Of a stretch of DNA of 64,000 nucleotides, positions 1 to 64,000 are shown piece after piece. Each line of letters opens with the position of its first letter. Within the stretch, counting starts at the first letter, position 1. The translations under genes and the position numbers were made by a program. Where the stretch lies: contig JANWYV010000004.1 of assembly GCA_025055075.1 (NCBI GenBank), forward strand, positions 62,001 to 126,000. Reading direction: 5' to 3'. The DNA comes from Blastocatellia bacterium. Lineage in GTDB: Bacteria > Acidobacteriota > Blastocatellia > HR10. The notes under the pieces were generated by a model. That model searched no databases. It was not told the origin of the DNA and was given only the letters and a program-made list of their open reading frames with translations.

Positions 1-44
1 TCGCCTCGCCACCTCCCGTAGTCGAAGGGAAGCCATACTCCTCG

Positions 45-455
45 ATGGAGGAATGGAGGGGATTCCAGGCGTATTCCCGCACGTTCTTCGGCGCACCGGG
101 TCCGGAACGGAACGTGGTACTCTATGTCATCCTATCGCTGCTCAGTTGTGGCCTCTTCGCACCTCTGTGGATGTATCTGATCGGCCGCGATCTGCGCCGA
201 GCACTCGTGCACGAGGAATTGCGCCCCGGATTAGACCTTCTGCTGGCCGCTATCACCTGCGGCATCTGGTGGTTTTACCTCCTCTACCGGTATTCCTCGC
301 TCGTCGTGGAACTGAAGCGCCGCGTCGGATTGAGCGGTGGGGAATTGCCGGTGATCTCCCTCATCCTCGGCATCTTGAGCTTGGGCTTGGTGAGCCTGGC
401 GCTCATGCAAAGCGAATTAAATCGCATCTGGCGGGTCGTGGAAGGACGGACATGA
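45..455 (+). CDS. DUF4234-like small membrane protein
   Basis: A 136-residue protein with about four hydrophobic segments arranged as two similar halves. The second half carries ITCGIWWFYLLYR, resembling the TCGIY/W-W-Y signature of DUF4234 proteins; the first half has a parallel LLSCGLFAPLWMY stretch. The function of that family is not known; membrane location is inferred from hydrophobicity. The stop overlaps the next start (ATGA), so the two are probably translationally coupled. No convincing ribosome binding site precedes the ATG, and the region to the left lies at the window edge, so the start could be further upstream. Confidence 0.75.
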   Translation: MEEWRGFQAYSRTFFGAPGPERNVVLYVILSLLSCGLFAPLWMYLIGRDLRRALVHEELRPGLDLLLAAITCGIWWFYLLYRYSSLVVELKRRVGLSGGELPVISLILGILSLGLVSLALMQSELNRIWRVVEGRT

Positions 456-988
456 GAATCGGAAGCGCAGGGGAATGGAGCCGACAAAGGCTCGCGCCAC
501 ACCGGGAAGGAGACTCGCGGCGATGCGCTCCATTGGGAGAGCGCACGGAGGCTTTGGGCGAACTTCTTCTGGTTGCGCTGGCAGCGCTTCTCGTGTACTT
601 GACGACCTCGGCCCCGACGACTTCACTGCTCTTTTGCCCGTTTCGCTGGCTCACGGGGTGGCCGTGCCCGGGATGCGGAATGACGCGCGCATTCGGCGCA
701 CTGGTGCAGGGGCAATGGGAACGAGCCCTCTCCCTTCATCCGCTCAGTCCGATCGTCGCGCTCGGATGGTTGCTCTTCGGGCTCTCCGCGTTCTCGAAGG
801 CCATCCTTCCCTCGCGCGCTCCGTTCCGCCACCTCAGCGCTCTCGGCGAGCGCATTCTGATGACCTCGTGGACCATTGGCCTAGCTCTCGCCCTGGTCCT
901 GGGCGTATGGGGGATTCGCTTGATCGCTCTCATCGTCAAGGGGGAAGCAAGCGAGCTTTTCCGCCAGGGCTGGTTGAGTCGCTTGTGA
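452..988 (+). CDS. DUF2752 family membrane protein
   Basis: A 178-residue protein whose middle contains CPFRWLTGWPCPGCGMTRA, the cysteine-rich hallmark of the DUF2752 family, followed by hydrophobic segments. The family is an uncharacterised group of small integral membrane proteins. I chose the ATG that overlaps the stop of the preceding gene (ATGA) rather than the longer open frame starting near position 53, which would run antiparallel in character to gene 1. The first 35 residues are polar and arginine-rich, so a later start is possible. Confidence 0.8.
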   Translation: MRIGSAGEWSRQRLAPHREGDSRRCAPLGERTEALGELLLVALAALLVYLTTSAPTTSLLFCPFRWLTGWPCPGCGMTRAFGALVQGQWERALSLHPLSPIVALGWLLFGLSAFSKAILPSRAPFRHLSALGERILMTSWTIGLALALVLGVWGIRLIALIVKGEASELFRQGWLSRL

Positions 989-999
989 AAGCGCGACGC

Positions 1000-1473
1000 T
1001 CACGTTCGCTTCCGGCCAAAGAAGCGGTGCAACAAATGACGAAGCCGCTCCTTCAGGGGAAGCCCTCGCTTCAGGGAGATCGTACGTCCGCTTCTGCGAC
1101 GCTCAATAGCAACAACGCGCCCGAGGATCTGGTGCAAAGCGATAGGCGTGCTGGGGAACTCCGCGCGATCCCCGCGCGTGATGGCATAGGTGCATCCGCC
1201 GCGCTCTTCGAGGGCGATCACGCGCTGCACGACGGCTGTGCCACTGCTCGTCGCATAGAGCACGATGTCGTGCGGACGAATCGTCGTCACATCCACGGGT
1301 TCGATGGTGAGAATATCGCCTTCTTCGATCGTCGGCCGCATCGTGGGCCCGGACATCTCCAGGCGCAGGGGGCGATTCCGCGAAAGCTCGAACCGGGCGT
1401 ACTCCAGAAGCTCCGGCAGATCGAGCCGGAGCCGCTGTCCCCGATACGTCTTCATCTCTCTGAACGTCGGCAT
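1000..1473 (-). CDS. S24/S26 signal-peptidase-fold protein, catalytic residues apparently replaced
   Basis: A 157-residue protein. Residues about 40-60 read SGPTMRPTIEEGD, matching the GxSMxPTxxxGD box of S26 signal peptidases and LexA-like S24 proteases, except that Thr sits where the nucleophilic Ser is expected. Further on, VVQRVIAL matches the region that carries the Lys general base (or His in Sec11 types), here Gln. The protein has no clear N-terminal membrane anchor. It may therefore be a non-proteolytic member or use other residues. It is divergent from the glycosyltransferase genes; a GAGG motif lies upstream of the chosen ATG. An internal ATG at 1455 is an alternative start. Confidence 0.7.
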   Translation of the reverse strand: MPTFREMKTYRGQRLRLDLPELLEYARFELSRNRPLRLEMSGPTMRPTIEEGDILTIEPVDVTTIRPHDIVLYATSSGTAVVQRVIALEERGGCTYAITRGDRAEFPSTPIALHQILGRVVAIERRRSGRTISLKRGLPLKERLRHLLHRFFGRKRT

Positions 1474-1487
1474 ATCCGCCTCGCGTC

Positions 1488-1516
1488 ATGCCAATATTAG
1501 CCCGAGTGGGTATAAT
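1488..1516 (+). promoter_or_regulatory. Probable sigma-70 promoter for glycosyltransferase genes
   Basis: A perfect -10 box TATAAT lies at 1511-1516, with ATGCCA (4 of 6 matches to TTGACA) 17 bases upstream at 1488-1493. The ATG of the GT2 gene follows 26 bases later, behind AGGAG. This is the only promoter-like signal in the divergent gap. Confidence 0.6.
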
Positions 1517-1542
1517 CTTCAAGCCGTCAGGAGCCGAGCGCC

Positions 1543-2502
1543 ATGCCCGATCTTTCGATCGTCATCGTGAGCTACAATACGCGCGAGCTGACGGAGCGCT
1601 GCCTGCGCTCTCTCTTCGCCTTCACGCGCGATCTTCCGATCGAAGTCATCGTCGTGGACAACGCGTCCGAAGACGGTACGGCCCGCCGAGTGCGAGAGGA
1701 ATTCCCCGACATCCAGCTCGTCGAGAATACGACGAATGTGGGATTCGCGCGCGCCTGCAATCAGGGCTTACGGCGAGCACGCGGGCGATACCTCATGTTG
1801 CTGAACAGCGACACGGAATTGTGCGCAGACGTGCTCGGCCCACTGCTTCGTCGGCTCGATGCCCATCCGGAGGTCGGCGCGGCCGGCCCCCGATTGATCT
1901 ACCCGGACGGGCGCACACAGCATTATTCGGCAGCGCGCGCGAAATCTCTGCTGGGGACGCTCGCCCAATACAGTATCCCCCGGCGCCGCGAGATCCCCCT
2001 TTATCTGAAGCCGCTTGATCCCTCGGGGTCTTTCTACGAGACCGAGTCCATCTCCGGTGCGGCGATGATCGTGCGGCGCGAGGTCCTGGAGACCGTCGGG
2101 TTGTTGGACGAAGGCTTCTTCCTCTACGGCGAAGATGCCGATTGGATTGCCCGCATGCGTCGAGCTGGATATAAAGTCGCCTGCGCTCCCGACCTCATCC
2201 TCCTTCATCATCATGGAGCGAGCAGTCGCCAGGATGAACAACGACGAGAGATCGAAGCCGTGAAGTCGAACCTGCGCTATTTCGCCAAACACGGAGGACG
2301 CTGGCACGTTCTCCTCTTCCGTCTGGGACTCGCCCTCATTCTCATTCTCCGCATGCTTTCGCTCGATCTGGCGCGCGCCCTCTTTCGCGGAAATCGAACG
2401 CGCCTCCGCAGGGATGCCGTACTGTTGAAATACGCGCTCGCGCACCGCGTGACAGAGAGCTCATCATGCGCGTGCTCTTCATCCATCCGAGCCCACATCT
2501 GA
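1543..2502 (+). CDS. Glycosyltransferase family 2 (rhamnosyltransferase-like)
   Basis: A 319-residue GT-A enzyme. It opens with LSIVIVSYNTRELTERCLRSL, the usual start of GT2 proteins, has the nucleotide-binding acidic motif in LLNSDTEL near residue 88, and an FLYGEDADWIARMRRAGY motif near residue 190 as in WbbL-type rhamnosyltransferases. The C-terminal hydrophobic stretch may touch the membrane. It likely adds a sugar to a polysaccharide or lipid-linked glycan; donor and acceptor cannot be told. The 3' end overlaps the next gene by 37 bases, indicating coupled expression with a GT4 enzyme. Confidence 0.9.
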   Translation: MPDLSIVIVSYNTRELTERCLRSLFAFTRDLPIEVIVVDNASEDGTARRVREEFPDIQLVENTTNVGFARACNQGLRRARGRYLMLLNSDTELCADVLGPLLRRLDAHPEVGAAGPRLIYPDGRTQHYSAARAKSLLGTLAQYSIPRRREIPLYLKPLDPSGSFYETESISGAAMIVRREVLETVGLLDEGFFLYGEDADWIARMRRAGYKVACAPDLILLHHHGASSRQDEQRREIEAVKSNLRYFAKHGGRWHVLLFRLGLALILILRMLSLDLARALFRGNRTRLRRDAVLLKYALAHRVTESSSCACSSSIRAHI

Positions 2503-3611
2503 CCGGCGCCGGACGTATGCTCGCTCTTTTGGCGAAGCATCTGCGGCGGCGTAGGCATGAGACGCTCGTCGTCCTCCCGGGACCCGGTCCCCTGGCGCGG
2601 GTCCACGCCGAGGATCTCGGATCCATCGTCTTCGTCCCCATGACGCCCATTCGGCGCTCCCCGTCGGCGATCGCTCGCCATCTCTTGGAATTCCCCCAAA
2701 CGGTGCATCGCCTCGAACGACTCATCCGCACTTGGCGTCCCGATCTCGTACACGTCAATGGCGTGTACACACTGTGGGCGGGGATCGCCGCACGAAGAGC
2801 GGGCGTGTCGTGTCTCTACCATGTACACGAAGCGCTCGAATCTTACCCGCCATGGCTCTATCGAATGTGGCAAGCCCTCGTCGGGAAGCTCGCTTCTCGC
2901 ATCGTTCTCGTCCACGAAAATCTCCGAGCCGCCTGGACCGACTTCGCTTCGCGGCTCCTCGTCATCGAAAACGGTGTGGATGTCGAACGCATTCGCGCGT
3001 ATGTGAGAGAGTCATCATCGGCAGACCTGCGTCGCGCTTGGGGAGATCGTTCGCCTATTCTTCTTTGCCCCTCGCACATTATGCCCGGGAAGAACCAACT
3101 CCTGCTCGTGCGCGCGGCTCCGACAATCTTTCGCCAGCTTCCCGAGGCTCGGATCATCTTCCTCGGACGCACGCACGGACGAGCGACGAATGAAGCGTAT
3201 CGTCGTGAACTGCAACGGCTCGCCCGCGCTCTAGGGGTCGAAACGCGCCTTCGCTTCGTTGATGAGCCCGAAGATGCTCACCGCGCCTATGGCGCCGCCG
3301 ACCTCGTCGTTTCGACCTCACCGTTGGAGTCGTTCGGGCTTATCCCACTCGAAGGATTAGCGGCTGGGAAACCCGTCGTCGCCGTTCGAACGGCGATCGC
3401 CGAAGAGCTTCAGGCCCGCGGCCATGCGATACGCACAGTGAGCCGCGACGATCCCGAGGAATTGGCTCAAGCTATTGTGGAGTTGCTCGCGATGCCCTAT
3501 TCACCAGAAGCCCTCGCTCTCCCCCGAGAATATGAAGCGGAGTACGTCGTCGCGCGATTTGAGATCGTATATGCGGGAATGCTCGACGAGCGACGCGCCA
3601 CTGCCTCCTGA
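2466..3611 (+). CDS. Glycosyltransferase family 4
   Basis: A 381-residue GT-B enzyme. The N-terminal domain starts MRVLFIHPSPHLTGAGRML and contains the DLVHVNG segment; the C-terminal domain has the GT4 hallmark SPLESFGLIPLEGLAAGKPVVAV, with the acidic E of the EX7E motif. It probably transfers a nucleotide-activated sugar during cell-surface glycan synthesis together with the overlapping GT2 enzyme. The start lies inside the preceding gene with a plausible position for coupling. Its stop is 12 bases from the convergent ttcA stop, and I see no terminator between them. Confidence 0.9.
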   Translation: MRVLFIHPSPHLTGAGRMLALLAKHLRRRRHETLVVLPGPGPLARVHAEDLGSIVFVPMTPIRRSPSAIARHLLEFPQTVHRLERLIRTWRPDLVHVNGVYTLWAGIAARRAGVSCLYHVHEALESYPPWLYRMWQALVGKLASRIVLVHENLRAAWTDFASRLLVIENGVDVERIRAYVRESSSADLRRAWGDRSPILLCPSHIMPGKNQLLLVRAAPTIFRQLPEARIIFLGRTHGRATNEAYRRELQRLARALGVETRLRFVDEPEDAHRAYGAADLVVSTSPLESFGLIPLEGLAAGKPVVAVRTAIAEELQARGHAIRTVSRDDPEELAQAIVELLAMPYSPEALALPREYEAEYVVARFEIVYAGMLDERRATAS

Positions 3612-3623
3612 GCGCGCGATTAC

Positions 3624-4502
3624 TCATCCATCGCGAGCGTCCATGTCCTCGAACGCCGTCGGCATCGCCAGAGCGACGCGCCTGTCCGTACTCCCGGAAT
3701 CGGCAGAACATATGGGCAAGAACCGCCGATCCATGAGATGCGTGAGATTGACTTTCCCCAACGCCGCCAGCAGCGAATTCTTCAAGCGCGGATACCGGCG
3801 CTCCAATTCGTTGAGCAGGTTTTTCATCTGAAAGCGAAGTGCTGTCTCGTCTTCGCAATAAGGAGATGCGCAGGAGACAACGGGCGCTCCCGTATGGGGA
3901 ACGTATTGGCGGATCTCGTCCTCGAACACGTAGCAGAGCGGACGAATGACGATGTTCTGCCCATCGTCGGAGATGAGGATGGGCGGCATCGTGCGAACCT
4001 CTCCCCGGAAGAAGACCGAGAGCAGAAACGTCACCATCAAATCATCGGCATGATGACCGAGGGCGATTTTCGTCGCCTTCAGCTCCTTCGCCAACCGATA
4101 GAGCGTCCCTCGACGGAGCCGCGAGCACAACGCGCAGGCCGTTGTGCCTGGTTCCAGTTTCTCCTGGATGATGCGATAGGTGGGGTTCGAGACGATGTAG
4201 TACTCGTACCCCTCGCGCTTCAAATACTCCTCGATGAGATCGGCGCGGAATCCGGGATACCCTTGATCAATGTTGACGGCGAAGAGCTCGAAGCGCACGG
4301 GCGCTCGCCGTTGGAGCAGGCGCAAGACGTGAAGGAGCGTCCAACTGTCCTTTCCGCCAGAGATGGCTACCAGAACGCGATCGCCGTCCTCGATCATCCG
4401 ATAGTCCTTGATGGCGCGCCCCACCCGGCGTAAGATCGAGCGCTCCAACGCTTCGATCGAGCGCGTGCGCTCGCCCTCGTGATTCCGACGAATAGAGATC
4501 AT
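3624..4502 (-). CDS. ttcA: tRNA 2-thiocytidine(32) synthetase TtcA
   Basis: A 292-residue PP-loop ATPase. VLVAISGGKDSWTLLHVL is the P-loop for adenylation of the tRNA base, and TTACALCSRLRRGTLYR holds the CxxC pair that, with a third downstream cysteine (VVSCASPYC), should ligate a 4Fe-4S cluster as in characterised TtcA. The motif GHHADD is also present. The expected reaction is thiolation of C32 in tRNA. The C-terminal cysteine region differs in spacing from the E. coli protein. A GTG at 4523 extends the frame by 7 codons, but the ATG at 4502 has GGTGGTGA well placed upstream. Confidence 0.88.
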   Translation of the reverse strand: MISIRRNHEGERTRSIEALERSILRRVGRAIKDYRMIEDGDRVLVAISGGKDSWTLLHVLRLLQRRAPVRFELFAVNIDQGYPGFRADLIEEYLKREGYEYYIVSNPTYRIIQEKLEPGTTACALCSRLRRGTLYRLAKELKATKIALGHHADDLMVTFLLSVFFRGEVRTMPPILISDDGQNIVIRPLCYVFEDEIRQYVPHTGAPVVSCASPYCEDETALRFQMKNLLNELERRYPRLKNSLLAALGKVNLTHLMDRRFLPICSADSGSTDRRVALAMPTAFEDMDARDG

Positions 4503-4681
4503 TGGCTCGTTCACCACCTTCACCGGCCTGAAATATTATCCGAAAGGCCGGAGCGAAAGCAAATCGGCCGTGTCCGCTGACCGGATACGCCGCGCTCGGG
4601 TGACCGCGCGTCTTTTCTGGAACTCGGGCGTGCACGGAGCGTGTATGGGGGGTGGAATCAACAAGGATCAGGAGGTCAGCG

Positions 4682-5635
4682 ATGAGGAGGAGTGTTGTAG
4701 GAATGGGACGGTTTCTCTTGGCAGGGATTCTCCTTGCCTCGACCCTCGGCACCAAAGCCGAAGGGACGCCGAGAGCGAATCCGAACGAAGGATATCTGGG
4801 CGTCTATGTGACGGATCTCACGCCGGAGAAGGCGAAGCAGCTCCGGACGCCCGGCGAATACGGTGTCCTCGTCATGGAGGTCGCCGAGGAGAGTCCAGCG
4901 GCCAAAGCCGGCATTAAAGCGAACGACGTCATCATCGAATTCAACGGCGTGCGCGTTGAGGGCGAAGTCCAATTCGGACGCCTCGTGCGCGAGACGCCTC
5001 CGGGACGAACGGTGCCGGTGAAGATCGTGCGGGATGGCAAGACGCAGGAGCTGAAGGTCACGCTCGGCTCTCGCCGACCGATCGCGATCGGTCCCGACTT
5101 TCGCTTCGATCTGAGGATTCCGGAGATTCGCATCCCGCCGATCGTCGTGCAATTGGGGGGATATTCGCTCTTGGGCGTTCGGGTGCAAGATCTCACCGAG
5201 CAATTGGGGGAATATTTCGGCGTGCCCGAGGGGCGAGGCGTGTTGATCACGTTCGTACGGGCGGGAAGCCCAGCGGAACGCGCGGGTTTGCGCGCCGGTG
5301 ATGTCATCGTAGCTGTAGACGATACCGACGTCCGCGATGTGCGCGAGTTCACCCGCGTGCTCATGAGGAAAGAAGGCAATGTCTCGCTCACGATCGTCCG
5401 GAACAAGGAGCGGCAGAAGGTCACGGTGACTCTTGAGCGCCGCGAGCGACCGTGGGCGTGGTACTATAACCAGGGCGACTTCCGATGGGATGCCTATCGC
5501 CAGGGCTTGAGGGACTACTTGCGGGAGCTTCGGCAATACCTGGAATCATTGGAGCGCTATCAGCGAAGGCTTCGTCGCGACGAGATACCGACCGGTGATG
5601 CCTATCGCCGATCGATCTCTACTTCCGTCCTCTGA
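4682..5635 (+). CDS. Exported protein with two PDZ domains
   Basis: A 317-residue protein. Residues 1-25 form a signal peptide (RRSVVGMGRFLLAGILLAST). A first PDZ domain spans about 35-120 (YLGVYVTDLTP, then SPAAKAGIKANDVIIEFNG) and a second about 165-250 (SLLGVRVQDLTEQLGEYF, then AGLRAGDVIVAVDD). There is no protease domain, unlike HtrA/DegP, so it is more likely a peptide-binding scaffold or partner of periplasmic quality control. The last 60 residues are Arg/Tyr-rich and probably helical. GGAGG eight bases upstream fixes the ATG; an earlier in-frame GTG at 4652 lacks such a site. Confidence 0.85.
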   Translation: MRRSVVGMGRFLLAGILLASTLGTKAEGTPRANPNEGYLGVYVTDLTPEKAKQLRTPGEYGVLVMEVAEESPAAKAGIKANDVIIEFNGVRVEGEVQFGRLVRETPPGRTVPVKIVRDGKTQELKVTLGSRRPIAIGPDFRFDLRIPEIRIPPIVVQLGGYSLLGVRVQDLTEQLGEYFGVPEGRGVLITFVRAGSPAERAGLRAGDVIVAVDDTDVRDVREFTRVLMRKEGNVSLTIVRNKERQKVTVTLERRERPWAWYYNQGDFRWDAYRQGLRDYLRELRQYLESLERYQRRLRRDEIPTGDAYRRSISTSVL

Positions 5636-5674
5636 GCCGTAGGATGCTTCCTCAAAGCGCGCGGCGACGGGAGG

Positions 5675-6274
5675 CTATCTCTGATGGAACCGTTGCTGCG
5701 CGCGCCAGTAATCCTCCGGCGTATCGAGGTCCCAGAAGAAGTTCTCCGCGCCCGGCAAATGGGCGATCGCCGAAAAGGCGAGGAAGCGGACGGCAAGATG
5801 TTCGAGCACGCGATTCATGCGCCGCTCGCCCTGCTCGATCAGATCGGTCACTAGGGGCAAACAAGCGACGGAATAGATAGCGCATAGTGGCTGCGGGCGC
5901 CCTCGCGCATCGAGCGGGACGATCGCTTCGGCTTCATGGAAGGAATCCCGAAGCAAGCCGAGGAATTCGCCCGTCAGGAAGGGGAGATCACATGCCAGAA
6001 TGAGCGCGGCTTCCTTCTGACAGCGCGAGAGCGCGATATGAAGCCCCGCCAATGGTCCTATGCCACAATAATGGTCCGCAGCGAGGGCGATCCCCTGCTC
6101 TCGGCAAAAGGTCCCCACCTGAGGGTCCGAGGTGACGACTGTGATCTCCGCTGTCACGGCGCGCGCGGCAGTGATCACCCATTCGAGGCAAGGTCTCCCC
6201 CCAATGGGGAGAAGTGCTTTATTTCGCCCCATGCGGGTGCTTCCCCCTCCCGCCTGAATGAACGCACTGATCAT
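5675..6274 (-). CDS. mobA: Molybdenum cofactor guanylyltransferase-like protein MobA
   Basis: A 199-residue nucleotidyltransferase. FIQAGGGSTRMGRNKALLPIGG is split over the GGxSxRMGxDK nucleotide-binding loop of MobA, and ACDLPFLTGEFL matches the later acidic metal-binding motif. MobA adds GMP to molybdopterin to make bis-MGD; the related MocA makes MCD, which CODH/xanthine-oxidase-type enzymes use. The DLPFL form favours MobA. Other molybdopterin-related genes sit in the window (MoaD-MoaE fusion, cox operon). AAGAGG precedes the ATG at 6274, and the longer frame to 6349 overlaps the divergent gene's start. Confidence 0.82.
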   Translation of the reverse strand: MISAFIQAGGGSTRMGRNKALLPIGGRPCLEWVITAARAVTAEITVVTSDPQVGTFCREQGIALAADHYCGIGPLAGLHIALSRCQKEAALILACDLPFLTGEFLGLLRDSFHEAEAIVPLDARGRPQPLCAIYSVACLPLVTDLIEQGERRMNRVLEHLAVRFLAFSAIAHLPGAENFFWDLDTPEDYWRAQQRFHQR

Positions 6275-6283
6275 TCGGCCCTC

Positions 6284-6312
6284 TTGTCCACTCCTCCGAT
6301 TTTTGCCACAAT
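6284..6312 (+). promoter_or_regulatory. Possible promoter giving a near-leaderless S55 mRNA
   Basis: TTGTCC at 6284-6289 and CACAAT at 6307-6312 are separated by exactly 17 bases, each matching four of six consensus positions. The ATG at 6321 lies eight bases after the -10 box, where transcription itself would be expected to begin, and no ribosome binding site is visible. Confidence 0.4.
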
Positions 6313-6320
6313 ACGGGTGT

Positions 6321-8195
6321 ATGAGGCAAGCAGCGAGTTGGATTCTCATACTCCTCTTGGGAATCCCGTGGAGCCTGGCCAGTGCTTCTGCGCAGTCGGC
6401 GTCAGAGCGATTCTTCCCCGTGGATCAAGTGCGGCCGGGACTGCACGGTATCGGCAAGACAGTGTTCGAGGGAGATCAGGTTGAGGAATTCGGGGTGGAG
6501 ATCCTCGGCGTCCTACCCGGTCGGCCCGGACCGAAACAAAGCGTCATCATCGCGCGGCTCACGGGGCCACGCTTTGATCGAACGCGCATCTTCGCGGGCA
6601 TGAGCGGCAGTCCGGTCTATATTGACGGACGGCTTCTGGGAGCCATCGCGTATACGTTCCCCTTCGCTATGGAGCCGATCGCTGGCATTACGCCGATCCA
6701 GGACATGATGGAGTCTCTGGAAGCTCATTCTCCTTCATCGCCATCCTCTTCCCCCGGCATGGCGCGTGTGAGTGCTGCGCTCTTTGAGCAGGCGAGAGAC
6801 GTTGACCTTTTGAGCCGTCTGTTCCAAAGCCTGCTCCCCCTCGAGCGGATTCCGATCGAGCCGAATCCCCGAATGCCCGCGAGTTTGCGACCGTTCTCTG
6901 GCCAGCAGCTCGTTCCGATCGCGACGCCGTTGTCCATTTCGGGAATCTCGCCAGAGGCTTTCGAGCGCTTCTCTCCGGAGCTGCAGAAATTGGGCTTCTT
7001 TCCCATCGTTGGGATCTCCGCTGGAGCAGCCATCACGCCGCTAGCTCCGATCACCGCTGAGACGCTGACGCCAGGAAAGTCCGTCAGCGTGCAGCTCATG
7101 CGCGGTGATCTCTCGATTGAAGCGATTGGCACGGTGACCTGGCGCGAGGACAAGAAGGTCTACGCCTTCGGGCACCGTTTGTTCAACCTTGGTGGGGTCG
7201 AGATGCCGCTTTCAGAGGCTTCGACGATCGCCGTCGTCCCAAGCCTGATGAACTCATTCAAATTGGGTGTCACGGAGAAGCTGGTGGGGACATTGCGGCA
7301 GGACCGCTCGGCAGGCGTCTTGGGCATTCTCGGCGAAGCCCCTCGCATGATCCCGCTGACGATTCAGCAGAAGAAGAGCCGAGGAGGGAGCCATACCTAT
7401 CGCGTCGAGATGATCAACAACAGCGTGCTCACGCCGCTTCTGGTGAACCTCGCGGTCTTCAATGCCGTCACGGGTAGCGAACGAAGCTTCGGCGACATGA
7501 CCGTGCGCGTGCGCGGGACGATCAAAGTGCGCGGGCACGAGGATGTTCTCGTCGATGGTCGCTTCTCAGCCATGAACGAAGCGCCCGCGCAAGCGGCACT
7601 CTCGGTCGCTCTCCCGGTGAGCTATTTGCTCAATAGCGGCTTCGAGGTGACGCTGGAAGGTATTCATCTGGAGATCGAAACGCTCGAGCAACGGCGCGTG
7701 GGCATGCTCGATCGGGTGTGGGTCAATCGCACCGAAGTGAAGCGTGGCGAGACGATCGAACTGCAGATCTACGCGCGCGCCGAGGATGGCCGCGAAGTCG
7801 TCGAGCGCATGCCCCTTCAGATCCCAGCAGATGTTCCTCCGGGCAAGCTCTCGATCATCGTGGGAGACGGGAACGCCATCCAGGCTTATGATGGACGCTC
7901 GGCAACCGCCTCGCTTGGGTCGGTGCAGAGCCTGGCGCAACTCATCCGCACGCTCAATCGTTTGCGCAAGAGCGACCGATTGTATGTGAAGCTCGTCCGC
8001 TCGAGCCTGGGAGCTATTGTGAAGAACGAAGAGCTCCCAGCCCTGCCGCCCTCCGTCCTGGCGACGATTGGATCCGAGCGCACGGCGGGAGGGTATCAAT
8101 CCATCCCCTATACGACGCTGAAGGAGATGGAGCTGCCTCCGGGAGAGTTCGTGATCACGGGCCAGCGACAAGTCTCCATCACCGTGGTGCGATGA
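6321..8195 (+). CDS. SpoIVB-type peptidase S55 domain protein, exported
   Basis: A 624-residue protein with a signal peptide (RQAASWILILLLGIPWSLAS). The N-terminal region has GLHGIGKTVFEG and the serine motif GMSGSPVYIDGRLLGAIAY, which match the S55 (SpoIVB) catalytic domain. Later segments (KVYAFGHRLFNLGG, VLDGRF-like) are also typical of long S55 proteins in non-spore-formers. The remainder is beta-rich and likely extracellular or periplasmic. In Bacillus SpoIVB cleaves a sporulation signalling protein; nothing here suggests sporulation, so the substrate is unknown. A secreted propeller protein follows at once and may be co-expressed. Confidence 0.8.
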   Translation: MRQAASWILILLLGIPWSLASASAQSASERFFPVDQVRPGLHGIGKTVFEGDQVEEFGVEILGVLPGRPGPKQSVIIARLTGPRFDRTRIFAGMSGSPVYIDGRLLGAIAYTFPFAMEPIAGITPIQDMMESLEAHSPSSPSSSPGMARVSAALFEQARDVDLLSRLFQSLLPLERIPIEPNPRMPASLRPFSGQQLVPIATPLSISGISPEAFERFSPELQKLGFFPIVGISAGAAITPLAPITAETLTPGKSVSVQLMRGDLSIEAIGTVTWREDKKVYAFGHRLFNLGGVEMPLSEASTIAVVPSLMNSFKLGVTEKLVGTLRQDRSAGVLGILGEAPRMIPLTIQQKKSRGGSHTYRVEMINNSVLTPLLVNLAVFNAVTGSERSFGDMTVRVRGTIKVRGHEDVLVDGRFSAMNEAPAQAALSVALPVSYLLNSGFEVTLEGIHLEIETLEQRRVGMLDRVWVNRTEVKRGETIELQIYARAEDGREVVERMPLQIPADVPPGKLSIIVGDGNAIQAYDGRSATASLGSVQSLAQLIRTLNRLRKSDRLYVKLVRSSLGAIVKNEELPALPPSVLATIGSERTAGGYQSIPYTTLKEMELPPGEFVITGQRQVSITVVR

Positions 8196-8288
8196 CCTGT
8201 GGAACACCAAGTGCGCGCATTTGGAGACGCTGAGATTCGCCGAAGCCGCCATCCTTCATTCCCGCTGACACAAAGGAGAATGACCGAC

Positions 8289-10586
8289 ATGAACGGAAAA
8301 CGCCTTCCCATAGGCTCGGCCCTAACTCCCCCATCCCCATATCGCCGAGCCTCGATGTGCTGGGGAATGGGATTTCGCTCAACCGCACTGATCCCACGAT
8401 TTGCGACGTTCCTGATCCTCTTCCTCTCGCTCGGCCTTGGCCTTTTCGCGCTTCCGGCGATCGGGGGCGGAACACAATACTGGCAGCTTCAAGGACAAGC
8501 CGCATATTTGCGCGGCGATCCGGATGGGATCTCCATCTCCCGCGAGGGACGACTCATGCTGGCGCCCGCGCTCGTTCCGATCTTCGATACTGGACAAGCC
8601 TTCATCTGGTCGAGCGTCGCCGATCGGAAAGGGAACATCTATTTGGGCACGGGACATGAAGGCAAAGTTTTCCGCGTGGATCCCCAAGGGAGAGGGACGC
8701 TCGTGCTCGATACGGAGGAACTGGACGTCACGGCCTTGGTCGCGGACGACGAGGGCAACCTCTATGTGGGGACTTCCCCGCAAGGGAAGGTCTATCGCCT
8801 GACGCCGCAGGGCAATAGCTCGGTGTTCTTCGATCCGGAGGAGACCTACATCTGGTCGCTCGCCTTCCACCAAGGCACGCTCTTTGTCGGCACCGGGGCC
8901 AAAGGTCGCATCTATCGCGTGGACCGAACGGGCCGCGCGGAAGTTTTGGTGGACACGAAGGAGACGAACATCATGGCGTTGCTCGTGGACTCGACCGGAG
9001 CCGTGATCGCGGGCACCGATCCCAGCGGCTTGGTTTTGAAAGTGACGCCAGAGGGTCGAGCTTTCGCTCTCTACGACTCTCCTGTCCGCGAGATCCACGA
9101 TTTGCAGCTCGCTCCGGATGGGACGATCTATGCGCTGGGGCTGAGCGAACGGGAGACGCGATCTTCGCCCGCGCCCTCATCTCCCTCCTCGCTTCCGCCG
9201 GTGACGGCCGTCAGCAGCACGGGCAGTGTGACGGTGACGATCACGAGCTTCGATCTCACGCCCTCGGGAACGTCCGTAGAGCCGGAAGCGCAAAACGTGA
9301 ACGCCGTCCTCTATCGGCTCCGTCCGTCCGGAGACGTGGAGACGCTCTGGAACGCCCCCACCTTCAGCGCCTTCTGCGCGACGCTCGATGAAATGGGGAA
9401 TGTGCTCTTGGGGACGAACGATAAAGGGCGCATTTACGCCGTTGATTCGCAAGGCCGCGCGACACTCCTTGTGCAAGCTTCGGAAGCGCAAATCTCGCGC
9501 TTCGTGCGGAGCCAGATGGGACTCTTTGTAGCGACGAGCAATCTGGGCAAACTCTTCCGCCTGGGACCGGAATGGGCAGCACGCGGAGTCTATGAATCTC
9601 CCGTCTTCGACGCGCGTTTCATCGCCCAGTGGGGCACGATCACTTGGCAGAATCAGGTCGGGCAGGTTGAGATCCAAACGCGCACGGGGAACACGGAGAC
9701 TCCAGATGAGACGTGGAGCGAATGGTCTCCACCGGTACGAAATGGAGGGAAAGTGGCGAGCCCTCCGGCTCGATTCATCCAGTTTCGCCTGACGCTCACC
9801 GCAGATCGCGCGACGCCCGGAACTTCTCGCTCGAACGCGCGTCCGCAGATCGAGGGCGTGCGCATCGCCTATCTCCCGCAGAACGTGAAACCGACGATCA
9901 CTTCGTTCGAGGTCCTTCCCGCAGGCGTCGCTTTGCAAGAAGTACCCCAACAGCCGATTGACCCGGGCATCCTCAGCTCTGGTTTGGATCCCGCGATCTT
10001 CGGGATAAGCGCCAATGTTCCCCCACGACGCGTGTACCAACGAGGAGCGCGCTCCTTTCAATGGAACGCGAGCGATCCCAACGGCGATCAACTCGTCTAC
10101 AGTCTCTTCTCTCGAACGGTGAGCGAAGGACAATGGCGACCGCTCGTTCGCGACCTCACGCAGACATTTTATACGCTCGATACGGAAACGCTCCCCGATG
10201 GATGGTACGTCTTTCGGCTCGTCGTCAGCGATCTTCCTTCGAACTCCCCGGAACGCGCGCTCGAGGCGGAGCGGCTCACCGAGCCGATCCTCATTGATAA
10301 CACGCCGCCCTTGATTCGTGCGACGGAACCTCGCCTTTCTGGGCGGCGCGCGGAGGTGACGTTCACGGCTGCGGATGCGACGAGCAATATCGCGCGCGCT
10401 GAGGTCAGCATTGATGGCGGGCGATGGCGGCAGCTCCTCCCCGATGACGGCATCGCTGATTCGCCGGAAGAGACGTTCACCGTCCGCGCCGAATTCGAGA
10501 CCTCGGGAGAGCACACCATCACGGTGCGCGTCTTCGACCTGCAGGGGAATGTCGGCTCGCGAAAAGTGACCCTCATGATCCCGTGA
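8289..10586 (+). CDS. Exported beta-propeller protein with C-terminal Ig-like region
   Basis: A 765-residue protein. A signal/anchor segment lies about residues 35-60 (FATFLILFLSLGLGLFALPA). Residues about 95-330 contain repeated blades with the pattern GNIYLGTGHEGKVFRV, GNLYVGTSPQGKVYRL, GTLFVGTGAKGRIYRV and GNVLLGTNDKGRIYAV, as in NHL/SMP-30-like propellers. A Ser/Pro-rich insert interrupts the propeller near residue 300. The last 200 residues look like Ig or fibronectin-type domains (YSLFSRTVSEGQWR, FETSGEHTITVRVFD). No enzymatic motif is seen. Its 93-base distance to the S55 gene suggests one transcript. GGAG ten bases upstream favours the ATG at 8289 over that at 8280. Confidence 0.75.
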   Translation: MNGKRLPIGSALTPPSPYRRASMCWGMGFRSTALIPRFATFLILFLSLGLGLFALPAIGGGTQYWQLQGQAAYLRGDPDGISISREGRLMLAPALVPIFDTGQAFIWSSVADRKGNIYLGTGHEGKVFRVDPQGRGTLVLDTEELDVTALVADDEGNLYVGTSPQGKVYRLTPQGNSSVFFDPEETYIWSLAFHQGTLFVGTGAKGRIYRVDRTGRAEVLVDTKETNIMALLVDSTGAVIAGTDPSGLVLKVTPEGRAFALYDSPVREIHDLQLAPDGTIYALGLSERETRSSPAPSSPSSLPPVTAVSSTGSVTVTITSFDLTPSGTSVEPEAQNVNAVLYRLRPSGDVETLWNAPTFSAFCATLDEMGNVLLGTNDKGRIYAVDSQGRATLLVQASEAQISRFVRSQMGLFVATSNLGKLFRLGPEWAARGVYESPVFDARFIAQWGTITWQNQVGQVEIQTRTGNTETPDETWSEWSPPVRNGGKVASPPARFIQFRLTLTADRATPGTSRSNARPQIEGVRIAYLPQNVKPTITSFEVLPAGVALQEVPQQPIDPGILSSGLDPAIFGISANVPPRRVYQRGARSFQWNASDPNGDQLVYSLFSRTVSEGQWRPLVRDLTQTFYTLDTETLPDGWYVFRLVVSDLPSNSPERALEAERLTEPILIDNTPPLIRATEPRLSGRRAEVTFTAADATSNIARAEVSIDGGRWRQLLPDDGIADSPEETFTVRAEFETSGEHTITVRVFDLQGNVGSRKVTLMIP

Positions 10587-10632
10587 TCCAGGATGATTCG
10601 CTGAGACGTCGAGAAATCTCGCGCCAGCGTTT

Positions 10633-10667
10633 CGGCATGCCTCACGGGTGAGTCCCGTCAAATGCCG
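10633..10667. other. Two-tier stem-loop downstream of propeller gene
   Basis: An outer stem CGGCAT/ATGCCG (10633-10638 with 10662-10667) encloses an inner stem ACGGG/CCCGT (10644-10648 with 10654-10658) with loop TGAGT. It lies 47 bases after the stop of the propeller gene and has no T-run, so it is not a classical terminator. It may mark the mRNA 3' end or belong to the leader of the STAS gene. The rest of the 278-base gap shows no gene that I can support. Confidence 0.45.
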
Positions 10668-10864
10668 CCCGCCACGTGATTTCACCTATTTGCTCGCCTT
10701 CCTGCGGCGAGGGAAGAGTCGGGTACTCTCCAACACATTTGCCTTTTCCTCGCGGAGGGCATCCCGCGACCGGAACGAATAAGGAGGCGAGAAAACATCC
10801 GAAGCTCGGGCATCCTATCTCGGCGTCTTTTCATCCCATTTTTCGGTCACCGAGGACAGATTCG

Positions 10865-11314
10865 ATGGTCGGACTCAGGACGATGATGGGTGCAAAGGCG
10901 AAGAGGACACCGGCGTTGCAGATCATACCGCGTCCGATGGGCGAGAGCCTTCTGTTGAGGGCCGAGGGGAAGCTCACGGTCGCGACTGTCCCCATCTTCA
11001 GCTCGGCCGTCGCTACGGCGCTGCACTCGAACGCGCGCGCCATCATCGTGGACCTTCGAGAGCTCACCGATATAGACGCTCGGGGCGTCGGTGAATTGGT
11101 GAAGGCACACACTCTGGGCCAAAGCCAAGATCGCCCAGTGAGATTCCTCATCCGAAATGGACGTGTGGCGCGCCTCATTCGACTGGCGAATCTCAATAAG
11201 GCGTTGACACTCCTTGAGGATGCCCGCGAGCTCAATCGCTTCGAAGTGGGTGATGAGTCACGCCGCTTTCCACGACTCCCTCTCACCGAGGAGAGCGACA
11301 AGAAGCAATCGTAG
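10865..11314 (+). CDS. STAS-domain protein (anti-anti-sigma-factor-like)
   Basis: A 149-residue protein whose central 90 residues fit a STAS domain: LRAEGKLTVATVPIFSSAV, then AIIVDLRELTDIDARGVGEL, then VRFLIRNGRVARLI. The DxSG loop that holds the phosphorylated serine in SpoIIAA-type anti-sigma antagonists reads DARG here, so classical serine-kinase control looks lost. No anti-sigma kinase or phosphatase is encoded next to it. Start chosen for GAGGA seven bases before the ATG; ATGs at 10883 and 10886 are alternatives. Longer in-frame extension to 10676 has no coding character. Confidence 0.75.
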   Translation: MVGLRTMMGAKAKRTPALQIIPRPMGESLLLRAEGKLTVATVPIFSSAVATALHSNARAIIVDLRELTDIDARGVGELVKAHTLGQSQDRPVRFLIRNGRVARLIRLANLNKALTLLEDARELNRFEVGDESRRFPRLPLTEESDKKQS

Positions 11315-11395
11315 GATTTCGCCCCCTGGCCCTCCGCCTCATGCCGTAAGAGAGCCTTCGGGAACGCATCGAACGAGAGATTGGCGTCTGCCCCA

Positions 11396-12796
11396 TCAAC
11401 GCCGAGGACGAAGGAGCGCTGGCAACATTGCTCCGAAAGAGGCCAGAAGCCCAAAAGCAATTGGAGGCGAACCGGTCCTATTCTGACTGTTGATCACCAG
11501 ATGCGCAACAGCGGTCACGATGAGCCCGATCGCGATCGCTCCGAGCGCGTCTCGCTCCTTCGGACGCGTTGAGAAGAGCCCGAGGATCAGCGGGACAAAG
11601 AGCGCGACCGAGAGAAGCGTGTAGAAGATCGAAAGGGCGGCGATGACCGAGGGGAGCACGATGGCCAACACGATGCCCAGAATTCCGGCCAGAACGGCGG
11701 CGCGACGGCTTGTGCGCAGTAGCTCTTGCTCGGAGGCCTCTGGCCGCAGGAACCGCTTGTATAGATCCTGCGCGAGCGAGGTCGAGAGCATGAAGAGGAC
11801 AGCGTCCGCTGAGCTCACCTCAGCCGAGAAGATCGCTGCAAGCAGTACGCCTCCCAACCACACAGGCAACATCGAGACGAGGGCCACTGGTAAAGCCAGT
11901 TCGCGATTCGCCAAATCGGCATGCGCGGCCCGCGTGGCCATACCGATCACCACTGGGAAGAATGCGAAGAGCAGTAAGGCGCCAGCATTCGCCCCCACGC
12001 CGATTCGCACGGCGCGCGCCGAACGCGCTCCATACACCTTCTGCAACAATCCCGGAGAGACGATGAACGAAGGCGCGAGCATGAGGAAATAGGCGAGAGC
12101 ACGGTCTCCCCCGAATCCCAGGAACTCGAAATATGACGAGCCGACGACATCATGAGCGCGCATCGTCTCTTGCACGCCCGTCCATCCGTCTGCGCGATCG
12201 AGTACGAACCAGAAGGCGAGCGAAAATCCACTCAATTTCACGACGACCTGAACGACGTTCACCCATGCGGCCGAGACTAATCCGCCGACGGCGAAGTAAA
12301 GGATTGTGACGAGGCCACCCAGTGCGCATCCGAGAGGCTTCGGCACGCCGGCGACGACGTTCAAAATCCATGCGACGGCGATCCACTGACCGGCAAGGAT
12401 GGCGAGCGATCCCATCCACAGGATGACGGCAATGACGCTGCGCACAGTGCGACCGTAACGATGTTCCAGATAATCCCCGACCGTGTAGAATCCGTGCTGC
12501 GCGGCAAGGGCCCAGAGCTTCGGGCCAATCACAAGCGCGAGGATCAAGCTCCCGAGCCCCGCTGATCCCACCCACCACCACCCGGAGAGCCCGAACTGGT
12601 ATCCGAGTCCGGCCGCTCCAACCGTAGATCCTGCTCCGATATTGGCTGCCAGGAGCGTAGCGAAGAGCAAGCCCGATCCCAACTTCCGGCGCGCAACGAA
12701 GAAATCAGCGGCCGTGCGAACTGAACGAGAAGCGATGATGCCGAGGGCGATGAGCGCTCCGGAGTAGAGGAGCAAGAGGAGGACGTATTCGTTCAT
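11396..12796 (-). CDS. Sodium:solute symporter (SSS family)
   Basis: A 466-residue integral membrane protein with about 12-13 hydrophobic segments. LLAANIGAGSTVGAAGLGYQFGLSGWWW matches (split) the early SSS region, and HGFYTVGDYLEHRYG and FSAEVSSADAVLFMLSTSLAQDLY match the family's loop and TM8-9 sodium-site region. It should take up a small organic solute with Na+. Substrate cannot be read from sequence, but as the last gene of an operon with two peptidase-family genes, amino acids or peptides are a reasonable guess. Its start overlaps the P1 peptidase stop by four bases. Confidence 0.88.
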   Translation of the reverse strand: MNEYVLLLLLYSGALIALGIIASRSVRTAADFFVARRKLGSGLLFATLLAANIGAGSTVGAAGLGYQFGLSGWWWVGSAGLGSLILALVIGPKLWALAAQHGFYTVGDYLEHRYGRTVRSVIAVILWMGSLAILAGQWIAVAWILNVVAGVPKPLGCALGGLVTILYFAVGGLVSAAWVNVVQVVVKLSGFSLAFWFVLDRADGWTGVQETMRAHDVVGSSYFEFLGFGGDRALAYFLMLAPSFIVSPGLLQKVYGARSARAVRIGVGANAGALLLFAFFPVVIGMATRAAHADLANRELALPVALVSMLPVWLGGVLLAAIFSAEVSSADAVLFMLSTSLAQDLYKRFLRPEASEQELLRTSRRAAVLAGILGIVLAIVLPSVIAALSIFYTLLSVALFVPLILGLFSTRPKERDALGAIAIGLIVTAVAHLVINSQNRTGSPPIAFGLLASFGAMLPALLRPRR

Positions 12797-13890
12797 CGCG
12801 TCTCGGCGTGCATGAGGTCGCGCGCAGCGGGATAGCCCGGCAGTCCTTCCGCCTTCAAGATAGCGCGAACGACGGCCTCGGCAACGACCTCGGCCGCCAA
12901 CGCGCCTACGACTCCGAGATCGCTGCCGCGCACCTGTCCCGTCGAAAGCGCGAACAGGGTGTCTCCATCAAAGGGCATATGCACGGGACGAATGGAGCGG
13001 GCGAGCCCATCATGTCCCATCTGCGCGATCTTGGTCATCCCCGCCTTATCGAAGGCCGCGTTGGTCGCGATGACGCCAATAGTCGTATTCTCTCCGGGTC
13101 GCAATCGAGCCGGGCTTTCCCCTCGACGAAGCAAGGCCATGGCATCGGCCAAGCGCTTGCCATCCGGCGTGCGCACGCCTGCCAGAATACGCCCCGTTTG
13201 GGGATCCACGATGTCCCCTACAGCATTCACGACGACGAGCGCGGCCACGACCACCTCGCCCACGCGAAGACTAGCCGTTCCCACGCCTCCCTTCATCGCG
13301 CGCTCCAAACCGAACAACTTCCCCACGGTCGCTCCCGCTCCTGCGCCAACATTTCCTTCTTCGACGGGCCCGCTAGAGGCGCGCGCGCACGCCCGATATC
13401 CCGCTTCGCGATCCGGGCGAATCCGGGGATCGCCCAACGCGAGATCGAATAGGATGGCCGCCGGGACGATCGGAACTTTCGCCACGCGCGTCTCAAACCC
13501 AATGCCGCGCTCTTCGAGATACTGCATGACACCAGAGGCGGCATCCAAGCCAAACGCGCTTCCACCAGCGAGCACGATCGCATGCACTTTTTGCACCGTG
13601 TGAATGGGATTGAGCAAGTCCGTCTCGCGCGTTCCCGGAGCCGATCCGCGCACGTCCACGCCGGCGATGGCACCCTCTTCGACGAGGACGACCGTGCACC
13701 CGGTAGGACGTTGCGAATGCGTGAAGTGACCGACCTTGATTCCGGGGACATCGGTTATCCCTCCGGATGGCGACATCTCTCTGCGCCCCCTCCATTCATG
13801 AGCTTCCGACATCTTCCCTCTCCCAAGGACGCTGCCCACGAGAAGAGAGAACACGTGCTGATGAAATGCTCGCCGGGTGAGTTTCTCCAT
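12793..13890 (-). CDS. P1/DmpA-family (S58) peptidase, probably Tat-exported
   Basis: A 365-residue member of the DmpA / L-aminopeptidase-D-esterase family. Motifs include GGITDVPGIKVGHFT at the domain start, the LAGGSAFGLDAASGVMQYLEE segment, and GNVGAGAGATVGKL with GGVGTASLRVG, where autocleavage before a Ser/Thr generates the two chains in studied enzymes. The N-terminus has LTRRAFHQHVFSLLVGSVLG, a candidate twin-arginine signal, so activity outside the cytoplasm is likely. Family members release N-terminal D- or L-residues or beta-peptides. The start directly abuts the upstream stop and the stop overlaps the symporter start, so all are one operon. Confidence 0.85.
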   Translation of the reverse strand: MEKLTRRAFHQHVFSLLVGSVLGRGKMSEAHEWRGRREMSPSGGITDVPGIKVGHFTHSQRPTGCTVVLVEEGAIAGVDVRGSAPGTRETDLLNPIHTVQKVHAIVLAGGSAFGLDAASGVMQYLEERGIGFETRVAKVPIVPAAILFDLALGDPRIRPDREAGYRACARASSGPVEEGNVGAGAGATVGKLFGLERAMKGGVGTASLRVGEVVVAALVVVNAVGDIVDPQTGRILAGVRTPDGKRLADAMALLRRGESPARLRPGENTTIGVIATNAAFDKAGMTKIAQMGHDGLARSIRPVHMPFDGDTLFALSTGQVRGSDLGVVGALAAEVVAEAVVRAILKAEGLPGYPAARDLMHAETR

Positions 13891-14892
13891 CTAATGGGAC
13901 GCCTCCGTTCGGAAGCTCCGCGTTGGAGAATCGTCCGCGTCCTCCCGCAGCGTCCGAAGCAAGGCGAGGGCAAGCACCTTGCACCCCGCCACCACATCTT
14001 CCAAGCGGCAGTACTCATCCGGCTGCCGCGCTAGCTCGAAGCGTCCGGGCCCGTACAGAAGATATTCTCGAACGCCGCTTCGTTCGAGGTGTGCGCATTC
14101 GGATGTGGCTGGGCCAACCACGCATTCCGGCGGGCGAACGAGCACGCAACGAATGGCGCGATCCATCGCGCGCGCGAGGCGCATCTCCATCGGCGCTTCC
14201 GATGCCAACAGGAGCACAGGCGCGCTTCGTTCAACTGGCGCTTCGACGAGGCGCCCACGCGAAGGCTCGTGGCGAGGAGCGAAGCGAAGGCGCTCCACGC
14301 CGCAAGCTGCGGCAATGAGCACGTGATCGGTCTGTCCGGCGCGCACGATTCCCGCATCCACCAGGTACCCCATGCCAGCTTCTCCGCCACTCTCCCCGTC
14401 TACGGTCGCGCTCACCTCAAGCACGCCGTCGAAAGCAACATGCGCGCGGCGCAGCGCTTCCACCGCGTAAAGATTCATCGCCAATCCCGCCTTCGCATCT
14501 GCGGCCCCACGTCCGAAAATCTTCCTCTCGCGAATGAGCCCACCGAACGGTTCCACAGTCCACCCCGTTCCGGGCGGGACGACATCCACGCGCGCGCTCA
14601 AATGGACGGTGCGTCCCGGTCCGCATCGCGCGAAGCGACCCACGACGTTCACTCGCGGATAGCACGCGCTGTGAGCCGGAGACTCGACGGCCGTGAGACG
14701 CACCACCTCGTACCCGAAACTCATCAGTTGCTCCTGCACCAGCGCTGCGCACTCGGCATAGTTCTCCCCGGGCGGATTCACCGTGGGAATGCGAATCACG
14801 CGCGCCAGGAAGTCGAACATCTCCTCGGCCATTTCGTCCACGCGCGCGAGGACGCGCTCTTCGTCAGGCGTCAAGAAGGCCGGATGGTTCAT
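13891..14892 (-). CDS. M20-family peptidase homologue with lost metal ligands
   Basis: A 333-residue protein clearly related to ArgE/DapE/CPG2 (FLARVIRIPTVNPPG, KIFGRGAADAKAGLAM, GPGRFELARQPDEY). Compared with CPG2-type enzymes, the HxD box reads RVD (His to Arg), the catalytic Glu of DEE reads DGE (Glu to Gly), the GEP ligand region reads AAC, and the C-terminal His before QPDEY is Arg. Only the central Asp and one Glu of the metal site remain. The roughly 110-residue dimerisation insert is reduced to about 50 residues. The frame is intact, so this is a pseudo-enzyme or a young decaying gene. It overlaps the macrodomain gene by four bases. Confidence 0.8.
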   Translation of the reverse strand: MNHPAFLTPDEERVLARVDEMAEEMFDFLARVIRIPTVNPPGENYAECAALVQEQLMSFGYEVVRLTAVESPAHSACYPRVNVVGRFARCGPGRTVHLSARVDVVPPGTGWTVEPFGGLIRERKIFGRGAADAKAGLAMNLYAVEALRRAHVAFDGVLEVSATVDGESGGEAGMGYLVDAGIVRAGQTDHVLIAAACGVERLRFAPRHEPSRGRLVEAPVERSAPVLLLASEAPMEMRLARAMDRAIRCVLVRPPECVVGPATSECAHLERSGVREYLLYGPGRFELARQPDEYCRLEDVVAGCKVLALALLRTLREDADDSPTRSFRTEASH

Positions 14893-15479
14893 GCGTGAGG
14901 CTCCGCGGGGGACTCGAAGATGCGATGAAAGGCCTTCAAGAAGGCTTCGAGCGTCAGCGCATCGAAAAGGACGAACCGGATCTCTCTCAGCGAACTCTCT
15001 GGGTGCGCGCGCAAGAAGTCGCGGGCGGCCTCAAGCAGGATTTCGGCGCAGCGATCAACCGGGAAGCCAAAGATCCCAGCGCTAATCGCCGGAAGCGCGA
15101 GGCTCGCGAATCCGCGCTCGGCAGCGAGCGCGAAGCTGGAACGTGCAGCCGATCGCAACTGTTCCTCTTCGCCCTCGCTTCCCCCTCGCCAGATCGGCCC
15201 AACGGCATGAATGACGGCGCGACACGGCAGCGCGCCAGCGCTTGTGATCGCCGCGCTTCCAGTCGGGACCGGCCCATGCTGGCGCACCCATGCATCGCTC
15301 TCTCGCTGGATCACCTCTCCCCCTTTGCGCACGATCGCCGCGGCCACCCCTCCTCCATGCGCCAAGTGCGAATTCGCCGCGTTGACGATAGCGTCCACCC
15401 GCTCTTCGGTGATGTCACCGTGAACGAGCCGAATGATTTGTCCGGATGGGAGCACATGTTCCGCCTTCACCTCGTTCAT
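14889..15479 (-). CDS. Macrodomain protein (ADP-ribose/O-acetyl-ADP-ribose processing)
   Basis: A 196-residue single macrodomain. The ADP-ribose-binding signatures are all present: LVHGDITEERVDAIVNAANS near the start, LAHGGGVAAAIVRKGG, and the phosphate loop LPAISAGIFGFPVDRCAE. Family members bind ADP-ribose and often hydrolyse O-acetyl-ADP-ribose or ADP-ribosyl bonds. It starts 27 bases after the fumarase stop behind GGAGG and overlaps the M20-like gene (ATGA), placing it in the middle of a five-gene operon. A direct link between ADP-ribose and the peptidases is not established. Confidence 0.88.
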   Translation of the reverse strand: MNEVKAEHVLPSGQIIRLVHGDITEERVDAIVNAANSHLAHGGGVAAAIVRKGGEVIQRESDAWVRQHGPVPTGSAAITSAGALPCRAVIHAVGPIWRGGSEGEEEQLRSAARSSFALAAERGFASLALPAISAGIFGFPVDRCAEILLEAARDFLRAHPESSLREIRFVLFDALTLEAFLKAFHRIFESPAEPHA

Positions 15480-15506
15480 CGCGTCGCCTCCTCATCGCGC
15501 GAACGC

Positions 15507-17027
15507 CTAGAAAACGGGCTCAGCCAATCGCTCCAAGAGGATGGCCGAGGCGCGTTCGACGTCTTCGTGAAGCGAATTCCCGTGCGCATCCATCGTGACG
15601 ATGGCTGGGAAATCCTTCACCCGCAGATGCCACATGGCTTCTGGAATGCCGAACTCAAGCAGGTGAACGCCGAGCACGTCCTCGATGCATCGAGCATAAT
15701 ATTGCGCAGCGCCACCGATGGCATTCAGATACACGGCCCCATATTCCTTCATCGCGGCCAGGGTCTTCGGCCCCATCCCACCTTTGCCGATGACAGCGCG
15801 CACGCCGTATCGGCGAATGACCTCGCCTTCATACGGCTCCTCGCGCATGCTCGTGGTCGGACCGGCCGCCGTGATGCGCCATCGTCCGTTTTCCTGAAGG
15901 GCGACCGGACCGCAGTGGTAGAGGACCGCTCCCCGCAGGTCCACCGGAGGTTCGTGCTTCATCAAATACGCATGCACGGCATCGCGCCCGGTGAAGACCT
16001 CCCCCTGAACGAGCACGACATCGCCGACCTTCAAACGGCGCACGTCCTCCTCCGACAGTGGCGCACGAATCGAGATCTCCTTGCCGGTCAGTGGCACCCC
16101 TTCGGCCCGGGAGAGCGGTTGCGGATGTTCATCGCGATAAAGCCAACGCACGATCTCTCCCGTCCGCGCATCCAACACGACCCCCAACCGACGAAACGCC
16201 CAACAATCGTAGGCGACCGAGACGAAGAAGCTCGCCGGCAGCCGATTGAGGACTCCGATCTTGCATCCGATGAGCGTCACCCGTCCGCCGAATCCCATCG
16301 TACCGATGTTGAGCGTGTTCGCCGCCTTGAGGATATATTCCTCCAATCGCGCGAGATCGGGATCCGGATTCACATCATCGAGGGGACGGAACAATTGCAG
16401 CTTCGCATGGTGATAGCCCGAAGCCCGGTCTCCGCCGATGCACACGCCGACGGCGCCAGCGCTGCAACCCTGCCCTTGCGCCTGCCAGATGGCATGCAAA
16501 ATACACTTGCGCACGCCATCCAGATCCCGATCGGCGCGCCCCAGATGCGGCAGCTCACACGGGAGCGAATATTGCGCGTTCTGATTCTCACATCCCCCAC
16601 CTTTGAGGATGAGCCGGACCTCGATCTCTGCATCGTTCTCCCATTGCTCGAAGTGAATGATGGGCGTGCCCGGCCCGAGATTCGTGCCACTATTCTTCCC
16701 CGTGAGGGAATCCACCGAATTCGGACGCAGCTTCCCCAACCGCGTGGCTTCGGCGATCGCCTCCAGGATCTGCGCCTTCATCGCGATCTGATTGACCCCG
16801 ACAGGGACCTTGATTTCGAACGTTGGCATTCCCGTGTCCTGACAGATCGGCCCCTCAGCTTCGCACGCCATATCAACGTTGGTCGCGATAATGGCCAACG
16901 CTTGCGCCGCGCGCGTCCCCGGTTCCTCCCATTCCAAGGCCGCGGCGATCGCGCGTCGCACATCGGCCGGAAGCGTCGTCGAAGTCTTCGTGATGAGTTC
17001 CAGCATGCTGTCCTTGAATGCGCGCAT
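15507..17027 (-). CDS. fumA: Class I fumarate hydratase (iron-sulfur type, fused alpha/beta)
   Basis: A 506-residue protein that joins the alpha and beta parts of class I fumarase. The alpha part shows CQDTGMPTFEIKV, TGKNSGTNLGPGTP and GGGCENQN, with cysteines that bind the catalytic 4Fe-4S cluster; the beta part begins near residue 330 (TGKEISIRAPLSEEDVR) and has TTSMREEPYEGEVI and GKGGMGPKT. It should interconvert fumarate and malate; tartrate dehydratases belong to the same superfamily. GAGGAGG eight bases upstream selects the ATG at 17027 over a GTG five codons earlier. It heads the operon with the macrodomain and peptidase genes. Confidence 0.9.
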   Translation of the reverse strand: MRAFKDSMLELITKTSTTLPADVRRAIAAALEWEEPGTRAAQALAIIATNVDMACEAEGPICQDTGMPTFEIKVPVGVNQIAMKAQILEAIAEATRLGKLRPNSVDSLTGKNSGTNLGPGTPIIHFEQWENDAEIEVRLILKGGGCENQNAQYSLPCELPHLGRADRDLDGVRKCILHAIWQAQGQGCSAGAVGVCIGGDRASGYHHAKLQLFRPLDDVNPDPDLARLEEYILKAANTLNIGTMGFGGRVTLIGCKIGVLNRLPASFFVSVAYDCWAFRRLGVVLDARTGEIVRWLYRDEHPQPLSRAEGVPLTGKEISIRAPLSEEDVRRLKVGDVVLVQGEVFTGRDAVHAYLMKHEPPVDLRGAVLYHCGPVALQENGRWRITAAGPTTSMREEPYEGEVIRRYGVRAVIGKGGMGPKTLAAMKEYGAVYLNAIGGAAQYYARCIEDVLGVHLLEFGIPEAMWHLRVKDFPAIVTMDAHGNSLHEDVERASAILLERLAEPVF

Positions 17028-17246
17028 TGGCGTCCTCCTCACCTCAGAAGCCTCGTTCTCTCCTCGGCTTCAATAGCAATCGAGCCGCCGTCAGCGGATC
17101 CGGCCAGGTGATGCTCAACAGTCAGTTCAGCATCTCCTCTCCTCCGCTGCAGGAGGAGATTTATACCACAAAAGCTCGCCCCAAAGGAATCGGCATGCGA
17201 CACGGGGAACAGAGGATAACGCCCATTCTTTACGTCGAGCGATGCC

Positions 17247-17277
17247 TGTAGCGAAGCCTATCGAGAATGGCTACAAT
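17247..17277 (+). promoter_or_regulatory. Possible -10 box of a leaderless gene
   Basis: TACAAT lies at 17272-17277, eight bases before the ATG at 17286. A -35 match is poor (TGTAGC at 17247-17252, spacing 19). No ribosome binding site precedes the ATG. The rest of the 258-base gap between fumarase and this gene shows no further supportable feature. Confidence 0.35.
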
Positions 17278-17285
17278 CCCTCTCG

Positions 17286-17930
17286 ATGGAGGGAACAGAG
17301 TTGCGCGGGACGCTCAGCAAGCGCTGGCACGCGTGGTTGATGGCGCGCGCCAGCCGATATGCGGACGCGTATCTGCGGCCTTACAAGGAGCAACTTTTTG
17401 CTGGACTTCACGGACGTGTTTTGGAGATCGGGCCGGGGACAGGACCAAACCTTCGATATTACCCCTCGCAGATGCAATGGATCGGCGTCGAACCGAACCC
17501 CTTCATGCATCGGTATCTGAGGATCGAAGCGGAGCGATGGGGCGTGGACGCGAAGTTCATCAACGGGCGAGCCGAACGGCTCGACCTCGACGACGCCAGC
17601 GTGGACGCTGTCATCAGCACGCACGTGCTGTGCTCGGTGTCAGATCCCGAGCGCGCACTCCGCGAGATTCTCCGCGTGTTGGTCCCGGGCGGACGATTCC
17701 TCTTCATCGAGCACGTCGCGGCTCCAGCAGGCACGCGCCTTCGCTATTGGCAGGAACGCTTGCGACCTCTTTGGAGACGACTCGCCGACGGCTGCCATCC
17801 GGATCGCGAGACAGATCAGCTCATCCAAGCCGCGGGGTTCGAGCGCGTGTTCATGCACCGACTCTCATTCCCCTTTCCCGTTGTCGCTCCACACATCATC
17901 GGGACGGCGATCAAGAGCGCTGCATCTTGA
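17286..17930 (+). CDS. Class I SAM-dependent methyltransferase
   Basis: A 214-residue Rossmann-type methyltransferase. Motif I is VLEIGPGTGPNLRYY near residue 45; the acidic ribose-binding residue lies in WIGVEPNPFMHRY; DDASVDAVISTHVLCSV is motif II/post-II and LVPGGRFLFIEHVAAP follows. It resembles the UbiE/METTL7-like group that methylates small molecules or thiols, but the substrate cannot be predicted. The gene stands alone between convergent or divergent neighbours and ends at a stem-loop shared with purK. Confidence 0.85.
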   Translation: MEGTELRGTLSKRWHAWLMARASRYADAYLRPYKEQLFAGLHGRVLEIGPGTGPNLRYYPSQMQWIGVEPNPFMHRYLRIEAERWGVDAKFINGRAERLDLDDASVDAVISTHVLCSVSDPERALREILRVLVPGGRFLFIEHVAAPAGTRLRYWQERLRPLWRRLADGCHPDRETDQLIQAAGFERVFMHRLSFPFPVVAPHIIGTAIKSAAS

Positions 17931-17934
17931 ATTC

Positions 17935-17953
17935 CGCTCACATCATGTGAGCG
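17935..17953. terminator. Stem-loop between convergent genes
   Basis: CGCTCAC/GTGAGCG forms a seven-base-pair hairpin with loop ATCAT right after the methyltransferase stop and just before the purK stop. There is no T-run on either strand, so it is at best a weak or factor-assisted bidirectional terminator. Confidence 0.4.
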
Positions 17954-17962
17954 CGGATCCGC

Positions 17963-19123
17963 TCATCCCCATCGGAGCTGTTGGCGCACGCGATGAGCTA
18001 ACTCGAGCGCCTGGGTGACCTCTTCGGCGAGGACGGTCACATGTCCCATCTTTCGCTTGGGACGCGCCTCTTTCTTCCCATAGAGATGCAGGCGGACGCG
18101 CGGATCTTCCAAAATCCGTTCCACGCCGATCAACCGGTGACCACGCCCATCTCCGAGCAGATTGATCATCACCGCCGGCGAACGCAGAATGGGCGGAACG
18201 ATCGGCAATCCGCAGATCGCACGCGCATGGTTCTCAAACTGCGAGACCATGCACGCGTCGAGCGTATAATGCCCAGAATTATGAGGCCGTGGGGCGATCT
18301 CATTGACGAGGAGGCGATCGTCCTCAAGCAGGAACATCTCGACGCAATAGACGCCGATGATCTGAAGGTGCTCGCCGATCGCGCGAACGATCCGACGGGC
18401 TTCCTCTTCGACCGATGGAGCGACCCGAGCGGGGACGATCGAAGTGTCCAAGATATTGTCCACGTGCACGTTCTCGACCAAGGGGTACGTGAGGACCGTT
18501 CCCCGTTCATCTCGAACTCCGATCATGCTCACCTCTTTGGCAAAGGGCACCCATTGCTCCCAAAGCGCCTGCGGCTCGGCGCGCGATGTCTCGGGCACGC
18601 CCAAGCGGTGGAGCGCATCACGCGCCTCTTCCAGCGTTCGGACGAGGGCTTGTCCCTTCCCGTCATATCCTCCGGAGACCGTTTTGAGCACGGCCGGGAA
18701 TCCGATCTCGCGAGCCGCGCGTTCACCATCCTCGATCGAGGCGATGGCGCGAAAGGCTGGGACGCCGATGCCCAAGTCGGAGACGAACGTCTTCTCGCGC
18801 CACCGATTTTGCGTGATAGCGAGGACAGCGCTCGAAGGACGGACCCATCGGCCCTCCGCTTCGAGCCGTTGAACCGATGTCGCTGGCACGTTCTCGAACT
18901 CGTAGGTCACGACATCGCTGCGGTCACCGAGTCGCGCGACAGCCTCCAGATCGTCATAGGGAGCCACGATCTGTGCATCGGCGACCTGACCGCAAGGCGA
19001 GTCCGGTTCCGGATCCAATGTGATCACGCGATAGCCCATGCGCTTGGCCTCTAGGGCGAGCATGCGCCCCAATTGCCCACCACCGAGGACGCCAATAGTG
19101 CGCCCGGGTTCGATGATCGTCAT
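17963..19123 (-). CDS. purK: N5-carboxyaminoimidazole ribonucleotide synthase PurK
   Basis: A 386-residue ATP-grasp enzyme of purine synthesis that carboxylates AIR to N5-CAIR using ATP and bicarbonate. It begins [25 protein letters not shown] in the family's usual manner (split here at GGGQLGRM), has [14 protein letters not shown] in the ATP-grasp domain, and [14 protein letters not shown] near the active site. Its start overlaps the purE stop by four bases (ATGA), so the two consecutive enzymes are translationally coupled. Confidence 0.95.
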
Positions 19124-19629
19124 TCCGACTCCTCCTCGATCGTCATCTGCAAGACGTCGTTCTTCATCGCCTCCACGTAAGCGGCGAGCCGCTCGGCGAT
19201 CTCCGGATATTTAATGGCCAGGATGCGCGCCGCCATCAACCCCGCGTTCTTCGCGTTCCCAATGGCGACGGTCGCTACCGGCACGCCAGCCGGCATCTGG
19301 ACGATCGAGAGCAACGAATCGAGCCCATTGAGGGCCCGCGAGGGGACGGGCACCCCAATGACGGGCAAGATCGTCTTCGACGCCGTCATGCCTGGCAGAT
19401 GCGCCGCTCCTCCGGCCCCCGCGATGATGACCTCCAGCCCTCGCGCCCGCGCCGTCTCCGCATACTCGAACATCAAATCCGGCGTCCGATGCGCCGAGAC
19501 GATGCGCACTTCATGGGGAATATCCAACTGCCGCAAGATCTCCACCGCGCCGCGCATTGTCTCCCAATCCGACCGGCTTCCCATGATCACGCCCACAAGT
19601 GGACGGCTCTGCCGCTCATTTGCACTCAT
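19120..19629 (-). CDS. purE: N5-CAIR mutase PurE
   Basis: A 169-residue protein with the class I PurE signatures [14 protein letters not shown], the SAHRTPD loop, and [14 protein letters not shown]. It converts N5-CAIR to CAIR, acting directly after PurK. GGAGGT three to eight bases before the ATG fixes the start; the open frame extends upstream to 20085 but that extension is a shadow of the divergent regulator gene. Probable promoter elements (TTCCCG and TAAGAT, spacing 18) lie in the divergent gap at about 19700-19730. Confidence 0.95.
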
Positions 19630-19714
19630 ATGACCTCCGCCGATTCCCGCGGATCCGAGCAACCTCGTATCTCTTCGCGAAGCGCTTCGAAGCCGGATTA
19701 TCTTATCGCACCTC

Positions 19715-19743
19715 TTCCCTCTTCGGGAAGTCTCGCGTATGAT
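19715..19743 (+). promoter_or_regulatory. Promoter/operator region between purEK and Crp-like gene
   Basis: TATGAT at 19738-19743 sits nine bases before the ATG at 19753, implying a nearly leaderless mRNA; the -35 match (TTCCCT, 19715-19720) is weak. An inverted repeat CTTCCC/GGGAAG (about 19714-19730) overlaps the spacer, and a palindromic stretch of TTCGCGAA and TTCGAA units lies just upstream near 19672-19690. These could be operators for the adjacent regulator. Confidence 0.4.
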
Positions 19744-19752
19744 CTTCCTCTC

Positions 19753-20424
19753 ATGCTCACGCTCAATGCCGTATGGTTTGTGACTTCCAGCGCGTGGGGC
19801 GCCGATCTCTCGCGCGCGCTCTCGGCGCACGCGTGGCCCATAGATCTCATTCGACGCGGGCTGTATTTGTATCTTCCCGAGGAAGCGGGCGACTACGTTT
19901 ATTTGGTGAGCGCCGGACGGCTGCGGATCTTTCGCGTGAATCCGATGGGCGAGGAGAAGACGATCGCAACGCTCGGCCCGAACGACCTCTTCGGCGAACT
20001 CCGCGGAGGCCCCCGAGAATTCGTCCTCGAAGCTGTGGAGGATCTGGCGGTGAAGACGGTGGACCGTCGGGCGCTGGAGGAACATGCGATGCGCCCTGCG
20101 ACAATACGTCTCTCTGGCGAAGGCGGCGACCTGGATCTCTCCCTCCCGATCTCGCGATTGCTCGATACAGCTCCTCGATCGCGCCTGGCTCGCGTGCTGT
20201 CACGATTGGCTGAGGAATACGGTGTGCCCACGCTCGATAAACGCACCCTCGTCCCGGTAAAGTTGACGGCTCGCGCTTTGATGGAGATGACTGGACTCTC
20301 TGAGGAAGCGGTGCGAGAGGTCCTGGAAGAACTACTCGCCGAGCGCGTGATCGCTTTTGAGGGCGGGAATCTCCTCATCCGCTATCGAGCGGAGCTGGAA
20401 CGGATGACCGAAGACGCCGTATGA
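19753..20424 (+). CDS. Crp/Fnr-family transcriptional regulator
   Basis: A 223-residue protein. Residues about 25-115 form a degenerate cyclic-nucleotide-binding barrel ([35 protein letters not shown]), without the Arg-Ser/Thr phosphate loop expected for cAMP binding. The C-terminal 70 residues carry a winged helix ([31 protein letters not shown]). The ligand is therefore unknown. It overlaps a lipoprotein gene by four bases and is divergent from purEK, which may be a target together with its own gene. A longer in-frame start is possible but lacks a ribosome binding site. Confidence 0.8.
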
Positions 20425-21050
20425 GCAGCGACCGGAAACAGCGAGAGCATCTCGCGCCGAGATTCTTCGCCTTGTGGGCACTCGTAGGCCTATGTGGATT
20501 GCTCCCTGCTTGCGCTCCTCCATTTCGCGTCCCCACGCAGATTCGTCTTCCTGAGCAGAGCCCTCGTGGAGAGGCGGAGAGCGTGGATCTCGCGATTCGC
20601 GCGACCCTCCTTGTGGACGAAGAAGCACACTTGGACCTCTTTCGAGCGAATCTGCTATTGGCCGGGCTTTTGCCGATCTATCTGGAGATGAAGAACCGCG
20701 GCGATGCGGCGATCGAACTTCGCCGAGCGCGCGTGGACGCTTGGGATGAAACTGGAAATCGCCTCGCTGTGCGCGCGCCCAAGCAAGCGCTTCGCCAACT
20801 CTTCGACTACTACGAGGTCACGGCCTATCGGATCGCCTCGCGCGAAGAGCTAGAACGAGCGTTCTCGGAGATTGCTTTCGCATTCACGCCCGCGCTCGCT
20901 CCCGGAGAGATGCGACGCGGGATGCTCTTCCTCGCTCTTCCTCCCGGTCCCCGTCCTCTGCCGACCCGTCTCACGCTCACGCTCGCTGCGCTCCGCCGTG
21001 CGCGCTCGTCGGAACCGCTCTCGCTCACGCTTCAAATCAGCGCGCGATAA
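20421..21050 (+). CDS. Probable lipoprotein of unknown function
   Basis: A 209-residue protein. After a charged N-terminus, a hydrophobic segment (FALWALVGLCGLLPAC) ends in a lipobox-like LPAC, predicting lipid attachment at that cysteine (about residue 30) and an envelope location. The rest shows alternating beta-like segments with no recognised domain. The start overlaps the regulator's stop (ATGA), so regulator and lipoprotein are probably co-translated. I do not recognise a family. Confidence 0.65.
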   Translation: MSSDRKQREHLAPRFFALWALVGLCGLLPACAPPFRVPTQIRLPEQSPRGEAESVDLAIRATLLVDEEAHLDLFRANLLLAGLLPIYLEMKNRGDAAIELRRARVDAWDETGNRLAVRAPKQALRQLFDYYEVTAYRIASREELERAFSEIAFAFTPALAPGEMRRGMLFLALPPGPRPLPTRLTLTLAALRRARSSEPLSLTLQISAR

Positions 21051-21124
21051 TCGGCGAGACGACACACGCTCACTCTGGAGGAATAGGCCTTCGGGAAGAG
21101 ACGCTGCGCGCCCCTCGAATCGGC

Positions 21125-22255
21125 TCAGCGTTCGCGCCGGTGTTGCTCCATCATGCGGATGAATTCGTCGAAGAGATAGAGGGCATCGTGCGGACCGGGC
21201 GAAGCCTCCGGATGGTATTGGACGGAGAAGATGGGCAGTTCCCGATGACGCATGCCTTCGAGCGTCCCGTCGTTCAGATTGAAGTGCGTCGGCTCGATCT
21301 CCGGCGGAAGCGTCTCCGCCGCCACAGCGAATCCGTGATTGTGCGCCGTGATCTCCACGCGTCCAGTTCGAAGATTCTTCACCGGCTGATTCCCCCCTCG
21401 ATGGCCAAACTTCAACTTATACGTGCGTCCGCCGAAGGCGAGCCCGAGCAGTTGATGCCCCAAGCAGATGCCGAAGATAGGGAGTCGCCCGATCAGGCGT
21501 CGGATGTTCGCCACGACGCCAGTGAGGGGTTCTGGATCACCCGGTCCATTGGAGAGGAAGACTCCATCGGGCTTCAAGGCCAGCACATCTTCGGCCGAGG
21601 TGTGCGCCGGCACGACTGTTATCCAACAGCCGCGCGCAGCCAGTTGCCGCAGGATGTTGAACTTAATGCCAAAATCATACGCTACGACGTGGAAGCGCGC
21701 CGTAGCCGCTGACGATGAGTCGTTCGCCGGATCCACTTGAGCCGCCCATTCGTTCCACACATACGGATGCTCGCACGTCACCCGACTCGCCAAATCGAGG
21801 CCGAGCATCGAAGGAGCCTCGCGAGCCCGCCGCACTGCGTCCTCAGCATCGAGCGTCTTCGTCGAGAGACAGGCGCGCATCGCTCCTCGCTCGCGAATGT
21901 GCCGCACCAAGGCTCGCGTATCAATTTCCGCGATGCCCACGATGCCGTAATGCTTCAGATAATCCTCCAAGCTCGCCTCAGCGCGCCAATTGCTGAAGGT
22001 CCGAGAATATTCCCGCACGACGAAGCCTTCGACGAACGGACGCCGCGACTCAATATCCGCCGAATTCACCCCATAATTGCCGATGTGCGGATACGTCATG
22101 ACGACAATCTGTCCGGCGTAGGAAGGATCGGTCAAAATCTCCTGATACCCTGTCATCGAGGTGTTGAAGACGATCTCCCCTGTACGCTCGCCTTCTGCGC
22201 CGAAGGCCTCCCCACGATAGACCGTGCCATCTTCCAGCGCGAGAATCGCCTCCAT
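21125..22255 (-). CDS. carA: Carbamoyl-phosphate synthase small subunit
   Basis: A 376-residue glutaminase subunit. The N-terminal CPSase domain opens [16 protein letters not shown] and contains [20 protein letters not shown]; the C-terminal class I amidotransferase has the nucleophile in [13 protein letters not shown], and the catalytic His/Glu in [13 protein letters not shown]. It releases ammonia from glutamine for carbamoyl phosphate synthesis (arginine, pyrimidines). No carB is in the window. The ATG at 22255 is chosen; an in-frame upstream extension to 22309 lacks family similarity. It follows a membrane-protein gene by 23 bases. Confidence 0.95.
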
Positions 22256-22278
22256 AGTCACTCTCTCCGATCGAAACC

Positions 22279-23109
22279 TTACACTGCCGAGGATCGACCC
22301 TCGGCGCACGACGCCTCGGTCGGTTCGGCCTCTCCTTCCGCGCGAGGCGGATTAGCTCCTACAACAGCCTCAGCATCGTGGGGTCTCGTTCGGGATCCCC
22401 CTTCTTTGGAAGACCGCGCTCCTGCAAAGACATGATGGAAATAAGGCGTCAAAAGCTGATGTCCGATGAGCACCAGCACCGGCGACGCCACAAGGAGGAC
22501 GAACGCCTTACCCACCACGGGCACCGCCGCCAGCGAGACGATGGCCGGAAGAAGAACCGCCAATGTCCGAACGAGCGATATCGAGAGGGCCTGCCGCAAC
22601 GCGATCCCCACGAGGAAGGCGAAGGGCGGAAGCGCCGCGATCCCCAGAGCCATTTCGTATCGCGGCGCCCACTCCGGCAACACGAGGAAAACCGGCAGGA
22701 TCATCACGCCGTGAGCCACCGTCCACCCATAGAGCGCCGCCCCCAACATCTGCCGGTAGTGTTCGCGCCAGAGGACAAGCAGTGGCTTCCGCACGGAGAA
22801 CGCATTTGCGAAAAGAAGGAGGAGGGGGACAAAGACCATCACCAGCACGACAAGCCATCCGAATCCTTCTCGCACAGCCTCGCGCAAGGCACTCAAAAGG
22901 TAGCGCACAGAGACGGCGTCCCAGTGTCCGCGCGCGCTCAGCAGGTAGCGCACTTGCTCGAACACCCCCGTGAGCTTGCTCTCGTAGAGCATCGTGATGC
23001 CGAGAGCCCATAGAGCCACTCCTCCGATCTCCGACCAGCGGATGATCCGCGCGAACGCCCGCGATGGGGCATACAGAAGCTCACCTACGGTTCGAATCAC
23101 GCGGGACAT
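22279..23109 (-). CDS. Integral membrane protein (Yip1-like, tentative)
   Basis: A 276-residue protein with about five hydrophobic segments between residues 25 and 230, and a charged, low-complexity tail of about 40 residues rich in Glu, Ala and Arg. The short N-terminus with [13 protein letters not shown] resembles Yip1-domain membrane proteins, in which a Pro/Phe-rich N-terminal motif precedes the membrane domain, but this is a weak match. It sits six bases after lepB and 23 before carA, so the three appear to share a transcript. Function unknown. Confidence 0.7.
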
Positions 23110-23115
23110 GCCGAG

Positions 23116-23862
23116 TTATCGCAGTCGCCCCATGTTGCTGAGCGGCCAATAGCGGAAGACGGCCTTCCCGTAAATGTACTTCTCCGGCACGAGCCCCCAC
23201 TGCCGGCTGTCGTTGCTCGAGTCGCGGTTATCTCCCATGACGAAATAGTAATGCTCGCGCACGTACACAGGCGGCATATTCTCCTCGCGCGTATGAAGAC
23301 GCGAATCCAAATACGGCTCCGGCAAGGGTTCCCCATTGATGTAGACGACGCCGCGACGAATGGCGATCGTCTCGCCAGGCAGCCCGATCACCCGTTTGAT
23401 GAATGACTTGGATGGATCGTTCGGATACCAGAAGACGACGATGTCGCCGCGTCGAATCGGCTCGAACTTGTAGATGAACTTGTTCACGAAGATGCGCTCG
23501 CCATCGTGCAAGCGCGGCAACATACTCGTTCCTTCGACGCGCACCGGTTGAATCACGAACGTGACGATCACGATCGCGATGAGCACCGTGAGCGCCAGGT
23601 CCCGCAGGAAAGCGCGAATCTCCCGTCCGAGCGCGATCACATCCCTCGGGGGTCGCGTCTCCGATGTTGTCTTCATCTGAGAACCATCTTCCGGGACGCC
23701 CCTTCCCCACGCGCCCGACTCCGGCCAACGGTGCGCCTCACTTTCGACGGATGCGACGAAGAGCTCCGCCTCATCTCCCACGCGCGCGCAGGGATCCTCG
23801 ATTCGCGGAGGATCGATCGAGGTCTTCGATGGCTCACCGATCCGATAGTGTTCCTCACCCAT
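23116..23862 (-). CDS. lepB: Signal peptidase I
   Basis: A 248-residue type I signal peptidase. The catalytic Ser lies in [10 protein letters not shown], the general-base Lys in [11 protein letters not shown], and box E is [18 protein letters not shown]. One transmembrane anchor ([19 protein letters not shown]) precedes the Ser box. The enzyme cleaves Sec and Tat signal peptides, so it would serve the many exported proteins here. The chosen ATG has GGAG eight bases upstream and lies 27 bases from the predicted transcription start; this leaves an unusual 60-residue polar extension before the anchor. An internal ATG at 23676 would remove it. Confidence 0.93.
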
Positions 23863-23895
23863 CGCGGTCGCTCCACCTTCCGCTCGTGAGCAATA

Positions 23896-23924
23896 AGGGT
23901 ATGGGCTCTCCGCCCATTTGTCAA
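23896..23924 (-). promoter_or_regulatory. Sigma-70 promoter of lepB operon
   Basis: Reading the minus strand, TTGACA (23919-23924) is followed after 17 bases by TACCCT (23896-23901). The -35 is perfect and the spacing ideal; the -10 is weak. It supports lepB translation from 23862. Confidence 0.55.
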
Positions 23925-24055
23925 TTCGCGACTGCGGCGGCATTTGAAACTGCTGGGCACGCCATTGACTTCCCGAACTTCTTCTGGCAATCTTTTCGCC
24001 TTTTGTGACGATCGAACGTCGTCACGGAATCCAGTCGCACAAGGAGGGAGTCGTC

Positions 24056-24268
24056 ATGGCACGCACAGCGGCCAAGCCGATTCGGCTCATCTGTCCTAAG
24101 TGTTTCGCAGCGTTCACCGTCGTCGCCTACATCTCGAAGGGGGTGGATAGGGAAGCGTACTATCGGCAACGCGCTGCCGAACACGACTGCTCGGCCAACG
24201 GCAAAAAGCAAGAGAGCGGATTCAAGGATCCGCTGAAGGCCTCCAAGGAGAGAGCGCGCAGTCGCTAA
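24056..24268 (+). CDS. Small conserved-looking protein with CxxC motif
   Basis: A 70-residue protein, positively charged at both ends. LICPKCFAAFTVVAYISKG contains one CxxC pair and a later HDCS supplies a His and Cys, so a small zinc-binding knob is possible. A strong AAGGAGGG site seven bases before the ATG supports expression. It is monocistronic between lepB (divergent) and phoD (convergent). I do not recognise the family; a DNA, RNA or protein-binding role would be a guess. Confidence 0.6.
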   Translation: MARTAAKPIRLICPKCFAAFTVVAYISKGVDREAYYRQRAAEHDCSANGKKQESGFKDPLKASKERARSR

Positions 24269-24370
24269 TTCTCCCCAGGTGAACTGACGATCGGCCAACC
24301 TCGCGTGACGGAGTCGTGCAAAGCCCGACTCCGAAGGAGCTGTAGTATTCCTTGGCGCGTCCCGATCCAC

Positions 24371-25681
24371 TTACGGCACGCGCATCGTGTGCAACCGTTT
24401 CCCCGCGGCATTGAAGATCGAGATCTCCGCGCGCGGCTCGCCTCGATCGGGGAATACGCGCACAAGAGCATAGGTGTACATGTTCGTCGCCGTGAACTCG
24501 ACCTCGGGCCGACGCCCGACGAACGCAATTGGCGAAGGGAACTGCGCAATCGGCCCAGCGATAACCTCAAGAACGCCCTCAGCATGACGTAATACAGCCG
24601 CGTAATGAACGTCGGCGGCCAAAAAGATCACGTTTTCGATGCGATGGGCGCGGATGAAGTTTAAAATCTCCTGCCGCTCGATCCGATAGCCCTCCCAGGA
24701 ATCGCGAGCATGATACTTCAAGGGCACAGTCGTGGCGATGAATTTGAACGTTGCCGGAGAGGCGAGCAGCGCCGCCTTCAACCATGCCTTTTGCTCAGCC
24801 CCGAGCATGGTCTTCGAGGGGCCATCTCGCTCCGATTGCGGACTGCGATATTGGCGACAATCGAGCAAGAAGATCTCAGCCGCACGTCCCCAACGGAACG
24901 AGCGGTAGAGCCGCGTCTCATCGGTCCCCTCCCGGCGAATCGGCCAATATTCGAGGAATGCCTGGCGCGCTATCGGAAGACGCGGATGCGTGCGATCGGC
25001 ATTGTTGGCGATCTCATGATCATCCCACATGACGTAGAACGACGTTTCGCGCGCTAGACGTTGGAAGGCTGCGTCCTTTCGATTTCCCAGATACTTCAGG
25101 CGATACTCCGCGAGCGTCTTCGCCGCCGGGCCTGGACCTTGATCGGCATAGATCGTATCGCCGAGGAAGAGGAAGAAATCGGGACGCTGCGCGCGGACGG
25201 CGTCGAAGAGTCGGAACGGTTGATAGGCTTCACCCGCATCCCCACTGTAAGCGAATGCGAGCGGCGCCCACTCGTCCTCCTCAGGCGCCGTCAGGAATTG
25301 TCCGATCGAGCTGACGAACGCGCGCGAAGGAGCTGTCGGGTCTTGTACGTGAAGGCGGTAGAAATATCGCGTGTGCGGCAGAAGTTCACTGAGGGGAATC
25401 TCGGCTGTGAAATCTCGATCTGAGGAGAGCCGAATGGGTTCTGTGAATTGAGAAGTCGCCAAATCAGCCTCGGTTCCATACTCGACCTGCAGGATTGCCT
25501 CTCGATTCGCCCGAGCCCAGAGGAGCGCGCTGTCCTCAGTCACCTCACCCACGATCGGTCCGCTCACTTCCAATCCGTGAGCGATGCGCGCCGCCTCCGG
25601 AGAGGCGGAAGCGAACGTTCGGACCACGGCCTCTAACGCGAGAAACATGAGGATGGGAAGGAATCGCGACCGGTTTCGCAT
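24371..25681 (-). CDS. phoD: PhoD-like alkaline phosphatase/phosphodiesterase
   Basis: A 436-residue exported metallophosphoesterase. After an N-terminal signal (RFLPILMFLALEAVVRTFASA) comes the PhoD N-terminal Ig-like domain (VTEDSALLWARANRE). The catalytic domain contains FFLFLGDTIYADQG, VMWDDHEIANNAD and FLAADVHYAAV, which carry Asp, Asn and His ligands of the Fe/Ca centre. It should hydrolyse phosphate mono- or diesters outside the cytoplasm. GAGGTCCT precedes the ATG. It starts six bases after the VWA gene stop, so the two form an operon. Confidence 0.9.
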   Translation of the reverse strand: MRNRSRFLPILMFLALEAVVRTFASASPEAARIAHGLEVSGPIVGEVTEDSALLWARANREAILQVEYGTEADLATSQFTEPIRLSSDRDFTAEIPLSELLPHTRYFYRLHVQDPTAPSRAFVSSIGQFLTAPEEDEWAPLAFAYSGDAGEAYQPFRLFDAVRAQRPDFFLFLGDTIYADQGPGPAAKTLAEYRLKYLGNRKDAAFQRLARETSFYVMWDDHEIANNADRTHPRLPIARQAFLEYWPIRREGTDETRLYRSFRWGRAAEIFLLDCRQYRSPQSERDGPSKTMLGAEQKAWLKAALLASPATFKFIATTVPLKYHARDSWEGYRIERQEILNFIRAHRIENVIFLAADVHYAAVLRHAEGVLEVIAGPIAQFPSPIAFVGRRPEVEFTATNMYTYALVRVFPDRGEPRAEISIFNAAGKRLHTMRVP

Positions 25682-25687
25682 AGGACC

Positions 25688-26803
25688 TCATTTCGAAGGT
25701 GCCCAATATCCGGATCGGGCATGAACGCGAGCGCCGGGAACGGTGACCTCCACGCGCAATGAGCGCCAGCGGCCGTCTCGCTCCTGACGGCTCGGATAGT
25801 AGCCGATGCTGTAGAGCGTTCCGAGCTCGGCTTGGATCTTCGCGTACACTTCGTCCAATTGCGAGAGCCGCGACAACGGATAGACGCGTCCGCCAGTGCG
25901 TTCGGCCAACTCCCGCAACTCCCGTCGCGCCAGACGATATAATCCGCGCGTGATCTCCATCAGCTCCTCTTCGGTGAAGAAAAACGGATTCCGATACCGA
26001 AGGGGGAGATCCCGTGGACGATACGTTCTCCGATAGCGCTCCAACTGCGCGGGCGAGAGCGTGAGTTCTCCTCGCCGGATGCCTTCGAGCACAAACGCTT
26101 CGGTATCCAGCTCGATGACGTACACGGCGACAGCCGCTTGCTCCAACCGTTTCGCCGCCTCGGAGAAATCGTAGAAGCTCGCCGAATCCACGCCGTCGGT
26201 GAGGGCGACGATCACCTTCCGCCCAGACGCTGAGCGCAGCAGCTCATCGGCGACGACAGCGAGGGCATCGTAAAAAGCGGTCGCCGAGCCCGCCTTCAAA
26301 TTCCGCAAAGCGCCGATCGCTTGCTTTCGCTCCTGTGTGAAATCCTGATGGAGGACCGCTTCGCGATTGAACTCGACGATGGCCACCCGATCCTGCGGAC
26401 GCATCCGCTCGATGAACCGCATCGCCGCGCGCTGAACCGTCTTCAGCTCACCGCGCATACTGCCACTTGTGTCCAAAAGCAGGACGATGTCCACCGGTGC
26501 CTCCACCGTGGCGAAGTGAGAGATCTGCTGCTGCTCTCCGTCCTCGTACACGCGGAAGTCCTCGCGCGTGAGATGGGGCACGCTCTCCCCCTTTGGACCG
26601 ATGACCGAAACGGTGAAGGAAACGAGATCCGAGCGCAACTCGACGATTGGTTCTTCGCCAGATTTCGGTCTCTGTGCGAAGGCTCCGGAAAAGCTGATCC
26701 CCAAGCCAATGAGGATTCCGAAGATCAGCGATCGTCGCGGCCAATCCCCCGCACGATGCGGCACCCGATCGTTCGAGCAAGTTGTTGACATGCCTCGTCG
26801 CAT
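25688..26803 (-). CDS. VWFA-related acidobacterial-type exported protein
   Basis: A 371-residue protein. A signal segment (SLIFGILIGLGISFSGAFAQ) precedes a beta domain LRSDLVSFTVSVIGPKG...LTREDFRVYEDGEQQ and a von Willebrand type A domain with an intact MIDAS DTSGSM (VDIVLLLDTSGSMRGE) plus VIVALTDGVDS. This arrangement is the VWFA-related domain architecture characteristic of Acidobacteria. It likely binds a protein or surface partner in a metal-dependent way. The open frame continues upstream, but that part is the shadow of the divergent Lys/Ala-rich gene. ATG at 26791 is an alternative start; no good ribosome site precedes either. Confidence 0.85.
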   Translation of the reverse strand: MRRGMSTTCSNDRVPHRAGDWPRRSLIFGILIGLGISFSGAFAQRPKSGEEPIVELRSDLVSFTVSVIGPKGESVPHLTREDFRVYEDGEQQQISHFATVEAPVDIVLLLDTSGSMRGELKTVQRAAMRFIERMRPQDRVAIVEFNREAVLHQDFTQERKQAIGALRNLKAGSATAFYDALAVVADELLRSASGRKVIVALTDGVDSASFYDFSEAAKRLEQAAVAVYVIELDTEAFVLEGIRRGELTLSPAQLERYRRTYRPRDLPLRYRNPFFFTEEELMEITRGLYRLARRELRELAERTGGRVYPLSRLSQLDEVYAKIQAELGTLYSIGYYPSRQERDGRWRSLRVEVTVPGARVHARSGYWAPSK

Positions 26804-26872
26804 CCGATATATTGTTCGCCGAACAGCGCTTGGAGATTCCAATTCTGCCACATGAAGCGAAGGAGGTAAACG

Positions 26873-27295
26873 ATGCGCGGGAGAGGACGGATCGCCATTC
26901 TGGGTTTCGTCTTCGGTACCTATGCCGCGGGATTGGGGCTCCTCTTCCAGCTCACGATCCCCGCAGAGAGCTGGGCGCAGCCGCAGCAAGAACGGAATGC
27001 CGTCGTGAAGGGAACAAGCACGGGCGCTCAAGCTACAGGTGAAGCTGCGGCACAAGCGGGCAAGGCTACAGCAAAGGCCGCTCGGACTGGCGCAAAAGCG
27101 ACGGCAGAGGCAAGCACGTCGGCGGGAAAGACGACCGCCAAAGCGACGGCGAAGGGAGCGACGACAGCCGGGGAGGCGACGGCTCAGGGAGCGACCGAAG
27201 CGGGGAAAGCAGCGGCCAAAGGCGGCAAAGCTGCTGGAAAGGCCGTCGGCAAAGCTGGCAAAGCCGTGGGCAAAGCCTTCAAGCGCATCTTCTGA
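26873..27295 (+). CDS. Exported low-complexity Ala/Lys/Gly/Thr-rich protein
   Basis: A 140-residue protein. A hydrophobic signal-like segment (residues 6-35, IAILGFVFGTYAAGLGLLFQ) is followed by about 95 residues made almost only of Ala, Lys, Gly, Thr and Glu with a loose period of about seven (GEAAAQAGKATAKAARTG, GKAVGKAGKAVGKAF). The spacing suggests an amphipathic or collagen-like/histone H1-like polycation. A perfect GAAGGAGGT site precedes the ATG. It is divergent from the VWA gene and 12 bases before a giant surface protein gene, so it could be a partner or anchor for that protein. Function unknown. Confidence 0.7.
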   Translation: MRGRGRIAILGFVFGTYAAGLGLLFQLTIPAESWAQPQQERNAVVKGTSTGAQATGEAAAQAGKATAKAARTGAKATAEASTSAGKTTAKATAKGATTAGEATAQGATEAGKAAAKGGKAAGKAVGKAGKAVGKAFKRIF

Positions 27296-27307
27296 AAGCG
27301 AGCCCAT

Positions 27308-30300
27308 ATGAGGACGGGATACAAGCACGTCACTGCGTGGTGTGTGGTTTTCGTCTCTCTTACGCTTTGGGTACCGCTCACTAGCTCAACTCCGCAGGCT
27401 GGGACGATCATCGTGGATACGCTTAGTGATGCCGACGATGGGACTGATGGACGTTGTTCCCTGCGAGAGGCTATTGTGGCAGCAAATACTAACGCGACGT
27501 ACAACGAGTGCACGCGCTCGGGCCCACCAGATGATACGATCACTTTCAGTGTGAGCGGGACCATCGTGCTGAACAACGGCATGCTTCCCATGATCCTTAG
27601 CGGATCAGGAGTGCTCACGATCGATGGAGGCGGGCGCATCACTATTAGCGGCGCAGGAACGACGCGCATTTTGCACAACCAAGGGGATCTGAGGTTGAGA
27701 AATTTGCGACTCGTTGAGGGTTACATAGATATTGGCGATGGTGGCGCTATTTTCAATGATGGAGGCGACCTGCGCATCGAGAACAGCATATTACGAGACA
27801 ACGTCGTGGACGAGGGATTTGGAGGAGCAATCTCGAATCGGCTAGGTCGAGTCGTTATCATGAACAGTCAATTCTTGAATAACCGTATCCCGATTACTGG
27901 CGATGGCGGGGCGGTCTTTAACTTTAACGGAATGGTCGTCGTGAGTGCCAGTATCTTCTCAGAAAATTTCGCCGAGGTAGGCGGCGGAATAGCTCAGTTC
28001 CAACCAACATCGCATCTCATGATCAGTGAGACGACGTTTTCGAATAATAGCGCAGTCTTCAGTGGAGCTGTAGCTAATGACCGTGGAGCGGTGATTATTG
28101 TTCGTAGTACGTTCTCAGGGAACCGTGGAATTGGTGGATACAGTGGTGCAGTCTCTAATTTTGACAGGATGACGGTGACGAACAGTACGTTCTCAGGGAA
28201 TATAGCTAGAGGGGGCAACATTGGCGGAGGAGCCATCGTCAATGGAGGAGAATTGTACCTCAGTTTCGTGACCATCGCCTTTAACCAAGCCACCACTGCA
28301 AACGGAGGAGGGATTTTCAACAATAGCGTCGGCGTTGTGCGCATCAAGAATTCGATTGTAGCGGGAAATACCGCGGGAGGCGCTGGAGGAAACTGTTGGA
28401 GTCAAGGCGGACCGATCCTTTCCCTTGGCGGGAATGTGGATAACGATGGCACCTGCTTTGGAGGAGCGGGGAGCCCGAACATTAATCTCGGTCCCTTGCA
28501 AAATAACGGAGGGCCGACGCAGACCCACGCTTTGCAGGCGGGTAGCGTTGCAATTGGCGCAGCGATTGACTGTACCGATGCGCAAGGCAATTCGATCACT
28601 GAGGACCAGCGAGGAATTCCTCGTCCTCAACCGGCTGTTGGAGCATGCGATGCGGGGGCATACGAAGCCCGACAGTTCAGGCTCACTGTGCAAAGGATCG
28701 GCACAGGGAGCGGGACGGCAAACAGCTCTCCCACAGGGATCTCCTGCGGATTAGATTGCACTGAAGATTACAGTGAGGGCACGACCGTACAGTTGATGGC
28801 CACTCCCGATCCGGGCTCCAGCTTCGCCGGCTGGGGAGGCGCCTGTTCCGGCGTCTCGCCTTCGACCTCCGTGGTCCTCGATGCGAACAAAACATGCACG
28901 GTGCTGTTCCAGCTTAGCCGCGCGGATCTTCGCATTAGCAAGCGGGCATCGCCTGACCCGGTGGTGGTTGGACAGTCGTTGCTGTATACCATTGAGGTCA
29001 TGAACAGAGGGCCTGCGACTGCCACTAACGTTCAGGTGGAGGACTTCCTCCCAGAAGACGTTCAGCTCGAGGGGGTCTCTGGAACGGGGTGGAGCTGTAG
29101 CTCTGCGGGCAATCAGGTCACTTGTACTCGTCCTTCTATACCGGCTCAAACGACGGCTCCTCCGATTCGGGTGAGCGTGCGGGCACCGTTACGAATGATC
29201 ACTCTCACGAACACGGCGAGCGTGCGTTCATCAGTCCCTGACCAACAACTGCAGGATAACCAAGCGAGTGTGGAGACACCGGTCGTTGGGCCGACTATGG
29301 CGTTTTTCATGGCTCGTTTCTCTCCCACAGGGGCTGAGGTCTCGATGGCCGCTTCATCATCACGCGGGGTGATCGTAGCCGATCCGCTTCAGGATCACGT
29401 GCGAGTGTTCGCATACCACAAGCAGGAGGGATTGAAGTTGAGGCAAACGATTCGGGTGGGACGAGGACCGGTCGCCGTGGCTGTAGGAGATGTGACAGGA
29501 GATGAGTGGACGGATGCTGTCACGGCGAACTTCTTGGGACGCAGCGTGACCGTAGTGCGAGGGCGAGGAGACGGAACGTTCGAACCTCGAGCGCGGACGT
29601 TCACCATCGGGGGGAGACCTGGGGCCATAGGGCTTGGCGATTTCAATCGAGACGGGCGATTGGACCTGGTGGTGACGTATCTTGATACGGGACAGCTTGA
29701 GCTTTGGTTAGGACGAGGAGATGGGACGTTCAGGGCAGGACGCCGAATTGCCGTTGGGAAACAACCCGTGGCGTTAGCCATAGCAGATATAAACCGAGAT
29801 GGATTCCTCGATGCAGCAGTAGCCGACTGGGATTCTTCTGACGTGACCGTGCTCTTGGGGAAGCCAGGTGGGGCATTGGCGTCCGCTCAAGAGGTGAGCG
29901 TGGGAATGAAACCGACAGCAGTGACAGCGAGCGATTTGAACGGAGATGGATACGTCGAGCTGATTGTGGTGAACCATCGAGAGTCAAGTATTTCGATTTT
30001 GCAGAATGAGGGGAATGGGCGTGGGACGGTACGCTTTCGATCGGTGATAACTGTGCCGACGGCCGACGCTCCGCTGGGGGTGGCCGTGGGACGCTTCTCG
30101 TCTACGGGATTGAGTTTGGCCTGCGTGGGCGCGAATGCTCGAGAGATTTGGCTGTATCAACTCGATGAACGGATGATTCCAAGTCTAAAGCAAAAGCTGA
30201 CTGCAACCAATATCTCGGCTGCTCTTACGGCGGGGGATCTCAACGAGGATGGCTGGTTGGACGTGATCGCCCTAGATGCACTTGGAGAACTCTTAGAGGT

Positions 30301-30349
30301 TTGGACGGCCGATGAACGAGGAATCTTTCACAAGAGGCTCTACCGCTAG
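27308..30349 (+). CDS. Large surface protein: CSLREA beta-helix, DUF11 and FG-GAP repeats
   Basis: A 1013-residue exported protein. A signal peptide (residues 1-30) is followed by CSLREAIVAANTNATY, the CSLREA motif that heads right-handed beta-helix domains. Residues about 80-380 contain repeated parallel-helix rungs (FSNNSAVFSGAVAND, FSGNRGIGGYSGAVSN). About 460-530 is an InlB-like repeat (TVQLMATPDPGSSFAGWGGACSG), about 535-660 a DUF11 adhesin domain (ISKRASPDPVVVGQSL), and about 690-1013 several FG-GAP/VCBS repeats with Ca-binding DxNxDG (DFNRDGRLDLVV). It looks like an adhesin or matrix protein. The sequence appears visibly more A+T-rich than its neighbours. Confidence 0.85.
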   Translation: MRTGYKHVTAWCVVFVSLTLWVPLTSSTPQAGTIIVDTLSDADDGTDGRCSLREAIVAANTNATYNECTRSGPPDDTITFSVSGTIVLNNGMLPMILSGSGVLTIDGGGRITISGAGTTRILHNQGDLRLRNLRLVEGYIDIGDGGAIFNDGGDLRIENSILRDNVVDEGFGGAISNRLGRVVIMNSQFLNNRIPITGDGGAVFNFNGMVVVSASIFSENFAEVGGGIAQFQPTSHLMISETTFSNNSAVFSGAVANDRGAVIIVRSTFSGNRGIGGYSGAVSNFDRMTVTNSTFSGNIARGGNIGGGAIVNGGELYLSFVTIAFNQATTANGGGIFNNSVGVVRIKNSIVAGNTAGGAGGNCWSQGGPILSLGGNVDNDGTCFGGAGSPNINLGPLQNNGGPTQTHALQAGSVAIGAAIDCTDAQGNSITEDQRGIPRPQPAVGACDAGAYEARQFRLTVQRIGTGSGTANSSPTGISCGLDCTEDYSEGTTVQLMATPDPGSSFAGWGGACSGVSPSTSVVLDANKTCTVLFQLSRADLRISKRASPDPVVVGQSLLYTIEVMNRGPATATNVQVEDFLPEDVQLEGVSGTGWSCSSAGNQVTCTRPSIPAQTTAPPIRVSVRAPLRMITLTNTASVRSSVPDQQLQDNQASVETPVVGPTMAFFMARFSPTGAEVSMAASSSRGVIVADPLQDHVRVFAYHKQEGLKLRQTIRVGRGPVAVAVGDVTGDEWTDAVTANFLGRSVTVVRGRGDGTFEPRARTFTIGGRPGAIGLGDFNRDGRLDLVVTYLDTGQLELWLGRGDGTFRAGRRIAVGKQPVALAIADINRDGFLDAAVADWDSSDVTVLLGKPGGALASAQEVSVGMKPTAVTASDLNGDGYVELIVVNHRESSISILQNEGNGRGTVRFRSVITVPTADAPLGVAVGRFSSTGLSLACVGANAREIWLYQLDERMIPSLKQKLTATNISAALTAGDLNEDGWLDVIALDALGELLEVWTADERGIFHKRLYR

Positions 30350-30368
30350 GCCTCATGGCGATGCGACC

Positions 30369-30398
30369 TTGACAGATTCAGCGATATTCTACTATGGT
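30369..30398 (+). promoter_or_regulatory. Promoter of tRNA-Ala
   Basis: A perfect TTGACA at 30369-30374 is followed by TATGGT at 30393-30398 (spacing 18) or TACTAT at 30390-30395 (spacing 15). The tRNA begins 12 bases further on, which fits a short 5' leader. Confidence 0.6.
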
Positions 30399-30410
30399 TA
30401 ACGCGTTGGT

Positions 30411-30486
30411 GGGCCGGTAGCTCAGCTGGGAGAGCGCCAGAATCGCACTCTGGAGGTCGGGAGTTCGAATCTCCTCCGGTCCACCA
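30411..30486 (+). tRNA. tRNA-Ala (anticodon CGC)
   Basis: A complete 76-base cloverleaf with encoded CCA. The acceptor stem GGGCCGG/CCGGTCC includes the G3:U70 wobble pair that identifies alanine tRNAs. The D stem is GCTC/GAGC, the anticodon stem CCAGA/TCTGG with loop ATCGCAC (anticodon CGC at 30444-30446), and the T arm GGGAG TTCGAAT CTCCT. It reads GCG codons. It is a single gene, not part of an rRNA operon. The 141 bases after it hold a 12-base palindrome (30552-30563) and a short ACTCTG/CAGAGT hairpin but no gene. Confidence 0.97.
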
Positions 30487-30627
30487 AATCGCCGCGATTT
30501 CCCGCAATATTCCCTACCGGTTGTCCATGAGACGACCGCGATGTTCTTAGCTCTCGCGCGAGAATTACCGCGAAAGACTCTGCTAGCTCCTGCCAGAGTT
30601 GTCTCTTGCGAGATGGAAAGCAATCGT

Positions 30628-31584
30628 TCAGATCCTCCGAATGGGCGGAGATTGCGCGCGGAGCAACTCGGTGACTTCCGCGCGCGTGGGCATTGAGGGT
30701 TGCGCTCCCTCTTTGGTGACAGCGATCGCGCCGCAGGCGTTGGCGAATCTCACAGCTGAGAGGAGATCCATGCCTTCGCTCAGGGCGACGGCCAAGCCTC
30801 CGGTGAACGCGTCGCCCGCCGCCGTGCAGTCTACGGCTTTCACCTCGAAAGGTGCGGCGTGAAATGTCCCTCCGCGCGTGGCGATCACAGCGCCTTCTCC
30901 CCCTAAGGTGATCACGACGCATCCAGCGCCTCGATCGAGCAACCGACGAGCGGCTTCACGGGCGCTCTCCAGATCGGTGATCTTCACCCGACTCAGCTCC
31001 GAGGCCTCATGCCGATTCGGGGTGATGACATCGGCTCGCCGCAAAAGTTCGTCTTCCAACGAGCGAGCGGGAGCTGGGTTCAAGATCACGCGCAATCCAT
31101 ACTCACGAGCGGCTGCTGTGACGGCTTCGACGATTTCGAGCGGGATCTCCAGTTGAAGGATCACCGTCGTATAGGGATGACAGGTTTGAAAGAGATTCCG
31201 AAAGTACGCCGCTCCACGCGTCGCCCAGTGGCGATTGGCCCCGGGAGCCGTGGCGATCGCATTCTCCCCCGACTCATCCACCATAATGAGGGCGACGCCC
31301 GTATGGGCATCGGGCAGCCACTCGACGAGGGAGACGTTGACACCGCCACTGGCGAGGCTTTTGACGACCATGGCCCCGAAGTCGTCCGTCCCGACGTTCC
31401 CGATGAGTCGCACCTTCCCTCCCAAGCGCGCGACGGCGAGGGCCTGGTTCGCTCCTTTTCCTCCCCCGAATACTTTGAAATTGTATCCGGAGACGGTCTC
31501 CCCAGGTCGCGGCAGCCGTGGCACGCGAATGACCAGATCCGCATTGATGCTCCCCACGACGATGACATCCGATGCGGCCGGCAT
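30628..31584 (-). CDS. rbsK: Ribokinase (PfkB family)
   Basis: A 318-residue sugar kinase. VVGSINADLVIRVPRLPRPGET at the start (split), FGGGKGANQALAVARLGG and the C-terminal VDCTAAGDAFTGGLAVAL match PfkB signatures 1 and 2; the GAGD motif reads AAGD with the catalytic Asp kept. The ribokinase-type NxD and GGKGANQ residues favour ribose over fructose or adenosine, but substrate is an inference. GAGGAGAGGAG precedes the ATG, and TAGAAT upstream (about 31630) may be its -10 box. No transporter or ribose-metabolism gene lies next to it. Confidence 0.88.
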   Translation of the reverse strand: MPAASDVIVVGSINADLVIRVPRLPRPGETVSGYNFKVFGGGKGANQALAVARLGGKVRLIGNVGTDDFGAMVVKSLASGGVNVSLVEWLPDAHTGVALIMVDESGENAIATAPGANRHWATRGAAYFRNLFQTCHPYTTVILQLEIPLEIVEAVTAAAREYGLRVILNPAPARSLEDELLRRADVITPNRHEASELSRVKITDLESAREAARRLLDRGAGCVVITLGGEGAVIATRGGTFHAAPFEVKAVDCTAAGDAFTGGLAVALSEGMDLLSAVRFANACGAIAVTKEGAQPSMPTRAEVTELLRAQSPPIRRI

Positions 31585-31713
31585 GATGCTCCTCTCCTCA
31601 ACAGGTGCTCATTCGTTGAGCGATAATTCTACCCACTGGTGAGCTGATCCTCCACCGAGCTGGAGTCCGACAACCATCCCCACGACCCCATCGAGATACG
31701 GCAAACCATTCTG

Positions 31714-32142
31714 ATGACGTTCGCTGAGGGCTTGGCGAATCGCGGAGACTCGCGCTACCATTGGGCCGCATATCTTGAGGAATTCGAAGCGTGGACGAAA
31801 GCCATGGAGATTCTGAGAGTCGTTGCGGCCATTCAGGGCGTCTATGGGATCTTGAATCTGCTTGGGGGGATCTTCGCGGATGCATATGGCGTTCCGCTCC
31901 GGCCGCAGCTCGGATTCGCGTTGGTGGGATTCGCCCAGGTGGCTTCGGCCGTCGGGCTGTGGCGCTCTCGGAAATGGGCTGCCATCGTCGCCTTCGCGAC
32001 GTTGGTCGTCCTCAGCGGGCTGGCTCTCTATATGGACCTTTCTTCCTCGGGAGATGTTTCGATCGCAGACCATCTCATCCGTGCGGCGATCGGTGTGGGG
32101 ATCGCTGGTCTGATCCTCCTCCGATGGAAACAACTGGCCTGA
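31714..32142 (+). CDS. Small membrane protein of unknown function
   Basis: A 142-residue protein with about four hydrophobic segments between residues 32 and 138 (VVAAIQGVYGILNLLGGI, LGFALVGFAQVASAVGLW, AAIVAFATLVVLSGLALY, IRAAIGVGIAGLILL). The pattern fits small DUF-type membrane proteins with a repeated hairpin. The first 30 residues are polar and poorly supported, and the true start may be the ATG at 31804; neither start has a good ribosome binding site. The gene ends 57 bases before asnS and may be its upstream neighbour on one transcript. Confidence 0.6.
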   Translation: MTFAEGLANRGDSRYHWAAYLEEFEAWTKAMEILRVVAAIQGVYGILNLLGGIFADAYGVPLRPQLGFALVGFAQVASAVGLWRSRKWAAIVAFATLVVLSGLALYMDLSSSGDVSIADHLIRAAIGVGIAGLILLRWKQLA

Positions 32143-32199
32143 ATCGCGCCACCTGCGATAGGATTAGAAGGCCATAAGTTTCGGGCGAGGGGAACGACG

Positions 32200-33495
32200 A
32201 TGAAGCATGTCTACGTGAGCGAGATCGCCCAGTACGTGGGTCAGGAGGTCATCCTGAAGGGATGGCTCTACAACAAGCGCTCCAGCGGCAAGATCATGTT
32301 CCCGCAAATTCGAGACGGCTCCGGAATCATCCAAGGCGTCGTTCTCAAGACGCAAGTCCCCGAGCGCGTGTGGGAGGATTTAGATCACTTGCCACAGGAA
32401 TCCTCGCTCATCGTGCGCGGCACGGTTCGAGAGGAGAAACGCGCGCCCGGGGGATACGAGATCGAGATCCATGATGTGGAGGTCGTCAGTGTCGCCGAAC
32501 CGTATCCGTTAGGGAAGAAGGATCATGGGATTGAGTTCCTCCTGGACCATCGGCATCTCTGGCTCCGCTCCCGTCGCCCGCATGCTGTCCTGAAGATCCG
32601 CCACGAGGTGATTCGCGCCATTCGGGAGTTCCTGGATTCCAATGGCTTCGTACTCTGCGATGCGCCGATCTTCACCCCAGCGGCTTGCGAAGGGACGACG
32701 ACGCTCTTCGAGGTGAACTATTTCGAGGATCAGAAGGCCTACCTGACGCAATCCGGCCAGCTCTACAATGAAGCGGCGTGTATGGCCTTCGGGAAAGTCT
32801 ACTGCTTTGGCCCGACTTTTCGAGCGGAGCGTTCCAAGACGCGACGCCATCTGACGGAGTTCTGGATGGTCGAGCCGGAAGTCGCCTATGCGACGTTGGA
32901 AGACATCATGGAGCTGGCCGAGCAACTGGTGACCTTCATCATCGAGCGCGTGCTGGAACGACGGCGCGCGGAACTGCAGGTGCTCGAGCGCGACATCTCG
33001 CGCTTGGAGAACATCCGCCCGCCGTTCCCACGGATCCGCTACGACGAAGCGGTCGAACGGCTTCGGGAAGGAGGCTTCGAGTTCTCGTGGGGAGATGACT
33101 TCGGCGCGCCGCACGAAACGTACTTATCTGAGCAATTCGATAAGCCCGTGATGATCCACCGGTACCCGGTAGCGGTGAAGGCGTTCTACATGGAGCCGGA
33201 TCCGGAACGCCCGGAGCTGGCCCTCTGCGTGGACATGCTCGCCCCCGAGGGCTATGGAGAGATCATCGGCGGCGGTCAACGCATCGCTTCGCTCGAATTG
33301 CTCAAGCAGCGGATTCGCGAGCATAACTTGCCGGAGGAAGCCTTCGAGTGGTATCTCGACCTACGGCGCTACGGTTCCGTTCCCCATGCGGGTTTCGGAT
33401 TGGGGATCGAGCGCACGGTAGCGTGGATCTGCGGTCTGGAGCACGTGCGGGAGGCCATTCCCTTCCCACGCATGCTCTATCGCCTTAAGCCTTGA
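32200..33495 (+). CDS. asnS: Asparaginyl-tRNA synthetase
   Basis: A 431-residue class IIb synthetase. The N-terminal OB-fold ([26 protein letters not shown], split) binds the anticodon; motif 2 is [21 protein letters not shown] (split) and motif 3 is [15 protein letters not shown]. The asparagine-type catalytic residues and length agree with AsnRS rather than AspRS. It charges tRNA-Asn directly. It starts a run of five same-strand genes with short gaps or overlaps, which suggests a housekeeping operon. Confidence 0.95.
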
Positions 33496-33509
33496 TCGGG
33501 CGAACCACG

Positions 33510-34067
33510 ATGCATCGTCCCGTCATCTCCATCTTCGGCAGCTCGCGTTGTCAGCCCGAAGAGTGGGAATATCGGGAAGCGGAACGCTTGGGCCGGCAGC
33601 TCGCAGAAGCGGGATACACGGTGTGCACGGGCGGATATGCGGGCGTCATGGAAGCGGCCAATCGCGGAGCGTGGCTTGCAGGGGGTGATTCCTGGGGCGT
33701 CACCGTGGATGTCTTCTCGGAGCCACCAAACGCTTATCTCTCGCGCGAGATTCGTACGCGCGATCTCCTGGAGCGGCTGAAGGTCGTCAGCGAATTAGCG
33801 CATGGGTTCGTCGCCTTGCGAGGGGGGATCGGGACGCTCGCCGAGATCGCTCTCTTCTGGAACCTCGCTCTCATCGAGCAATCGGCATCGGGTCGCCCTC
33901 TGATCTTGCTGGGCGAGTGCTGGGACCCGATTCTTGCGAGCTTTCTGGAGCATTTGGCGTTTCGCCCGCAAGACCTCTCGGCCGTCGTATGCGTGTCCTC
34001 GGCCGAAGAAGCCGTGCGTGAAATCTGTCGGCGCGTGCCGCGGGGGATTTCGACCGGAGCGTCGTGA
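33510..34067 (+). CDS. LOG-family protein (TIGR00730-like)
   Basis: A 185-residue Rossmann-like protein. SIFGSSRCQPEEWEYREA at the start, TGGYAGVMEAANRGA in the middle and the phosphate-binding LRGGIGTLAEI (family PGGxGTxxE with Pro to Arg) mark the LOG/lysine-decarboxylase-like group. Family members hydrolyse nucleoside monophosphates such as cytokinin riboside or pyrimidine/purine 5'-monophosphates. The ATG at 33510 lies 14 bases after the asnS stop; a TTG overlapping that stop is a possible earlier start. Next gene follows after four bases. Confidence 0.85.
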   Translation: MHRPVISIFGSSRCQPEEWEYREAERLGRQLAEAGYTVCTGGYAGVMEAANRGAWLAGGDSWGVTVDVFSEPPNAYLSREIRTRDLLERLKVVSELAHGFVALRGGIGTLAEIALFWNLALIEQSASGRPLILLGECWDPILASFLEHLAFRPQDLSAVVCVSSAEEAVREICRRVPRGISTGAS

Positions 34068-34071
34068 GGCG

Positions 34072-34770
34072 ATGAACGTCCTCGTGGATCGAAAAGAGCG
34101 AATGCTCGCGCATGAGGTTTCTCATCGTGGAAGCCGATGGGGTAGTTCTTCTTCCAGCGCAATATTTCGCGCGTGGTGGATCCGCTTCCTGGAGATGGCT
34201 GACGTCAGACCTGGAGCGCGGGTCCTCGATATCGCTTGGGAGACGGCCGGAACAGCTCTTCAGCTGTCGCGGCTGGTCGAGCCCGGAGGGCGCGTCGTGT
34301 GCCTCAGCTTCACCGAAGCGCAGATGGAGCGCTTGCGAGCTGAAGCGCGCGCCTTCGGCCTGGCCGCTGAGAGTAAGATCGAATGGCGCGTGGCGACGAC
34401 ACATCGTCTCCCCTTCGAGGACGCGCAGTTCGACGTCGTCAGTTGTGCGGCCGGCGTACGGCATCTGAACGTCCCGCATCTTGCCCGCGAAGCGCATCGT
34501 GTGCTCGCCGCCAGAGGCCGGTTCGTCCTGACCGAGCGCCTATTGCAAGGGACGCCGTGCGATTCGCTCTTTTTGCGACTGCGACGAGCCTTCTATCGCT
34601 ATATTCGTCGGGATTCGGAGGAAGCAGAGGCGACCTTCTATACTGCCGATCGCTTGGCCGAACTTTTACGCGCGGTTGGCTTCGCCCAAATCTTCGTTCG
34701 CGGCCTAGAGCGGCCGCGTTTTCAAGGATGGCCCGTCCTCTCGCTCGTGCGCGCATGGAAAGCCTCATGA
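34072..34770 (+). CDS. SAM-methyltransferase-fold protein with degenerate cofactor site
   Basis: A 232-residue UbiE-like protein. The fold is recognisable ([35 protein letters not shown]), but motif I reads [13 protein letters not shown] in place of the VLDxGxGTG loop, and the acidic residue at the end of strand 2 is replaced ([10 protein letters not shown] instead of VxGxDxSxxM). Both changes remove standard SAM contacts, so methyl transfer is doubtful. GAGG five bases before the ATG supports the start. The stop overlaps the arginase start (ATGA), so the pair is translationally coupled. Confidence 0.75.
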
Positions 34771-35678
34771 AGCGCCCGATCAAAATCATCGGTGTGCCCA
34801 TGGACCTCGGCGCGAACCGTCGAGGGGTAGACATGGGCCCTTCAGCGCTCCGCATTGCAGGTCTTCAGCCGCGGTTGATTCAGCTCGGATATATCGTTGA
34901 GGACTTGGGGAATCTCCCCGTCAACATCCCAGAAGTCTTGCGGATCACCGATCCGCGCATGAAGTACTTGGCCGAGGTCGCTGACGTCAATCGCCTGCTG
35001 GCCGATCGCGTCGAGCAGGTCGTCGCTGAGGGAGCGATCCCCTTGGTGCTGGGTGGCGATCAATCCATCTCCATTGGGACGATCGCGGGATTGGCTTCGC
35101 ACTATCACCGACGCGGAGAGAAAATCGGCGTCCTTTGGTTTGACGCGCACGCCGATATGAACACGCCCGAGACGACGCCATCGGGTAATATTCATGGCAT
35201 GCCCTATGCCGTCTCACTCGGCCTAGGCGTGCCGGAGCTGACCGATCTGAAGGGATTCCGTCCGAAGCTAGACCCCTCCTGCTGCGTCCTCATCGGCGTG
35301 CGAGATGTGGACCCGCTCGAACGGGAGAACATTCGTCGAAGCGGCATCGCGGTCTTCACGATGCGGGAACTGGACGAGCTGGGCATGCGCGCCGTCATGG
35401 AACGCGCCATCGAGATCGCTTCCCGAGGGACGGTGGGGTTTCACGTCAGCCTCGACATGGACTTCTTCGACCCCTTTTATGCCCCGGGCGTGGGCACCCC
35501 CGTGCCGGGCGGTGCGACTTATCGCGAGGGCCACTTGGCCATGGAGCTCATCGCCGACTCCCAGAAGCTCCTCTCGTTGGAGATCGTGGAGGTGAATCCT
35601 GTGCTCGATGTGCGCAATCATACGGCGGAATTCGCTGTCGAACTCGCTCTCTCCGCATTCGGGAAGCGCATCTTGTGA
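34767..35678 (+). CDS. rocF: Arginase
   Basis: A 303-residue ureohydrolase. Starts [22 protein letters not shown] as in arginases (split at LGANRRG). Metal-site motifs are [22 protein letters not shown] and SLDMDFFDP. The first box should be GGDHS: the His that ligates one Mn is Gln here, while the other five ligands are present. Expected reaction is arginine to ornithine and urea. No ornithine or urea genes lie nearby. The ATG overlaps the upstream stop by four bases. Agmatinase-type specificity is less likely because of the SGNIHGMP loop typical of arginases. Confidence 0.9.
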
Positions 35679-35756
35679 CGCGATGTTTCGCGTCTTCATG
35701 GTGGAAGCCAACGTATTCGAGCGTGTATACTTCCAAACAGCGGAGGCGGGACGGCG

Positions 35757-36881
35757 ATGAGGAAGCTGCGCGTGGCGGTGATCTTTGGCGGTCGGTCTGG
35801 AGAGCACGAGGTCTCCTTGCGATCGGCAGCCTCGATCATTCGCGCCATGGACAAGAGCAAATACGAGATCCTCCCGATCGCGATCACCAAGGAAGGCCGA
35901 TGGCTCTCTCCGATGGACTCCACGAAGCTTCTGCCCCAGGACGTCCTTCGTGACCTTGGACAACCGGTCGCGTTGCTGCCGGATCCGACGACGGCGGCGC
36001 TCGTCCGCTTCGACGGCGAGCTACGGGCAATTCGCCAGGAGAAGGTGGACGTCTTCTTCCCCGTCCTGCATGGGCCGTATGGGGAAGATGGAACGATCCA
36101 GGGCCTCTTCGAAATGGCGAACGTGCCATACGTCGGCTGCGGTGTGCTGGCTTCGGCCTTGGGGATGGATAAGGACGTCATGAAGAGGCTCTTTCGCGAA
36201 GCCGGATTGCCCGTCGTCCGGTTCATCGCCTTTCGGCGAACAGAATGGGAGCGCTCCCCTCGCTCTCTCTTGCGACGCGCACAGCAAGAGATTGGCCTGC
36301 CGTGCTTCGTGAAACCGGCCAGCCTTGGCTCTTCGGTCGGGATCTCGAAAGTGAAAAAGAGCGCGCAACTGGCCGATGCCATCGCCCTCGCGGCCAAGTA
36401 TGACGTCAAGATCATGATCGAAGAAGCCATCACCTGCCGCGAGATCGAAGTCAGCGTCCTTGGCAACGAGGATCCGATCGCCAGTATCCCGGGCGAGATC
36501 GTCCCAGGGGCTGAGTTCTACGACTACGCCGACAAATACATCAACAACGCTGCCCAGCTCATCATCCCGGCCAAACTCCCCAAACGCTTAGTCCGAGAGT
36601 TTCAACGCCTGGCCATCCGCGCATTTCAGACCATCGACGGCTCGGGGCTGGCTCGCGTGGACTTCTTTCTGGAACGCGGCACGAATCGGATCCTCATCAA
36701 CGAGATCAACACGATGCCAGGCTTCACGGAGATCAGCATGTATCCGAAGCTCTGGGAGGCGAGCGGCATTCCCTACAGCCAGCTCATTGATCGCTTGATC
36801 GAGCTAGCACTCGAACGCCACCGCGAGAAATCGCGATCGCGAACGAGCTACGAAGAACTTCCCCTCTTACTCAATCGCTGA
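35757..36881 (+). CDS. ddl: D-alanine-D-alanine ligase
   Basis: A 374-residue ATP-grasp ligase for the peptidoglycan precursor dipeptide. It opens [19 protein letters not shown], has [17 protein letters not shown], the [20 protein letters not shown]-binding strand, and the C-terminal [22 protein letters not shown] with metal-binding Glu/Asn. The substrate-binding Tyr/Phe residue for D-Ala is within DYADKY (Y rather than F suggests a D-Ala-D-Ala product). A TATACT at 35726-35731 may be a private -10 box in the 78-base gap after arginase; GGAGG precedes the ATG. Confidence 0.95.
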
Positions 36882-37011
36882 TCGCGCCCGCCTAAGCGAA
36901 ACGATCTTTTCACAGCCGAAATGGAAGGCGCCGCCTTCTCTCCTCCCTTCGTCGTCCCTAACGCACGCTCACTCAAACGCTTAACTGTCTCCCGATCCCT
37001 CATCCGACTCT

Positions 37012-37027
37012 CGGCACGTCCTTTGCT
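37012..37027 (+). promoter_or_regulatory. Sigma-54-like -24/-12 promoter
   Basis: CGGCACGTCCTTTGCT has GG (37013-37014), exactly ten bases, then GC (37025-37026), the invariant pattern of RpoN promoters; only the T before GG is changed to C relative to TTGGCACGnnnTTGCT. Transcription would start near 37038, 13 bases before the GTG of the secreted protein gene. Confidence 0.5.
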
Positions 37028-37050
37028 CCCGGATTCTGCGAGAGGGAGCG

Positions 37051-37860
37051 GTGGGGACGAAGTGTAAATGGCCGATTTGGGTGATCGCGATTTGGCTCGC
37101 CGCATGGCCCGCGGCGCGCGCTGAGTCCTCGTACATCGCGGCCAACTTCTCCTCCCGATGCTCGAACTGTTGGCCGGGATGGAATGAACTCCTTCGACCG
37201 CTACGCGGGGTTGGCCCGTGTGCTCAAAACGGATTGGCTTTTCTGTTCATCAATGGGAGCTTCGACGATCCCACCTTGAATCAAGCCCACCTCCACTTCA
37301 GCCGGGCCGAGCGGGTCACGGAGGTCGTAGCCGAATTCCAATTCAACAATGCGACCATCGGGGGACGCCTCCTCCTAACCAATGGGAATTTCCACTGCCT
37401 CCCGCAGTCCTATCTACCCGCCTTCGTCACCGACGAGCTATTCATCTTGACCTTGCGCGATGATGGCCGCAATTGGTACGGAGCGTTTCTAGGAGACCTC
37501 ACGCTTCTGGAACCGGAATTCGCCCCACGACCGGAGCGAGCTGAGAGCTATACGACTGTAGGGCTCATGGAGAAAAGCGGAGGGGAGTTTCGAGTGCGAA
37601 AGCTTGTGGTGATTCCGCAAATCACCCGATTCTCTCCGATCCGCCTCCGGGTGGCGATCGAAGAGACGCCCGAAGGCCCGCAACTTCTGGCCGTGTATCG
37701 CTTCGCCTCTGGGCGATCCCTCGAGATCAGTCACCCCCTCGATCCGGCGGATGGGCGTCCGAGCGGACGCGCGGGCATCGTCTACATGGTCGGTAACGGT
37801 TCGCCGTGTGCGAACCTCGTGCAGCGAGAGATCGCCGTACGCTCGTTCCTCGTGCGGTGA
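37051..37860 (+). CDS. Secreted protein of an unrecognised CxNCWPGW family (copy 1)
   Basis: A 269-residue protein with a signal peptide (WPIWVIAIWLAAWPAARAES). Near residue 35 it has CSNCWPGWNELLRPLRGVGP, then FLFINGSFDD, EFQFNNATIGGRL, NWYGAFLGDLTLLEPEF, and ends CANLVQREIAVRSFLVR. The same landmarks occur in the same order in the next gene, so the pair is a tandem duplication. The fold is probably all-beta; a lectin or carbohydrate-binding type is only a guess. Cysteines at about 37, 40 and near the C-terminus may form disulfides. GTG start with GAGGGAG just upstream. I do not recognise the family. Confidence 0.75.
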   Translation: MGTKCKWPIWVIAIWLAAWPAARAESSYIAANFSSRCSNCWPGWNELLRPLRGVGPCAQNGLAFLFINGSFDDPTLNQAHLHFSRAERVTEVVAEFQFNNATIGGRLLLTNGNFHCLPQSYLPAFVTDELFILTLRDDGRNWYGAFLGDLTLLEPEFAPRPERAESYTTVGLMEKSGGEFRVRKLVVIPQITRFSPIRLRVAIEETPEGPQLLAVYRFASGRSLEISHPLDPADGRPSGRAGIVYMVGNGSPCANLVQREIAVRSFLVR

Positions 37861-37879
37861 AGCGAGGGCAAAATATGGC

Positions 37880-37908
37880 TTGACATATTACCCGAAATCT
37901 CTTATTTT
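37880..37908 (+). promoter_or_regulatory. Strong sigma-70 promoter upstream of copy 2
   Basis: TTGACA (37880-37885) and TATTTT (37903-37908) are 17 bases apart. Transcription would start near 37915, about 195 bases before the next ATG. A second promoter lies closer to the gene, so this one may make a separate short transcript or a long leader. Confidence 0.6.
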
Positions 37909-38058
37909 GTGCCGGGTCGCTTCGCGTGGAACGAACAGAGCGACGACGGAGGCTCATGCGGAATATGAGGCGTGTGAATGTCCCACGCTCGCTGCCAATA
38001 GGGACGACGGCCTCGAGGAATACGGCGCTTTCCGTCAGGAAATCCTCCCCTCATCCGA

Positions 38059-38086
38059 TTGCTTTGTCTCGCGGAGTTGCTATGCT
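38059..38086 (+). promoter_or_regulatory. Proximal sigma-70 promoter of copy 2
   Basis: TTGCTT (38059-38064) and TATGCT (38081-38086) with a 16-base spacer; start expected near 38093, giving a short leader that contains the GGAGGTGACT ribosome site before the ATG at 38110. Confidence 0.5.
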
Positions 38087-38109
38087 CTCCAGCACGTGCG
38101 GAGGTGACT

Positions 38110-38946
38110 ATGCGCGAAAACAAGTGGAGTCGGAGGACACGACGAGCTATCCTCGGCCTTCTTACCCTCGCCTTCTTTCCTCTGACCCCATCAGCCCAAA
38201 CGGGCATGCAGACGGAACGGTTCACAGCCTCTTGCAAGAATTGCTGGCCAGGCTGGATTGAACTCGCGCGGCCGGTCGCTGGTGTTGGACCGAGTACCCA
38301 AAACGGACGTGGGTTCATCTTCATCAACGGCTTCGACGCCGATCCGATGCGCAATCGAGAGCACCTGCATCTTTTGCGCTCGAACGAGGGCGCATCTGAA
38401 GCCACCGCTCTATTTCAATTCAATAACGCGACCATCGGGGGGAAGTTGGCGCTGCCCACAGGGGGATTTGTGTGCTTACGGGATGTTGATGTCATCACCA
38501 CTGTAGCGAATGAGCTGTTCATCGTCACGATTCGTGATACCGGAGCGACATGGTATGGTGCCTTCGTCGGCGACCTCACGGTCCTTGATCCCGATTTTGT
38601 CCCCGATGTAGAGGCGCCTATGTGGCAAGGGTACTCGATCCTGGGGCTGCTCCAGATGTCCAATTCCGAACTCGAGCTTTTGGCCCTGAAGGTGATTCCT
38701 CTCCTGCGACGCTTCGCTCCGATGCGGTTGACGATCGCCCTCGACGAATCGGACTCGGATGTTCCGACCTTGCGCGCGGAACTCACCACAGCATCCGGCG
38801 CGAGATATCGCGTCTACGCCGAGCTGGACCCGGCGCATCGGCTGGACACCGGCCGAACTGGGGTCATCTACTTGGTCAGCCAAGCTCGCCCTTGTACCAC
38901 GCTCTCACAAAGAGAGCTTGCTCTGCAAAGCTTTCAATTTCGCTAG
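38110..38946 (+). CDS. Secreted protein of an unrecognised CxNCWPGW family (copy 2)
   Basis: A 278-residue paralogue of the preceding gene product. After a signal peptide (RRAILGLLTLAFFPLTPSAQ) come CKNCWPGWIELARPVAGVGP, FIFINGFDADP, LFQFNNATIGGKL, TWYGAFVGDLTVLDPDF and a C-terminal CTTLSQRELALQSFQFR. The first copy's third N-terminal cysteine (GVGPCAQNG) is Ser here (GVGPSTQNG). GGAGGTGACT precedes the ATG; an in-frame upstream start near 38059 has no such site. Unlike copy 1 it is preceded by sigma-70-type promoters, so the two copies may be expressed under different conditions. Function unknown. Confidence 0.75.
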   Translation: MRENKWSRRTRRAILGLLTLAFFPLTPSAQTGMQTERFTASCKNCWPGWIELARPVAGVGPSTQNGRGFIFINGFDADPMRNREHLHLLRSNEGASEATALFQFNNATIGGKLALPTGGFVCLRDVDVITTVANELFIVTIRDTGATWYGAFVGDLTVLDPDFVPDVEAPMWQGYSILGLLQMSNSELELLALKVIPLLRRFAPMRLTIALDESDSDVPTLRAELTTASGARYRVYAELDPAHRLDTGRTGVIYLVSQARPCTTLSQRELALQSFQFR

Positions 38947-38982
38947 GCCCCTACCTGCCGCCTAGTGAAGACCGATCTTGAC

Positions 38983-39026
38983 GTGGGCCGGGAGCTCAGT
39001 TGGGCGCTCCCCGTCCTCGAACCCAC
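38983..39026. other. Nested stem-loop between convergent genes, tRNA-like motif
   Basis: GTGGG (38983-38987) can pair with CCCAC (39022-39026) around a perfect inner hairpin GGGAGC/GCTCCC (38990-38995 with 39006-39011). The loop and flanks resemble a tRNA D arm (GAGCTCAGTTGGG) and a T loop (CTCGAACCC) without an anticodon arm. There is no T-run. It may be a bidirectional terminator or a decayed tRNA. Confidence 0.35.
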
Positions 39027-39050
39027 AATGGGCCATGTTTCGGCCTCCCC

Positions 39051-41120
39051 TCACCTTTTGAGCTGGAAGCGTCCGCCTCCGACGTTCACCAATGCCACTG
39101 GATCTCGCCTCACGATTCCGAGGACGGCAATGTCAAGCAATCCATCGTTATTGAAATCCCCGCTCGTGAGCGAGACGGGATCAGCTAAGGCCCTCAAAAG
39201 CGTGGAAGGGGCAAACGCACGCCCATTCTTGGCCATGACCAGAGACACCGTGCCCTCCGCGAAATTCGCTACGGCGATCCCCGCGAGGCCTCTGATAAAT
39301 TCCCCGCTCGTGAGAGACAAGGGCACCTGTCCGACGAGAACATCCCGACGGAAAAATCGGCCTCCCCTCTCCGCAGAAAGAAGCAATGACACACTTCCAG
39401 CATTCATGTTCGCTGAAGCCAGATCCACCCATCCATCTGCATTGAGGTCGGCAACAGCGAGCGCGACCGGCCCTTCATCTACCGCCCAGGTTCCGGCCTG
39501 CCTGAATCGTCCCTGACCATCACCAATAAGTAGCACAACAGTATTGGAGCTCGAATTCGCGACGGCCAGATCGAGCGTTCCATCCCGATTGAAATCGGCA
39601 GCCACAAGAGCGCTCGGTTTCCCGTCGTCAGAGATCCGGACTGTATCCGCCTGCGGAAGCCTCCCATCCGCTCGTCCGAGGAAAATGGCGATGTCGTTTG
39701 ACCCCATATTAGCCACGGCAGCATCCACGTAACCGTCTCGGTTGAAATCCCCCGCCACGATCGAACGCGGGCGCTTCCCGATCACAGGGACGTGGACAAT
39801 TCGTTCGAACGTTCCATCCCCACGGCCATACGCAATAGAGAGGCTATCTGCGAGCATGTTCGCCACGATCACGTCTGTTCGTCCATCCTGATTCACATCA
39901 CCGACAGCGAGAGCCACAGGCCCATCTCCGACAGCATAACTCTTGAACCGACGAAACGTTCCATCTCCATTTCCGAGATACACCACGATCTGATCTTGCT
40001 CGAAATCGGCGACGACTAATCCGAGATTGGGCTCCAAACCTTCTTCGCCGAGAGTCGTGAGGACAGGACTCATGAAGGAGATGCTGACGATGGCTGGGGC
40101 TTCACCACTCAACGTGACCGCCGCGATCTGGCACTGCGGACCGAGGGCACGATTGACCAACCATGGCGCGAACTCGACCTGCGCCGTCATCACAGGATCG
40201 CCGTTCCCAAGGCCAATGCCCGAAGGACCCCGCGCATCACCCCACCAATTATATCGAGCGTCCATGATGCGGCCATCGGTAGCCTCATTCTGCGCCCCAA
40301 CATCATTCCCCACCACGTTGTTGCAATGGAAAAAGGAGCTTGAAGCCGGAAGCGTGGCCGTCGATTTGAAGAGAAGCCCGATCTCACTCGCCTCCACTGT
40401 ATTCCCCACAACAATCGTGCCCGGCGCGCGATCAACGGCGATCCCGTTGCCCATGATTCCCCATACCCGGTTACGACGGATGATCGTGCCCGAAGCCGCA
40501 TTGTTGGCTGCGACGCTCACGGCGAGAATCCCATTGTCATGAATCTGGACGACTTGGTTCCCCTCGATGATGTTGTCCTTGGCAACCCCATCTCCGACGC
40601 CCCCGCCTCGTACAAGAATTCCCCAATCGCTATAGGTCGTCGCCCCTCGACCTCTCACGATGTTGTTGAACACGCGATTCCCATCTCCCTGAACGAAGAC
40701 GCCACGGTGGGCATGCGGATGGCTACCCGCTGTCGTGTCTTCCACAACGAACCCTTGGAAGGTCACGCCATTACCTGTAATGCGGACGGCGGCCGGGACC
40801 AACTCGCCGGGCCGAATGATTGTATTGGGCGTGCTATCGACGGCCGAGCCATCGAAGGAACGCACGGTCAGGCCGTTCTTATTGATCGTCACCTGCTCGC
40901 TATAAACTCCCGGACATACGAGGATCGTATCACCAGGGGCAGCCGCTCCAACGGCCCCTTGAATACTTGTGAAGGCTGCCCCCGAAGCGTCGCAATTCGC
41001 AGCCGTAGCTTGGCCATCGTCATCCACGACCAGAATACTCGCGCTTATGATCGCTGGACTTCGCATGAGGGCGAAAACCACGATGCCAATGGCGAATGCT
41101 GAAAGAATTCTGCTATTCAT
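39051..41120 (-). CDS. Surface protein: parallel beta-helix plus FG-GAP repeats
   Basis: A 689-residue exported protein. A signal segment (residues 3-28, ILSAFAIGIVVFALMRSPA) leads into a pectate-lyase-like beta-helix (about 35-310) with rungs such as GNRVFNNIVRGRG, DNIIEGNQVVQIHDNGI and GTIIRRNRVWGIMGNGI. Residues about 350-689 hold six or more FG-GAP/VCBS repeats, each with DxNxDG calcium motifs (DVNQDGRTDVIVANM, DFNRDGTLDLAVANS, DFNNDGLLDIAVLG). The architecture parallels the 1013-residue protein at 27308 but lacks DUF11. GGAGG seven bases before the ATG sets the start. Likely a secreted binding or matrix protein. Confidence 0.85.
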   Translation of the reverse strand: MNSRILSAFAIGIVVFALMRSPAIISASILVVDDDGQATAANCDASGAAFTSIQGAVGAAAPGDTILVCPGVYSEQVTINKNGLTVRSFDGSAVDSTPNTIIRPGELVPAAVRITGNGVTFQGFVVEDTTAGSHPHAHRGVFVQGDGNRVFNNIVRGRGATTYSDWGILVRGGGVGDGVAKDNIIEGNQVVQIHDNGILAVSVAANNAASGTIIRRNRVWGIMGNGIAVDRAPGTIVVGNTVEASEIGLLFKSTATLPASSSFFHCNNVVGNDVGAQNEATDGRIMDARYNWWGDARGPSGIGLGNGDPVMTAQVEFAPWLVNRALGPQCQIAAVTLSGEAPAIVSISFMSPVLTTLGEEGLEPNLGLVVADFEQDQIVVYLGNGDGTFRRFKSYAVGDGPVALAVGDVNQDGRTDVIVANMLADSLSIAYGRGDGTFERIVHVPVIGKRPRSIVAGDFNRDGYVDAAVANMGSNDIAIFLGRADGRLPQADTVRISDDGKPSALVAADFNRDGTLDLAVANSSSNTVVLLIGDGQGRFRQAGTWAVDEGPVALAVADLNADGWVDLASANMNAGSVSLLLSAERGGRFFRRDVLVGQVPLSLTSGEFIRGLAGIAVANFAEGTVSLVMAKNGRAFAPSTLLRALADPVSLTSGDFNNDGLLDIAVLGIVRRDPVALVNVGGGRFQLKR

Positions 41121-41169
41121 AGCCAATCCTCCTCGAGGGAGATAAAGGGAGCGACCCTATCCTCCTGAA

Positions 41170-41220
41170 GGCATATGCCGCTTCCCTCCCGTTAACCGGC
41201 GGGGATTATAGCAAAAGGAA
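41170..41220 (-). promoter_or_regulatory. Extended -10 promoter with palindromes in the leader
   Basis: On the minus strand TGCTATAAT (perfect -10 at 41215-41220 with the TGn extension) lies about 95 bases before the beta-helix gene. The leader contains an imperfect CCGGTTAACGG and a perfect ten-base palindrome GGCATATGCC (41170-41179), possible operator sites. Confidence 0.55.
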
Positions 41221-41237
41221 GTGGGGGGATAATACCT

Positions 41238-41573
41238 TCATTCGTCCACCGTTCGGACAGCGTTGAGAGGACGTTCACGAGCAAGGTCTTCACTATCGGT
41301 GGAGGCCAAACGGCGCGGCTCCCAACGCGCACGTGAACTCGCACCGATCTTCGACTGAATGGCCAGTAGCTCGATGATCTCTCGCCCGGCCTCGCAACTG
41401 CGATCGTACCGGAGGGCGATGACGATCCTCCCGATCGTCGCCGGCAGGGCCGAGAATACGGCTGCGACCTCCTGCCATATTGCCGCCTTTCCCCTCCATC
41501 ATCCAACGAAGGGCCATATCAGGCCGAACGTCGCCGCGCCTGAGAAGCCTGGAATCAAGAACGCGCCGCGCAT
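41238..41573 (-). pseudogene. Small membrane-protein gene interrupted by one in-frame TGA
   Basis: An ATG at 41573 with a well-spaced GGAGGTCGCT site opens a 111-codon frame, closed by TGA at 41238-41240, but codon 25 (41499-41501) is TGA. Before it the peptide is hydrophobic (FLIPGFSGAATFGLIWPFVG); after it the frame runs on as WRGKAAIWQEVAAVFSALPA, TIGRIVIALRYDRSC, REIIELLAIQSKIG and a charged tail. Composition after the stop looks like coding sequence. Options are a recent nonsense mutation, readthrough, or a sequencing error; no selenocysteine element is evident. I do not recognise the family. Confidence 0.5.
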
Positions 41574-41586
41574 AGCGACCTCCGAC

Positions 41587-41709
41587 TCAGTGAACACCCG
41601 TTGAGGAGAGGATGACGCCGAGTATGCGCTGCAATTCCCCCTGCCCGATCCCCGAGATTGTGACTCTTCCACAAGCGCCGTTAGCCTCTATCAGCGAGAT
41701 GGACGCCAA
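41587..41709 (-). CDS. Possible 40-residue small protein
   Basis: A short frame starting at TTG (41709) reads ASISLIEANGACGRVTISG then IGQGELQRILGVILSSTGVH. It ends 13 bases before the start of the TGA-interrupted gene. Residue pattern is protein-like, but there is no ATG and only a modest AAGG upstream, so it may be the remnant of a longer gene. The remaining 85 bases up to the divergent CYTH gene show nothing further. Confidence 0.25.
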   Translation of the reverse strand: MASISLIEANGACGRVTISGIGQGELQRILGVILSSTGVH

Positions 41710-41794
41710 GCGCCCTTGCTTTCCCTAAGCGGCTTGGGTATTTTCATCGCGTGCAGATGGCGGGTCAGTCGCAACACGAGAACCAACGAGTCGT

Positions 41795-42385
41795 ATGGGG
41801 ACGAGAGACATCGAGACGGAAGTGAAGGTTCCTGTCGAGGGCAATCCCCTGGATGGACTCGCGGAGCCGGATGTACGTTTGGTGAGGCCGCGCCATTTTG
41901 AGGAGAATTGGGTCCTCGACTTCGAGGACGGACGCCTTCAACGTGCTGGCCGCCTCTTGCGTATTCGCCGCGTGGCAGATCGCGGGACGCTGACTTTCAA
42001 GGGGCCGTCTCTTGCTCACCCCCGACTAAAGGTCCGTGAAGAAATCGAGACGGAAGTCCGCCATCCCGAGCGCGCACTCGCGATCTTCGAACGGCTGGGC
42101 CTTCGGCCGATTTATCGGTACCAGAAGTACCGCACTGAATATCGCGTACAGCTTCCTTCGGGAGCCGCGCTCTCGGTCATGTTCGACGAAACGCCCATCG
42201 GGAACTTCTTGGAACTCGAGGGAGACGAAGCGAGCATTTGGGAGTTCCTCGAGCGATTCCGCTTGCGGAAGAAGCCGCTTCTTCGCGCGAGCTATCCGAC
42301 CCTGTACGCAGAATTCTGCCGGGTCCAGGGCAAGCCCTTCGGGGACATGCTCTTTGAAGAGGAGAATGTCCGATGCGCGCGATGA
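41795..42385 (+). CDS. CYTH-domain protein (class IV adenylate cyclase/thiamine triphosphatase-like)
   Basis: A 196-residue protein. The CYTH signature ExExK appears as IETEVKVPV at residues 6-14, followed by basic and acidic strands of the triphosphate tunnel (LLRIRRVADRGTLTFKGP, VREEIETEV, YRYQKYRTEYRVQ, LELEGDE). Such proteins hydrolyse inorganic or nucleoside/thiamine triphosphate, or make cAMP; I cannot choose. The 3' end overlaps the nucleotidyltransferase gene by 13 bases, so the two are coupled. No good ribosome site precedes this ATG. Confidence 0.82.
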   Translation: MGTRDIETEVKVPVEGNPLDGLAEPDVRLVRPRHFEENWVLDFEDGRLQRAGRLLRIRRVADRGTLTFKGPSLAHPRLKVREEIETEVRHPERALAIFERLGLRPIYRYQKYRTEYRVQLPSGAALSVMFDETPIGNFLELEGDEASIWEFLERFRLRKKPLLRASYPTLYAEFCRVQGKPFGDMLFEEENVRCAR

Positions 42386-43332
42386 TCTTAGCGGCGGGCT
42401 TGGGCACGCGACTGTGGCCCTTGACGGCCGATCGCGCTAAAGCCGCCGTCCCATTCCTCAACAAGCCGATCATCGTTCGCCTCATCGAGTATCTGAAGCA
42501 CTACGGGTTCACCGACGTGATCATCAACCTTCATCACCAAGGGGAGTCCATCCGTCGCGTCGTCGGCGATGGCTCGGCTTGGGGCGTGCGCGTCTTCTAT
42601 TCGGAGGAACCGGAGATTCTGGGGACGGGCGGCGCGCTGGACAAAGTCCGTCATTTGCTCCAGGACGAGACGTTTCTCGTCATCAACGGCAAGATCATCA
42701 CCGATATTGACCTGCATGCCGTGTGCGACGCCCACCGGCGACGTGCCGCCTTGGCGACGCTCGTGCTCATGAAGAATCTGCAGCGCGAGCGCTTCAGCAT
42801 CGTCGAAGTGGACGGCGATGGGAAGATCGTGCGCTTCGGCGGAATGCCCTCTCCCCAGGAGATGCCGGGCGATCACGCGCCATTGCTCTTCACAGGCATT
42901 CAAGTCGTCGAGCCGGAGATCTTCGACTTCATTCCGCGCGGCGTGTTCTCGCATACGACCATGGACGTCTATCCGCGCGCCATCGCATCCGGACAATGCA
43001 TCGCTGCCTATATCGCCGAAGGCCAGTGGTACGAACTGAGCACATTAGAGCGCTACTTGAACGCGAGTCTCGCCTTCCTCCGCCGCGAAGGAAGATCCTT
43101 CATCGCTGGCGAGGGAACAGTCATCGAAGATGACGCAGAGGTGAGGGAAAGCGTCCTCTGGGAGCGCGTTCGCATCGGGCGAGGGGCACGCTTGCGGCAG
43201 TGCATCATCGGCGACGACGTGACGATCCCTCCAGGAAGCGATCTCGAGCGCGTCGCCGTTGTTCGCGCCGCCTTATGCCCATCCCCTTCGGCGGGAACGA
43301 TCGTGGGTCAGAACCTTCTTGTCCCGTTCTGA
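42373..43332 (+). CDS. NDP-sugar pyrophosphorylase (mannose/glucose-1-phosphate nucleotidyltransferase type)
   Basis: A 319-residue protein. The N-terminal Rossmann domain has MILAAGLGTRLWPLTADRAK with the GxGTRLxPLT..KP loop continued as PFLNKP; FLVINGKIITDID carries the metal-binding Asp region and FTGIQVVEPEIFD follows. After residue 240 short hexapeptide-like repeats suggest a truncated left-handed helix (IEDDAEVRESVLWERVRIG). It makes a nucleotide sugar, probably for surface glycans such as those built by the glycosyltransferases at the left end. Overlap with the CYTH gene implies joint expression. Confidence 0.88.
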   Translation: MRAMILAAGLGTRLWPLTADRAKAAVPFLNKPIIVRLIEYLKHYGFTDVIINLHHQGESIRRVVGDGSAWGVRVFYSEEPEILGTGGALDKVRHLLQDETFLVINGKIITDIDLHAVCDAHRRRAALATLVLMKNLQRERFSIVEVDGDGKIVRFGGMPSPQEMPGDHAPLLFTGIQVVEPEIFDFIPRGVFSHTTMDVYPRAIASGQCIAAYIAEGQWYELSTLERYLNASLAFLRREGRSFIAGEGTVIEDDAEVRESVLWERVRIGRGARLRQCIIGDDVTIPPGSDLERVAVVRAALCPSPSAGTIVGQNLLVPF

Positions 43333-43411
43333 GGACGCCCGCGCTAACCCTTCGGCTCATCACGAACTTCCACATTTTCGCATAAAAATTCGAGATTTCG
43401 GCCACCCATCT

Positions 43412-43425
43412 TCCAGAATCCTGGA
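43412..43425 (+). promoter_or_regulatory. Inverted repeat, candidate activator site for sigma-54 promoter
   Basis: TCCAG-AATC-CTGGA is a five-base-pair inverted repeat centred about 103 bases upstream of the -24 box, the usual distance of enhancer-binding-protein sites. A further GGAATTTCC palindrome lies next to it. The link to the promoter is inferred from position only. Confidence 0.3.
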
Positions 43426-43520
43426 GGGAATTTCCGAAGCCTCGGAGATTCGGTCCTGGTCCGCCCGCGTCCTTTTCAGCTAACTCCCTGAGAAGCCGTG
43501 AGAAAGGAAATAGAGGGTTT

Positions 43521-43536
43521 TGGCACGCCGCTTGCT
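43521..43536 (+). promoter_or_regulatory. Near-perfect sigma-54 (RpoN) promoter
   Basis: TTGGCACGCCGCTTGCTT matches the RpoN consensus YTGGCACGrNNNTTGCW at nearly every position: GG at 43522-43523, ten bases, GC at 43534-43535. Transcription should begin near 43547, immediately before a strong hairpin, 60 bases upstream of the TonB receptor ATG. Confidence 0.8.
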
Positions 43537-43548
43537 TAAAAAGCATGC

Positions 43549-43572
43549 GGTTGCCTCCCGCAGGAGGCAACC
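43549..43572 (+). other. Hairpin at the predicted 5' end of receptor mRNA
   Basis: GGTTGCCTCC, loop CGCA, GGAGGCAACC: a perfect ten-base-pair stem that would start about two bases from the RNA 5' end and leave the GGAGGT ribosome site free. Such 5' stems can protect mRNA from RNase E-type decay; that role is an inference. Confidence 0.6.
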
Positions 43573-43605
43573 CGACTTCGAGAAGGTAGAGAAGGAGGTG
43601 GCGAT

Positions 43606-46600
43606 ATGAGACGACTCGCTGCGTTCGCGCTCATCGCGAGCTTGCTCTGGACTTTCGGGGCGAGCCTCGCGGGTGCTCAAACGATCTTGGGATCCATCTC
43701 CGGTGTCGTGACGGATCCCCGAGGCGATCCCATCCAAGGGGCGACGGTCACGATCAAGAACGAGGACACGGGATTGACGCGCGTCCTGACGACGAACGAG
43801 ACGGGATTTTATCGTGCGGATTCGCTCCCGATCGGAGAGAACTACACGATTACCGTCGAAAATCCTGGATTCAAGAAGGAGGTTCGCACGAAGATCGCTG
43901 TGCGCGCGGTGGCCATTACGCGCGTGGACATTCAACTCCAGGTGGGGGAGATCGCGGAAGTCGTGGAGGTGACGGCGACAGCGGCCGAGCTGCTCGAACG
44001 CACGGAAGCACGAGTGGCGAAGTCTATTGAAAGCCGGCAGGTCTTCGAGCTACCCGGGCGCAATACGCTGACGGGCTTGGCGTTGTTGGTTCCCGGGACG
44101 GTTCCGAATATCCCCGGTATGCCCGGCTCCGGCTTCGCCACCAGCGGCGGACGTTCCCGTTCGAACAACTTCAATTTGGATGGCTCGAACAACAATGACG
44201 ACTCGCTCTCGATCCCGCGTCAGACGGTTCCTCCTGAGGCGATCGCTGAATTTCAGATTGTGACGAACAACTTCAATGCGGAGCAAGGGCGCAATTCCGG
44301 AGCCGTCATCAACGTCATCACCAAGTCGGGGACGAACGAATACCACGGAACGTTGCACTGGACGTGGGCGGGCAACGGGTTGAACGCTCTGACCCTGCAG
44401 CAGGAGCGCGTATATCGAGGAGCCTTGCAGCAAGGTCTGCCTAAGCATCAAGCGTTGCGCTCAGCGAAGAATCCGACTGTGGATAACCTCGGAGGGTTCA
44501 CAATCGGCGGTCCGATCATCCGGGAGAAGACCTTCTTCTTCGGATCTTACGACTTCGACCTGTTCCGCAGCACGATCGGATCGGCCGCGCGCAATGCGAT
44601 CACGCGCGAAGGGCTGGACCTCATTCGAGCGAATGCCGCGGCTCAAGGGTTCCGACCGGAGGCGATCGATTTCCTTGCCAATACGTTCCCCGTAGCCAAT
44701 GACTTCTCGACCCGATTCAACGTGAACGTGGCGGCGCCTGGACAACCGGCGCTGTTGATTCCCTTCGCCCGTTTCAATCGCGGAGCTGTCGAGACGCTCA
44801 AGTACGATACGAACTTCCATCGGTTCCTGGCGCGGCTCGATCATCGCTTCGGCGAGAAGGATCAGATTTTCGGCCGTTACCTCTTCGACGACAGCGACGA
44901 TCCGGGGACACCGGCCTCGCTGCGCGGACAGGAGATCGGCACGGCCGTGCGGAACCAGAGCTTGACACTCGTTCACACGCACGTCTTCTCGCCGCGCGCG
45001 GTGAATGAATTCCGCTTCGCCTATAATCGCCGGGCCATCACGTTCCCCTTGGGCGAGACGGTGCGCCGCTTCGGGGCGTTCTCCGTCGGTGGGGTAGGAG
45101 GCGCCTTCACCCTCGGGAACGTCAACTTCCCGCAGTTCCGCACCGACAACATCTACCAATACGCGAACAAGTACACGTTCACGTTCGGGCGCCATTCGCT
45201 GCGAGCGGGCGTGGACATTCGTCGCGTGCAGTTGAACTCCTTCTTCGCGCCGGTCGTGGATGGGCAGGTGACGTATCCGAACCTGCGCGCCTTCCTGCGC
45301 GACGAGAACGCGACGTTCAACCAGTATGCCGGCGAAGCCTATGTTCCCAGCCGGTTGACCGAACTGGGCGCGTTCATCCAGGATGATCTCCGGCTCACGC
45401 CAACCTTGACCCTCAATCTGGGCCTCCGCTACGAATACACGGGGACGCCCTTCAACTACTTCTCGAATGCGAAGCCGGACATCAACAACTGGGGACCGCG
45501 CTTCGGGTTCGCCTGGAATCCGAAGACCGAGCGGACGGGATTCTGGGGATGGCTCACTGGTGGCGACAAGCTCGTGATTCGTGGTGGCTACTCGCTCACC
45601 TATGATCAGATCTTCCAGAACATCCTGCTCAACACCTCGCGGAACTACCCACGTGGTGTGCAAGTGGCGCTCGGCCCGATCTCTGGTCAGCGGCTCTTCT
45701 TGCGCAGCAACTGGCCTTCGCCGCCAACACCTCAGGACTTCGTGCGCTTGGGCGGAAATCCCGACTTGTTGCCGTATCGGTACTTCTCCCTCAACAAGCG
45801 CGTCAGCCAGCCCTACACGAACCAATACAGCCTGACGCTACAACGGCAGTTCCTCAACGATTACGTCATTAGCATCGGCTACGTCGGCACGCGCGCGCTC
45901 AAGCTGGTCCGCGAATACGAGACCAACATCGGCTTCTTCAAGGCTGCAGTGGATCGCAATCCGTCCGCGTATCAGAGCGTCCTGCCCTTCCTGCAGTTGA
46001 CCACGCGAGGGGGACAGCCTGTGTACCTGAGGGATCCGGCGCGCGGGTCCATCCTGGTCGGCGATGGGCATGCGCAATCCTGGTATAACTCGCTGCAGGT
46101 CTCCGTGGACAAGCGCCTGAGCCGCGGGCTGCAATTCGGCGCCGCTTACACCTACTCCAGTTACATCAGCACGAGCGATGACATCCTGGGAGCCTGGCTG
46201 GCTCAAACGCTGCCGGCCAACCCCATCAATGCGCGATTGGATCGCGGTCGCTCGATCTACGATCGCCCGCATCGGTTCGTGATCAACTACGTGTGGGATA
46301 TCCCGGGCTATAAGGGCGAGAGCGGATTCCTGCGGCAGACGCTCTCGGGATGGCGCCTCTCCGGAATCACCACGTTCCAGTCGGGGACGCCGTACTCGGT
46401 CTTCAACAACAACAACGCGCTCGGCATCCTGCCCGGGCAGATCACCACGATCGCCTTCTCGCAACGCGTCTCGATCAATCCGGGTGGAGATCCTCTGCTC
46501 GTCACGGGTGTTGGCGCGGATGGGCGTCCGCTCAACCCGAACGCCTACTGGATCGTCCCCGGGACGAACTCGGGGATCGTGGGGAACTCCGGGCGGAACC

Positions 46601-46869
46601 GCTTCCGGACCGAGGGTGTGAACAACTTCGACATGGCGCTGGTGAAGGAGATCCGGATCACCGAGAGCCAGAACCTGCAAATCCGATGGGAAGTCTTCAA
46701 CGTCTTCAACCATCGCCAGTTCATCTATCCGCCGCCCAACTTCCTGTCGGAGACGACACTGGTGGGGCCGACGCAGCCGGATCTGAACCTCGGATGGTCG
46801 CATCTGGGGTTGACCGGCGCGACGCCTGGCGGCCGGAGCATGATCTTCACCGTGCGGTATAACTTCTGA
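43606..46869 (+). CDS. Oar-like TonB-dependent outer-membrane receptor
   Basis: A 1087-residue outer-membrane protein. A signal peptide (AAFALIASLLWTFGASLAGA) is followed by a carboxypeptidase-regulatory-like domain at about 25-105 (GSISGVVTDPRGDPIQGATV), a plug region (GFATSGGRSRSNNFNLDGSN, EFQIVTNNFNAEQGRNSGAV), then a large beta-barrel (NAKPDINNWGPRFGFAWNP), ending in an aromatic MIFTVRYNF as outer-membrane barrels do. This architecture is abundant in Acidobacteriota and related to myxobacterial Oar. It probably imports large substrates such as oligosaccharides or peptides. AAGGAGGT precedes the ATG. The sigma-54 promoter suggests inducible expression by an activator not found here. Confidence 0.92.
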   Translation: MRRLAAFALIASLLWTFGASLAGAQTILGSISGVVTDPRGDPIQGATVTIKNEDTGLTRVLTTNETGFYRADSLPIGENYTITVENPGFKKEVRTKIAVRAVAITRVDIQLQVGEIAEVVEVTATAAELLERTEARVAKSIESRQVFELPGRNTLTGLALLVPGTVPNIPGMPGSGFATSGGRSRSNNFNLDGSNNNDDSLSIPRQTVPPEAIAEFQIVTNNFNAEQGRNSGAVINVITKSGTNEYHGTLHWTWAGNGLNALTLQQERVYRGALQQGLPKHQALRSAKNPTVDNLGGFTIGGPIIREKTFFFGSYDFDLFRSTIGSAARNAITREGLDLIRANAAAQGFRPEAIDFLANTFPVANDFSTRFNVNVAAPGQPALLIPFARFNRGAVETLKYDTNFHRFLARLDHRFGEKDQIFGRYLFDDSDDPGTPASLRGQEIGTAVRNQSLTLVHTHVFSPRAVNEFRFAYNRRAITFPLGETVRRFGAFSVGGVGGAFTLGNVNFPQFRTDNIYQYANKYTFTFGRHSLRAGVDIRRVQLNSFFAPVVDGQVTYPNLRAFLRDENATFNQYAGEAYVPSRLTELGAFIQDDLRLTPTLTLNLGLRYEYTGTPFNYFSNAKPDINNWGPRFGFAWNPKTERTGFWGWLTGGDKLVIRGGYSLTYDQIFQNILLNTSRNYPRGVQVALGPISGQRLFLRSNWPSPPTPQDFVRLGGNPDLLPYRYFSLNKRVSQPYTNQYSLTLQRQFLNDYVISIGYVGTRALKLVREYETNIGFFKAAVDRNPSAYQSVLPFLQLTTRGGQPVYLRDPARGSILVGDGHAQSWYNSLQVSVDKRLSRGLQFGAAYTYSSYISTSDDILGAWLAQTLPANPINARLDRGRSIYDRPHRFVINYVWDIPGYKGESGFLRQTLSGWRLSGITTFQSGTPYSVFNNNNALGILPGQITTIAFSQRVSINPGGDPLLVTGVGADGRPLNPNAYWIVPGTNSGIVGNSGRNRFRTEGVNNFDMALVKEIRITESQNLQIRWEVFNVFNHRQFIYPPPNFLSETTLVGPTQPDLNLGWSHLGLTGATPGGRSMIFTVRYNF

Positions 46870-46877
46870 AACACAAG

Positions 46878-46960
46878 GAGGCCCGGCTTGCGATGCCGGG
46901 CCTCGAAGGTCAAAAGAAGCGAGGGGCATCGTGACCCCCTCGCTTCTTTTCTTTTTTCCC
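46878..46960 (+). terminator. Tandem hairpin intrinsic terminator
   Basis: A first hairpin GAGGCCCGGC/GCCGGGCCTC (46878-46904) lies nine bases after the receptor stop. A second, 15-base-pair stem (46912-46926 with 46936-46950) is followed by TTTTCTTTTTT, a classical plus-strand terminator. The complement gives a TTTT tract too, so it may also stop the convergent cox transcript. Confidence 0.85.
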
Positions 46961-46961
46961 T

Positions 46962-47825
46962 TCAGACTCTCGCGCGCGCTTGTTCAATCGCCCGTCGGCA
47001 CCAAACGCGGGCCAAGTGCGCGCGATACTCCGCCGAAGCGTGCAAGTCCTCGAGCGGATCAATGCCCTCGGCAGCTTTCGCTGAAGCGTCGGCGATCGTG
47101 GAGGCGTCCAGCATTCGTCCCCGAAGCGCATCCTCAACAGCCCGCGCGCGATAGGCCTTCGGCGCGACGCCCGTGATCCCCACAGCTGCATCCTGACAAA
47201 CGCCATTTGAATCCACGGCGAGCACGACGGCCACGCCACATAGCGCGTATCCAGATGCCTTTTGCGCGACCTTCACATACGCCGCCCCTGTGCGCGGCCC
47301 GAGCGCCGGCACTTTCACCTCCACCAGAATCTCCCCCGGTTCAAGAGCCGTCGTCAACATGTCCACGAAGAAATCTTCGGCAGGGATCCACCGCTCTCCC
47401 CGTGTGCTCACGGCGCGCAGCTCGGCTCCCAACGCCAAAATGGCCGCCGGATAATCAGCCGCTGGATCGGCATGCGCCAGGCTGCCTCCGATCGTTCCCA
47501 TATTCCGCACTTGCACATCTCCAATTTGGTGCGCCGTCTCCGCCAAAAGCGGACATCGCTGCCGCAGCACCTCGGAGGTCTCCACCTCCACGTGTCGAGT
47601 CATCGCACCGATGAGCAGATGATCCCCCGACTCCCGAATATATGACAGCTCCTTCACGCCGCCGAGATCAATGATGTATCGCGGCTGCGCCAATCGCAGC
47701 TTCATGAGCGGGATCAAACTATGTCCGCCAGCTAGGAGTTTCGCTTCATCCCTATGCTGCTCCAAAAGAGCGAGCGCTTCTGAGAGCGCGGTCGGTCGAA
47801 AGTACTCGAATGTCGTTGGGATCAT
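46962..47825 (-). CDS. coxM: Molybdenum hydroxylase FAD subunit (CoxM-like)
   Basis: A 287-residue FAD-binding subunit. The dinucleotide-binding loops are KLLAGGHSLIPLMKLRLAQP and NMGTIGGSLAHADPAADYPA, both intact, and a C-terminal CO-dehydrogenase flavoprotein domain follows (AYVKVAQKASGYALCGVAV). It passes electrons from the Fe-S subunit to a quinone or other acceptor. It is the last gene of an S-L-M operon, 20 bases after coxL, and ends at the shared terminator. Confidence 0.9.
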   Translation of the reverse strand: MIPTTFEYFRPTALSEALALLEQHRDEAKLLAGGHSLIPLMKLRLAQPRYIIDLGGVKELSYIRESGDHLLIGAMTRHVEVETSEVLRQRCPLLAETAHQIGDVQVRNMGTIGGSLAHADPAADYPAAILALGAELRAVSTRGERWIPAEDFFVDMLTTALEPGEILVEVKVPALGPRTGAAYVKVAQKASGYALCGVAVVLAVDSNGVCQDAAVGITGVAPKAYRARAVEDALRGRMLDASTIADASAKAAEGIDPLEDLHASAEYRAHLARVWCRRAIEQARARV

Positions 47826-47845
47826 AAGCGTCTCCTTCCTCCGCC

Positions 47846-50173
47846 TTACGCTCCGCGGATCGCCCGCCAGATCTTCTCGGGCTTCAGCGGCATATCCAGA
47901 TGCCGCACGCCAAATGGTGCCAACGCATCTAGGACGGCATTGACGATCGCAGGCGTCGCGGCAATCGTCCCCGCCTCACCAACTCCCTTGACGCCGAGCG
48001 GATTCACTGGCGAAGGCGTCTCCGTGCGCTCCGTCTCGAACCACGGAACATCCGTCGCCTTCGGGATCGCATACTCGGTCAACTCGCCCGTCACCAACTG
48101 TCCGTTCTCGTCATACACAGCTTCCTCCAGCAGCGCTTGTCCAAGCGACTGAACAATCCCCCCATGCACTTGCCCATCCACGAGCAACGGATTGATGACT
48201 CGCCCGCAATCATCCACGGCCACATAGCGTCGGAACTGCACATCCCCAGTCTCCGGATCCACCTCCACGACGGCGATGTGCGCACCGAAGGGGAACGTGA
48301 AATTGCTCGGCTCGAAGAAGTACGTCGCTTCAAGTCCAGGCTCCATTCCCGATGGTAAGCTCTTCGCCAAGTAGGCAGCCAAGGCTACCTCTTGGAAGGT
48401 CACCCGACGTTCGGGATTATCCTTGAGGAAGAATCGCCCGTCCTCAAATCCCACGTTGGCCACATTCTCCTCGCCCAACAAGTGGGCGGCCAAACGCGTC
48501 GCCTTCTCCTTCACTTTTTGCAATGCGCCGTAGACGGCCGTTCCTCCGACGGCCGTCGCTCGACTCCCAAACGTCCCAATCCCATATTGCACAATGGCCG
48601 TGTCGCCGTGAATGACGCGAACGTCCGCTAGCTCAACCCCCAACTCATCGACCACGATCTGCGCAAACGAGGTTTCCTGTCCTTGCCCATGAGGCGAAGC
48701 GCCGGTCAAGACGGTGACCTTTCCCGTCGGCTCGACGCGTACTGTGGCGCTCTCCCATCCTCCCGCCGGAAGTGCAGGCGAAGGCCCCAGAGCGCAAATC
48801 TCGACGTACGTTGAGATGCCGATGCCCAGATATCGCCCTTGCTGTCGCAGCTGCTGTTGTTCTTGTCGGAGTTTCTCATAGCCGACTAGTTCCACAGCAC
48901 GCCGCAGCGCCTGTTGATAATTACCGCTGTCGTAGGCCAATCCGCTAGCCGTCGGAAATGGGAACTCCTCAGGTTGCGGGAAATTACGCATCCGCACCTC
49001 GACCGGATCCAGGCCCAGCTCCCCCGCAATCCGATCCATCATGCGCTCGAGCAAGTAGGTGGCTTCGGGCCGCCCCGCTCCGCGATACGCATCCGTGGCC
49101 ATCTTGTTCGTGAACACGCCGATGACCTGAACATGCAGATTGGGAATCTTATAGGGCCCCGTTGCCATCAATCCCGTCAGCGTCGGAATCGCCGGTGTCA
49201 GCAGTTGATGATACGCGCCGACGTCCTGGATGATTTTGTATCGCAAGCCGAGGACCGTCCCATCTCGCTTGACGGCTGCCTCGACCTCAGCGATCTGTCC
49301 ACGCCCGTGAATCGTTGAAAGGAAATTCTCTCGCCGCGTCTCGATCCATTTGACGGGACGACCAAGCTGCAGGGCCAAATATCCCACAAGAGCTTCTTCC
49401 GCATAGACGTTCAGTTTGCTCCCAAATCCTCCCCCCACCTCAGGAGCAATCACTCGCACGCGATTCTCAGCCATCCCCAACATGGCGGCCAATTGCGTGC
49501 GCAAAAGATGAGGGATCTGCGTCGAAGTCCAAACGGTGAGCTGCCCCTCACCGGGGAGATACTCCGCCACGACCCCACGGGGCTCCATCGCAACGGGAAT
49601 GAGCCGTTGATTCACCATCCGCTGCGCGACCACCGTATCGGCTTCACGAAAGGCTCGCTCGATATCTCCCCCGCTCAACTGCCATACGAAGGCGACGTTC
49701 GTCCCGAACTCCTCGTGAATCACCGGCGCTCCATCGGCGAGCGCTTGCTCGGGATCGACGACGACATCCAGCGGTTCGTACTCCACTTCGATCAAATCCA
49801 CGGCGTCGCGCGCCAGATACCGATTCTCCGCCACGACGACGGCGATTGGCTCCCCGACGTAATTCACCTTCCCCACCGCCAGCACTGGATGCTTGGGAAT
49901 CTTCAAATCCGGCAACCGGCTCGCTACGGGAACCGGACCGATCTTCTCGCGCACGTCTTCCCCAGTGAGAACAGCGATCACCCCAGGCGCTTGCCGCGCC
50001 TTCTCCACATTCACCGCCTTCAAGCGCGCGTGGGCATAAATGCTGCGCAGAATCGCCGCGTAGACCATCCGCGGCCGCACGATGTCATCCACGTATTGCG
50101 ATCGCCCTGTGATCAACCGCTGATCCTCCACGCGCGGAATGGGTTCGCCAACGACCTTCTTCCCCATTGCCAT
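47846..50173 (-). CDS. coxL: Molybdenum hydroxylase large subunit, form II CODH-like
   Basis: A 775-residue molybdopterin-binding subunit of the xanthine oxidase family. EPIPRVEDQRLITGRSQYVDD opens the first domain (split), GGGFGSKLNVYAEEAL carries the Mo-binding Gln/Phe region, and DAYRGAGRPEATYLLERMMD near residue 360 is the active-site loop. The AYRGAGR form, rather than AYXCSFR, places it in form II, whose substrate may be an aldehyde, purine or other heterocycle rather than CO. GVGEAGTIAATPAIVNAV includes the catalytic Glu near the C-terminus. It follows coxS by 39 bases. Confidence 0.9.
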   Translation of the reverse strand: MAMGKKVVGEPIPRVEDQRLITGRSQYVDDIVRPRMVYAAILRSIYAHARLKAVNVEKARQAPGVIAVLTGEDVREKIGPVPVASRLPDLKIPKHPVLAVGKVNYVGEPIAVVVAENRYLARDAVDLIEVEYEPLDVVVDPEQALADGAPVIHEEFGTNVAFVWQLSGGDIERAFREADTVVAQRMVNQRLIPVAMEPRGVVAEYLPGEGQLTVWTSTQIPHLLRTQLAAMLGMAENRVRVIAPEVGGGFGSKLNVYAEEALVGYLALQLGRPVKWIETRRENFLSTIHGRGQIAEVEAAVKRDGTVLGLRYKIIQDVGAYHQLLTPAIPTLTGLMATGPYKIPNLHVQVIGVFTNKMATDAYRGAGRPEATYLLERMMDRIAGELGLDPVEVRMRNFPQPEEFPFPTASGLAYDSGNYQQALRRAVELVGYEKLRQEQQQLRQQGRYLGIGISTYVEICALGPSPALPAGGWESATVRVEPTGKVTVLTGASPHGQGQETSFAQIVVDELGVELADVRVIHGDTAIVQYGIGTFGSRATAVGGTAVYGALQKVKEKATRLAAHLLGEENVANVGFEDGRFFLKDNPERRVTFQEVALAAYLAKSLPSGMEPGLEATYFFEPSNFTFPFGAHIAVVEVDPETGDVQFRRYVAVDDCGRVINPLLVDGQVHGGIVQSLGQALLEEAVYDENGQLVTGELTEYAIPKATDVPWFETERTETPSPVNPLGVKGVGEAGTIAATPAIVNAVLDALAPFGVRHLDMPLKPEKIWRAIRGA

Positions 50174-50212
50174 CCCCTCCTGATATTCCGGGTTTGTTCG
50201 TCTTGAGCGAGA

Positions 50213-50695
50213 TTATCCGCCCCGCGCTGCCCGCATCTTCTCCGCTGCATATCGAATGGCCTCGATGATATGCTGATATCCTGTGCAGCGGCAGAGATTC
50301 CCCTCGATCCCTCGCCGGATCTCCTCCTCGCTGGGATCGAGCGTGCGCGACAGCAATTGATAAGCCGCCAAGATCATCCCCGGCGTGCAATAGCCGCACT
50401 GCAACCCATGCTTCTGCCAAAACCCCTCTTGAATCGGATGCAGCCGCCCGTCCCCAGCCAGTCCCTCGATGGTCGTGATCGTCGCCCCATCCGCCTGAAC
50501 GGCGAAGAGGGTGCACGACTTCACCGCCGCTCCATTGAGCAACACGGTGCACGCCCCACACAGGCCCGTCTCACACCCGATGTGCGTTCCCGTCAACCCG
50601 ACGACATCTCGAAGGTAATGGACTAACAGCAATCGGGGCTCCACCTCATGACGATAAGGCACTCCATTGATGACCACTTCGATTGTCCGCGTCAC
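50213..50695 (-). CDS. coxS: Molybdenum hydroxylase 2Fe-2S subunit (CoxS-like)
   Basis: A 160-residue protein with two 2Fe-2S clusters. The ferredoxin-type cluster is [18 protein letters not shown] with a fourth Cys in VKSCTLFAV; the second is [10 protein letters not shown] and [10 protein letters not shown]. It relays electrons from the Mo site to FAD. The gene starts with GTG behind GGAGGTGAG. It is first in the operon, 27 bases after the predicted transcription start. Confidence 0.92.
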
Positions 50696-50728
50696 ACCTC
50701 ACCTCCTGCTGCGGAGAGTTCGGCGGTC

Positions 50729-50758
50729 ATTATTGATCGGCTTCCACACCTTTGTCAA
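50729..50758 (-). promoter_or_regulatory. Sigma-70 promoter of cox operon
   Basis: On the minus strand a perfect TTGACA (50753-50758) and AATAAT (50729-50734) are 18 bases apart, upstream of coxS. The rest of the gap to 50987 contains no gene I can support. Confidence 0.65.
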
Positions 50759-50987
50759 GAGATGCTCTTTTAAGGCCTGCGAGACGCTCAATGTACCATC
50801 TCGTGAGAATTCCGCGCGCTTTGGCGATGAGCAAAGGGCAATAAAAAATATCCTCCAACACCTGGCCGGGTCCATGGCCGGAACGATCGCAGAGAACGGA
50901 CTTCGCGCCTTGAGCCTCAACCCCTTACAGGCAATCGGAACGGCACGCGTCCGATGAAAGGTCTTCCCTACAAGAGCCCTCGCCCGC

Positions 50988-51221
50988 TCAGTCCTCGAGG
51001 ATCTCCAGCCCCACCCGCTTCTTCTGCTTCATCCCCGCTGCGCTGAGGATCGTCCGAATCGCCTTAGCGTTTTCCCCACCCTTGCCGATGACCTTTCCCA
51101 GATCGGACTTTGCCACGCGCAATTCGTAGACGATCGTCCCCGTTCCGGCGACCTCCCGAACGCGGACCTGATCGGGATAATCCACCATCGCTTTCACGAT
51201 CTCTTCGACTAATTCCTTCAT
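50988..51221 (-). CDS. khpA: KH-domain RNA-binding protein KhpA
   Basis: A 77-residue single KH domain. [20 protein letters not shown] opens the protein and [16 protein letters not shown] holds the GxxG RNA-binding loop (GKGG). KhpA proteins bind many transcripts, often with KhpB, and affect cell division and envelope genes in Gram-positives. Here it is not in the usual rpsP-rimM-trmD cluster. ATG at 51221 matches the family N-terminus; an ATG six codons upstream (51239) is also possible. A strong promoter lies upstream. Confidence 0.9.
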
Positions 51222-51271
51222 ACCACCCGGACCGTCCATACGCTGATTTTCTCACCCGATAATGCGGGTTT

Positions 51272-51300
51272 ATCATACACACTCTTGGCAGGAGTTTCAA
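51272..51300 (-). promoter_or_regulatory. Sigma-70 promoter of khpA
   Basis: TTGAAA (51295-51300) and TATGAT (51272-51277) on the minus strand with the ideal 17-base spacer. The start site would be near 51265, about 45 bases before khpA. Confidence 0.7.
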
Positions 51301-51394
51301 TAGCTCCTGGCATCCGAAGGCGCGAGGCTTCCTCCCCTCGCCCTGAGATGTTACACTTTAGCGCGCGAAGCCATACAGAGAGGGGGAGAGCGCG

Positions 51395-52090
51395 ATGAGG
51401 AAGACCAACGACAGCAGGCGATTGCCGATCTTTCCGCTTCCAGTCGTGCTGCTTCCAGAGATGAGGCTTCCACTGCACATCTTTGAACCGCGATATCAGC
51501 TCATGCTTCGGCACTGTCTGGAAGGCGATCGCCTCTTCGGCTTGAGCTATCATTCGGACGCCGAGGTCGGCCGATTGGTCGTTCCTGACCTAGAAAGCAT
51601 CGGCTGTGCAGCACACATCTTGCATGTCCAACCGCTCATGGATGGCCGCGCCAATATTCTCACTATTGGCACGGATCGCTATCGAATCCGCCGGTATCTC
51701 TCTCACGATCCCTATTTGCTCGCGGAGGTCGAATTCTTCGAGGATGTCCCTCCGGAAGGCGAGGAGCGAGAGACCGTGACGATCCTCGTCGCTCACGCCG
51801 CGGCACTCTTCTCCCGTCTCCTTCGCGCTCTGCGACTCTTGCAAGACTTGCCGGATCAACCGGTCGCCCTACCAGAAAACGCCGAGCGACTCTCGTTCAC
51901 GATCGCGGCCGCCGTGCTGCAACAGCCGGAAGAGCTGCAGCAGGTCCTCGAGCTGGTCTCCACGCGGACTCGACTCGAGTTGTTGCTCACCCATCTGGAG
52001 AAGCTCGTGGCGGATTACGAGCATCGCGCGCGCGCTCATGTGGAAGCGAAGTGGAATGGACAAAGGAAGCCCCCCTCTCAGGTTCACTGA
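51395..52090 (+). CDS. Lon N-terminal (substrate-binding) domain protein
   Basis: A 231-residue protein consisting of the LON substrate-binding domain alone (LPIFPLPVVLLPEMRLPLHIFEPRY, split, then FGLSYHSDAEVGRL and IGTDRYRIRRY), with a helical C-terminal region (VLELVSTRTRLELLLTHLEKLVADYEHRA). There is no ATPase or protease domain, so it is not Lon itself; the role of such stand-alone proteins is unknown, possibly an adaptor. The purine-rich GAGAGGGGGAGAG precedes the ATG. It lies 48 bases before the molybdopterin synthase gene. Confidence 0.87.
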   Translation: MRKTNDSRRLPIFPLPVVLLPEMRLPLHIFEPRYQLMLRHCLEGDRLFGLSYHSDAEVGRLVVPDLESIGCAAHILHVQPLMDGRANILTIGTDRYRIRRYLSHDPYLLAEVEFFEDVPPEGEERETVTILVAHAAALFSRLLRALRLLQDLPDQPVALPENAERLSFTIAAAVLQQPEELQQVLELVSTRTRLELLLTHLEKLVADYEHRARAHVEAKWNGQRKPPSQVH

Positions 52091-52138
52091 AGCGTCCAGG
52101 CGATTGCCGATGGCGAACGTTGATGAAAGGAGGTCGCG

Positions 52139-52849
52139 ATGATCGCGGTAAAAGTCCGATTCTTCGCGCAATGTCATGAGCGAGCGGGCACTGCCGAATA
52201 TGAGCTGTTGCTTCCCCCCTCAACCACGGTCGCTCAGGCTCTCGAGGAGCTCTATCAGCGGTTCCCGACGCTCGGCGATCTGCGCGGACGCATCCTCACA
52301 GCCGTCAATGAACAATACGCGACGCCGGAGACGCCGCTCCATGCGGGAGATATCCTGGCGCTTTTGCCCCCGGTCAGCGGAGGGCAGGAGGAGGACATCT
52401 TCGAACTGGTGCGTGAACCGATTAACGCTCACGCCCTCGTTCGGCGACTCCTTCGAGGAGCGGCCGGAGCAGTCGTCATCTTCGAAGGCGTCGTCCGCGA
52501 ACAGACGGCCGGTCGGCGCGTCCGCTATCTCGAATACGAGGCCTATGAGGAGATGGCGCTGCGCATGCTCCGGCAAATCGGACGAGAGATCCACGAGCGC
52601 TGGTCCATTGATCGAATCGGCATCTTGCATCGGCTCGGGCGATTGGAGATCGGCGAGTCGAGCGTCGTCATCGTCGTGACGTCCGCTCACCGACGCCCCG
52701 CTTTTGAGGCTTGCGAATACGCGATCAACCGACTGAAAAAGATCGTCCCGATTTGGAAGCGGGAGCATTTCGAGGATGGAAGCGTCTGGGTGGAAGGAGA
52801 ATGGCCATCGCTGGAAGAGCTGCCTCGAAGTGAACTACCGCCGACTTGA
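52139..52849 (+). CDS. moaX: Molybdopterin synthase, fused MoaD-MoaE
   Basis: A 236-residue fusion of the two molybdopterin synthase subunits. Residues 1-82 are MoaD ([20 protein letters not shown], ending LPPVSGG) and 87-236 are MoaE ([41 protein letters not shown] with both catalytic lysines). The MoaD C-terminal Gly-Gly, which must become a thiocarboxylate, is followed by more protein, so cleavage after GG is expected, as reported for the mycobacterial MoaX. The product converts cPMP to molybdopterin for enzymes such as the cox hydroxylase. GGAGGT precedes the ATG. The 3' end overlaps the convergent aag gene by 15 bases. Confidence 0.9.
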
Positions 52850-53488
52850 AGAGGAACGCCCTGGACGAGAGACGAATGGATTCCCACGGATGTAGAAGCG
52901 CCAAAGCCTCTCGCTCCACGGGCCCGCATAGTCTACCCCAACGCGCGGCGTCGCGACGATCTGATCAGGGGCGACCGCATCCCCGCGATCTTCCACATAG
53001 AGCACCGATCCGCATAGATCTATGCCGTTGAACGTTCGATCTATCGCCAGATACCGACAGACCTTGCCGGGCCCATTCGGCATGACCAAGGCATTCTCTA
53101 CTCCGGACACCAGGGGGTCGAGGGCACGGATGAGTACGGCTGCCGGATATCCCTCTCGCTCGGTCACAATGTTGAGGCAATGATGTACGCCGTAGATCAG
53201 GTAGACATAGGCGTATCCCGGGGGTCCGAACATGACGGCCGTCCGCGGAGTGAGTCCACGCCAGGCATGCGACGCGCGATCTTCAGGACCGACGTACGCC
53301 TCCGTTTCAACAATCCGTCCGACGATCGGTCCGTCGGCAGTATGGTGCACGAGGTATTTCCCCAATAGCTCTTGCGCGACCTCCAGTGTCGGCCGAGCAT
53401 AAAAAGCGCGCGGCAATTTTCGCCCTTGTGGGCTCATTCCGCTCACGAACGTCGCCGCCGGGGACATCCGATCTCGATCCGGGCTCAT
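52835..53488 (-). CDS. DNA-3-methyladenine glycosylase (AAG/MPG family)
   Basis: A 217-residue base-excision enzyme. [39 protein letters not shown] (with the catalytic Glu/Tyr region), [20 protein letters not shown] and the [12 protein letters not shown] motif are typical of the human-MPG-like family. It excises alkylated purines and hypoxanthine. The first ATG overlaps the upstream stop (ATGA), although ATGs at codons 8 and 18 could also serve. Its downstream end overlaps the moaD-moaE fusion, so transcripts converge. Confidence 0.92.
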
Positions 53489-53943
53489 TGTTCGAGCAAT
53501 TGCAATTGATATCGTCCCTTCCCCTCCCGCCGCACGCTGTTGACGCGAATGAAATAGCGTCCCGGATGAGCGAGCGTGCAGCGAATGTGCGCGTGCCCGT
53601 GCTCGCCACTATGGCTGAGGATCTCCACGCCGTTCTCGTCCATGAGGGTCAAATATGGCTGGAATTCCTTCGAGCGAAGATGAATGACAATGCGCTGCCC
53701 GCGATGTCCTCGGAAGACATAGAGATCGTAGTACGAGCCATCGGCCATCTTGCGATCTCCCTCTTCGAGCGCTCCTTCGACGGTCTGTCCCAGACGAATC
53801 GGGGTTTGCGCTCGGCCCTCGTTCATGAAAGCCACCAGCATAAGCCCGAGCGCGATGAACGTTCGCGACCATCCCGGGCAGAAGCGTCGTTCCGACTGGA
53901 ATCTTCGCCCATTCGATTTCCCATCGGGGCCCTCGCGCGTCAT
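53485..53943 (-). CDS. Exported PPC-domain protein
   Basis: A 152-residue protein with a signal segment ([18 protein letters not shown]) and one pre-peptidase C-terminal (PPC) beta-sandwich (about 55-150): [21 protein letters not shown] (split), [16 protein letters not shown] and [24 protein letters not shown] domains usually hang on secreted enzymes; here it stands alone. GGAG nine bases before the ATG sets the start. It lies between another exported protein and aag, overlapping aag by four bases. Confidence 0.78.
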
Positions 53944-53971
53944 CGGAATGCTCTCCACGCTGATCTTCGGT

Positions 53972-54700
53972 TCACAACCCGCCCGACTTTCGCCCTCCTC
54001 CACCTGAGCGCTGCACTTCTCGTTCGATCCACCGCATGAGTCGCTCCGCCCGATGCCGCACCATGAGGAGCAAATCCTCATCTTGCTCCAGGTCCCGCAG
54101 CAACGGCAATAACTTCTCCGGCTCCCCGAGCCATCCATTCTTCAACTCGGATTCCAACCCACGCAATTGCTTATCGAGATCGAGCGGCCCATGCTGCCGA
54201 GCGAGGGAGATCAAGAAGACACGATATTCCTGCATGGCGATGCCTCGGAGCCGCTGCGCCAACTCCCGCATCTTCTCGTGACGCGTGAGCGTGAACCGCA
54301 CACTGCGCTGGCGATCCCCGTGACGAACCCGAAGGATGACCGTTCCCAAAGACGGCATCTCGCGCTCCGCTCGATAGTCTTCCGTGCTCTCCAAAAAGCG
54401 CAGAGCTTCCAAATCCCTCTTCACCCGCTCCACCGTGCTCGCCAGGAGTTGGAGAGGCAGGACGATTGGTTCCTCGGCTTCTTGTCGCCAGAAGGAGAAA
54501 GTCCCGCGTCCGGTGTCATCGAAGTGAAGCTCGAAACGCATGGGATCGAGCTGCGGGTGCTCAAACGTATACGTGCAGGACCATGACGATCGCGACTCAG
54601 CGCTCTGTCCGAGTCCCACTGTTACACCGAGCCCCAACAGGCCACACGCTATGACCACGCGCCAACGCGCGCATTCTCTCCTCTTCCGGCCTGACCGCAT
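53972..54700 (-). CDS. Exported protein of unknown function
   Basis: A 242-residue protein. An Arg-rich N-terminus and hydrophobic stretch (WRVVIACGLLGLGVTVGLGQ) give a signal peptide. Residues 40-135 look beta-rich (TYTFEHPQLDPMRFELHFDD); the C-terminal 100 residues are helical and charged with a Gly-rich tail. No family recognised. It is 28 bases upstream of the PPC-domain gene and 44 downstream of smc, so it may be part of either transcript. Confidence 0.65.
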   Translation of the reverse strand: MRSGRKRRECARWRVVIACGLLGLGVTVGLGQSAESRSSWSCTYTFEHPQLDPMRFELHFDDTGRGTFSFWRQEAEEPIVLPLQLLASTVERVKRDLEALRFLESTEDYRAEREMPSLGTVILRVRHGDRQRSVRFTLTRHEKMRELAQRLRGIAMQEYRVFLISLARQHGPLDLDKQLRGLESELKNGWLGEPEKLLPLLRDLEQDEDLLLMVRHRAERLMRWIEREVQRSGGGGRKSGGL

Positions 54701-54744
54701 CTCTGCCTCTCTCCTCCCCCGCGATGCCCCAGACGAGCCATCGG

Positions 54745-57700
54745 CTATTGTAATCGAACGGAGACGACCTTGGAAACACCCGGCTCTTCCATCGTCACGC
54801 CGTAGAGGACATCGGCGATCTCCATCGTCCCCTTGTTGTGCGTGATGAGGATGAATTGCGTGCGATGGCTCATTTGAACAATCTGACGCGCGAAGCGGGC
54901 GATGTTCATATCATCCAGCGGCGCGTCCACTTCATCGAGCACGCAGAAGGGGCTCGGCCGATAACGGAAGATCGCCAGGAGCAGCGCCAACGCCGTGAGC
55001 GCTTTTTCCCCTCCGGAGAGGAGCTGAAGATTCTGAAGGCGCTTGCCCGGAGGTTGGGCAAGGATGTCGATGCCGCTCTCCAACACGTTCTCCGCATCGA
55101 GCAGCAGCATCTCGGCACGTCCTCCGCCGAAGAGTTCGCGAAAGACTTCGTCGAAGTGCTCATTGATCGCCTCGAAAGCCGCAAGGAAACGGTGGCGCGC
55201 GCGCCGTCGGATCTCGCGAAGCGCCTCTTCGGTCGAGGCGATCGAGCGCTCGACATCCTCGCGTTGCGCGCGAAGGAAGGCGAGTCGTTCCTCGGCTTGC
55301 TGCAGCTCCTCCACGGCCATGAGATTAATCGGCCCCAGCTCTTCGAGTTTTCGCCGCACCTCGGCAATTCGCGCGCGCACGGCGTGCGCATCACCGGTCG
55401 GTCCCGATTCCTCTCCGATGGAGAGCACTTCGTCCAAGCTTTGCCCGAGTTCGATCTGACAGCTCTCGCTCACGTGGCGGCGCTCCGCCACGAGTTGAGC
55501 GCGCGCGATCTCCTCTTGCTGCAAGCGATCCCGCAGTCGCGATTCTTGCTCGCGCTGTTGCGCCAGGCGCGCTGCCAAAGCATCCACGGCCACGTGCGCT
55601 CCGCTCAAGTGCTCCATCGCGTGGCGCACTTCCGCCTCCGCCCGTTCTCGGGCTTCCTCCAGCTCCCGTTCACGCTGCGTGAGCGCGCGCTGTCGCTCTG
55701 TGCATTGTTCCTGTTCGTGGCGAAGGCTCGCGCGTTCCAGACGTAATTCTTCGAGGCGTCGAAGCAAATGGTGACGTTCTTGCTCCAAGCGCCGCACCTG
55801 ACCATGTATGGCCTGACGCCGCTCCCCCTTCGCCGCCAGCTGGACGCGCAGCGCTGCCATTCGCTCGGCCAGAGCTTCGTTCTGCCGACGCTGCTCGGCC
55901 AACGCCGCTTGGCGAGCGCGGTGCTCCGCTTCGAGGGCGCGAAGGCGCTCTTCGGCCCGCTCTCGCTCAGCGAGCGCATGCGCATATTCCTGCCGCACGC
56001 GTTCTCGTTCTCGTTCGGCCTCCGCGTGCTCGAATTCGATCACTGCCAGATGTTGGCGCGCGCGCGCCAGGTCACGCTCCACTTCCGAAAGGTGTTGCTC
56101 GTGCTCGCGAAGGACGCGCTCGCACTCCTCGAGCGCCGTCTTCCGCTGCGCGCTTTCCTGGAGCCAATATTGAACAGCGCCCTCCAACTCTTGTTGCTCC
56201 CGTCGGACTTCATCAAGTCGCTCGGCCAGCTCCTCGCGGCGGGTGTGGAGGTCGCGAATCTCCCGCTTCACGGCGAGAATGCCCACCGGCTGCTCCCCTC
56301 CTCGGCCGCCAACCAAGAGCGTTCCCCCGCGCACCCATGTCCCTTCTCGCGTCAGGAAGATGCGATTCGGATCCTCTGCGGATCGCCGAATGGCCGTTTC
56401 GAGATCCTGCGCGATCTCAACCCGTTCGCACTCCGGGAAGGCTCGCACGAGTGCGCGCGCCAGAGCTGGCGTCGCCCCCAAAGCTCGGAAGAAGCCATTG
56501 AGCTCCGGAATTTCCTCCATCTCCCCCCGACCATCGGCTGCCTCTCCCTCTTCGAGCACCAGAAAATGCGCCCGTCCAGCTTGAGCAGACTCCAAGATGG
56601 TGAGCGCTGCTTGCGCATCGTCGAGCGAAGGAACGAGGATCGCCTGCAACCGTTCGCCCAAAAATCCTTCGACCATGCGTTCGTCCTCTGGGGCAACGCG
56701 AAGGATATCGGCTAGCGTTCCCAACAGGCGCACGTGACCGTTCTGCCGATGGAACTCGAAAAGGTATTGCACCGCGCGAGAGGCGTAGGCGAATCGTTCG
56801 TCCAATTCAAGGAGCGAGGCCAAGCGATTCTCGACGGCGATCGCTGCCTTCTCAGCCTCGGCTCGTGCCGCGCGCACCTGCTCTTCTTGTTGGCGAACGT
56901 TCTCCAAATGATGCTGCGCTTCCTCGTAGGCCGCTCGAAGCATCTCACCTTCGCGACGCTGCGATTCGAGCGCGCGAAGCAGAGACTCTCGATCCGTGAG
57001 AAGCTGCGCCTCTCGCGCGGCGGCGCGCTCCCGTTCCGTCTCCAGGCGACGAAGCTGCGCCTCCAAACGTCGCGAGGTCTCCAAAAGCTGCTGGCCGACG
57101 TTGTGCCAATGCGCAGCCGTTGCGATGGCCTGCACATGGTGGGCGCGCATTTGCTCTAGCTCTCGCTCGTGCTCGGCCACAAACGCTAAGGCGCGTTCGT
57201 ACTGCGCCTGCTCGCCGCGCATCTCCTCCTCATGCGTGGCGATCTCGCGAATGACCTTCTCCATCTCCTCCGTGAGCCGGGCGATCTCAGCGACAACGAT
57301 CCCCAGACGCTGCTGGACCTCTTCCTCTTCGCGTTCCAAGGCGCGCTCGCGCACGCGAAGGTCTTCCAACTGCGTCTCGCACTGCGCCGCTTGTCCCCTC
57401 ACGCGCTCCAACTCAACCTCGATTTGCGCCAAGCGCTCGCGGGTGGAAGCGATCCGCGCTTCGCGAGCGCGCTCTTCCTGAACGAGCCGTTGCTGCTCGG
57501 CTTCCAAGGTCGCGATCTCCGCCATCACGTCCGCCCGCGCGCGCTCGAGCGCTGCGATCCGCTCATCCGCAGCGGCCAGATCCGCGTCCAGGCGCTGCGC
57601 CTCGAATCGAAAGAGCTGCCGCAAGAGCGCCCGCAGCTCCTCGCGGAGCCGCCGATACCGACGTGCGCGCGCTGCTTGTCGCTTCAAGGTCCCCACCTGA

Positions 57701-58383
57701 CGTTCGACCTCCGCGATGAGATCGTTCAAGCGCACCAGGTTCTGTCGCGCCGATTCCAACCGCAGCTCGGTCGTGCGCTCTCGCAACTTGAGTCGCGTGA
57801 TTCCTGCCGCTTCTTCGATTACTGCCCGACGCTCTGAAGGCTTGGCTTGGATAAGTGCCGTCACCCGATCCTGACCGATCAACGCATAATGTCCAGGCCC
57901 TAGTCCCGTTCCAGCGAACAGATCGTAGATATCGCGCAAACGGACCGGTTGACCATCAATCAAGTATTCGCTCTCGCCGGAACGATACAGGCGTCGGCTG
58001 ATCGTCACCACCGTGCCCGCCGGAATGATCGCTACTGGCCAGGACCGGCGTGACGCCTGTGGCGCTTTGTCCTCCGAGGCTTCTTCCCCCGCCTCCTCTT
58101 CCCGAAGCCGGACTTCCTCCGTCGCCACGAGCGTGAGGGTGACCTCCGCCATCCCCAGAGGAGGGCGTGCGCGCGTGCCTTGAAAAATCACGTCCTCCAT
58201 GCGCGTCCCGCGGAGAGATCGCGCGCTCTGCTCCCCGAGTACCCACGCGATGGCATCGGCGATGTTACTCTTGCCGCATCCGTTTGGTCCCACGATCGCC
58301 GTGATCGCGTTCGGGAAGGTCAGCTCCGTCAAATCGCAGAAGGACTTGAACCCATGCAGTTCGATCCGTTCCAATCTCCACAT
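54745..58383 (-). CDS. smc: Chromosome segregation protein SMC
   Basis: A 1212-residue SMC ATPase. It begins RLERIELHGFKSFCDLTELTF (split) and has Walker A GPNGCGKSNIADAIAWVLGE. Long coiled coils (Arg/Glu-rich) flank a hinge at about 550-690 (LGTLADILRVAPEDERMVEGFL, split), and the C-terminal head has LSGGEKALTALALLLAIF and FCVLDEVDAPLDD (signature and Walker B). It organises and segregates chromosomes, normally with ScpAB, which are not in the window. The ATG at 58383 matches the family start; the open frame further upstream contains its promoter and must be non-coding. Confidence 0.96.
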   Translation of the reverse strand: MWRLERIELHGFKSFCDLTELTFPNAITAIVGPNGCGKSNIADAIAWVLGEQSARSLRGTRMEDVIFQGTRARPPLGMAEVTLTLVATEEVRLREEEAGEEASEDKAPQASRRSWPVAIIPAGTVVTISRRLYRSGESEYLIDGQPVRLRDIYDLFAGTGLGPGHYALIGQDRVTALIQAKPSERRAVIEEAAGITRLKLRERTTELRLESARQNLVRLNDLIAEVERQVGTLKRQAARARRYRRLREELRALLRQLFRFEAQRLDADLAAADERIAALERARADVMAEIATLEAEQQRLVQEERAREARIASTRERLAQIEVELERVRGQAAQCETQLEDLRVRERALEREEEEVQQRLGIVVAEIARLTEEMEKVIREIATHEEEMRGEQAQYERALAFVAEHERELEQMRAHHVQAIATAAHWHNVGQQLLETSRRLEAQLRRLETERERAAAREAQLLTDRESLLRALESQRREGEMLRAAYEEAQHHLENVRQQEEQVRAARAEAEKAAIAVENRLASLLELDERFAYASRAVQYLFEFHRQNGHVRLLGTLADILRVAPEDERMVEGFLGERLQAILVPSLDDAQAALTILESAQAGRAHFLVLEEGEAADGRGEMEEIPELNGFFRALGATPALARALVRAFPECERVEIAQDLETAIRRSAEDPNRIFLTREGTWVRGGTLLVGGRGGEQPVGILAVKREIRDLHTRREELAERLDEVRREQQELEGAVQYWLQESAQRKTALEECERVLREHEQHLSEVERDLARARQHLAVIEFEHAEAERERERVRQEYAHALAERERAEERLRALEAEHRARQAALAEQRRQNEALAERMAALRVQLAAKGERRQAIHGQVRRLEQERHHLLRRLEELRLERASLRHEQEQCTERQRALTQRERELEEARERAEAEVRHAMEHLSGAHVAVDALAARLAQQREQESRLRDRLQQEEIARAQLVAERRHVSESCQIELGQSLDEVLSIGEESGPTGDAHAVRARIAEVRRKLEELGPINLMAVEELQQAEERLAFLRAQREDVERSIASTEEALREIRRRARHRFLAAFEAINEHFDEVFRELFGGGRAEMLLLDAENVLESGIDILAQPPGKRLQNLQLLSGGEKALTALALLLAIFRYRPSPFCVLDEVDAPLDDMNIARFARQIVQMSHRTQFILITHNKGTMEIADVLYGVTMEEPGVSKVVSVRLQ

Positions 58384-58432
58384 CGTCCCGGCCAGATGCA
58401 CAAGATGTGCGATACCATCTCCTGCGAGCCAC

Positions 58433-58461
58433 AATATAGTGGAGTCAAAGGGGATTGTCAA
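58433..58461 (-). promoter_or_regulatory. Sigma-70 promoter of smc
   Basis: A perfect TTGACA (58456-58461) and TATATT (58433-58438) with a 17-base spacer on the minus strand, overlapping the end of bioY. The start would be near 58426, 43 bases before the smc ATG. Confidence 0.75.
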
Positions 58462-59057
58462 AAGGTTCTCCCGATCGAGCGACCAAGGACTCTCCAGGCG
58501 ATGGGGAGGAATCCGGCCGCCAGGAGGATCTTCAGCAGATCGCCGAGCAGAAAGGGCCAAACTCCAAGCGCCAAAGCGCGCTCCGGAGACGCGAATCGGA
58601 GGAGCCCCAAAAGTCCGGTGAGATAAATGACCATTTGCCCGATCGCCATCGCGGCTACCGCCGTCGCCCATCGGCGATCCCAGCCGCGTTCAGCTAGGGC
58701 ACCCGTCACATAGGCGGCGAGGACGAATCCCAAGAGATACCCTCCCGTCGGTCCCATGAGGTGAGCCAGGCCGCCGCGTCCTCCGGCGAAAACGGGCCAC
58801 CCCATAGCCCCCTCTCCCAGATAGAGGAGTATCGCCAACGCGCCCAGACGACGTCCGAGCACCATCCCCCCTAACAGGACGATCGCCGTCTGCGCCGTGA
58901 TCGGCACGGGCGTGAACGGCAGCGGAATCGCCCATTGCGCCGAGAGCGCGACCAAGAAGCTGAAGCCCACGACGGCGAGAATCCGGCTGAGCCAAGCGCT
59001 TTCGGCCACGAGATATTCCAACAACGTCCGTCTCTGGACGAGCGCTTTCATCGTCAT
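58458..59057 (-). CDS. bioY: Biotin transporter substrate-binding membrane component BioY
   Basis: A 199-residue membrane protein with about six hydrophobic segments. [24 protein letters not shown] and [24 protein letters not shown] (both split here for length) are BioY signatures. It is the S-component for biotin uptake, alone or with an ECF module, which I do not see nearby. The stop lies beneath the smc promoter. It overlaps the DnaJ-like gene stop by four bases, an odd pairing for a vitamin transporter. No BirA operator was seen upstream. Confidence 0.92.
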
Positions 59058-59839
59058 TCTCCCCCTCCTTCATTCCATCGCGAATCGGACAACCGCTCGC
59101 TGAGCGCGCGCAGTTGCATAATGATAAGGACAGCGATCGGCGGAAGCAAGATCAGATTGATGAGCCCATAGCTCAGCAGCAACCGTCCGTTGACTTGCAC
59201 GAGAGCGTATCGGATGAGTGATCCGAGCACCAGCGCCAGAAGATACCCCCCGGCGAGGAACGCCAGTGCTGCCGTGCGCGAGAACGGCTTCCCCCGCGTC
59301 TCTTCCTCGATGCGCCAAAACGACGGCGTCATATCGTCCGGATAGGTGTAGTAGTCTAAACACACCATGACGTCGCGCACCAATTCCCACATTCCCATGC
59401 CAAACAGGCCAAGACAGATTGCCTTTCCCACCGGGCCGAGCATCTCGAAGATCGGCGGTCGGAACAGGGCCACGAGAAATGCGGAAGCGAAAAGGGAGAC
59501 GACGAGCATCACCGCCGTCTGACGAACCGCCGTCTCCTCGTGTTCGCGTCGAAGCAGCTCCTCAACGATGACCTTCAAGCGCTCGTGCAGGACAGCCGCA
59601 CGCTCTCGCTGACGCAAATATTCCTCGTAATCTGCGAGCAATCCCCGATCGTAGAGGTCGCGCAGCCGCCGATTGCTCAAGACCTTGTACGCTTCCGTGA
59701 TCCGCGCGAAATCTTCCGCCGCCGTCGGCGAGGGGTTCACATCCGGGTGATAGCGCTTGGCCAAGCGACGGTACGCGGCCTTGATCTCCCGTTCGCTCGC
59801 TTGACGCGAGACGCCCAAGATCTCATAGAGATCGGCCAT
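59054..59839 (-). CDS. Membrane-anchored J-domain protein
   Basis: A 261-residue protein. Residues 1-65 are a DnaJ domain ([24 protein letters not shown], then [10 protein letters not shown] with the invariant HPD). A coiled-coil-like Arg/Glu-rich linker follows ([15 protein letters not shown]) and four hydrophobic segments (about 105-245). The zinc-finger and C-terminal peptide domains of true DnaJ are missing. It should recruit a DnaK partner to the membrane. The stop overlaps the bioY start. The 136-base gap to the epimerase gene holds no gene that I can support with confidence. Confidence 0.88.
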
Positions 59840-59975
59840 CGGTTTAACTCCGCGACATTACGCCGCGCGGATCGCTTCCACCAACTCATGAGGCGAGAAG
59901 CGACTGCTCGGAACGGATTCGCCACCGGCGTCCTGACGTTCGTCAAATACGCATGCATGGCCCTGCCCCCCTCAC

Positions 59976-60986
59976 TCATACGGCTGTCATCCGTCGCCAA
60001 CGTTCGATAAGCTGCAGCTCTTCGGCCCGATGAAAATAATTCTCTGGTGGCGGTCCCTGATACTCGCGCTCAAACCATTCGATGCTCGCGCGCATCCACT
60101 CGCGCCACGGGGTGGACCGCCACCCCAGCTCCCATTGCGCTTTCGAGATGTCCAGGATCCACGAGCGGGAAGCCGAATACGGAGAGAACGCGGGAGCGAT
60201 CCCCTGCGCGCGCAGCCATTGGAGAGGAATGTCTACCGTCTCGACCCTGGTCTCCAAAATCTCGGCCGAGAGTTTGACGAACTCGCGCACCGAGACGATC
60301 TCCTCCTGAGCGAAGTTATACACGTGTCCGATGCTCCGCTCCTCCTCCAGGAGTCGAAGGAATGCCCGCACGACGTCTCCCGAAAAGATGAAGCGACAAT
60401 CCGTGCGCCCGCCATCGGGAAGGATGAGCGGCGCGTGATCCTTCAGGCGCACCCAGTAGCTGTACGCTCGCAACGTATGATCGCGAGGGCCGATGACAAC
60501 GGGCAGGCGGAGGATCGTGACGGGGAATCCCTGCTCTCGATACGCCCGCTGCAGGACCCGCTCGGCCTCCAATTTCCCGAATCCATAGGCCAATCGCGGA
60601 TCCCCGCGAGCTTGTGCTCGCTCGGGAAGCCGCTCCGTATCGTCCTCGCGATAGGGATTCATTACCCCCTCGAGACAGGAATATACGGCCGCCGTACTCG
60701 TGAAGAGGAAGCGCCTTGTCCGCCCAGCGAAGACTTCGATGGCGAGACGACTGTCTTCGGCCGTGAAGCCGATGTTATCTATGACGACATCCCAGGTCCT
60801 CGTGCCTACGGCCTCTCGGAGCGCAGTGGCCTGTTGCCGATCTCCCGCGAGTCGCTCGACCGAAGGCGGCAATGACGCTGGCGTGCGCCCGCGCGTCAAT
60901 ATCGTCACCTGATGGCCTTCCTCCACCAGCCGATGAACCAGTTGCAGACCGAAAAATCGCGTTCCGCCGAGGACCAAAATTCGCAT
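59976..60986 (-). CDS. NAD-dependent epimerase/dehydratase (extended SDR)
   Basis: A 336-residue SDR protein. MRILVLGGTRFFGLQLVHRL holds the cofactor loop, a variant GGTxFxG of the atypical SDR group. The catalytic Tyr-Lys pair is in LAYGFGKLEAERVL (YxxxK), and LRLPVVIGPRDHTLRAYSY follows. It resembles the chloroplast CSP41/3-beta-HSD-like group that acts on nucleotide sugars or RNA. The substrate is not readable. It stands between an unknown basic protein and the DnaJ-like gene on the same strand. Confidence 0.85.
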   Translation of the reverse strand: MRILVLGGTRFFGLQLVHRLVEEGHQVTILTRGRTPASLPPSVERLAGDRQQATALREAVGTRTWDVVIDNIGFTAEDSRLAIEVFAGRTRRFLFTSTAAVYSCLEGVMNPYREDDTERLPERAQARGDPRLAYGFGKLEAERVLQRAYREQGFPVTILRLPVVIGPRDHTLRAYSYWVRLKDHAPLILPDGGRTDCRFIFSGDVVRAFLRLLEEERSIGHVYNFAQEEIVSVREFVKLSAEILETRVETVDIPLQWLRAQGIAPAFSPYSASRSWILDISKAQWELGWRSTPWREWMRASIEWFEREYQGPPPENYFHRAEELQLIERWRRMTAV

Positions 60987-61044
60987 GGACCTTCCCTCAC
61001 GAGAGCATTCTTCGGAGGCGCGACGAGACCACTTCCTCAGGCGC

Positions 61045-61404
61045 TCAGCTCTTCTTCGCCGCTTTCAACCGCTTGATCCGCTCAGCCGCTTTCGGATCGG
61101 CGTAGATGAGGATGGCTCGAAACTGGCTGTTGGTGATCGGTCCAAGGGCATAATAGATGCCTGCCTTCCCATACTGCTTCATGAATTCCTCGACCATGGC
61201 ATGGGGATTCTGCCCATTTCGGAAGCGCAAGCGCGCGACGAGCACCTTCCCCTCGCGCTGTTCCGGAGAGACGAGCAAGCGCCCGCTGGCCAGCCGCTCG
61301 CGACGACGCTGTCGCCATCGCCGCTTCTGCTCTTGATACTTCTCTGGATTCGCTCGAATCCACGCCTTCTTCATCTCGCGCCTCGTTTTCGCCACCGTCG
61401 CCAT
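61045..61404 (-). CDS. Basic protein of unknown function
   Basis: A 119-residue protein. The first 45 residues are strongly basic and helical (KKAWIRANPEKYQEQKRRW, then RQRRRERLASGRLL); the rest has alternating segments (VLVARLRFRNGQNPHAMVEE, YALGPITNSQFRAILIYADP) and a Lys-rich C-terminus. The pattern suggests a nucleic-acid-binding or ribosome-associated protein, but no family is recognised. A very good AGGAGGT lies directly before the ATG. It is 49 bases after the pepA stop. Confidence 0.65.
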   Translation of the reverse strand: MATVAKTRREMKKAWIRANPEKYQEQKRRWRQRRRERLASGRLLVSPEQREGKVLVARLRFRNGQNPHAMVEEFMKQYGKAGIYYALGPITNSQFRAILIYADPKAAERIKRLKAAKKS

Positions 61405-61453
61405 ACCTCCTCTCCTCCCACGCTCCTAATTATTGCCCAAGGGAACCCGTTCG

Positions 61454-62974
61454 TCACGAACGCTCGGACGACTCCCTCTCGGCCTCTTGGCAGACGAAGT
61501 GCGCGAGCGTCCGCACGCCCATGCCCGTCGGTCCGCTCGCCAAATAGGGCTTGTTCTCCTCAAGCCACGCCGTTCCCGCAATATCCAAGTGCGCCCACGG
61601 CGTTTCCTCGGCGAACTCCTTCAAGAAATACGCCGCCGTGATGGCCCCGGCCTTGCGCCCGCCGACGTTCTTGATATCGGCGATCTGGCTCTTGAGCTGT
61701 TCCCGATATTCGGGATCCAGTGGCAGAGGCCAGAGTTTCTCGCCCGCCTCGCGTCCGGCCGCGATCACCCGATCGACGAGCGACTGATCGTTGCCAAAGA
61801 TAGCCGCGTAGACGGAGCCCAGAGCGACGATGCACGCGCCCGTGAGCGTCGCCAGATCAACGATCGTCTGCGCGCCGAGCTGACGCGCGTAAGTAATGGC
61901 GTCGGCTAAGATGAGCCGCCCCTCCGCATCGGTGTCGATCACCTCGACCGTCTTGCCGCTCATCGTGCGAACGACGTCGCCCGGCTTCTGCGCGCGTCCG
62001 CTGGGCATGTTCTCGGTAGCGGGCACAAGTCCCAGCACTTTGATCTTCGGCCGCAATTGCGCGATCGCTCGCAACGCGCCGAGCACGGCCGCGCCGCCGG
62101 CCATATCGTATTTCATCTGCTCCATCCCGGCGGCTGGTTTGAGCGAGATGCCTCCGGAATCGAACGTGATCCCCTTGCCGAGCAGAGCGATCGTCGGCAA
62201 GCGACTCAAGAACGCCTCATCCCCCTCAGGGATGTAGCGCAGCACGATCAAGCGCGCCGGTTCATCGCTCCCCCGCGCGACGCCCAGGAACGCTCCCATG
62301 CCCAGCTCTTTTATCCGCGCTTCATCGAGCACTTCAATATCCAATCCGTACCGCGCGGCCATATCTTCGGCCCGGCGCGCCATCTCCACGGGAGTGAGGA
62401 CACTCGCTGGCTCATTGACGAGATTCCGCGCGAAATTCGTCGCTTTGGCCAGGATCATGCCGCGCTCGATCCCGCGTTGGATCTCGATCTCCGATTCTCC
62501 CTCGGCCACCAGACGCACTTCCTCGATCGTTCGCTCCTCCTTCTCCTGCGTCTTGTAAGTGCCCGGATCGAAGAGGCCCAACAGGACGCCTTCGACGGCC
62601 GCCTGCGCGCTCTTACTCAGATCGAGCGTGGATCGGCGCAGCAGCGCCATGGAGCGTATACCCCGCTGGCGCAAGAAACGGGCGGCTGTGCCGGCCACCT
62701 GGCGAATCGTATCGAAGGTGAACTCGGAACGTTTCCCTGCGCCGACGAAGAGGACGCGCGAGGCCGCCAGTGCACCCATCGTCGGCACGTAGAGCGTCTC
62801 GCCGAATTTCCCCTTCACTTCGCCAGCGGTCAAAGCGGCGGCGAGTACACCGCGTAATCGTTGATCCAGCTCGCGAAGGAGCGCCTCTTCAAGACCTTCT
62901 CCCTCAAAGAGGCTGATGCACAATGCCTCTACGTCCACCTCGTGGAATTTCCGAAAGTCCGGCTTGATGCGCAT
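61454..62974 (-). CDS. pepA: Leucyl aminopeptidase (M17, PepA)
   Basis: A 506-residue M17 aminopeptidase. The N-terminal domain runs to about 170. The catalytic domain contains GKGITFDSGGISLKPAAGME with active-site Lys and Asp, YDMAGGAAVLGAL, and VIDTDAEGRLILADAI, in which the family NTDAEGRL has Asn to Asp; all metal-binding Asp/Glu residues are present. It removes N-terminal residues from peptides in the cytoplasm as a hexamer. AGGAGGT precedes the ATG, and only one base separates it from smpB, so they share a transcript. Confidence 0.95.
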   Translation of the reverse strand: MRIKPDFRKFHEVDVEALCISLFEGEGLEEALLRELDQRLRGVLAAALTAGEVKGKFGETLYVPTMGALAASRVLFVGAGKRSEFTFDTIRQVAGTAARFLRQRGIRSMALLRRSTLDLSKSAQAAVEGVLLGLFDPGTYKTQEKEERTIEEVRLVAEGESEIEIQRGIERGMILAKATNFARNLVNEPASVLTPVEMARRAEDMAARYGLDIEVLDEARIKELGMGAFLGVARGSDEPARLIVLRYIPEGDEAFLSRLPTIALLGKGITFDSGGISLKPAAGMEQMKYDMAGGAAVLGALRAIAQLRPKIKVLGLVPATENMPSGRAQKPGDVVRTMSGKTVEVIDTDAEGRLILADAITYARQLGAQTIVDLATLTGACIVALGSVYAAIFGNDQSLVDRVIAAGREAGEKLWPLPLDPEYREQLKSQIADIKNVGGRKAGAITAAYFLKEFAEETPWAHLDIAGTAWLEENKPYLASGPTGMGVRTLAHFVCQEAERESSERS

Positions 62975-62975
62975 A

Positions 62976-63428
62976 TCACCTCCTGAACGCTTTCAAAATC
63001 ACCTCCGTCTCGCGCTCAATGGCCTTACGACGTGCGGCTTCGCGCTTATCGTGCAGTTTGCGCCCGCGCGCCAACGCGATCTCGAACTTCACCCGTCCAT
63101 TCTTCAGGTAACAGCGCGTCGGGATGAGCGTGAGCCCTTTCTCCTGCACCTTCCCCATCAAGCGCAAGATCTCCGACTTATGCAAAAGCAGCTTGCGCGT
63201 GCGCGTCGGCTCATGGTTGAGCCGTCCGCCGTGTGGATACGGACTGATGTGCGCATTCACCAGCCACGCTTCGCCATTGCGGATTATAGCATAGGCGTCC
63301 TTCAGGTTGATCCGCCCCTCGCGAATGGATTTCACCTCCGTGCCAGTGAGCACGACACCGCACTCGTAGGTCTCCAAGAGATCGTAGTTGTGATAGGCCT
63401 GACGATTCGTCGCGATGGTCTTCTCCAT
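62976..63428 (-). CDS. smpB: SsrA-binding protein SmpB
   Basis: A 150-residue tmRNA-binding protein. It shows [42 protein letters not shown] (split), the [22 protein letters not shown] region (split) and a basic C-terminal tail ([17 protein letters not shown]). It guides tmRNA to stalled ribosomes; the ssrA gene is not in the window. GAGAGGAG precedes the ATG. The open frame further upstream overlaps gpsA and is non-coding. Confidence 0.95.
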
Positions 63429-63438
63429 GACTCCTCTC

Positions 63439-64000
63439 TCAGATCTCCCGCTTGAGGGGGCGCTCCATGAGCGCAGCAGCGACGTCGCGGGGATCGCGCC
63501 CCTCATAGAGCAGGGCGTAAATGCTCGCCGTGATGGGCATCTCCACGCCGAGCCGTTGACTGAGGCGATAGACGGCGCGCGTCGTTCGCACGCCTTCGGC
63601 CACTTGTCGCATGTTCGCGAGAATGTCCGACAATTTCCGTCCACGTCCCAATTCGATGCCGACCTGCCGATTCCGCGAGAGCTGTCCTGTACACGTGAGC
63701 ACCAAATCGCCTACACCCGCCAGGCCAGCCATCGTCTCGGCGCGCCCGCCGAGCGCCACAACCAAGCGCGTCATCTCCGCTAACCCCCGCGTGATGAGAG
63801 CCGCAATGCTATTGTTTCCCCATCCCAAGCCCGCGACCACACCGGCGCCGATCGCGATGACGTTCTTCACAGCACCCCCGATTTCCACCCCGACGACATC
63901 GGGGCTCGCGTAGATTCGAAACGACGGTCCCGAGAGCAATCGCTGCACCAATTGACTGTACTCCAACGGATAGGAAGCGGCGACGACAGCCGTCGGATCG
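63439..64000 (-). CDS. gpsA: Glycerol-3-phosphate dehydrogenase [NAD(P)+], C-terminal part
   Basis: The last 186 codons of GpsA run off the right edge of the window, so the N-terminal Rossmann domain is missing. [26 protein letters not shown] contains the active-site Lys (split for length), [16 protein letters not shown] follows and [19 protein letters not shown] is typical of the C-terminus. The enzyme makes sn-glycerol 3-phosphate for phospholipids. It lies ten bases upstream of smpB in the same direction. The apparent start at 63966 (TTG) is not the real one. Confidence 0.93.

Follow-up and report, generated by a model that had tools for sequence, protein, structure and literature searches.

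What controls the gene for an Oar-like outer-membrane receptor in this Blastocatellia genome, given that Acidobacteriota carry dozens of such receptors? The gene lies in the window (the whole 64,000-nt stretch of DNA analyzed, numbered from its first letter). The region in front of it (43400–43605) very probably holds a sigma-54 promoter served by a tandem enhancer, from which an activator of the NtrC type would switch on the receptor; the resulting mRNA is predicted to begin with a 5′ hairpin. Ascending along the plus strand, the elements are the following.

43369–43402, no strand assigned: degenerate dyad-like block, TCCACATTTTCGCA ... TTCGAGATTTCGGC, with invariant columns in the six-orthologue alignment
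43412–43425, no strand assigned: upstream dyad 1, TCCAGAATCCTGGA (TCCAG-N4-CTGGA), predicted activator site, conserved in five genus and family orthologues
43433–43446, no strand assigned: upstream dyad 2, TCCGAAGCCTCGGA, starting 21 bp after the start of dyad 1, conserved in the orthologue alignment
43520–43537, plus strand: sigma-54 –24/–12 promoter, TTGGCACGCCGCTTGCTT, with GG at 43522–43523 and GC at 43534–43535, exact N10
43547, plus strand: transcription start predicted from sigma-54 promoter geometry, 12 nt past C43535
43549–43572, plus strand: 5′-terminal mRNA hairpin, perfect 10-bp stem with loop CGCA, the stem beginning two bases past the predicted start
43592–43599, plus strand: ribosome-binding site AAGGAGGT, a block invariant in the orthologue alignment
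43606–46869, plus strand: Oar-like outer-membrane receptor of 1087 aa, with a CarboxypepD_reg domain and a barrel of the TonB-dependent-transporter type

The promoter matches the pattern TGGCACGN4TTGCW at 12 of 12 positions and is conserved in orthologues, bearing out the original prediction of a near-ideal RpoN consensus with exact GG-N10-GC spacing. It is the sole perfect match within the window and one of eight in the genome (3.02 Mb), each of which is followed by a start codon ∼50–230 nt downstream as judged by eye. The chance rate of a 12/12 site is ∼0.0005 per 300 nt on one strand, where background rates are drawn from eleven 20-kb genome stretches and the window. With up to one mismatch there are 29 sites genome-wide against 33 for the reversed-pattern control. 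There is thus no enrichment and the motif alone is not proof, so that conservation and the operator must decide. The same comparison is what could suggest a chance match, with the receptor gene driven by an unseen promoter. This is very improbable, as GGCAC and TTGC are invariant across six aligned orthologous upstream regions, the site is perfectly associated with the dyad (see below), and a search over 43300–43700 found no sigma-70-type promoter. The sigma-54 promoter in front of the receptor gene is therefore almost certainly real, judged from these sequence comparisons. The genome encodes rpoN (PF04552, E 5e-56) and ten sigma-54 activators with strong AAA+ matches (PF00158). Perfect sigma-54 sites lacking dyads (near position 1501 of L002, L005 and L007) precede TatA-like, hemerythrin-like and small CxxCH genes as assigned by eye, and other activators therefore probably serve other genes.

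An inverted repeat ∼100 bases upstream had been taken as the kind of site that an enhancer-binding activator would use. It proves to be the first of two conserved dyads, located ∼95 nt before the –24 element, and the operon of a candidate activator carries the same operator. The operator is a tandem of 14-bp dyads with the consensus TCCRRANNYYYGGA and a spacing of 21 bp. Taken singly, the 5-bp palindrome at 43412–43425 would count for little, which is not so of the tandem. The block at 43369–43402 possibly comprises two further weak sites, its likeness to the dyads being judged by eye. The distances from dyad pair to –24 element fall into clusters of 63–67, 73–79, 88–92, 97–101 and 142–143 bp. 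Taking one value for each of 23 orthologue groups (the grouping is our own), these are phased at ∼11 bp (R = 0.73, Rayleigh p ∼5e-6), and jittered controls with the period scanned likewise reached the observed value in 0 of 5000 trials. Helical phasing of this kind is what contact between activator and polymerase by looping requires. Between operator and promoter lies a TAACTCCTTGA-like block (43478–43492) that is conserved in all six orthologues, and a protein that bends DNA, or some additional factor, may act there.

The scan of other Oar-like receptors for sigma-54 sites that had been proposed reveals a shared arrangement. The genome has 33 listed Oar-like receptors, six of which carry both dyads together with a sigma-54 site scoring 10–12/12; the upstream regions of the other 27 were read, and have neither. 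This perfect association (6/6 vs 0/27) would arise once in 1.1 million by counting. Searched with up to two mismatches, the tandem dyad occurs at seven places in the 3.0-Mb genome (reversed control, 0), six of them in front of Oar-like receptors and one in front of a histidine kinase gene. The predicted regulon would then consist of six Oar-like receptors and a two-component operon. When the six members are mapped onto a tree of all 33 receptors, five changes are required, where shuffled labels need 5.6 on average. The members are thus grouped no better than shuffled labels would be, and the promoter has therefore been gained or lost repeatedly. A single recent duplication as the source of the common promoter is unsupported by this scatter. 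The orthologue of the window receptor in G006 (86% identical; upstream region L121) has neither sigma-54 site nor dyads, its promoter having apparently been replaced, and the receptors of G008 and G009 that are closest to a non-member of this genome carry the promoter.

The seventh tandem site leads into the two-component operon, located on contig C15.

C15:5346–5380: tandem dyad before the kinase gene, with its own sigma-54 site CGGAACGCCACTTGCT
C15:2322–5255, minus strand: histidine kinase gene, multiple transmembrane segments
C15:840–2255, after the kinase gene: NtrC-type response regulator gene

The kinase comprises a PDZ-like stretch (below the Pfam cut-off), ∼eight hydrophobic segments, and PAS, HisKA and HATPase domains. 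The 471-aa regulator has a receiver domain, an AAA+ domain with GAFTGA and a Fis-type helix–turn–helix (HTH_8), the make-up of an NtrC-type enhancer-binding response regulator. Among the named NCBIfam equivalogs listed, neither protein reaches a curated cut-off. The regulator scores 431 bits for NtrC (cut-off 558.6), 472 for AtoC (714), 385.5 for ZraR (760) and 379 for PrsR (502.6), and the kinase 105 for PrsK (300). In the whole-genome search this operon is the sole activator locus with a tandem dyad. Cognate activators are ordinarily recognized by an autoregulated operon bearing the operator that its targets also carry, and for this reason we infer that the regulator acts at the dyads, a pairing supported by autoregulation and co-conservation. 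Immediately upstream of the kinase gene lies a gene for a CarboxypepD_reg protein of 608 aa (L156:5445–7271, on C15), which matches a barrel weakly. A homologue occupies this position in 27 of 36 kinase loci, making the protein a candidate for the signal input.

The kinase is present in 117 of the 118 Blastocatellia genomes searched. By a search with the kinase, the closest named relatives are HRbin08 and HRbin10 (hot-spring bins) and other uncultured Blastocatellia, which places the organism among the uncultured acidobacteria of that lineage. Paired dyads 18–21 bp apart together with a sigma-54 site are found in 21 of 30 kinase promoters tested (shuffles, 0/6000), and an orthologue of the activator (67–84%) in 13 of 13 genomes tested. 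These data bear on whether the promoter and dyads might be real and yet served by another of the ten sigma-54 activators, there being nine full ones besides that proposed. In several genomes the activator gene does not adjoin the kinase gene; it was not found there in 16 of 36 kinase loci, some of which are cut by contig ends. A different activator is nevertheless unlikely, considering that among activator loci the kinase–activator operon alone has the tandem dyad, that dyads and kinase remain together throughout the class, and that none of the genomes tested lacks the activator orthologue. The regulator encoded at C15:840–2255 is thus the preferred candidate.

Tandem sites were found in 19 of 39 genomes, mostly five to eight per genome within the genus and family. 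Forty were fetched from relatives; 34 lie before an Oar-like receptor and three before a kinase gene, these 37 having sigma-54 scores of 9–12/12, and the remaining three have no gene assigned. An exact search for tandems with 4–6 bp spacers in the 118 genomes of the class gave 11 loci, with none in the reversed control; the kinase gene follows at five of them and an Oar-like receptor at six, two of the 11 being identified from the analyses of kinase promoters and receptor upstream regions. In other classes the kinase (∼36–42% identity) and activator (∼48–54%) persist, and many kinase genes are preceded by sigma-54-like sites, usually without recognizable dyads. Receptor upstream regions score ≥9 in 14 of 19 cases inside the class and in 3 of 30 outside it, the latter with one good site and close to the background rate. 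With the dyads usually absent and the receptors mostly without sigma-54 sites in other classes, the regulon as described is a feature of Blastocatellia, and sigma-54 control of Oar-like receptors throughout the phylum is rejected. Activator-gated expression had been envisaged for the very numerous receptors of Acidobacteriota. The comparisons favor it for six of the 33 receptors in this genome; they do not extend it to the phylum, since only those six are in the regulon and the receptors tested outside Blastocatellia mostly lack the promoter.

The coincidence of the predicted start with a perfect 10-bp stem, which had also been remarked upon, is present and is retained in evolution. Folding of nucleotides +1 to +74 gives –27.5 kcal/mol (z = –2) and the first 45 nt give z = –2.9; in the sampled genome sequence, perfect 10-bp hairpins number ∼0.035 per kb. 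A hairpin is found in all six genus and family orthologues, its stem beginning at +1 to +3. The comparison covers just these six sequences, and in G002 the hairpin is no more stable than shuffles (z = –0.9). The inverted repeat at 43549–43572 could alternatively act as DNA, a repressor operator that overlaps the start, since a perfect 24-bp dyad just downstream of a predicted start also resembles an operator. However, the stem differs in sequence in every orthologue while the pairing is kept, through double changes (C-G to T-A twice between the window and G001) and G-U pairs, and the sequence is repeated nowhere else among the fetched loci. Stems that are changed and yet re-paired favor an RNA structure, and a DNA operator is accordingly quite unlikely. 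Pairing at the 5′ terminus slows the decay of mRNA (review PMC3997798). By analogy with such pairing in other bacterial mRNAs, the most likely role of the hairpin is protection and stabilization of the message. The C24:60481 group and one G005 member likewise have strong 5′ hairpins; several member mRNAs have one and many do not, and the hairpin is thus not a general trait of the regulon. A switch in which CCTCC of the 5′ arm pairs with the ribosome-binding site is not conserved in the orthologues on inspection. The hairpin is also flagged as a terminator of minus-strand transcription; this reading is not favored, as the minus strand shows no evident gene there and a gap parts the T run from the stem.

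A search of Rfam returned no family at threshold, and the only weak match was the narK RNA (RF03032). The window is not a member of this family (16.3 bits against a gathering score of 43.2, E 0.96). The RF03032 consensus begins with GGCaCAgcucUUGCU, which is GG-N10-GC, and a hairpin follows just downstream, the same layout as window 43522–43586. The narK RNA family may thus be a sigma-54 promoter plus a 5′ hairpin, and not RNA throughout.

The product of the regulated gene has matches above cut-off to PF13620 and PF25183, corresponding to the N-terminal CarboxypepD_reg domain and the outer-membrane barrel. An AlphaFold model (pLDDT 70, pTM 0.70) finds its best PDB matches in the TonB-dependent transporters YddB (6ofr), FusA (4zgv) and PirA, with E down to 5e-30. 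The model thus indicates a TonB-dependent transporter fold. The match covers the plug region at moderate confidence only; a sequence search for a Pfam plug domain in the receptor gave no family at E≤2, and a sequence search for a solved relative found none. Beyond the gene, between it and the convergent molybdenum hydroxylase genes, is a strong 10-bp hairpin with a T-rich tail on the minus strand (46878–46904), possibly a shared terminator.

The promoter, operator, their co-occurrence and conservation, the phasing, the conservation of the hairpin and the transporter fold were all obtained by computation. From them we infer the start site, the direction of regulation, the function of the hairpin and the pairing of activator with operator, which would fit together as follows. 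The kinase (C15:2322–5255) would phosphorylate its dedicated NtrC-type regulator, which would bind the two dyads, located 63–143 bp ahead of the –24 element and, across the regulon, with a favored helical phasing. The bound regulator would remodel sigma-54 RNA polymerase and so turn on the Oar-like receptor, the tandem site before the kinase gene providing autoregulation of the circuit. The transcript would start at ∼43547 and open with the hairpin, which most likely protects it. More tentatively, and with the balance somewhat against it, the circuit may be a conserved one of Blastocatellia that senses the envelope. The small outer-membrane CarboxypepD_reg protein encoded upstream would signal to the periplasmic PDZ-like domain of the kinase, and through the activator to the operator-bearing receptors, repertoires of which would be re-wired by gain or loss of one tandem site.

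The case falls within the known type of sigma-54/activator regulon. It shares with those of NtrC, AtoC and ZraR the –24/–12 promoter, an activator with receiver, AAA+ (GAFTGA) and Fis-type domains, a paired kinase, tandem upstream dyads, helical phasing and (predicted here) autoregulation. It differs in its operator, in having Oar-like receptors as targets, and in an activator falling below the cut-offs of these and other named equivalogs. PrsK and PrsR of the XrtA/PEP-CTERM system are a membrane kinase and a sigma-54 response regulator that govern exported envelope proteins. The present pair resembles them in this respect, but both proteins fall below the cut-offs and the kinase has the N-terminal PDZ-like stretch. 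Francke et al. 2011 (PMC3162934) proposed that sigma-54 controls the bacterial exterior; the envelope targets are alike, and TonB receptors and Acidobacteria are not mentioned there. A 2025 survey (PMC12316311) likewise has envelope genes as targets and names TonB itself in Flavobacteriia, unconfirmed, without mention of Acidobacteria. In the open-licence literature we found no earlier report of this two-component system or of Oar-like receptors being controlled by sigma-54, and no paper assigning a regulator to any Acidobacteriota Oar-like receptor.

The locus offers an example of a receptor regulon built up piece by piece on distant paralogues, and a possible re-reading of the Rfam narK RNA. 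For one class the analysis supplies the promoter and operator, a candidate activator and a defined list of targets, which allows a direct search for the signal and thereby for what the receptors do.
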